Virus record (IMG/VR): IMGVR_UViG_3300010354_006595 | Span: 1 to 25,195 of that record | Strand: one strand, 5' to 3' | Length of the DNA: 25,195 nucleotides | DNA from: a virus | Part shown: positions 1 to 25,195 of the stretch, in pieces | Numbering within the stretch: the first letter of the stretch is position 1 | Layout: every line of letters starts with the position of its first letter | Notes under the pieces: model-generated | The model's database searches: none | Seen by the model: only the letters and a program-made list of their open reading frames with translations | What the model was told of the DNA's origin: nothing | Made by a program: the position numbers and the translations under genes

Positions 1-1168
1 AGACAGAAGGAACGATACCAGATGTCTTAGGTTGCCAGTATGCGTTCAGAGCATAACCATTAGAGGTCTGGTTAGCAGCAAGAATGCCACCATTACCAGC
101 AACACCGTTGTAGTTACGAACACGAGTTCCTGCAGTACCATAACGATAACCGAAGGCAGCACCATACTGAGGAGCACGATAACCGACCTGTGCCAGAGCA
201 TTCAGACCACCTTGTTCGTTGAACACACCAGTGGTAGAACTATCACCACTTTGAGCAACATAGTTCAGACCAGCAACGAATCCACCCTTCTTACCAGGTT
301 GGACATACTGAGCACCAAAACCAGCACCAGTTGCCTTGTTATAAACACCAGGAGCACCAGCGTTAGCAAAGAAGTCCAGAATTTCCGAACGATAAACGGA
401 AGGAATCCAGGTCATCTCGGTGTTACGAACCAGAGGACCAGCGGTGAGAGTCACACCCTTTGCCAGAGCAGGGAAACTATAGTACAGACGGTCAAGTTGC
501 ACTTGGTTTGCAAGAGATTCTGCCTTGTCCAATTTGAACAGAGAAGAAGAGGAACCAAAGGGTTGACTGGAGAAGTTACCAGAACGCAGACGGGTCTTGA
601 GTAGATCCTTACCAGTGAAGGAAGTATCAAAACTCAGACGAGCATCATAGTTAAATGCTGCATTACCAACGTTGGTATTGTTAGCAAGACGAGCACCAGC
701 AACACTACCCAGAACAAAGTTTACTTCACCTTTGAGTTTGGTAGTAGTGGAGAACTGAGTTGCTTGAAGCGCACCTACTTTAGTTTCCAGAGAAGCAACA
801 CGACCACGAATCACAGTGAGTTCATCACTAAACTCATTAGCAAGACGCTGAAGTTCATCAGTAACTTCGGTCACACGGTCAAGACAAGCATTCAGAAGGG
901 CTGCTGCTTCATAACGGGTCATGGCACGACCACCACCAAAGGTGCCGTTGGGATAACCAGCAACGCAACCATAACGTTCTACAAGGTTGCTGAGTGCCTG
1001 ATATGCCCAGTCAGTGGGTTTCACATCGGACAGTTGATTAATACTTGTAACCTGCTCAGAGGAAGTATATTGGTTGACTGCTGCCATGTTAAGGTCTGCG
1101 GCATTCGCAGCAACAGGAGCAACCATTCCCAGAGCAACAGGTGCAAGCATCAGTTGTTTGAGTTTCAT
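1..1168 (-). CDS. Cyanobacterial SLH/OprB-type porin (3' end beyond window)
   Basis: The first 389 or so codons of an outer-membrane porin are visible; the gene runs off the left edge. The start at 1168 gives a classic signal peptide: Lys-rich MKLK, hydrophobic core, and an Ala-x-Ala site near residues 21-23 (ANA/AD). Residues about 43-98 form an S-layer homology domain (DVKPTDWAYQALSNL, GYPNGTF, MTRYEAAALLNACLD), then a probable coiled coil (99-135), then a Gly/aromatic-rich beta-strand region like the SomA/SomB and OprB porins of cyanobacteria, where the SLH domain binds cell-wall polymer. Its base composition is visibly richer in GC than the neighbouring genes and it favours GGT, CGT and CTG codons, as a highly expressed cyanobacterial gene would. 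This suggests acquisition from a host. It has its own promoter. No Shine-Dalgarno sequence is apparent. The family call is strong; what a phage-borne copy does is unknown. Confidence 0.9.
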   Translation of the reverse strand, partial: MKLKQLMLAPVALGMVAPVAANAADLNMAAVNQYTSSEQVTSINQLSDVKPTDWAYQALSNLVERYGCVAGYPNGTFGGGRAMTRYEAAALLNACLDRVTEVTDELQRLANEFSDELTVIRGRVASLETKVGALQATQFSTTTKLKGEVNFVLGSVAGARLANNTNVGNAAFNYDARLSFDTSFTGKDLLKTRLRSGNFSSQPFGSSSSLFKLDKAESLANQVQLDRLYYSFPALAKGVTLTAGPLVRNTEMTWIPSVYRSEILDFFANAGAPGVYNKATGAGFGAQYVQPGKKGGFVAGLNYVAQSGDSSTTGVFNEQGGLNALAQVGYRAPQYGAAFGYRYGTAGTRVRNYNGVAGNGGILAANQTSNGYALNAYWQPKTSGIVPSV

Positions 1169-1265
1169 AAAAGTTTTTGTTTTTGTGCTAAACGACAAAT
1201 GTAGTTTTAGATAAAACCTCAGTATTTAGAGGTACTTAATCAAATCTTAAAAGACTATTAAGTTA

Positions 1266-1313
1266 ACGGTATCATAACATAACCGTATCAGTTGTGTCAA
1301 TTAAGAGACGGTT
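1266..1313. repeat. Three ACGGT/ACCGT half-sites around the porin promoter
   Basis: ACGGT at 1266-1270, AACCGT at 1281-1286 and ACGGTT at 1308-1313. The first two form an inverted repeat flanking the -10 box; the third is inverted relative to the second and lies just upstream of the -35. Such spacing could be a repressor or activator site, but 5-6 nt half-sites can arise by chance in AT-rich DNA. Confidence 0.35.
1271..1300 (-). promoter_or_regulatory. Sigma70-like promoter of the porin gene
   Basis: Read on the minus strand, a perfect TTGACA (1300-1295) is followed after 18 nt by TATGAT (1276-1271). Transcription would start near 1264, leaving a leader of about 95 nt before the porin ATG at 1168. 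The -35 box lies just beyond the stop codon of the methyltransferase gene (1312), so the porin can be expressed independently of the glycan cluster. Confidence 0.75.
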
Positions 1314-2466
1314 AATAATTTTCTCCTAAGTCTATTTGCACACTTGGAAGCATGGTAATAATTTTCCCCGTGTACTCAGGTCTCAATGATTGAATAATAT
1401 AATCTTTGAAATTATGAGCTAATACAATTAGATTTTCTGGTTGTTCTTTATAAAGTCTATCTCTTGTCACTACCTCAAATCCAGTTCCAGGTACAAACAT
1501 GCCCTGCTTGTTCTTTGTGTCATCTACCACATAAGCATCGGGAAAGTTCTTAGTACTAATACCAAGAGCGTTTAGATAAACACATCCCTTTGCTGCTGCT
1601 CCAAAGAATGCTGTACGACCAGGAAGATTTTCTATCCAGTTTTTATCTTTTAAAATCTTAAGATGCATACGACTCGCAGCATCAAAGAAATTAAACTTCT
1701 TTTCTGCTTTTAGATATTCATCTGCAGCACCAGTTGGATTGGAATGTTTCTTATGAGCAATCCAAAGACGCAAAGTACCACCATGAATGGTTTGTTCTTC
1801 TGTATTGATAATTCTCAATCCATACTTATCAAACAATTTAACTAGTGGAGTTACTAACCAATAGTAATAATGTTCGTGATAAAACTGATCAAATTGTAAT
1901 GTTTCAAAAGTTCTTAATGTATATGGAAACTCAAGAATCCATACACCTGTATCCGCAAGATGCTTTTGAACGGCTGAAAGAAATTTTTCTACTCCTGGAG
2001 TGTGCTGAAATACATTTGTAGAAGTAATAATATCTGCTTTAGGAAGTTCTAACTCTTCATTAAAGTAATCATTAACATACTCAATACCTGCTTCCAAATT
2101 TTCTTCACGGAAAGAGGCAGATGCATCTACATTAATCAACCGCAATGGGTCGGTGGATTGAGACCGAAACGCTTTCAGTAGCGTACCATCATTACCACCA
2201 ACATCAATGATAGTGTTGTGCTTTAAATGCTTAATACTATGCCACATCTTTTGGCAATGATAAACATATGGTTTATTTACAGCAGAATGGTACAAATATT
2301 TCATGTACAACTCTTCTGAAGGAATTGCCAAATCCAATTGAATCTTAAGATTTTCATCAATAACAGAACTCATTGGATATTGAGTTGCATCTAACGATTC
2401 TTGTTTTGTTTCAAACAAGTTATTTACCAATGGTTGAGTTCCAAGGTCAAGTAAAGTTTTATTCAT
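1312..2466 (-). CDS. SAM-dependent C-methyltransferase-like protein
   Basis: 384 aa; last gene of the glycan cluster. A class I methyltransferase core is seen from IIDVGGNDGTLLKAF (residues 86-100, SAM-binding loop). The C-terminal third (GRTAFFGAAAKGCVYLNALG, then a VVDDTKNKQG segment) matches the C-terminal domain of sugar C-methyltransferases, whose members methylate keto-deoxysugars bound to nucleotides, consistent with the dTDP-keto-sugar genes upstream. Those enzymes normally begin with a small zinc-binding domain with paired cysteines; here the N-terminus starts at the LGTQPLVNNLF part and lacks those cysteines, so the domain is trimmed. It begins directly after the stop codon of the GT25 gene. 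Substrate is inferred, not shown. Confidence 0.8.
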   Translation of the reverse strand: MNKTLLDLGTQPLVNNLFETKQESLDATQYPMSSVIDENLKIQLDLAIPSEELYMKYLYHSAVNKPYVYHCQKMWHSIKHLKHNTIIDVGGNDGTLLKAFRSQSTDPLRLINVDASASFREENLEAGIEYVNDYFNEELELPKADIITSTNVFQHTPGVEKFLSAVQKHLADTGVWILEFPYTLRTFETLQFDQFYHEHYYYWLVTPLVKLFDKYGLRIINTEEQTIHGGTLRLWIAHKKHSNPTGAADEYLKAEKKFNFFDAASRMHLKILKDKNWIENLPGRTAFFGAAAKGCVYLNALGISTKNFPDAYVVDDTKNKQGMFVPGTGFEVVTRDRLYKEQPENLIVLAHNFKDYIIQSLRPEYTGKIITMLPSVQIDLGENY

Positions 2467-3270
2467 CTATTGTTGATTGAAACTATTTTCTGTAATTCTT
2501 CCCAGATATGGATCATAATTCATGTAATCTGTAATGTCAATCTTAGCTCCATTTTGAGACCAAAAATTAGTCAATGCTTCATAATTTCCTTTGTGGTAAG
2601 CATCAACATGATCTGGATGTATTGATGAACCAAGTTCTGTTCTATAAAGTAAAAGAGGAATTGAAAAGGTATTTCCCGAATTATAAATCAAATCATCAGC
2701 AACAGCACGGGGTTTGCAACCATTGTCAAGTTTATATTTGTCACCACGAACATGAAACTTAATCAGTTTTTCCGCATGATGTCTAGTAATCAAATAACAT
2801 GCTGTTGAAAAGTCATTCACAAATCTTTTGTGAAGTTTTACATGGATATCTCCTGTGCAAATAATTGCAATCTGAACCACATCCCAATCATATGGAATGT
2901 GTGCATAGAAATCATCCCAGGTAAAGTTCCAAAATCTAACCAAATCTAGATTACAATCATCCTCCATAAAGATAGCATAAGGACTATCAGAGGTTTCATA
3001 CCAGTGCTTGATTGCTTTTAGGTGAGACGTGGTACAACCTATCTCTCCAGATGACATATTCTCTGGATACTTTCCAGAAATAATATCACTCAAATCATCT
3101 ACTCGACCATCATATGCAGAAATACGTTCATAGTTTTTTATTTCCCAATATTCAAATTGAGATTTCATGTAATTCCATCTTTCTGGTTGACCATCTAGAT
3201 TCACACAGTAAATTGGGCCAATATTTTTAAGTTTATAAGCAGACTTATTTTTATCTAATAGTTCGTTCAT
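2467..3270 (-). CDS. Glycosyltransferase family 25 (LPS biosynthesis type)
   Basis: 267 aa. The opening IYCVNLDGQPERWNYM (about residues 20-35), the GEIGCTTSHL motif (75-84) and the acidic FMEDDCNL (101-108, metal/nucleotide-sugar binding EDD) are the three signatures of GT25, the family of LPS galactosyl/glucosyltransferases such as LgtB/LpsA. It would transfer a hexose from a nucleotide sugar onto a growing glycan in the cytoplasm. Its ATG overlaps the stop codon of the upstream dehydrogenase gene by 4 nt (ATGA), indicating translational coupling. Donor and acceptor cannot be told from sequence. Confidence 0.85.
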   Translation of the reverse strand: MNELLDKNKSAYKLKNIGPIYCVNLDGQPERWNYMKSQFEYWEIKNYERISAYDGRVDDLSDIISGKYPENMSSGEIGCTTSHLKAIKHWYETSDSPYAIFMEDDCNLDLVRFWNFTWDDFYAHIPYDWDVVQIAIICTGDIHVKLHKRFVNDFSTACYLITRHHAEKLIKFHVRGDKYKLDNGCKPRAVADDLIYNSGNTFSIPLLLYRTELGSSIHPDHVDAYHKGNYEALTNFWSQNGAKIDITDYMNYDPYLGRITENSFNQQ

Positions 3271-4379
3271 AAATCAATCCAAAATACTTCTTCACAAGGA
3301 ATACCAAAAATAATTCTATCATCACATTGAGACCTTACATAATCTTCAACAACATAAACTTTATATCCTTGATCTAGTAAATCTAAACATAAACGATATT
3401 GTTGACTTTCAGTAAGAATATCCGTACCCTCTTTATAAGAAATATAATGAAAACAGAATGGAAGATTTCTTTCATTCTTTTTGGTAAAGTATTCTGTCAG
3501 GAATCTTGCATGTTCATTATTAAAATCATCCGTTGTCATTCCAAGATTATATTCCAATCCAAGTTTCTTTGCATATGCAGCAAAAGAACGATTGTCTCTT
3601 GGTAAGCACGGGCCACCAAATCCATATCCATACTTCAAATACTTGTTTCCAACCCTAGTGTCAGCACCAATTGCCTCTAATACTGTTTTAATTTCAGTCT
3701 CTAAACCAGCAAGAGTCATTACTTCTCCAACCATATTTGCATAACTAATTTTTGTGGTTAGGAAACAATTCACTGCCAACTTCACAAGCTCAGCAGCAGT
3801 TGTACTCATCGTATAAACTTTAGGTTCAGTGATTTGTATCTTGCTATAGATTTCTTTAATGACCTCTAGGTGTTGACCCTCACCACCAATCAGAACCATA
3901 TCAGCATACTGAAGGTCTTTAATAATTGAACCCTGTGCAATAAACTCTGGATTGTAATACACATCAATACCATATGCATTCAGTTGTGTTTGGAACATCT
4001 CACAATCACCAGGATTAGTGGTGCAACCAACTATAAAACTTTTTCCATTTAGGGGAAATTCGCAAGACTGAATATCATCAATTACTTTCCATACTGCACT
4101 TATATCATAACTTCCATCAGGCAATGAGGGTGTTGCTACAAGCGTGTAAATAATGTCACATTGTTTGATGACTTCTACATTACTCAGAACTGCATTAAAG
4201 TTCTTAGCATCATCAAGCATCTCCGCAACTTGTGGTTCATTCGTGTTGATGATGCGATTATTCAGTCCAATCACATAATCATCTCTACAATCAGAAACAA
4301 TTACTTCATATCCTGCCTTTTCCAACAGAAGAGCAAAGCAGATGCCAAGTCTTCCTGCGCCGATAAGTCCAATCTTCAT
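3267..4379 (-). CDS. UDP-glucose/GDP-mannose dehydrogenase family protein
   Basis: 370 aa. Family members oxidise the C6 hydroxyl of a nucleotide sugar to a uronic acid, consuming two NAD+. Seen: Rossmann motif GLIGAGRLG (4-12), VATPSLPDGS (81-90), NPEF with Glu145, AAELVKLAVN with Lys200 and Asn204, and the active-site GFGGPCLPRD with Cys258. All catalytic residues are in place. At 370 aa the protein is shorter than usual (390-450), mainly in the C-terminal domain. The ATG at 4379 starts exactly at the Rossmann fold and overlaps the upstream stop by 4 nt; a longer upstream reading frame is discounted. UDP-glucose is the likeliest substrate, but GDP-mannose or a HexNAc is possible. Confidence 0.85.
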   Translation of the reverse strand: MKIGLIGAGRLGICFALLLEKAGYEVIVSDCRDDYVIGLNNRIINTNEPQVAEMLDDAKNFNAVLSNVEVIKQCDIIYTLVATPSLPDGSYDISAVWKVIDDIQSCEFPLNGKSFIVGCTTNPGDCEMFQTQLNAYGIDVYYNPEFIAQGSIIKDLQYADMVLIGGEGQHLEVIKEIYSKIQITEPKVYTMSTTAAELVKLAVNCFLTTKISYANMVGEVMTLAGLETEIKTVLEAIGADTRVGNKYLKYGYGFGGPCLPRDNRSFAAYAKKLGLEYNLGMTTDDFNNEHARFLTEYFTKKNERNLPFCFHYISYKEGTDILTESQQYRLCLDLLDQGYKVYVVEDYVRSQCDDRIIFGIPCEEVFWIDL

Positions 4380-5149
4380 TTTAACTTTGCTGTAATCAGT
4401 AAGTGCCAACCAAGGTTTTTCTCAAGAGCCCTAAACATTTCGGGAGGCATTGAATCAAACCATGGTTGTTTGACATATTCTCCTTTCTTGTAAGGTTCTA
4501 TTTGATAAGGAAAGATATGGTCTTGTTCTATGGAAAGAACTTCATATCCATCTAACAATTCTACCACATCTTGTTTAGTGTATGTATTTGCAATCGGACA
4601 ACCATACTGTGCTTCTGGTTGATCCAGTCCTGCCTCAATCATATAGTTCTTCCAAGAATCTTTTGCATAAAGCATAATCTTAAGAACACTGTTCTCATTC
4701 ATATACTTTTTTGCTTCAGAAACAATCTTTTCTGGATGTGGACTATGATGAATCACTCCAAAAGAGTAAATCAAATCATAAGTTTCTACAGGAACAAACG
4801 ACGAAAGTTCCTCTGCATTGCCGAGATAGAACTGTCCTGGTTGATTATAAAGACTGAATCTCTGTCTAGCAATTTCAAGACTTTCTTCAGACAGTTCTAC
4901 TCCGGTATAATCTGCACCATTAAATGGAAAGTTAATTCCAACCGTACCAAGACCACAACCAATCTCCAGAACTTTCTTACCTTCCCATTGAGGGAATCTA
5001 GTGAACATCAGAATATGATTTTCAACAAAGAACTTTTTCTTCGTGACTTCATTGAAATATTCTAATGTACCAACTTCTTTAGAGGAATGACGAATGTTAC
5101 AAGGACGGTCATTCCAGAACTTTTTTACTTCATCAATCGTTGCTGTCAT
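4376..5149 (-). CDS. Class I SAM-dependent methyltransferase
   Basis: 257 aa. A UbiE/type-11 methyltransferase fold: motif I VLEIGCGLGTVG (60-71), an acidic end of strand 2 (GVELSEESLEIA), and the YDLIYSFGVIHHSPHPEKI segment typical of motif II/post-II. It probably methylates a sugar hydroxyl or a small carrier. The ATG overlaps the NAD synthetase stop by 4 nt and the stop overlaps the next ATG likewise, so it sits in a coupled operon. No features specify the substrate. Confidence 0.8.
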   Translation of the reverse strand: MTATIDEVKKFWNDRPCNIRHSSKEVGTLEYFNEVTKKKFFVENHILMFTRFPQWEGKKVLEIGCGLGTVGINFPFNGADYTGVELSEESLEIARQRFSLYNQPGQFYLGNAEELSSFVPVETYDLIYSFGVIHHSPHPEKIVSEAKKYMNENSVLKIMLYAKDSWKNYMIEAGLDQPEAQYGCPIANTYTKQDVVELLDGYEVLSIEQDHIFPYQIEPYKKGEYVKQPWFDSMPPEMFRALEKNLGWHLLITAKLK

Positions 5150-5904
5150 AGTTTAAATGTAGGAATAGGATTCATCTTGTGTGCATTTTGTTTATTAAAC
5201 TTTTTGAGAATATCAACTGCAGGCCCAGTTCCATTCTCCATTGCCTCTTCAAGTTCAACATAGGAAGCACCGATTTGATTTTCATCAGTTCTTCCATCTT
5301 CCCAGAGACCATCTGTAGGTTGTGCATCAATAATACGTTGATCTACACCAAGATGCTTTCCAAGTTCCCATACTTCAGTTTTATAGAGGTCTGCGATAGG
5401 AGCAATGTCAACTCCACCGTCACCATATTTAGTATAGAATCCAACACCATAATCTTCAACTTTGTTTCCAGTGCCCACTACAATACCACCCACAGTTCCA
5501 GCAACTTGATACAAAGTTACCATACGAATACGTGATTTTGTATTTGCATTGGCAAGAGGATTACTTGTATATTCATTGCTATCAGTCCACCAATTCAGAC
5601 TATGGACAAACTTCTCATACACACCAGAAAGTTCGACACGAATTCTAGTAACATTGGAATATTTTACTTCCAATGCTTTAGTATAATCGTCGGAAAGTCG
5701 GTCATTATCAAGGCTTGAAAGCAAAGGCATTGAGAGTACATACGTCGGTAGTCCAGTCTCAGCACATAGAGTAGAAACTACGCCAGAATCAATACCACCA
5801 GACACACCAACAACAAGTGCTTTAATGTTGTTATCAGAAACATAATCCTGAATCCACGATACAATCCGCGTCTTCAGTTCTTCATAGTTAGAAACTCGAT
5901 TCAT
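5146..5904 (-). CDS. nadE: NH3-dependent NAD+ synthetase
   Basis: 252 aa, the usual length of the ammonia-dependent form. It would adenylate and amidate nicotinate adenine dinucleotide to NAD+. Seen: the pyrophosphatase loop GVSGGIDSG (33-41), VVGTGNKVED (142-151), and GFYTKYGDGGVDIAPIADLY (155-174), which is diagnostic of NadE rather than of other PP-loop amidotransferases. There is no glutaminase domain. The ATG at 5904 overlaps the GT11 stop by 4 nt; an upstream TTG is not needed. Its place amid at least six NAD(P)-binding sugar-nucleotide enzymes suggests it raises NAD+ supply for them during infection; that is inference. A divergent role in sugar amidation is less likely given the conserved NaAD-binding segment. 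Confidence 0.9.
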   Translation of the reverse strand: MNRVSNYEELKTRIVSWIQDYVSDNNIKALVVGVSGGIDSGVVSTLCAETGLPTYVLSMPLLSSLDNDRLSDDYTKALEVKYSNVTRIRVELSGVYEKFVHSLNWWTDSNEYTSNPLANANTKSRIRMVTLYQVAGTVGGIVVGTGNKVEDYGVGFYTKYGDGGVDIAPIADLYKTEVWELGKHLGVDQRIIDAQPTDGLWEDGRTDENQIGASYVELEEAMENGTGPAVDILKKFNKQNAHKMNPIPTFKL

Positions 5905-6749
5905 AATACAATCCAATCAGGACAATAAAGGTCTTTTGTATCTTTGTCCGCATACGCTGGCCCAAACCACATACGAGGAGCAATCACTTTTTTGTTGGGA
6001 TTAGCAATGAGCCATGCACCCCACCAACTCATGGAACTATTAGCAATAATAGCATGAGAACACAAAGACATCAAGCACAAATCTGCATAGGGTGTAAAAG
6101 AACCATCTGCATATTTTTGTTGGGGTTCAGAAATTAAAAATCTATCACCAGAGAAAAACTCTTGTTCCTTGACCCAATCTACAGAATCAGAAAACACAAT
6201 CACAGGTTGGTCGTCATCAAACTCTGCAAGTGCTTTTTCGTAATACTCAATTGGTTGTACAGGGTGTTGGTCTCCACATTGAGTATAAGACCACTTAAAT
6301 CCACGGGGGTCTGTAAGATTGGGGTCTCCACGACGAACATGAAGCATGATAGGTTCCCCTTCAACGGAATCTATCATCCCTTTACATGGCCCTAAATGTT
6401 CGTCATGAAAAGTAAAGTCTTTACGAATCTCATCGGAAATGTGTTGAAAGTATTTTTCCGATTGAAAAAATCCATAAAGACTTACGTTATCAGGACAGTT
6501 CTCAAACAGTTCTTCAGAAAAATGAAAGTGAGGTTCCTGAACATATTGAAATTCCTCAATCACATTCTCATTCCTTTCTGGTGAAAGTTTAAAGCATTCA
6601 TGAAGACTATAGTTTTCAATTCCTTTTCGTTCTGATGGAGGAATGCACCAGTCATATCCATGTTTAGCAGCAATACCACGGAGGGCTGCATACTCAAACA
6701 TTTGATTACCAAGTCTTCCCAGACTTCCCAAATGATTAAATGCTAACAT
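5901..6749 (-). CDS. GT11 alpha-1,2-fucosyltransferase-like protein (copy A)
   Basis: 282 aa, normal for the family. Seen: N-terminal GRLGNQMFEYAALRGIA (11-27), GFFQSEKYF (93-101), the GDP-fucose-binding HVRRGD (137-142) and the C-terminal SSMSWWGAWL. These are the family's ordered motifs. It would transfer L-fucose (or another sugar from a GDP donor) to a galactose-type acceptor. It closely resembles the protein at 8295-9098 along its whole length, so the two are paralogues. It overlaps the upstream glycosyltransferase by 14 nt and the downstream nadE by 4 nt. With the GDP-mannose 3,5-epimerase in the cluster, GDP-L-galactose is an alternative donor. Confidence 0.88.
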   Translation of the reverse strand: MLAFNHLGSLGRLGNQMFEYAALRGIAAKHGYDWCIPPSERKGIENYSLHECFKLSPERNENVIEEFQYVQEPHFHFSEELFENCPDNVSLYGFFQSEKYFQHISDEIRKDFTFHDEHLGPCKGMIDSVEGEPIMLHVRRGDPNLTDPRGFKWSYTQCGDQHPVQPIEYYEKALAEFDDDQPVIVFSDSVDWVKEQEFFSGDRFLISEPQQKYADGSFTPYADLCLMSLCSHAIIANSSMSWWGAWLIANPNKKVIAPRMWFGPAYADKDTKDLYCPDWIVL

Positions 6750-7551
6750 ATTTCTTAAGATAGTCTTGTTGTGAATAATATTGTTTAAGTTGTTCTTTGT
6801 TCATCAATTGAATCCTTTCCCACTCTTGCATATTAAATGTCATGTGAGGATTGCTAAACCAAGAGTTTTCTCCTCTTGAGTGTTCTAAATGATAAACATA
6901 ATCATTAATTCGTCCTACATTATAATCCAAAGTTGTGAATCTGTAAAACCTTTCTTTATCTTCTGGCGCATATGCTTTAAAATTTTCATTCTCCATGCCA
7001 CCATCAATATAAACTTGGCGATTAAAAAATTGAACCCAACCAAAATCAGATGTGTGAAGATTAGAATGTCTGTTCAGTATCTCATAGTTTCTAGTTTGTA
7101 AGAAATCAGAAACAATCTCATCTGTTGCTCTGACTTGATATTGATACATCCCCTGACCATATGGATAGATTACATCATGAGTATGATGAAGGATGGATTG
7201 ATATGCTTCATGATATGAGTCTAGTGGCAGCAAAACATCGCAGTCATAATTCACAACGATTTCTGTCTTTGCCTCTACAATCATTTCATTCAGAACTTTC
7301 TGACGATGAAAGAGTGATTCATTACTCTTTTCAAAAATGTGAAAGATGCGAGTATTAACATCATAAAACTCTTTTAGCACAGGAACAACATCTCTAATAA
7401 AAATAGATTCAGAATCTACTTCTTTGATAATGATTTTTGTATCAAAGTTGTCTATTAAAAATGCAGTGGTTGTAATAACATTACGCAACCTATCTTGAGA
7501 TTCAATACGAATCGGAATGATAAATGTTGCTTCTGATAAATCAATTTTCAT
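6736..7551 (-). CDS. GT2-like glycosyltransferase with galactosyltransferase-type C-terminus
   Basis: 271 aa. The N-terminus (TFIIPIRIESQDRLRNV) is a GT-A fold start, with VVNYDCDVLLPL (99-110) supplying the DxD metal site. The segment GWVQFFNRQVYIDGGMENEN (171-190) followed by APEDKERFYRF resembles the C-terminal acceptor-recognition region of beta-1,4-galactosyltransferases and chondroitin-polymerase-type enzymes. Function: addition of a hexose or HexNAc to the glycan. Its start at 7551 is supported by AGAGG 7 nt upstream. It overlaps the preceding gene by 11 nt. Confidence 0.8.
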   Translation of the reverse strand: MKIDLSEATFIIPIRIESQDRLRNVITTTAFLIDNFDTKIIIKEVDSESIFIRDVVPVLKEFYDVNTRIFHIFEKSNESLFHRQKVLNEMIVEAKTEIVVNYDCDVLLPLDSYHEAYQSILHHTHDVIYPYGQGMYQYQVRATDEIVSDFLQTRNYEILNRHSNLHTSDFGWVQFFNRQVYIDGGMENENFKAYAPEDKERFYRFTTLDYNVGRINDYVYHLEHSRGENSWFSNPHMTFNMQEWERIQLMNKEQLKQYYSQQDYLKKYVSI

Positions 7552-8302
7552 CTGGATACCTCTTCTGATTAATAAAGAAGTCTTTATGCTTTACTACCAA
7601 GTAATTTATTTCTTTACTATCAACCATCCAAGACCCTTCTGGATGCTCAATCATAGCATCATATTGCATTGTGCTACTCGTTCGATCTTCATGTTCTCGA
7701 TTAGCAATCAAAATGTCTGGGATAATATGAGGCATTCCATACTCAAATCTCATACGATGATAGAATTCAGTATCAACTAAGAGTTTAAGATTAGTGTCCA
7801 AATATATTTTTGCATCATTTAAAATAGCAACACAAGATGGACTACCAAGCAAATTACGTCCTTCTAACATCATATCACACCACCGTGGCACACAATCACG
7901 ATGAGTTTCAACACCATCTGTGGTATGAGTGAATCCATGAAATAACCACTTACAATTTGTCTCATCAAATCCTTGCTTGATTTTTTCAAGGGATTTGTTA
8001 TGAACAAATAAGTCATCTTGCATAATCAACTTCAGAATTCTACCCTCAGCATTTTCCATCACACAATTGATATTAGATGCTTGGAATCCACGGTCATTTG
8101 GATTCTTCATGTAGGTAATATCAAATTCTTTGCTACTCTCTTCACAAAAATCTTGAATGACGTTATCTACACTGTGATCAGATACAACAATCTCAAAGTC
8201 TTGGAATGTTTGTTTCCGCAATCCATCAAAAATATCAGTGAGATATTTTACACCTTGTCCTTTGAATTCATAAGTGGGAATACAAACTGAAATTTCAGGC
8301 AT
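7541..8302 (-). CDS. GT2 family glycosyltransferase
   Basis: 253 aa. PEISVCIPTYEFKGQG at the N-terminus, FEIVVSDHS (36-44) and LIMQDDLF (92-99, the QDD/DxD equivalent) define the GT-A family 2 fold. The start at 8302 is chosen because GGAGAG lies about 5 nt upstream and the protein then begins on the first beta strand; an upstream extension in this frame would overlap the GT11 gene by over 100 nt and has no conserved sequence. It sits between the two paralogous GT11 genes together with the gene at 6736. Donor sugar unknown. Confidence 0.85.
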   Translation of the reverse strand: MPEISVCIPTYEFKGQGVKYLTDIFDGLRKQTFQDFEIVVSDHSVDNVIQDFCEESSKEFDITYMKNPNDRGFQASNINCVMENAEGRILKLIMQDDLFVHNKSLEKIKQGFDETNCKWLFHGFTHTTDGVETHRDCVPRWCDMMLEGRNLLGSPSCVAILNDAKIYLDTNLKLLVDTEFYHRMRFEYGMPHIIPDILIANREHEDRTSSTMQYDAMIEHPEGSWMVDSKEINYLVVKHKDFFINQKRYPDEN

Positions 8303-9098
8303 CAATTCTCTCCCAACGTTCAGGAACCAAATCTTTATCATCCAACCCTGCATCTGGCCCAAACCAATTCGTCGGAGCAATAACATGTTCAGAACCAGAC
8401 AACCATGCACCCCACCAACTAAATGAACTGTTCACAATAATCTGATGAGAACACATTGACATTAGACACATATCATGAATGTTGTCGCTAGAATCAGAGA
8501 CAAGGAACCTATCGTCAGAAAAGAACTCCTCACTCTTTACCCAATCAGGTTCATCAGAAAAAACAATCACAGGAAGTTCTGGAAACTTTGCCAGTGCCTT
8601 TTCATAATAACTATTAGGTTGAACTGGATGGTACTTTGACTTCACAACTTGGTCTGTGCGACGAACGTGCAGTGAGATTGCTTTTCCATCAGGAACAATC
8701 TGGTCAAAGATTTCTTTACATGTATTCCAAACATCATCTCTCCACACAAAATCATCACGAATCTCTTGTGCAATATGAGCGAAGTATTTTTCTGACTGGA
8801 AGTATCCATAAAGATTGCGATTGTCTTCACAGTTATTGAATAGTTCCTCATCAAAAGTAAAACTTGCTTCCTGAACGTATGGTGCAGGAAACAGATTCAC
8901 TTCTTTAACAGATGGCAACTTAAATGCCATGAAGAGTTTATGTTGATTCTCTTCATCATGAAACTCATCATCATTCTCTGGTCCAGGAGGAATACAGAAA
9001 TCAAATCCACGGTTTGCTGCAATACCTCTAGTTGCAGCATACTGGAACATTTGATTACCGAAACGTCCATTTTTACCTAGGTGATTGTGTCCTATCAT
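8295..9098 (-). CDS. GT11 alpha-1,2-fucosyltransferase-like protein (copy B)
   Basis: 267 aa. Motifs in order: GRFGNQMFQYAATRGIA (11-27), GYFQSEKYF (98-106), HVRRTD (144-149) and SSFSWWGAWL. It is a clear paralogue of the protein at 5901-6749, sharing long stretches such as HPVQP, YYEKALA, PVIVFSD and the CLMS/CSH region, with an extra acidic insert near residues 42-52. The change of the residue before Asp in the donor motif (G to T) and the different acceptor regions suggest a distinct linkage or acceptor. Four nt separate it from the upstream methyltransferase gene; its 3' end overlaps the next gene by 8 nt. Confidence 0.88.
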   Translation of the reverse strand: MIGHNHLGKNGRFGNQMFQYAATRGIAANRGFDFCIPPGPENDDEFHDEENQHKLFMAFKLPSVKEVNLFPAPYVQEASFTFDEELFNNCEDNRNLYGYFQSEKYFAHIAQEIRDDFVWRDDVWNTCKEIFDQIVPDGKAISLHVRRTDQVVKSKYHPVQPNSYYEKALAKFPELPVIVFSDEPDWVKSEEFFSDDRFLVSDSSDNIHDMCLMSMCSHQIIVNSSFSWWGAWLSGSEHVIAPTNWFGPDAGLDDKDLVPERWERIDA

Positions 9099-9102
9099 GT
9101 TC

Positions 9103-9723
9103 TCACTTTAAATCAAATTCAACAAATCCTGTCCCACAAGTTCCATATGGAGAACTTGGACAATTAACCCCATGACCAATATTCGTTAAATCCATTTTGA
9201 TATCATCATCAAAACAATTCCAAAATTGCTCCATTGGTTCATTTATGTGAATATCATCTAAAAGTAAAAGTCCAGACCAATCTTTTTCAATCAAAAATTT
9301 CATGAACTCTGTCTCTTGAGAACCTGTATGATCTGTATCAATTATTATCATTTTAACTTTATCCCACTCAATGGAATCATCTTCCATAAAGTTCATAATT
9401 TTAAATTGAATATTTTCTTTTTTAGGTGTAGTTGCGTCCACTCTTTGAATATGATCATTAACGTCATAACTTATGACTTGATTTTTCGAATTAAAAGATG
9501 CTGCTATAGCTGAACTGCCAAATAGGGTTCCAATATCCAAAATGATGCCATCGTCAAAAGTAGAAGACATGTAAGCATAAAGTCTATATGGAACATTTCC
9601 AGCAGGACTGTAGCAAGAGTCAGTTATAACGTCTTCAGGTATGTTAGATTCCTCAAGTATTGGAAGCATATAACTCATATCTAAATCTTCAAGTTGTGAT
9701 AATTCTGGAATAATAGTTTTCAT
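9103..9723 (-). CDS. Class I methyltransferase (Methyltransf_24-like)
   Basis: 206 aa. ILDIGTLFGSSAIAAS (61-76) is a SAM-binding loop, VISYDVND (83-90) ends strand 2, and MIIIDTDHTGSQETEFMKFL plus GLLLLDDIHI (151-160) match the Asp-rich motifs of the TylF/Methyltransf_24 group, many of which methylate sugars or small metabolites with a metal ion. The ATG overlaps the upstream stop codon by 4 nt. Substrate is not evident; it could O-methylate a sugar of the neighbouring glycan. Confidence 0.7.
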   Translation of the reverse strand: MKTIIPELSQLEDLDMSYMLPILEESNIPEDVITDSCYSPAGNVPYRLYAYMSSTFDDGIILDIGTLFGSSAIAASFNSKNQVISYDVNDHIQRVDATTPKKENIQFKIMNFMEDDSIEWDKVKMIIIDTDHTGSQETEFMKFLIEKDWSGLLLLDDIHINEPMEQFWNCFDDDIKMDLTNIGHGVNCPSSPYGTCGTGFVEFDLK

Positions 9724-10394
9724 AGTTGAGTTCCCTCTGGAAGAAAATAATGAAACCCAAATGGTTTAATTCCTTGAGTTTCTGGAAGTGGTCGTTCATG
9801 GGAGAATCTTGCTGCAACCTCAATCGGTGCAATCTTGCATCCAAGTGCCTCATAGATATGGCGATTATGAACGCAAATATTACCATCTTCTGAAGTAAAT
9901 CCTACATTCATATGCTTATAGAAGTCCCCCCAGTTTACATCAAAATGAATGTATGCGTGTTTAGGAACATCTAATAGTTTCTTGCTACGGAAAGAGAATC
10001 CACCATTACCAACACGATGAGGTTTTCCCCAAGGGTCTAGGTAAGCGTCTTTTGCAAGAGCCCAAGGTGCTCCAATATAATCATAGTTAAACCAATCATT
10101 GTCCCACTTCTCTGGATTGATTACAAAACCATCTGGTTGTACTAACAAACAATAGTCCGTATCAATATGATTGGTCAAATTATAGAGACAGTAATAGTTG
10201 TAATCATGTATGGATTTAATCTCATAACACTCTGAAAACTCAATACCTTTTGGAAGATTGCCAGGGTCTTTATGTGTGATAAGTTTAACTGCACCAAACT
10301 TAATGCTCCTCATGCTATGCTTCAGAGCAAAAAGAGCACCCTCTACGTTGTTTGATGAGATGCAGAATAATGTTACATTAGGTAGTTCAATCAT
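9720..10394 (-). CDS. DUF5672 glycosyltransferase-like protein
   Basis: 224 aa. The order VTLFCISSNN (7-16), CLLVQPDGFVINPEKW (82-97), YDYIGAPW (104-111) and RVGNGGFSFRSKKLL (127-141) is the pattern of DUF5672, a GT-A-like family found in LPS and capsule clusters; the QPDG segment stands where a DxD motif would. The reaction is not established for the family. The start at 10394 has AAGGTGA a few nt upstream and overlaps the preceding stop by 4 nt. Confidence 0.75.
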   Translation of the reverse strand: MIELPNVTLFCISSNNVEGALFALKHSMRSIKFGAVKLITHKDPGNLPKGIEFSECYEIKSIHDYNYYCLYNLTNHIDTDYCLLVQPDGFVINPEKWDNDWFNYDYIGAPWALAKDAYLDPWGKPHRVGNGGFSFRSKKLLDVPKHAYIHFDVNWGDFYKHMNVGFTSEDGNICVHNRHIYEALGCKIAPIEVAARFSHERPLPETQGIKPFGFHYFLPEGTQL

Positions 10395-11326
10395 AAATCA
10401 CCTTCATAGATGTTGGATGTTACTTTGTATTCTTCCCATTCTACCCTACATTCATCGGGTTTGAAAAGTTTTCCTTGCCTATCCATATAGTGCGTTGGAT
10501 AACTATATATGCTACAACCAAGAGACCACCAACCTTGTGAGCGATTAAAGTCAAACCAATACTTAGGGGCAATACAATATTCTAAAGTTTCACTTAACCA
10601 TAGAGGCCAGCAAGCAAATGTTGATGCACCACAAATCACATATTTTGCATTTTTAAGTGCAACAAAATCCCAGGCAACACTTTCATGATAAGCAGGATAC
10701 TCTGGAAGAACTTGATTTGCAGTTCTCACATCTTCAGTAACAATTGCAAACTCCATTTTTGGATTACACTCAAGCATTGCTTTGATTGCATTGTCATAAT
10801 ATGATCTAGGAAGCCAACATCCTGGATTACCAATCATATCCGTTCCACGAAAGTTGATGATGCAAATATTATTTCCATAAGTATCCATATGTTCATACTC
10901 TGGTTTTATTCGCAACCAATCCTTCACCAAATCAAGTTTATCATAAAAATAATCTTCAGATTGAAATATACCATCAATTTTTGTATTATCTTTAATCTTA
11001 AATAAATTTTTATCAGTCAATCGAATATCAGTTTTTAATCGAGGATCGGTATGTAGTCCATGTCGATATTCTACATAATAGTTGTCAATACCATTTGGCA
11101 GTTCTGTAGGAGGGCCACCAGGAGAACTAGAACCTCCAATTACCTCACGTCCCAAGTCTAGATTCATAAAGTAGACACCTTCAACATTAAAGCGTGGGTC
11201 ACCTAAATTTTCTCTACCAGAGATACCAAACTCATAACCAAGATTATATGCAAGCATTCTGGTTGTTACATAAGCAAAAAGTTGATTACCAAAGCCTTGC
11301 CCATGATAAAGCTCAGTAATAATCAT
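10391..11326 (-). CDS. Divergent GT11/fucosyltransferase-like protein
   Basis: 311 aa. The N-terminus YHGQGFGNQLFAYVTTRMLA (7-26), FQSEDYF (121-127) and GASTFACWPLWLS give the GT11 layout, but the donor motif is NFRGTD (158-163) instead of HxRRxD: the histidine is replaced by Asn and the second Arg by Gly. The fold and N-terminal loop argue for the same superfamily as the genes at 5901 and 8295, but the donor may differ. A Gly/Pro/Ser insert (about 63-78) is unusual. It is linked to its neighbours by 4-nt overlaps on both sides. Confidence 0.72.
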   Translation of the reverse strand: MIITELYHGQGFGNQLFAYVTTRMLAYNLGYEFGISGRENLGDPRFNVEGVYFMNLDLGREVIGGSSSPGGPPTELPNGIDNYYVEYRHGLHTDPRLKTDIRLTDKNLFKIKDNTKIDGIFQSEDYFYDKLDLVKDWLRIKPEYEHMDTYGNNICIINFRGTDMIGNPGCWLPRSYYDNAIKAMLECNPKMEFAIVTEDVRTANQVLPEYPAYHESVAWDFVALKNAKYVICGASTFACWPLWLSETLEYCIAPKYWFDFNRSQGWWSLGCSIYSYPTHYMDRQGKLFKPDECRVEWEEYKVTSNIYEGDL

Positions 11327-12042
11327 TCCAGTAATACCTTCATAGTATCAGAAACTTCAAAATTACAAGACCACATAGTATGCATAAATCTCTCTACTAG
11401 ATGTGTTTCTCCCGATAAAGTATGATGTTCAACCATCTTTTTTATATTTTGATAGAATACTTTATCATACTTTAAAATATTTGCTTTAGGAACAATATAA
11501 TTACCACCTGGAGCAAACCTAACGTACTTAGGATGAATTGGATTTTTAAAACAAAATGATACGAATTCGTTGTATGATTTAAAATATTTTGTGGGATGAT
11601 TAGGATGATTTAAGTACCAACTATCATTATACTCCATCCAACCACCATCAGGAGAAAACATAGCATATCCGTTTTGGAGTGCTAGTTGATTTTGGTCATG
11701 ATATTGCCAATCTTCAATTGCAGTAAAACATACATTATCAATTATTTTCTCAAAATATTCTTTACGAACATGTCTAGGAACAACATTACCTTTTATCAAT
11801 ATCAAGACATCTGGAAGACAATCATAATGATCTAAGATATATTTACAAAAACTTGTGATACTATATCCAAGATTTTCTAACCTTTCAATCGTTGCCTTAT
11901 CTTTATATTCTTCAAGAGTTTGTTCTCCTTTATTGTATATAAAGGTATTTTCTTTATTAAAATTTTTTCTTTTATCTATTAATTTAAATAACCATTCCAA
12001 ATCATTATTATGACAATTAATTACTAAACTTTTGGTTATCAT
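11323..12042 (-). CDS. DUF3431-like protein
   Basis: 239 aa. Starts with SLVINCHNNDLEWLFKLI and ends with a block including FAPGGNYIVPKANIL, FYQNIKKMV and ETHLVERFMHTMW, which resembles the DUF3431 family, found next to glycosyltransferases and suspected to be glycosyltransferases themselves. LPDVLILIKGN occupies the place of the family's 'FLHG' segment. The ATG at 12042 is preferred over an upstream TTG; GGGGA lies about 8-9 nt before it and it overlaps the previous stop codon by 4 nt. This gene and the next two are visibly more AT-rich than the rest of the cluster. Function unproven. Confidence 0.6.
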   Translation of the reverse strand: MITKSLVINCHNNDLEWLFKLIDKRKNFNKENTFIYNKGEQTLEEYKDKATIERLENLGYSITSFCKYILDHYDCLPDVLILIKGNVVPRHVRKEYFEKIIDNVCFTAIEDWQYHDQNQLALQNGYAMFSPDGGWMEYNDSWYLNHPNHPTKYFKSYNEFVSFCFKNPIHPKYVRFAPGGNYIVPKANILKYDKVFYQNIKKMVEHHTLSGETHLVERFMHTMWSCNFEVSDTMKVLLE

Positions 12043-12608
12043 TTTTTGATTCCCCAAAAGTATAAATCACAATGATTCAATTCAATACTAAACTCATATT
12101 GAGAAAATAGTTCATCAACATTAACACATTCTCGGATATCTTCTTCTGTTAAGTTTTTATAATATTCATTATCCCAGTTTTCACGCAAAACATTCGGCAT
12201 AGTTTTCCAATCCTCATGTTTCGTTTTGCAATAATTTTCAAGAGATTTAACTCCATGAACTGGTCTTCCAGTAGTAGCACATGTGAACAAGAACAATCCA
12301 CCAGATTTTAAAATCCTAATCGCGTTCTGAATACTTTCTTTATAAAAAGGATTATGTTCCCAACACTCACATGAAATGATAGTATCATAAGATTCATCAG
12401 GAGCATCATAATCTTGTGCTGGACAAACAATATCTACCCCAGGGCCTTCTCCTAAATCTAATCCGAAAAATTCACAATTTTCAAATAAAAATTCTTCATT
12501 CCCATTTACATCAAAGGAACCAATGTCTAAAACTTTTTTATTTTTAAAACTGTCTGGAAATTTTTCTTTTACTTGATTACAAAAAATCCACTGCTCTTTA
12601 TGTGCCAT
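12039..12608 (-). CDS. SAM-dependent methyltransferase
   Basis: 189 aa. VLDIGSFDVNGNE (26-38) is the SAM-binding loop, FFGLDLGEGPGVDIV (47-61) includes the ribose-binding Asp, and YDTIISCECWEHNPFY (74-89) is motif II as in type-11 methyltransferases; ILKSGGLFLFTCAT completes the fold. Small, with no accessory domain. It starts with a TAATG overlap (1 nt) after the GT47-like gene and probably methylates a sugar or carrier made by the cluster. Confidence 0.75.
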   Translation of the reverse strand: MAHKEQWIFCNQVKEKFPDSFKNKKVLDIGSFDVNGNEEFLFENCEFFGLDLGEGPGVDIVCPAQDYDAPDESYDTIISCECWEHNPFYKESIQNAIRILKSGGLFLFTCATTGRPVHGVKSLENYCKTKHEDWKTMPNVLRENWDNEYYKNLTEEDIRECVNVDELFSQYEFSIELNHCDLYFWGIKK

Positions 12609-13546
12609 TAATTTATCTCCAGGGCTTTTAGAATAATTTTATCAAAGAAATATGGAAGAGTCAATATTTCTAAGTTCATTGTCTGTGCTTGTTGAAATAG
12701 ATAATCACTTTTAATTAAAAGTTCTTTAGTAACTTCTTTATATTCATTCACAAACAAAACAGGAAAATCTTTATATAACTCTTCCAAATATGGATGCCTC
12801 TTCATGATTGGTACTCTCCTCATATAAAGAACTTCCCAATTACGATGACAATCAATAGCATTTCCTCTTGGACAAATCATAAACTTAGACTGTGACAAAT
12901 TGTACAGAAATACTGAAAAAGAAACTCGTTGCTCATGAACTTCTGCCCAAGGTTGATTATGGAACAAGTCTTTTACACCAACTCTTTCTTGATGAGAACC
13001 TTCATTATGACTTACATATAAAAGACCAGGAGGATTAAGTGGAAGATTTTTCGCAGCAGAAGTAATGTCCTCAATTCTTCTGTCATCAGGTGTCATTCTT
13101 CTTTGCAATCCGTATGGTGCAGGAATAACTTTACCACCATAAGAAATGGCATTAACGGCAGAAATACATAAAACATTTTTAGGGATGGCATCAAAGATAT
13201 AATCATCAATTGGTGTATCTTCCAAATTTGTAAAAATGATAAATTTCATATCTGGAAAGTTCTCACATAGACGAAGTAAATCGTTTCTTGCATGTAGCGA
13301 ATTTATATAAGGTCTATCTGATTCGCTGACTTCCTTAATATATCTTTTATATAAACGAATATTATCAATAAACAAAGTCATATAACTACGACTTTTTTTT
13401 ACTTCAAATAACTTAGAAACAAATTCAACGTTCGTAAGATTTGCATCCTTCATGAATGAAGTATAGATATTACCCCATTGACCTGACTGGTCTCCAAAAG
13501 AATAGTCGCAAAGTTTAGAAAGTGCTACACCTTCAATCAATTTCAT
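12608..13546 (-). CDS. GT47/exostosin-like glycosyltransferase
   Basis: 312 aa. The C-terminal half has LSQSKFMICPRGN (217-229), CHRNWEVLYMRRVPIMKR (233-250), the arrangement of exostosin-type GT-B enzymes in which a 'SKFCLCPxG' strand is followed by an E-containing donor-binding helix and 'xPV/I'. The N-terminal half is not recognisable. Overlaps of 4 and 1 nt with its neighbours place it in the same operon. Donor and linkage unknown. AT-rich composition, like the two genes after it, suggests they arrived together. Confidence 0.65.
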   Translation of the reverse strand: MKLIEGVALSKLCDYSFGDQSGQWGNIYTSFMKDANLTNVEFVSKLFEVKKSRSYMTLFIDNIRLYKRYIKEVSESDRPYINSLHARNDLLRLCENFPDMKFIIFTNLEDTPIDDYIFDAIPKNVLCISAVNAISYGGKVIPAPYGLQRRMTPDDRRIEDITSAAKNLPLNPPGLLYVSHNEGSHQERVGVKDLFHNQPWAEVHEQRVSFSVFLYNLSQSKFMICPRGNAIDCHRNWEVLYMRRVPIMKRHPYLEELYKDFPVLFVNEYKEVTKELLIKSDYLFQQAQTMNLEILTLPYFFDKIILKALEIN

Positions 13547-14394
13547 GGTTTAATTAAATTAGTATACTTTTCTTGATTTTGTTGAATATATTCTGGGAAT
13601 GTGTCATCAATCGGAACAACTTCTAAACGATTTGCGCGTCCCAGTGGGTCAAGTCCCATATCAATTCTCTCTTCCATATTATCAGTATTGGATGAGATAT
13701 TATTTTCTGTATGTTCGTAGGAAGCAAGTTTAAGACGCACATTATCTGCATCGCCTAGGAAACTAAAGTGCCAACCAGCATTTTCAATTTGATGTGCTTT
13801 CCTCCAGTCTGTGCGAAGCCTATCTACAGTTGTGTTCTTCAGGTGCTTAAAGGTGCAGAGACGAGTGCCTTTCCAATTCTCTTGATACAGATAGTTCAGT
13901 TTAAAGTAAAATGCACGACACAGAGCAACATAATTATGTGCTGGGTCAAACCAATCCAGGTCTTCAATCACATATGGGTTAATAATTTCATCAGCATCAC
14001 TTGTCATTACAATGTCATCATCAGATGCACCTGCTTTGACAAGACCATAAGCACTGCACTCACGATTATAAACAGCACGCTGAAAGCGAATAGGCAAATC
14101 AATATAGCGTGTTCCACTTTCGTCTGTGCTGCTATAGTCAGTATGGAATGGTTTCTTCACCAAATATGGACTAAAATCATCAGGAATTGTTTCAGTGATG
14201 TTATGAATAATCTTATCGTTGAACTTTCCAAAACGGTCCTTGTTCTCTTGATAATACAAGGGTTTCTCATTTCCACTCACGGTGAAAGGAGATTCTGTCA
14301 AAACAAAATAATCCACAACATCATTCAGAATGTTGAGACGAAGTTCTAACAAATCTAATTCGTTAAAGAAAATAAATGAATCAAATACTTTCAT
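13543..14394 (-). CDS. Glycosyltransferase family 17-like protein
   Basis: 283 aa. MKVFDSFIFFNELDLLELRL at the start, VLTESPFTVSGNEKPLYY (31-48), MTSDADEI (130-137, metal-binding DADE) and AGWHFSFLGD are the motifs of GT17, whose characterised members are beta-1,4-mannosyl-glycoprotein N-acetylglucosaminyltransferases (MGAT3). Bacterial and viral members occur in polysaccharide clusters with unknown acceptors. Length matches the catalytic core. Three nt separate it from the FkbM gene stop. The family call is firm; the exact sugar is not. Confidence 0.82.
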   Translation of the reverse strand: MKVFDSFIFFNELDLLELRLNILNDVVDYFVLTESPFTVSGNEKPLYYQENKDRFGKFNDKIIHNITETIPDDFSPYLVKKPFHTDYSSTDESGTRYIDLPIRFQRAVYNRECSAYGLVKAGASDDDIVMTSDADEIINPYVIEDLDWFDPAHNYVALCRAFYFKLNYLYQENWKGTRLCTFKHLKNTTVDRLRTDWRKAHQIENAGWHFSFLGDADNVRLKLASYEHTENNISSNTDNMEERIDMGLDPLGRANRLEVVPIDDTFPEYIQQNQEKYTNLIKP

Positions 14395-14397
14395 CGG

Positions 14398-15087
14398 TCA
14401 GTCCTTTAATACGCAGGTGATTGCTTCTTTTGCCAGTCTTCCAACTTGCTTAAATTTAGATACGATTTCAGCATCCACAACTTGGGGGTCTACATACCAA
14501 TCCTCATACGGATTACCTTCATTAGCAACATTTCTAACAACCAGTTCATAACCACGAGACTGTAAGAATCTCATTGCTTCTTCTTGGCAATCTGGACCCT
14601 CACGGTAAATATCAGTTTCATAGGTAATTACAGAAAAACGATAATCATCATGTGGAAGTTGCATCAATGCATTCAATGTTTGTTGTGCTGGTTCAATATC
14701 AACTTGCAAGTAATCAATTTGCTTGGGAAAATTATTATCTTCAAAAATTTTCATGTAGTCTGCAGTCGTTGCATCTTCACATAAACAAGAATTTTTACGA
14801 AGGCTATTGTAAAAATCCACAGCAGTTTGAATGATTTCAAAAGAAACTCCTCTCCACCCAAATTGAGTCTCAAGCAAATAACTATTGTTGATGACTACAG
14901 GATGGTCGCCACCAATCTCCACATAGGTTCCATTCTTCTTACCATTCAACATACTCAAGACAAACATATCTTGGAATGCTTGTGAATAGTTGTTCTCAAT
15001 ATCTTCAGACCCAACAAACTGATGACGCAGTTTGTCAAAGTCACTCTTAAAATATCTACCGCAGTTTGGGAATGTAAAATCGCTCAT
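14398..15087 (-). CDS. FkbM-type methyltransferase
   Basis: 229 aa. SQAFQDMFVLSMLNGKKNGT leads into YVEIGGDHPVVINNSYLLE (55-73) and FGWRGVSFEI (75-84), the characteristic start of FkbM-family O-methyltransferases, where strand 1 carries the Gly-rich loop and the next acidic residue binds the SAM ribose. DYLQVDIEPAQQTLNALM supplies the following acidic motif. FkbM proteins commonly methylate sugar hydroxyls in O-antigen clusters. Its ATG shares one nucleotide with the stop codon of the epimerase gene (TAATG). Confidence 0.82.
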   Translation of the reverse strand: MSDFTFPNCGRYFKSDFDKLRHQFVGSEDIENNYSQAFQDMFVLSMLNGKKNGTYVEIGGDHPVVINNSYLLETQFGWRGVSFEIIQTAVDFYNSLRKNSCLCEDATTADYMKIFEDNNFPKQIDYLQVDIEPAQQTLNALMQLPHDDYRFSVITYETDIYREGPDCQEEAMRFLQSRGYELVVRNVANEGNPYEDWYVDPQVVDAEIVSKFKQVGRLAKEAITCVLKD

Positions 15088-16079
15088 TAGTTTTTCCAGT
15101 AGTCGTAAATGTCCTTGGTTACTTCATATTCCATACTCTTCACTTTTCTATTAGGTTGTTTCATCGCCCATACAAACATACTCCCAATCAATTCATCAAG
15201 TTGAGTTTCATCTCTAAAGTCTAACATTGTTTTTGCTTTTGTATGGTCGCAATAAGCATGTTTGACTTCATGGCGTGGTTCTCCGTGTTCGATAGGAACT
15301 TCATAACCATACCGTTTAGCAATCATCTGAACTGATTGTGCGACTTGATTTAGAGTAAAGTGTTTATCTGCACCAATATTAAAGATTTCATTATCATAAT
15401 CCGTAAGCAGTTTATCAAACGGTTCCATATAATAACGAATGTCAGAGAAAGCACGAGTCTGCTCTCCATCACCATACACCAAAATAGGTTGTCCGTTGAT
15501 TGCTTTACGGATAAAAATACCAATCACATTTCTGTATCGGTCCCAAATGTTTTGATAAATGCCAAGAACATTATGAGGACGGACAATATTATACCGAAGA
15601 CCAAACTGTTCGTGTGCCAGTTTTAAATCACACTCCACAGCATACTTAGCAATCCCATAAGGGTCAATTGGTTGAGGTCTCTTATCTTCTGTAAATGGAG
15701 GTTCTTGCTCTCCATACACAGCCATGCTAGATGTGAAGATAAATTTGGTGTTATGAGTAATACATTCGTTAATCAAGTTTGCAGAGCAGACAAGATTATT
15801 TCTATAGTTAAAGTTGCGAATGAATGGAGACAATCCCTCTGCAGCATAAGCAGCAAAGTGAAGTAATATGTCTGGTTTGTGCTCTTCAAACAATTCAACA
15901 ACTTTCTTTCTCTTCTCCAGATTAAACTTTGCAAAGGTAAAGTTTTCTGCTGTCGGAACAAATGCTTTATATCCTCCAGAAAGGTCATCAATACCAACAA
16001 CGTGATGACCGTTTTCTAGAAGATGTCGTGTATAATTTGCGCCTAGAAGACCAGCGCATCCAGTTACAAATATTTTCAT
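15087..16079 (-). CDS. NAD-dependent epimerase, GalE-like
   Basis: 330 aa, the usual size for UDP-glucose 4-epimerases. Extended SDR features: GCAGLLG (7-13), FNLEKRKKV after the strand binding adenine, HFAAYAA (74-80), SSMAVYG (117-123) and YGIAK with Tyr141 and Lys145. It would interconvert UDP-glucose/UDP-galactose or a related HexNAc pair, giving galactose donors for the GT25 and GT2 genes. The ATG overlaps the upstream stop by 4 nt. Substrate range cannot be fixed from the sequence. Confidence 0.85.
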   Translation of the reverse strand: MKIFVTGCAGLLGANYTRHLLENGHHVVGIDDLSGGYKAFVPTAENFTFAKFNLEKRKKVVELFEEHKPDILLHFAAYAAEGLSPFIRNFNYRNNLVCSANLINECITHNTKFIFTSSMAVYGEQEPPFTEDKRPQPIDPYGIAKYAVECDLKLAHEQFGLRYNIVRPHNVLGIYQNIWDRYRNVIGIFIRKAINGQPILVYGDGEQTRAFSDIRYYMEPFDKLLTDYDNEIFNIGADKHFTLNQVAQSVQMIAKRYGYEVPIEHGEPRHEVKHAYCDHTKAKTMLDFRDETQLDELIGSMFVWAMKQPNRKVKSMEYEVTKDIYDYWKN

Positions 16080-16900
16080 TCTGGTAATTGATAGTCTAAC
16101 ATTAACTTTCTTTGTGCTACATCATTTTTCCAACTGCAAGGATAGACTGGAATATAATCTTTCAGTTCTACCTCATAGACAGTCACATCTGTATCATATA
16201 GCATAGAACAATTTAAATGCTCCGTCAAGTAAGCATTAGATGTAAAAAGATTTTGGATGTTGTGAGAACACAGTGCTGCAGAAACTGCAAACGTTCCTAC
16301 TCCTGAAGTTGCAAGATTTTTTGCAGCAAGCAGTGTTGCATAATCTTCTACAACAGAAAGCGATTGAAATTTTAGTCTCCCAATCTTTTTTAATTCAGGA
16401 ACAACAGGATTATTACTATTTGGTTCTGCAACTATTACCACATTCTTAAAATCTTCAATCAGAGCAAGATAGTAAGAGAGTGGATTCTGAACATAGTTAT
16501 GTGGTTTTTCATACTCTCTTTCGATAATATCACCACCACGAATATGAATCACTAAAGTATCATCATCAAACGGTTCTAGTGTAGGAACCTTGAGATGGGG
16601 TCTAATATAATTTTTACATACTCTACGAATATTCGAATAAACATACTCTTTACTGATACCAATCTCATTACCACCCTCTAAAGTTCCATTATCACAATGG
16701 ACTGTAGGTTCCCAATTATAAAACTTACCTTCAACAAGTTGGCCATCTTCACCAAAATTATAATTAAACTTACCGATAATATCGTGTTCTAGTTTTTGGT
16801 CAAAAGTATGTTTACGATTTTCTGCAAGCATTAAACAATTTGCAGTTTGTTGGATATTATTTCCAACTCTTCCAGCCCAATGAGAAACAGAATATCGCAT
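16076..16900 (-). CDS. GT11/O-fucosyltransferase-superfamily-like protein
   Basis: 274 aa. YSVSHWAGRVGNNIQQTANC (3-22) is a divergent form of the 'GxLGNQxxQ' N-terminal loop, and TLVIHIRGGDI (115-125) carries HxRxGD, the GDP-sugar-binding motif shared by alpha-1,2-, alpha-1,6- and protein O-fucosyltransferases. GVGTFAVSAAL stands at the C-terminal donor-site loop. It is distinct from the other three GT11-like genes. The ATG at 16900 has AAGGAG 8 nt upstream and overlaps the previous stop (TGATG). The likely donor is a GDP sugar, possibly the product of the GDP-mannose epimerase two genes upstream. Confidence 0.68.
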   Translation of the reverse strand: MRYSVSHWAGRVGNNIQQTANCLMLAENRKHTFDQKLEHDIIGKFNYNFGEDGQLVEGKFYNWEPTVHCDNGTLEGGNEIGISKEYVYSNIRRVCKNYIRPHLKVPTLEPFDDDTLVIHIRGGDIIEREYEKPHNYVQNPLSYYLALIEDFKNVVIVAEPNSNNPVVPELKKIGRLKFQSLSVVEDYATLLAAKNLATSGVGTFAVSAALCSHNIQNLFTSNAYLTEHLNCSMLYDTDVTVYEVELKDYIPVYPCSWKNDVAQRKLMLDYQLPE

Positions 16901-17751
16901 CACTCATACTCCTTTTTCATTTCTTCAAATACTTTTTCAATTCCTTTATCTAAAGGAGTTTTTGGCAACCACCATCCAGTAATGTAGGTGTTTGCCTCAT
17001 TTCTTTTGTCCATCTGAACGCTATCTTTAGCAACTCCTGGTTTAATTTTTACATCATATCTACCAATACGATTAAACTGCCCCTGAATCATTTCGGCAAC
17101 AGATTTAATAGAGTCATTATGAAATGATGTAATGTGCAATGGATCAGTTGGTTTAAAGTTGTCATAACATTCCATGACCGTTTCTAACCCTTCACAACAG
17201 TCCTCGGCATAAAGAAACTGACGCTCTTCAGTACCATCAGTCATCATTTCAAATTCACCTTCCTCAAATCCCTTACGAATAAAATCAGTAATGACATGAG
17301 ATTTTTCTTGATCTTTCTCTACACCATAAACATTCCAAAACTTAACAGTCAATCCACCAAGAGTTTGAGTATAAAGTTCTCCAACACGCTTCAAAACACC
17401 GTAAGGAGAATGGCTCATATTGCTCATCTGTGATGATGCAAATACAAATGGTTTGCGGTACTCTGCAAGATACTGGAAAACATTTACCATCAGTCTTGCA
17501 TTATTATTGATGAAGTCATAAGTGTGTTGATACTTCTTGAGATAGCGAGAACCACCAACATCAAACGCAAGAAAGAACACAAAATCACATACTCGTATAT
17601 CGTGCATTAATTTTGTATTTGGAATTTTGGTAAGGTCTTGTTCCTCACCATTCACAACATCAAATTCCGTAACATCATGTCCTTTGTTACGAAGATACTC
17701 TGTCAGATATGCACCAATCTGTCCTTTAGATCCAAGAATAACTATTTTCAT
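16900..17751 (-). CDS. NAD-dependent epimerase/dehydratase
   Basis: 283 aa. GSKGQIG (7-13) is the dinucleotide-binding loop, FLAFDVGGSRY (60-70) a variant of the strand-4 segment, SSQ (106-108) and YGVLK with Tyr117 and Lys121 the catalytic set of extended SDR enzymes. The AFDVGG segment is reminiscent of the AADMGG motif in the adjacent GDP-mannose epimerase, so it may act on the same GDP-sugar series as an epimerase or reductase. The ATG at 17751 is 2 nt beyond the upstream stop; an earlier TTG is not needed. Exact reaction unknown. Confidence 0.75.
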   Translation of the reverse strand: MKIVILGSKGQIGAYLTEYLRNKGHDVTEFDVVNGEEQDLTKIPNTKLMHDIRVCDFVFFLAFDVGGSRYLKKYQHTYDFINNNARLMVNVFQYLAEYRKPFVFASSQMSNMSHSPYGVLKRVGELYTQTLGGLTVKFWNVYGVEKDQEKSHVITDFIRKGFEEGEFEMMTDGTEERQFLYAEDCCEGLETVMECYDNFKPTDPLHITSFHNDSIKSVAEMIQGQFNRIGRYDVKIKPGVAKDSVQMDKRNEANTYITGWWLPKTPLDKGIEKVFEEMKKEYE

Positions 17752-17753
17752 AT

Positions 17754-18812
17754 TCAAACAGGATGATACATTACAGTAATTTGAGAATTAATCCAGTCAT
17801 ATGTCTTGCGAATACCCTCCTCAAGAGTTTGAGAATAGTCCCAACCAAGTTTTTTACGAATCAAATCGTTATTAGAGTTACGACCACGAACGCCAAGAGG
17901 ACCATGAACATGGTTCTTCTCAACTTTTTTATCAGCAACTTTAGCAGCGGTATCTACTAGTTGATTGATTGTCACCATCTCTTCAGAACCAATGTTTACG
18001 GGCCCAATAAAATTGGAGTCCATCAAACGACGTGTTGCTTCAATACATTCATCAATGTATAGGAATGAGCGAGTCTGTTTGCCATCACCCCACACTTCAA
18101 TAGTTCCACCTTCTGAAGGAAGTTCTGCTACCTTACGGCAGATTGCTGCAGGGGCTTTTTCACGACCACCTTGCCAGGTTCCTTCTGGACCGAAAATATT
18201 GTGGTAACGAGCAACCCTAACTGGAATACCATAATTGCGATTATAGGCAAAATACAGTCTCTCTGAAAAAAGTTTTTCCCATCCATATTCGGAGTCTGGG
18301 TTTGCTGGATACGCGGACTCTTCACGACAGTCGGGATTATTTGGGTCAAGTTGATTATGCTCTGGATACATACATGCTGAACCAGAGTAAAAGATTTTTG
18401 TCTTATTAAGTTCTTTAAATTCGTTCAGTTGTCGCTGCGCTTCAAGAACGTTCAAATTAATCTGAACAGAATTATGCATAATATCTGCATCATTCTCACC
18501 AGTAAAGACAAATCCTGCACCACCCATATCAGCAGCAAACTGATAGATTTCATCAAAGGTATTAATATACTTTGATGGTACAAAATGGTAAAAATTACCA
18601 AGGTGACCTTTGAATTGAATTACTCTTTCAACAAAAGTAATATCTCTCAAATCACCCTGAATAAATTCATGTGCTTCTGTTTCAGAAAACTCTGGACGCT
18701 TTAAATCAACACCACGAACCCAATAACCTTCGGAACGTAGTCTTTTTACCATATGACTTCCAATAAAGCCACCAGCACCAAGCACAAGTGCTGTCTTCTT
18801 ATATTCACTCAT
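17754..18812 (-). CDS. GDP-mannose 3,5-epimerase-like protein
   Basis: 352 aa. It would convert GDP-D-mannose to GDP-L-galactose, using enzyme-bound NAD+. Seen: GAGGFIGSH (12-20), FAADMGGAGF (92-101), SGSACMYPE with Cys147, YGWEK with Tyr176 and Lys180, RYHNIFGPEGTWQGGREKAP with Lys219, WGDGKQTRSF and GVRGRNSNN. These match the plant enzyme almost motif for motif, including the Cys/Tyr/Lys/Lys set at the same spacing. Relative to my recollection of the plant protein there is an extra segment of about 15 residues (about 64-86) ahead of the AADMGG strand. A good promoter lies just upstream, and AGGAG is present 13 nt before the ATG. It gives the cluster a GDP-L-sugar route. Confidence 0.87.
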   Translation of the reverse strand: MSEYKKTALVLGAGGFIGSHMVKRLRSEGYWVRGVDLKRPEFSETEAHEFIQGDLRDITFVERVIQFKGHLGNFYHFVPSKYINTFDEIYQFAADMGGAGFVFTGENDADIMHNSVQINLNVLEAQRQLNEFKELNKTKIFYSGSACMYPEHNQLDPNNPDCREESAYPANPDSEYGWEKLFSERLYFAYNRNYGIPVRVARYHNIFGPEGTWQGGREKAPAAICRKVAELPSEGGTIEVWGDGKQTRSFLYIDECIEATRRLMDSNFIGPVNIGSEEMVTINQLVDTAAKVADKKVEKNHVHGPLGVRGRNSNNDLIRKKLGWDYSQTLEEGIRKTYDWINSQITVMYHPV

Positions 18813-18837
18813 AGAAAAGTATTCACTCCTATTATAT

Positions 18838-18866
18838 ATTATAGATTAATTACAGATAGATTGCAA
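18838..18866 (-). promoter_or_regulatory. Internal sigma70-like promoter in the glycan cluster
   Basis: On the minus strand TTGCAA (18866-18861), 17 nt, TATAAT (18843-18838). Initiation near 18831 gives a roughly 20-nt leader containing AGGAG before the GDP-mannose epimerase ATG at 18812. The -35 element lies within the last codons of the upstream epimerase/reductase gene (stop at 18846), and this is the only real intergenic gap (33 nt) inside the cluster. Confidence 0.5.
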
Positions 18867-19664
18867 CCCAGAGTATAGGTCAATTTCCTGTTTAAACCCC
18901 AAGTCTCTAAGTTTATCTGCATTTAGAGCAAAGTTTTTTGCCTGAACTAATTGATTGAATCTAGGTGTTTCTATCGACAAAAGTTCACTTTCACTTCCTA
19001 GATTTTTTTTACAAAGTTCAATGATATTCCTAAACGGTAATGCAGTTCCGCTTGCAATATTATAAATGGAGTTGAGTTTTCCTTTGTCCATAACCAATTT
19101 CAGAGCCCTACAAACATCTTTGACATGCATATAGTCTCTTAAGTCTTCTCCATTATTGTAGAGAGTGATGGGTTCATTATTTCTCATCAACTCAATTAAA
19201 AACCCAAGTACGTTTTTCTTCGCAGAAACAGTCTTGTCTTGCCCATAAACATTTGCAATTCTCATGATGCGATATTTCACATCATAAACTTGACAGAACG
19301 AAATAATCATTTGTTCTGCTGTCCGTTTAGTGATGGAGTAAAACCCCCTAGGATCGCAGAGTGCATCTTCCTTTGCATACAAAATATCTGGACCATATAC
19401 AAATCCAGTGCTGACATAATTAAAAACAATGTCTTTGGATTTGCAATGTTCCAGAGTTTCCATTAGCACATTCAGATTTGTTCTGACATCTAATGTCACA
19501 TCTCCCAAAACATTATAATTGGAAGTTGTACTAATCAAATATAAGATATTATCCGTCTTTGGTTTTCTTTCTTCTCTTGAAATAGCAATGACTTCATCGG
19601 AAAACAATTTACAAAATGTTCCGCCGATGAATCCCGTTGCGCCATAAACAGATATTTTATTCAT
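18846..19664 (-). CDS. NAD(P)-dependent sugar-nucleotide reductase/epimerase
   Basis: 272 aa. VYGATGFIG (6-14), VSTGFVYG (84-91) and FYSITKRTAE with Tyr109 and Lys113 define an extended SDR. Its position directly after the dTDP-glucose 4,6-dehydratase and 3,5-epimerase genes, where rmlD or a 4-ketoreductase normally lies, suggests it reduces the dTDP-4-keto-6-deoxysugar to rhamnose, fucose or a similar sugar. It is not a clear RmlD by motif. The ATG at 19664 is used since the protein then begins at the Rossmann fold; a GTG three codons earlier is possible. It overlaps the upstream gene by 8 nt. Confidence 0.75.
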   Translation of the reverse strand: MNKISVYGATGFIGGTFCKLFSDEVIAISREERKPKTDNILYLISTTSNYNVLGDVTLDVRTNLNVLMETLEHCKSKDIVFNYVSTGFVYGPDILYAKEDALCDPRGFYSITKRTAEQMIISFCQVYDVKYRIMRIANVYGQDKTVSAKKNVLGFLIELMRNNEPITLYNNGEDLRDYMHVKDVCRALKLVMDKGKLNSIYNIASGTALPFRNIIELCKKNLGSESELLSIETPRFNQLVQAKNFALNADKLRDLGFKQEIDLYSGLQSICN

Positions 19665-20193
19665 ACTTATCACACTCTTTAAATGATGTTCCTTTGGAAT
19701 CTTTATCCGACAGAATTGGTGATGTCACATTCCAATTAATATTCAAATCATTATCATTCCACATTAAGGTTCGTTCATATTCTGAATAACGATAGTCAGT
19801 GACTTTATACAACACTTCTGCCTGATAAGAAACAGCACAGAATCCGTGAGCGAACCCAGGGGGAACCCACAGTTGTCTTGGTCCTGGAGTCAAACGGACA
19901 CCCATCCATTGACCGTATGTGCTTGAACTTTGACGCAAATCCACAATTACATCATAGATTTCACCAGCAATACACCGCACCAATTTCCCCTGTGGATGTT
20001 GAATCTGATAATGCAGACCTCTTACCACATTCTTTGTAGAGATTGAGTGGCAGTCCTGCACGAACTCATAGTTCCCAATAATTTTTTGAATATCACGGAG
20101 ATTGAAAGACTCTGTGAAAGAACCCCTCTTATCCTCAAAAACTTCAGTTGTGATAATATATGCGTCTTTTAGACTAGTTCCGATTGCGTTCAT
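19657..20193 (-). CDS. rfbC: dTDP-4-dehydrorhamnose 3,5-epimerase
   Basis: 178 aa, as expected for RmlC/RfbC. It epimerises C3 and C5 of dTDP-4-dehydro-6-deoxyglucose. Seen: VFEDKRGSF (18-26), VVRGLHYQ with His61, QGKLVRCIAGEIYDVIVDLR (68-87, first Lys being catalytic Lys70), LWVPPGFAHGF (108-118) and the Tyr-rich YKVTDYRYS. The cupin layout is complete. The start at 20193 aligns with the typical family N-terminus; a start at 20220 would add nine residues with no counterpart and a ribosome site too close. It overlaps rfbB by 20 nt. Confidence 0.92.
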   Translation of the reverse strand: MNAIGTSLKDAYIITTEVFEDKRGSFTESFNLRDIQKIIGNYEFVQDCHSISTKNVVRGLHYQIQHPQGKLVRCIAGEIYDVIVDLRQSSSTYGQWMGVRLTPGPRQLWVPPGFAHGFCAVSYQAEVLYKVTDYRYSEYERTLMWNDNDLNINWNVTSPILSDKDSKGTSFKECDKYE

Positions 20194-21100
20194 ACCATTC
20201 AATTGTTTTGTCAAGTCCATCCTCTAGAGAAAAGCGTGGAGACCACTTCAATTCGTGTCGGATTTTTGTAATGTCCGTGGAATAACGACGGTCGTGTCCT
20301 GGACGGTCTTTGACATATTCTATCATATCTTCCGTCATATTCATACGGTCCAGAATCATTCTCACAAGGTCAATGTTTCTGAACTCACATTCTCCACCAA
20401 TATTATACTTCTGACCGAACTTACCTTTCAACCACACCTCAATCAATGCTTCACAATGGTCCTGAACATACAACCAATCACGAATTTGTTTGCCATCACC
20501 ATAGATAGGAACTTTCTTACCTGCTAAAAGATTTGTAATGGTTTTAGGAATCATCTTTTCGTGATACTGTCTAGGTCCATAGTTATTGGAACAGTTTGTA
20601 ATCACTGCAGGTAATCCATAGGTGTTGTGATATGCCATTACAAAATGGTCGCTTGCTGCTTTAGATGCGGAGTATGGATTTCGAGGAGAATAGTTTGATT
20701 TCTCTGTAAAGTATCCATCCTCAATTGAACCATAAACTTCATCCGTTGAGATATGAATGAACTTCTGAACTTCATACTTCAGAGATAGATTTAAAAGATT
20801 CACTGTCCCATTGATATTCGTCAGGATAAATGGAGAGCAATCCTGAATGGAATTATCTACATGGCTTTCTGCAGCAAAATGAAAAACCGTGGAAGGTTTG
20901 TGTTCTTTAAAAACACGCTCACACCCACTCTCATCAGCAATGTCAATCGTATAGAGGAAGACTCTATCTGGAATATTGTGCCAGTCTGCAGCATAAGTCA
21001 AACTGTCAATACACACAATGTCTTCTGTGGTGCAGGTGACTAAATGATGAAGAAAATTACTCCCAATAAATCCAGCACCACCCGTAACTATTATGCTCAT
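20174..21100 (-). CDS. rfbB: dTDP-glucose 4,6-dehydratase
   Basis: 308 aa, slightly short for the family. It converts dTDP-glucose to dTDP-4-keto-6-deoxyglucose with bound NAD+. Seen: VTGGAGFIGSN (5-15), HFAAESHVD (74-82), STDEVYG with Asp120 and Glu121, YSASKAASD with Tyr143 and Lys147, CSNNYGPRQYHEKMIP, and RPGHDRRY near the C-terminus. All catalytic residues are present. No RmlA (glucose-1-phosphate thymidylyltransferase) is encoded in the window, so dTDP-glucose must come from the host or from elsewhere in the genome. The ATG overlaps the preceding stop by 4 nt. Confidence 0.94.
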   Translation of the reverse strand: MSIIVTGGAGFIGSNFLHHLVTCTTEDIVCIDSLTYAADWHNIPDRVFLYTIDIADESGCERVFKEHKPSTVFHFAAESHVDNSIQDCSPFILTNINGTVNLLNLSLKYEVQKFIHISTDEVYGSIEDGYFTEKSNYSPRNPYSASKAASDHFVMAYHNTYGLPAVITNCSNNYGPRQYHEKMIPKTITNLLAGKKVPIYGDGKQIRDWLYVQDHCEALIEVWLKGKFGQKYNIGGECEFRNIDLVRMILDRMNMTEDMIEYVKDRPGHDRRYSTDITKIRHELKWSPRFSLEDGLDKTIEWYERNRN

Positions 21101-21591
21101 TTTTGACCGTATTTTTCTAAGAGTTCTGGAGAATATTGTTCTGGCACCTCTATAATTTCTTGTTGTTCCCTTTTTTCTTTTTCAAGTAAGTAAACTCTAT
21201 TTCTAAGTTCTGTAGAGGAATACTGATGCCTTCTCAGATGATAGAAGATTTCTATACCGTGGTCAATACAATATTGCTTTCCTGTAAAATCTCTGTTCTC
21301 ATATTCCTCACTCAAAAATCTTATATCAATTGTCTGTGTCTGAATTAGATTGAGGAGGTCTGCTTCAGTTTCATACACAAGGATTTCATCAACATACTTA
21401 CATCCCTGCAGTTGAACATAACGCTCATAGACCGTCTGGACTGGTTTGTTCTTTGCACCAGGACGGTCAATGGTTGGATCAACTTGAAGTGCTACTTTCA
21501 GATAATCACACATTTCCTTTTCCATTTTGAGCATTGTAATGTGCCCAGCGTGGAAAAGGTCAAATGAACTGCAGTTAAATCCTATCTTCAT
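21097..21591 (-). CDS. Cytidylyltransferase-like nucleotidyltransferase (TagD/RfaE type)
   Basis: 164 aa. FDLFHAGHITML (10-21) holds the HxGH signature, and SSTELRNR (125-132) takes the place of the second nucleotide-binding motif of the cytidylyltransferase superfamily, which includes glycerol-3-phosphate, ethanolamine-phosphate and heptose-phosphate nucleotidyltransferases. It would activate a small phosphate compound to a CDP (or ADP) derivative, for example for phospho-substituents on the glycan. The Lys/Glu-rich C-terminus (about 133-164) looks helical. It is the first gene of the glycan cluster. No ribosome-binding site is visible; a late-promoter-like element lies 18-25 nt upstream. 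Confidence 0.8.
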   Translation of the reverse strand: MKIGFNCSSFDLFHAGHITMLKMEKEMCDYLKVALQVDPTIDRPGAKNKPVQTVYERYVQLQGCKYVDEILVYETEADLLNLIQTQTIDIRFLSEEYENRDFTGKQYCIDHGIEIFYHLRRHQYSSTELRNRVYLLEKEKREQQEIIEVPEQYSPELLEKYGQK

Positions 21592-21608
21592 GCTGATTAT
21601 TTTTCGAA

Positions 21609-21616
21609 TATTTATT
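21609..21616 (-). promoter_or_regulatory. Possible T4-type late promoter (AATAAATA)
   Basis: AATAAATA read on the minus strand, 17 nt ahead of the cytidylyltransferase ATG, matches the NATAAATA element described for late promoters of cyanomyoviruses. If used it would start the glycan cluster with a very short leader. Short AT-rich octamers occur by chance, so this is tentative. Confidence 0.35.
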
Positions 21617-21648
21617 ATTCATTTAAAGGGTCATTTTGACTCCACCAC

Positions 21649-21882
21649 CTAGTTTGACTGAACTAGGAAAAGTTGGGTTAACTTTGATATCTCGGAAATA
21701 CCAAAGAATGCACACAAAAATAGTACGTCCCAAAGTTTAAGTTTGATAGCAAATGGTACGGTAAGAATACCTCCAATACATTTGATTAACAAACCATATT
21801 TAAATTCTCCCCATAACATAGTTTGATAACCAAGTATGAGGAGCATATTTCCAATCCACCTAAGCAAATCAGATTTAGACAT
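21649..21882 (-). CDS. Small membrane protein
   Basis: 77 aa, no recognised domain. Three hydrophobic stretches (about residues 8-20, 30-45 and 50-70) suggest two or three membrane helices joined by short Lys-containing loops. The start at 21882 is supported by GGGAG 9 nt upstream and follows the previous stop by 25 nt; an ATG at 21933 would add 17 residues but has its purine run only 2 nt away. The protein resembles small conserved hypothetical proteins I associate with cyanomyoviruses. It is the last gene before the glycan cluster. Confidence 0.7.
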   Translation of the reverse strand: MSKSDLLRWIGNMLLILGYQTMLWGEFKYGLLIKCIGGILTVPFAIKLKLWDVLFLCAFFGISEISKLTQLFLVQSN

Positions 21883-21907
21883 AAGGGGTTGCTCCCGACC
21901 AGTGCTG

Positions 21908-22153
21908 TTAGAGACCATCCGTGTCTTCTTCATCACCTCTTATATAACAAGGAACTCTATCTGGATCAAGCCATTTAGTATATTCAAAATCTTCTATTGC
22001 GGTTAGAAGTTGCATTTGATTATCTAAGAGATACATGTCTCGATATCTTTTAGTCCAACTATCTGCTTTTTGAATACGATAATCTAGAAATCCATTATCA
22101 AGAGTTCCACATTCTACATAACGATATGGAAATCTTTCCAGAATGATTTTCAT
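21908..22153 (-). CDS. Hypothetical protein, 81 aa
   Basis: Soluble, acidic at the C-terminus (RGDEEDTDGL), rich in aromatic residues (ERFPYRYVECG, DSWTKRYRDMYLLD). No family recognised. The ATG overlaps the stop of the 71-aa gene by 4 nt, so the two are translationally coupled and served by the promoter at 22388-22416. The central MYLLDNQMQLLTAI part is probably helical. Confidence 0.65.
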   Translation of the reverse strand: MKIILERFPYRYVECGTLDNGFLDYRIQKADSWTKRYRDMYLLDNQMQLLTAIEDFEYTKWLDPDRVPCYIRGDEEDTDGL

Positions 22154-22365
22154 ACTACTTCAACAGATTCAAGATCTTGGGCAACATATTCCATCAGAAT
22201 TTCATAGTCATCAAGAGGGTCGCCTGAGAACACAACTCCTTCGTTTTCATAATAACGACGAACCTTTTTGAAAAGTTTCGGATTCTTTACGTCAAGGTAG
22301 AAGTCACCGTTTGCTGCACTACGAAGAGTTTGAACGTCTTTCTTAAATTTTGCTGTGAGAGTCAT
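22150..22365 (-). CDS. Hypothetical protein, 71 aa
   Basis: A small charged protein (MTLTAKFKKDVQTLRSAANG, then YLDVKNPKLFKKVRRYYENE and an acidic end), no recognised domain; similar small proteins occur in cyanomyoviruses as I recall. The ATG at 22365 is fixed by the promoter: transcription should begin near 22380, so a longer upstream reading frame would start inside the promoter. No strong ribosome site is present. First gene of a three-gene operon running to 21649. Confidence 0.7.
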   Translation of the reverse strand: MTLTAKFKKDVQTLRSAANGDFYLDVKNPKLFKKVRRYYENEGVVFSGDPLDDYEILMEYVAQDLESVEVV

Positions 22366-22387
22366 TGTTTTGAATGTTGACCTGACT

Positions 22388-22416
22388 ATTATAAGGGTTT
22401 GACTTGGAGAAGTCAA
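22388..22416 (-). promoter_or_regulatory. Strong sigma70-like promoter upstream of the 71-aa gene
   Basis: Minus strand: TTGACT (22416-22411), exactly 17 nt, TATAAT (22393-22388). Predicted start near 22380, 15 nt before the ATG at 22365. It lies between the CAU tRNA gene and the small-gene operon leading to the glycan cluster. Confidence 0.75.
22399..22416. repeat. Perfect 7-bp inverted repeat covering the -35 box
   Basis: TTGACTT, 4-nt spacer, AAGTCAA. On the minus strand the left arm contains the whole -35 hexamer. It may be an operator or a hairpin at the 3' end of the tRNA transcript; there is no T-run after it, so it is not a typical terminator. Confidence 0.5.
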
Positions 22417-22441
22417 GATGGACAGATTTGTTTCTGTCCTA

Positions 22442-22515
22442 TGCTGGTTGTGGGGATCGAACCCACCTTAGGCGAATTATGAGTTCGCTGCTTTCGACCA
22501 GAGAGCTAAACCAGC
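22442..22515 (-). tRNA. tRNA with anticodon CAU (elongator Met or Ile2)
   Basis: 74 nt cloverleaf: acceptor GCTGGTT/AACCAGC with discriminator A, D-stem GCTC/AAGC with one mismatch, anticodon stem GCGAA/TTCGC around loop CTCATAA, variable CTAAG, T-arm GTGGG-TTCGATC-CCCAC. The anticodon stem lacks the three G-C pairs of initiator tRNA. CAU could decode AUG, or AUA if the cytidine is converted to lysidine; sequence alone does not settle this. No CCA is encoded. It starts 3 nt after the CCA end of tRNA-Ile(UAU), so the two are co-transcribed. Confidence 0.93.
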
Positions 22516-22518
22516 ATT

Positions 22519-22593
22519 TGGTAGGACTGCTGAGACTTGAACTCAGTTCACACCGTTATAAGCAGTGGGCCTTAACCCATAGGCGACAGTCCC
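22519..22593 (-). tRNA. tRNA-Ile(UAU)
   Basis: Acceptor GGGACTG/CAGTCCT (first pair G-U), D-stem GCCT/AGGC, anticodon stem CACTG/CGGTG with loop CTTATAA (anticodon UAU, codon AUA), T-arm CTGAG-TTCAAGT-CTCAG, discriminator A. CCA is encoded at 22521-22519, unlike the other tRNAs here. Anticodon UAU is uncommon in bacteria, which usually read AUA with a lysidine-modified CAU tRNA. A clear promoter ends about 8 nt upstream of the predicted 5' end. Confidence 0.93.
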
Positions 22594-22607
22594 TCGAAAC
22601 CGGATCT

Positions 22608-22636
22608 ATTGTAGAGGACCTGGAACTCTATGTCAA
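22608..22636 (-). promoter_or_regulatory. Sigma70-like promoter of the tRNA-Ile/CAU pair
   Basis: Minus strand: TTGACA (22636-22631), 17 nt, TACAAT (22613-22608). The -35 hexamer overlaps the TGA stop of the antitoxin-like gene. Transcription would begin near 22601, just ahead of tRNA-Ile at 22593. Confidence 0.75.
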
Positions 22637-22857
22637 CAACCTTCTTCATGGTCAGTGTGTATTCGTATCACATCATCATCCACATTAGACTCTTCAAACA
22701 CATGCACTACTTCATTATAAGGAACTATAACTGCGTTCCTTTCTCCATCTGTTATGATAAATGATTCACCATTTTCAACTCTTTCTATCAAAGTATCAAA
22801 ATTTGTTTGAAACTCTTCAACTGTAAATCTTTGAAGTTCGTCAATTTCTTGATTCAT
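22633..22857 (-). CDS. Phd/YefM-type antitoxin-like protein
   Basis: 74 aa. LQRFTVEEFQTNFDTLIERV (9-28), then ENGESFIITDGERNAVIVPY (29-48) matches the DNA-binding Phd/YefM fold: a short strand, helix of the 'eaRanl..ll..v' type, and a hairpin ending in the '.aVlvs' strand. The acidic tail (52-73) would be the toxin-neutralising part. Such proteins normally sit next to a RelE/Doc-type toxin; none is found here, since both flanks are tRNA genes. The ATG at 22857 is chosen because longer frames run into tRNA-Pro. Possible roles: neutralising a host toxin, or acting as a repressor. Confidence 0.72.
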   Translation of the reverse strand: MNQEIDELQRFTVEEFQTNFDTLIERVENGESFIITDGERNAVIVPYNEVVHVFEESNVDDDVIRIHTDHEEGC

Positions 22858-22880
22858 TTTTTCATAAATTATTTTATGAG

Positions 22881-22954
22881 TCGGGCATAAAGGATTTGAA
22901 CCTTTGACCTTTCCGCCCCAAACGGAACGCGCTACCAAACTGCGCTAATGCCCG
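22881..22954 (-). tRNA. tRNA-Pro(UGG)
   Basis: 74 nt: acceptor CGGGCAT/ATGCCCG, discriminator A, D-stem GCGC/GCGC, anticodon stem TTCCG/CGGAA with loop TTTGGGG (anticodon UGG), variable AGGTC, T-arm AAAGG-TTCAAAT-CCTTT. No CCA is encoded. A strong promoter ends 11 nt upstream. Confidence 0.95.
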
Positions 22955-22965
22955 ATTACTTGTTA

Positions 22966-22994
22966 AGTATACTACTTCTTAATCCACCTGTCAA
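22966..22994 (-). promoter_or_regulatory. Sigma70-like promoter of tRNA-Pro
   Basis: Minus strand: TTGACA (22994-22989), 17 nt, TATACT (22971-22966). The -35 box lies inside the last codons of the 50-aa membrane-protein gene, whose stop is 22974-22972. Start expected near 22959, about 5 nt before tRNA-Pro. Confidence 0.78.
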
Positions 22995-23124
22995 GGGGTT
23001 CCCAATGTTTCCATCCGTATTTATGAATTGCCCAGATACCCATAATGGGAGGAACGATTAGAAGATATCCAATCAAACCAAGAGTATAAGGATTCTCCAA
23101 TACCCACCGCGCAAAATGTCCCAT
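22972..23124 (-). CDS. Small membrane protein, 50 aa
   Basis: The protein begins MGHFARWVLENPYTLGLIGY; residues about 14-33 form one hydrophobic span with a central Pro-Pro, and the C-terminus is rich in Trp, Lys and His (KYGWKHWEPLDRWIKK), probably lying at the membrane surface. No family recognised. The start shares a nucleotide with the previous stop (TAATG) and has GAGAGGA 5-6 nt upstream. Last gene of an eight-gene run of very small proteins. Confidence 0.72.
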   Translation of the reverse strand: MGHFARWVLENPYTLGLIGYLLIVPPIMGIWAIHKYGWKHWEPLDRWIKK

Positions 23125-23348
23125 TAGTATCCTCTCCAAGTTTTAAATTCGTGATAAAAGTATTGGTCTACTTCGTCAAGACCACTCAAAGGTGCGTTCT
23201 CCTCTTTGTATGCCCATTCTACACAAAAATCAACGATACGATAGTCACTCATTGATTTGTGTCCCCACATTCTTACAAAAGCAGAAGTGGCAAAATGATA
23301 CCGCTGCCTAGTGTGCGGTTCCATTTCCTTTATAATGTTTGGAGTCAT
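23124..23348 (-). CDS. Hypothetical protein, 74 aa
   Basis: Soluble, aromatic- and charge-rich (HTRQRYHFATSAFVRMWGHK, then YRIVDFCVEWAYKEEN and YFYHEFKTW), predicted mostly helical; no family recognised. The start at 23348 is decided by AGGAGG 5-6 nt upstream, the best ribosome site in the region; a longer frame to 23369 is discounted. It overlaps the preceding 40-aa gene by 41 nt in another frame. Confidence 0.72.
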   Translation of the reverse strand: MTPNIIKEMEPHTRQRYHFATSAFVRMWGHKSMSDYRIVDFCVEWAYKEENAPLSGLDEVDQYFYHEFKTWRGY

Positions 23349-23430
23349 AATACCCTCCTCTTGTTCCAAAATAGAGTGTTGCTAAAACGAAAGGGATTGA
23401 AACAAATAAAAGTGCTTTTGCTAATAACAT
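23308..23430 (-). CDS. Small membrane protein, 40 aa
   Basis: One N-terminal membrane span (LLAKALLFVSIPFVLATLYF, residues 2-21) followed by a polar Gly/Tyr/Lys/His tail. No family known; I recall comparable tiny proteins in cyanomyoviruses. The ATG at 23430 is 4 nt after the stop of the 30-aa gene. A longer frame to 23493 would overlap that gene and is rejected. Confidence 0.62.
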   Translation of the reverse strand: MLLAKALLFVSIPFVLATLYFGTRGGYYDSKHYKGNGTAH

Positions 23431-23434
23431 ATTT

Positions 23435-23527
23435 TTATTGTGGGTATGCGTGAGTGAGACCCCACCAAATCCACAGTCCCATGACTGCACCATAAATTAA
23501 TGTTGAAAATAAAAGTGTTTTAAACAT
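23435..23527 (-). CDS. Tiny membrane protein, 30 aa
   Basis: The first 20 residues are MFKTLLFSTLIYGAVMGLWI; the remainder is a Trp-rich end of the span and a short polar tail (about 10 residues). It is a single membrane helix, similar in size to the minor subunits of photosynthetic complexes but matching none I recognise. Its ATG lies within the 3' end of the 37-aa gene (8-nt overlap), and the next gene follows after 4 nt, which supports it as a real, translationally coupled gene. Confidence 0.5.
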   Translation of the reverse strand: MFKTLLFSTLIYGAVMGLWIWWGLTHAYPQ

Positions 23528-23633
23528 CTTCTTCGTCCTCGTAAGTAGATGGTTCTTCAAATAGTTCGTCTAACTTTTGTTGCAGAACTCGTTCTTGTAA
23601 TTCTTTTAAGTTTTCTTCTGTAAGAGATATCAT
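23520..23633 (-). CDS. Tiny acidic protein, 37 aa
   Basis: Starts MISLTEENLKELQERVLQQK and ends in an acidic tail (DEEDV). The middle is a strongly amphipathic helix, possibly a coiled coil. The ATG overlaps the stop codon of the 59-aa gene by 4 nt (ATGA), so the upstream extension of this frame is a shadow of that gene. Function unknown. Confidence 0.55.
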   Translation of the reverse strand: MISLTEENLKELQERVLQQKLDELFEEPSTYEDEEDV

Positions 23634-23809
23634 TTGTCCTTGAGTAACTCTTCTATTCTTTGACGCATATTTGTACTTTCCTGTTTCATATAGTCTCTGA
23701 GTGAATATCCTCTTCGACCTTTCATGATACAAGTACCTTGATAAAACATCGTGGCAGCAAATACTAACAGGAAAACGATACCAATTATTTCAGGGTAATG
23801 TTGAGCCAT
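23630..23809 (-). CDS. Small membrane-anchored protein, 59 aa
   Basis: Residues about 7-23 (EIIGIVFLLVFAATMFY) form a single membrane span; the remainder is a basic/acidic helix (RRGYSLRDYMKQ, then MRQRIEELLKDK) that probably faces the cytoplasm and may pair with the 37-aa protein encoded next. Overlaps: 25 nt with the upstream gene, 4 nt with the downstream one. No family recognised. Confidence 0.62.
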   Translation of the reverse strand: MAQHYPEIIGIVFLLVFAATMFYQGTCIMKGRRGYSLRDYMKQESTNMRQRIEELLKDK

Positions 23810-23991
23810 GGTAGTACTGGTGGAATAACTCCTACAAGTCTTAAAAGTCCCTCAGCAAATAAAGCAAGAACCACCCAACCAACGCACATACTAATGATAG
23901 AAGCATTACGGTTGTGTCGTCGTATTGCTGCATCGATCATCTCCTGTACTTCTGTACGAGTTACATAGTCATCATCAAAGGGTTCCATCAT
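23785..23991 (-). CDS. Small membrane protein, 68 aa
   Basis: An acidic, helical N-terminus (DDDYVTRTEVQEMIDAAIRR, residues 6-25) precedes one or two hydrophobic spans (about 31-50 and a Pro-rich 53-64). No family recognised. Two adjacent ATGs (23991 and 23988) share GGAG 7 nt upstream; the first overlaps the previous stop by 4 nt. First 20 or so residues resemble a coiled-coil dimerisation arm. Confidence 0.68.
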   Translation of the reverse strand: MMEPFDDDYVTRTEVQEMIDAAIRRHNRNASIISMCVGWVVLALFAEGLLRLVGVIPPVLPWLNITLK

Positions 23992-24137
23992 TTTTCATCT
24001 CCAAGAAACTTTGCAAGGGGGTCTCTTCGGGTTTTGACTATTTCAACTGCTCTTTTGTAGAACATATTGTCTGTATTATCAGACTGCTCGAAAGTCTCCT
24101 TGATCTTCACCCAATTATCGTAGGTGTGCTGATCCAT
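23988..24137 (-). CDS. Hypothetical protein, 49 aa
   Basis: A soluble, charged protein starting MDQHTYDNWVKIKETFEQ and ending RRDPLAKFLGDEK; the pattern NMFYKRAVEIVKTRRDPL suggests a helix-loop-helix. I recall near-identical tiny proteins in cyanomyoviruses, but no function. It is first in the operon of eight small genes. No obvious ribosome site; a promoter-like signal lies 24-54 nt upstream of the ATG. Confidence 0.68.
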   Translation of the reverse strand: MDQHTYDNWVKIKETFEQSDNTDNMFYKRAVEIVKTRRDPLAKFLGDEK

Positions 24138-24160
24138 AGGTTAAAGGTTGAATACTACTA

Positions 24161-24191
24161 ATTATGTTAGTGAGTGCTTTTGCTTTGTCAA
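24161..24191 (-). promoter_or_regulatory. Possible promoter of the small-protein operon
   Basis: Minus strand TTGACA (24191-24186) is followed by CATAAT (24166-24161) after 19 nt, longer than ideal. It lies in the 114-nt gap between tRNA-Ser and the 49-aa gene, the right place for an operon promoter. The -35 is perfect; the -10 spacing keeps confidence low. Confidence 0.45.
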
Positions 24192-24215
24192 GTTTGTGTT
24201 GATTTCAAGAAAGTG

Positions 24216-24232
24216 TTTAAGACAATCTTAAA
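24216..24232. repeat. AT-rich 7-bp inverted repeat downstream of tRNA-Ser
   Basis: TTTAAGA, 3-nt loop, TCTTAAA. Located about 20 nt after tRNA-Ser on the minus strand; could help end or process the tRNA transcript. No T-run follows. Confidence 0.4.
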
Positions 24233-24251
24233 TTTGTAGTATTTCTTAAAG

Positions 24252-24334
24252 CGGAAAGAACAGGAATCGAACCTGCGAGGGCGTTAACCCCAGCCGCTTT
24301 CAAGGCGGTGTCCTCGACCAACCGGACTCTTTCC
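24252..24334 (-). tRNA. tRNA-Ser(UGA)
   Basis: 83 nt with the long variable arm typical of serine: acceptor GGAAAGA/TCTTTCC, discriminator G, anticodon loop CTTGAAA (anticodon UGA, codon UCA), variable arm around GGGG-TTAA-CGCCC, T-arm GCAGG-TTCGATT-CCTGT. No CCA is encoded. No clear promoter immediately upstream, so it probably shares a transcript with the 83-aa gene. Confidence 0.94.
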
Positions 24335-24356
24335 AAAATAAGTCCTCAACGGACTT
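24335..24356 (-). terminator. Hairpin followed by ATTTT between the 83-aa gene and tRNA-Ser
   Basis: Minus strand AAGTCC, loop GTTGA, GGACTT, then ATTTT. The loop contains the TGA stop of the gene at 24346. It has terminator form but only 6 base pairs, and tRNA-Ser begins in the next nucleotide, so it may instead be a processing site that defines the tRNA 5' end. Confidence 0.4.
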
Positions 24357-24597
24357 CAAAATCCAAACGCTTTACTTTGCGTTGGCGTCTTGCCTCTTGC
24401 CAGGCAATATCTTGAGAAGAAAGAACGTTTGTTTTTTGTTCTTTCTGAATAGAGTTTAGCATTACAACTCGTGTTAAGTCAAGTGCTGAAATCCTATCAC
24501 CACGAATCGTTGCCATATTTGAACAACCACAAGTTACAGTTTTGGTTGGGTGTCCTGTTATTTCTTTATTGCAATCTTTGCATCTTATTGAAATCAT
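24346..24597 (-). CDS. Small zinc-ribbon-like protein, 83 aa
   Basis: Cys6-x-x-Cys9 and Cys23-x-Cys25 near the N-terminus make a likely metal-binding ribbon; the remainder is basic and helical (QEARRQRKVKR). It could bind nucleic acid or protein. The start is supported by TTAGGAT 8-10 nt upstream, and it follows the Dps gene after 15 nt, so the two are in one operon. I recall similar phage proteins of unknown function. Confidence 0.7.
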   Translation of the reverse strand: MISIRCKDCNKEITGHPTKTVTCGCSNMATIRGDRISALDLTRVVMLNSIQKEQKTNVLSSQDIAWQEARRQRKVKRLDFEVR

Positions 24598-24612
24598 TGC
24601 TATTCATCCTAA

Positions 24613-25047
24613 TCACTGTAAATGCGATCTTAACATCCAAACAAACTTACCATGAGATTCCATTAGATCTTGAACTAAGTTTGCAGTTGCATATTGTTTT
24701 TGCTCTTCTGCTTCCTCTGAAATTTCTTGCATCAATTCACAAAACTTTTCATTATTTTCAAGAAGTTCTTGAAGCATTTCTTTCGCTCCAGTTGAACTTG
24801 CTGCTTCTTTGATTTTAGTTACTTCAAGCATTCTCGAAAGAGAACTCAAAGGTTTTACATTCAAATAACGCATATGCTCTGAGAGACGGTCAATCTCTTC
24901 AAACATAGTCTCATACTGACCACCGAACAATTGGTGCAGTTGAGTAAAGTCTTCACCTACGACATTCCAATGAAATGCCCAAGTTTTATGAAATAAAACA
25001 AAAAGCGATGACTGTGCATCACTTAGTAGTTTATAAAGTTTTTCCAT
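24613..25047 (-). CDS. Dps-like ferritin
   Basis: 144 aa, typical of Dps core domains. Dps proteins form 12-subunit shells that bind DNA and oxidise and store iron, protecting DNA from peroxide. Seen: FHWNVVGEDF with His26, LH with His38, EEIDRLSEHMR with Asp53 and Glu57; the spacing equals the ferroxidase residues of characterised Dps. The acidic residue expected four positions after His38 is Gly42, so iron-binding chemistry may be altered. There is no Lys-rich N-terminal tail for DNA binding. The ATG at 25047 is used; a longer frame enters the tRNA-Val gene. It is preceded by a late-promoter-like sequence and a weak GAG ribosome site. Confidence 0.85.
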   Translation of the reverse strand: MEKLYKLLSDAQSSLFVLFHKTWAFHWNVVGEDFTQLHQLFGGQYETMFEEIDRLSEHMRYLNVKPLSSLSRMLEVTKIKEAASSTGAKEMLQELLENNEKFCELMQEISEEAEEQKQYATANLVQDLMESHGKFVWMLRSHLQ

Positions 25048-25064
25048 TATACTCTTTTTATTTT

Positions 25065-25072
25065 TATTTATC
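25065..25072 (-). promoter_or_regulatory. Possible T4-type late promoter (GATAAATA)
   Basis: GATAAATA on the minus strand, 17 nt ahead of the Dps-like ATG, matches the NATAAATA late element of cyanomyoviruses and lies just after tRNA-Val. Position and match are the same as for the element before the cytidylyltransferase gene (21609-21616). Confidence 0.4.
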
Positions 25073-25075
25073 AAG

Positions 25076-25147
25076 TGGGCGATGACGGATTCGAACCGCC
25101 GACCTACTCCGTGTAAAGGAGGCACTCTACCGCTGAGTTAATCGCCC
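25076..25147 (-). tRNA. tRNA-Val(UAC)
   Basis: 72 nt: acceptor GGGCGAT/ATCGCCC, discriminator A, D-stem ACTC/GAGT, anticodon loop TTTACAC (anticodon UAC, codon GUA), variable AGGTC, T-arm GGCGG-TTCGAAT-CCGTC with a G-U pair. The outermost anticodon-stem pair is C-T and does not match. No CCA is encoded. Confidence 0.94.
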
Positions 25148-25151
25148 GAAA

Positions 25152-25193
25152 CAGGGGAGGCCATCCCCCTGACCTAGAAATATTCTAGGTTTT
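25152..25193. repeat. Two adjacent hairpin-forming inverted repeats at the window edge
   Basis: CAGGGG...CCCCTG at 25152-25171 (6 bp, 8-nt loop) and ACCTAGAA-ATA-TTCTAGGT at 25172-25190 (8 bp), followed on the plus strand by TTT. On the minus strand they lie just upstream of tRNA-Val and may be processing structures; on the plus strand the second resembles a weak terminator. Confidence 0.45.
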
Positions 25194-25195
25194 AG

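Follow-up and report, generated by a model that had tools for sequence, protein, structure and literature searches.

The porin gene at the left edge of the window

The window analyzed here comprises an entire IMG/VR virus record (25,195 bases) and represents a fragment of a cyanomyovirus genome. At its left edge lies a porin gene, preceded by several candidate control elements and by the last genes of a glycan island (Table 1). Cyanomyovirus matches, four tRNA genes of the cyanophage kind and PHROG families were found in the window; the gene thus sits in viral and not in chromosomal DNA, as the original prediction had presupposed.

Table 1. Positions of the porin gene, its leader elements and neighboring genes in the window.
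Feature	Position	Strand	Remarks
Porin coding sequence, 5' 389 codons	2..1168	-	ATG at 1168, open to the left edge
Signal peptide, approximately residues 1-24	1097..1168	-	Read from the translation; lipophilic, MKLKQLMLAPVALGMVAPVAANA
SLH domain, residues 47-89	902..1030	-	PF00395, 1.5e-8, 34.9 bits, cut-off 20.8
Coiled-coil linker, residues 101-137	758..868	-	Helix 85-137 of modeled homologue L003 (AlphaFold)
Beta-barrel, first 10-11 of 16 strands	2..745	-	AlphaFold model of L003, 16 strands
AT-rich block before the start codon	1169..1198	-	TTGTCGTTTAGCAC...TTTT; without Shine-Dalgarno word, without Yfr1-pairing site
Leader hairpin with T4-late-like word CTAAATA	1216..1233	-	ACCTC-TAAATACT-GAGGT; putative role
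Sigma70-type promoter-like site	1271..1300	-	TTGACA-18-TATGAT, extended TG; recurs in homologous leaders
C-methyltransferase	1312-2466	-	Glycan island, upstream of porin; PF08484
GT25 glycosyltransferase	2467-3270	-	Glycan island, upstream of porin; PF01755
tRNA-Val and Dps-like ferritin	24613..25147	-	Border site A in related genomes (S-SRM01 and L009 compared)

The domains of the translated frame place the gene product among SLH/OprB porins of the SomA/SomB kind, here borne by a phage, and this part of the original prediction was confirmed by three profiles. Besides the SLH match, the OprB family (PF04966) was detected above its cut-off with 5.1e-11, and the NCBIfam model por_somb (NF033921) scored 242 bits (8.8e-72; cut-off 100) for the truncated window porin and 289 bits for the full-length relative L003. 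A chance reading frame is ruled out by the 294 IMG/VR stretches that encode relatives in a first scan, a number that rose to at least 567 with a broader query. The frame is 94-95% identical to IMG/VR homologues. The full-length homologues measure 482-510 amino acids and every one examined was intact; thus, approximately 106 C-terminal residues, equivalent to the last five to six strands, lie past the contig edge. The protein had been described as full, which holds for the signal peptide, the SLH domain, the coil and approximately two-thirds of the barrel, but not for these last codons. The end of the gene is cut by the contig edge, and nothing marks the gene as broken.

The fold was modeled with AlphaFold from a 59-row alignment headed by L003 (pLDDT 76, with low confidence in the SLH part) and consists of a long helix followed by 16 strands. 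The complete barrel and a C-terminal aromatic residue (the chain ends ...TKFTF) are present in L003 and other homologues, while the window copy stops at the contig edge. Structure matches to the L003 barrel comprised OprB (4gey, Z 26.2), OmpM1 (8bym, Z 21.0) and many general porins. In the sequence search, OmpM1 was the only and best solved relative (5.8e-16, residues 24-138). This Veillonella protein likewise combines an SLH domain, a linker and a 16-strand barrel; however, it is a cellular protein of a diderm Firmicute and only about 15% identical in the structural match. The SLH domain of the window porin, similar in sequence to that of OmpM1, is expected to bind peptidoglycan-linked polysaccharide.

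Kinship with host porins and exchange of the barrel

With 47.4% GC against 36.1% in the rest of the window, the porin is indeed richer in GC than its neighbors, as originally noted. However, this richness does not mark a foreign gene, since the GC content at third codon positions (GC3) is 0.34, which lies near that of other phage genes (0.24-0.30) and well below the 0.69-0.90 of host porins. The excess is accordingly attributed to amino-acid make-up, a recent host origin is ruled out as its cause, and the porin has long resided in phages. Outside metagenomic records, a full-length porin with 78% identity to the window porin is encoded by the isolate Synechococcus phage S-SRM01 (QPX48248), while most cyanophage isolates in the searched collection have none. 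The best host porin reached approximately 61% identity (201 genomes searched, family of WH 5701). A scan with a host porin sequence for host-type porins elsewhere in viral contigs returned one marginal place only.

A tree with host porins and phage homologues, as the original prediction had called for, sets the phage porins apart from the host clades. In the maximum-likelihood tree, 60 phage rows formed one group with an SH-aLRT support of 100 and a stem of 0.43. When 109 phage rows were analyzed unrooted, two phage clades were obtained, one of 99 rows that includes the window and S-SRM01 (group 1) and one of 10 rows (group 2). Judged by their sequences, all phage barrels therefore fall into two phage-only clades well apart from host porins. 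The scattering of phage rows in a first all-row tree rooted on L092 was discarded in favor of this unrooted result.

The existence of two clades is explained by a chimeric barrel. Group 2 has the phage signal peptide, SLH domain and coil in common with group 1, and its signal peptide is 86% identical to group 1 compared to 66-69% to the best host. Its barrels, on the other hand, are 57 to 32% identical to those of group 1, compared to 48-72% for host porins. On the DNA level, group-2 genes and their group-1 partners are mostly 0.75-1.0 identical over codons 1-140 and approximately 0.4-0.7 identical thereafter, whereas the group-1 background stays at 0.67-0.89 throughout. The junction is sharp and lies near codon 140, at the end of the coil and hence at the coil-barrel border, and the group-1 partners differ between group-2 members. 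According to the simplest reading of these identities, the phage chassis received a second host barrel at this border, and its N-terminal part has recombined further since.

In comparison with cyanobacterial porins of the SomA/SomB type (NF033921), the phage proteins show the same domain order, lengths and fold, and Cyanobiaceae porins are 49-61% identical. They differ by their separate clades, their phage-like third codon positions and the two exchanged barrel types. The median dN/dS of 0.20 indicates that the phage porin is kept intact under purifying selection. The constriction loop L3 and charged strand residues are conserved and the outer loops vary, likewise among hosts. Outer-loop variation in phage porins did not exceed that of host porins of equal strand divergence; an excess of loop divergence was thus not seen, and the loops give no direct sign of receptor-driven selection. 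Shortened loops were also ruled out, as the lengths are close to those of the sister host clade, and the SLH domain and coil do not change in length across all phage and host porins. The net barrel charge is +9 in group 1 and -13 in the sister hosts. A shift of the phage pore towards anion selectivity was nevertheless rejected, since outer loops and turns account for the difference, strand and L3 charge match those of hosts, and the group-1 total is inside the host range or only slightly outside it.

Two genomic sites and the control of the porin transcript

The porin was found at two sites. At site A, it follows tRNA-Gly(tcc) and is itself followed by tRNA-Val, Dps and the glycan island downstream; at site B, which is the arrangement of the window, the final glycan genes (GT25 or C-methyltransferase) immediately precede it. 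Site A accounted for 78 loci and site B for 51, while nine remained unclear. The last glycan genes of the window match phrog_2835 with 2.5e-126, and the order GT25, C-methyltransferase, porin recurs in L058 and L149. Nine of the ten group-2 porins occupy site B. In S-SRM01, the porin resides in site A between tRNA-Gly and tRNA-Val, with Dps between it and the glycan genes. The 248 kb record L204, which contains locus L068 and is of type B, has an empty site A with 210 bases from tRNA-Gly to tRNA-Val. Of 39 records, G207 had two porin copies; the other 38, which include four of 234-249 kb, had a single one. In the window, site A would start past the right edge, and a second porin just beyond it is possible given the two copies in G207, but the single copies in the other 38 records and the empty site of L068 speak against it.

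Mapped on the tree, the site labels require at least 25 changes compared to 32 for shuffled labels. A fixed porin-glycan operon is thereby ruled out, and the two sites with their switching, the empty site A and the single copies assign the porin to the borders of the island and not to a glycan operon. The predicted neighborhood of porin and glycan cluster is therefore regular, at either edge of the island, but the implied pairing is loose, as the many switches and the S-SRM01 copy beyond Dps illustrate. A wcaG cis-regulatory RNA was detected where the glycan island begins in L002 (7590), L087 (18515), L052 (16189), L029 (14598) and L009 (19016) with 98-104 bits; in the window, none reached the gathering threshold. 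The window further encodes a Phd/YefM-like antitoxin frame (22633-22938, phrog_375) adjoining tRNA-Pro. The cyanomyovirus record L204 carries 28 tRNA genes and a tmRNA-like call at 1930-12343, and a PhotoRC-II RNA motif (82 bits) was located near its porin at L068 17295-17392.

With regards to transcription, a private promoter had been predicted for the gene. The promoter-like site of the window alone did not rise above shuffled sequences. Among 55 distinct homologous leaders, however, 36 contain a sigma70-type site with at least 10 of 12 matches compared to 1.6 expected, and the prediction was thus borne out by conservation. T4-late-like TAAATA words (ATAAATA or CTAAATA) occur in 39 of these leaders (4.6 expected), and 43 have a GTC[CG]T[AT]TA block within the last 45 nt before ATG. 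In the extended block, GTC[CG]T[AT]TAGTAC, the nucleotides are conserved and the reading frame is not, often together with a short upstream ORF (MSFST.../MSYST*); perhaps it is a translation-start element. None of the 55 leaders has a Shine-Dalgarno word, compared to 13 of 50 other S-SRM01 genes. Some leaders also contain a hairpin with a constant loop (CNCAAYUAYUY), which 41 of 133 porin leaders share (25 distinct ones; e.g., L124, L002 and L087), though not that of the window. It is positioned 47-93 nt before the porin ATG and is nearly absent from the remainder of the 2.1 Mb of loci. Its stem covaries (0.554 compared to 0.241 for shuffled sequences, with 42 cells changed on both sides), it has no Rfam match at the gathering threshold, and it may be a new cis-acting element of phage porin transcripts.

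The leaders of host porins differ from those of the phage porins, which lack both a Yfr1 site and a Shine-Dalgarno word. At the ribosome-binding site, host porins have GTGTGAGGA or TGTGAGGAGT, which is complementary to the conserved word of the small RNA Yfr1 (motif given in PMC2518516), and 30 of 31 host leaders pair with Yfr1 over 9-10 nt. In phage porin leaders, Watson-Crick pairing above 6 nt was found in 0 of 98, which equals the level of shuffled sequences. Six host genomes (approximately 17 Mb in total) contain the arrangement TGTGAGGA-N2-8-ATG 29 times, of which 16 are before porins; it is rare before other host genes and hence not a general Shine-Dalgarno sequence. Rfam detects Yfr1 in five of these six genomes. 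In Prochlorococcus MED4, Yfr1 targets two porins (PMC6778093), and its targeting of porins has also been demonstrated by reporters in E. coli (PMC6974561). In a search for a phage-encoded mimic of Yfr1, no exact ACTCCTCACAC was present in seven phage records.

The phage leaders share ancestry, and the absence of the site consequently counts as few events. From these leaders, we infer selection for escape from Yfr1, although the absence may also be a by-product of a leader that was replaced at acquisition. Translation of the phage porin is predicted to be insensitive to Yfr1. In Synechococcus sp. WH 5701, the Yfr1 word itself was observed in the gap that separates two tandem porin genes, on the strand that encodes them (G001:C8:39762-39772), and it could base-pair in cis with the ribosome-binding site of the porin.

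Proposed role of the phage porin

Our main reading, to which we assign a probability of roughly 0.6, is that a working, peptidoglycan-tethered phage porin would be made early and outside Yfr1 control and would remodel the envelope of the infected cell. Host RNA polymerase would transcribe the gene early, and the mRNA would be translated while Yfr1 represses host porins. The protein would be exported and inserted into the host outer membrane as a trimer, with its SLH head bound to peptidoglycan-linked polysaccharide. Together with the adjoining glycan genes, it would then remodel the outside of the infected cell while a porin-type channel is kept.

The chief gain is most likely an altered surface that competing phages do not recognize; continued uptake of inorganic nutrients would be a second or joint gain. 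The barrel exchange, the conserved L3 with variable outer loops and the missing Yfr1 site fit such remodeling, and both uptake and receptor replacement would be compatible with them. Our leaning towards the surface is founded on the fact that host porins already supply a channel and that barrels were exchanged while the anchor was kept. However, existing host porins persist in the membrane, so the phage porin could only dilute them. A bolder version, in which a fixed SLH-anchoring chassis with a cassette barrel acts as an early, Yfr1-free porin switch and the phage-chosen porin and glycans repel competing phages, is tentative and less likely than not.

A less likely but serious competitor of the main reading is a purely auxiliary metabolic role, in which the phage porin would keep up diffusion of iron, phosphate or nitrate during host shut-off and the surface change would be incidental. 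The NCBIfam family bears the name 'iron uptake porin', L3 and charged strand residues are host-like, and host porin transcripts rise during cyanophage infection in the dark, which the authors read as nutrient limitation (PMC5082946). Plain supply, on the other hand, needs no replacement of a barrel on a fixed chassis, and the pore charge has no consistent shift. Moreover, the membrane already contains host porins, which stay stable throughout a latent period, so resupplying the same channel would gain little.

An envelope stabilizer is an unlikely alternative to remodeling: here, the SLH head would tie the outer membrane to peptidoglycan and delay lysis or vesiculation, with the channel being secondary. 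The constant length of SLH domain and coil in all phage and host porins agrees with a tether, as do the label 'outer membrane attachment porin' given to OmpM1, which among solved structures is closest in sequence, and the SLH domain that marine S-PM2 and S-CREM1 retain with a small C-terminal domain. A pure tether, however, needs neither a barrel under purifying selection nor a conserved L3. Very improbable is a passenger of the plasticity island, i.e., a host gene acquired by chance and without benefit; movement between two island sites and absence from most isolates in the collection would suit it, but all full-length copies are intact with a dN/dS of 0.20 and phage-like GC3, the promoter is conserved, and four records of 234-249 kb hold a single copy. 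Host DNA mislabeled as viral, suggested by host kin of up to approximately 61% identity, is practically dismissed by the cyanophage tRNAs, PHROG families and isolate matches of the record, by the separate clades and, conclusively, by the complete isolate S-SRM01 that carries the porin.

Phage-borne porins as such are known from lambdoid prophages. The present family is also on record in S-SRM01, where it is annotated only as 'porin' and occupies site A in contrast to site B in the window; the main text of the S-SRM01 paper does not mention it (PMC8557907). PA-2 is a temperate lambdoid coliphage, and its Lc is an OmpF-type barrel without SLH domain. Its Lc/NmpC together with ipeX likewise constitutes a phage-borne porin with regulation that favors the phage over the host porin, and this unrelated pair is the closest functional precedent, by analogy with which the cyanophage porin would work. 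In PA-2, a phage small RNA acts on the host porin, whereas in the cyanophage, the porin mRNA lacks the site of a host small RNA. ipeX stems from the phage porin transcript and lowers OmpC (PMC12197685), and the review reporting this was the only result of our literature search for phage-encoded porins. Within the searchable literature, we found no description of an SLH-anchored phage porin, its abundance, its two-site mobility, the barrel exchange or the absence of the Yfr1 site, nor any account of T4-like cyanophages commonly carrying, under selection, a cyanobacterial porin anchored to peptidoglycan.

With its missing Yfr1 site, the porin mRNA is a case in which escape of a phage transcript from a host small RNA can be tested directly, and this small RNA may control the same protein family. 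The constant anchor with an exchanged barrel makes the purpose testable as well, as a barrel swap should have different consequences under uptake and under exclusion. Through a barrel swapped during evolution and a messenger without the Yfr1 site, an infected cell may receive a surface pore chosen by the virus. The alternative porins selected by phages are also a lead to the surface receptors of freshwater picocyanobacteria, about which little is known.

Finally, SLH proteins of the outer-membrane type are likewise borne by S-CREM1 ('iron uptake porin', L088 4935-5813) and S-PM2 ('putative S-layer protein', L089 4932-5771), phages of marine and estuarine origin. Unlike the porins, these proteins are short (approximately 280-292 amino acids), and their small C-terminal domain, which is probably a small beta-barrel, does not match the 16-strand OprB barrel. 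They are 66% identical to each other and, among SLH envelope proteins of phages, constitute a second class.
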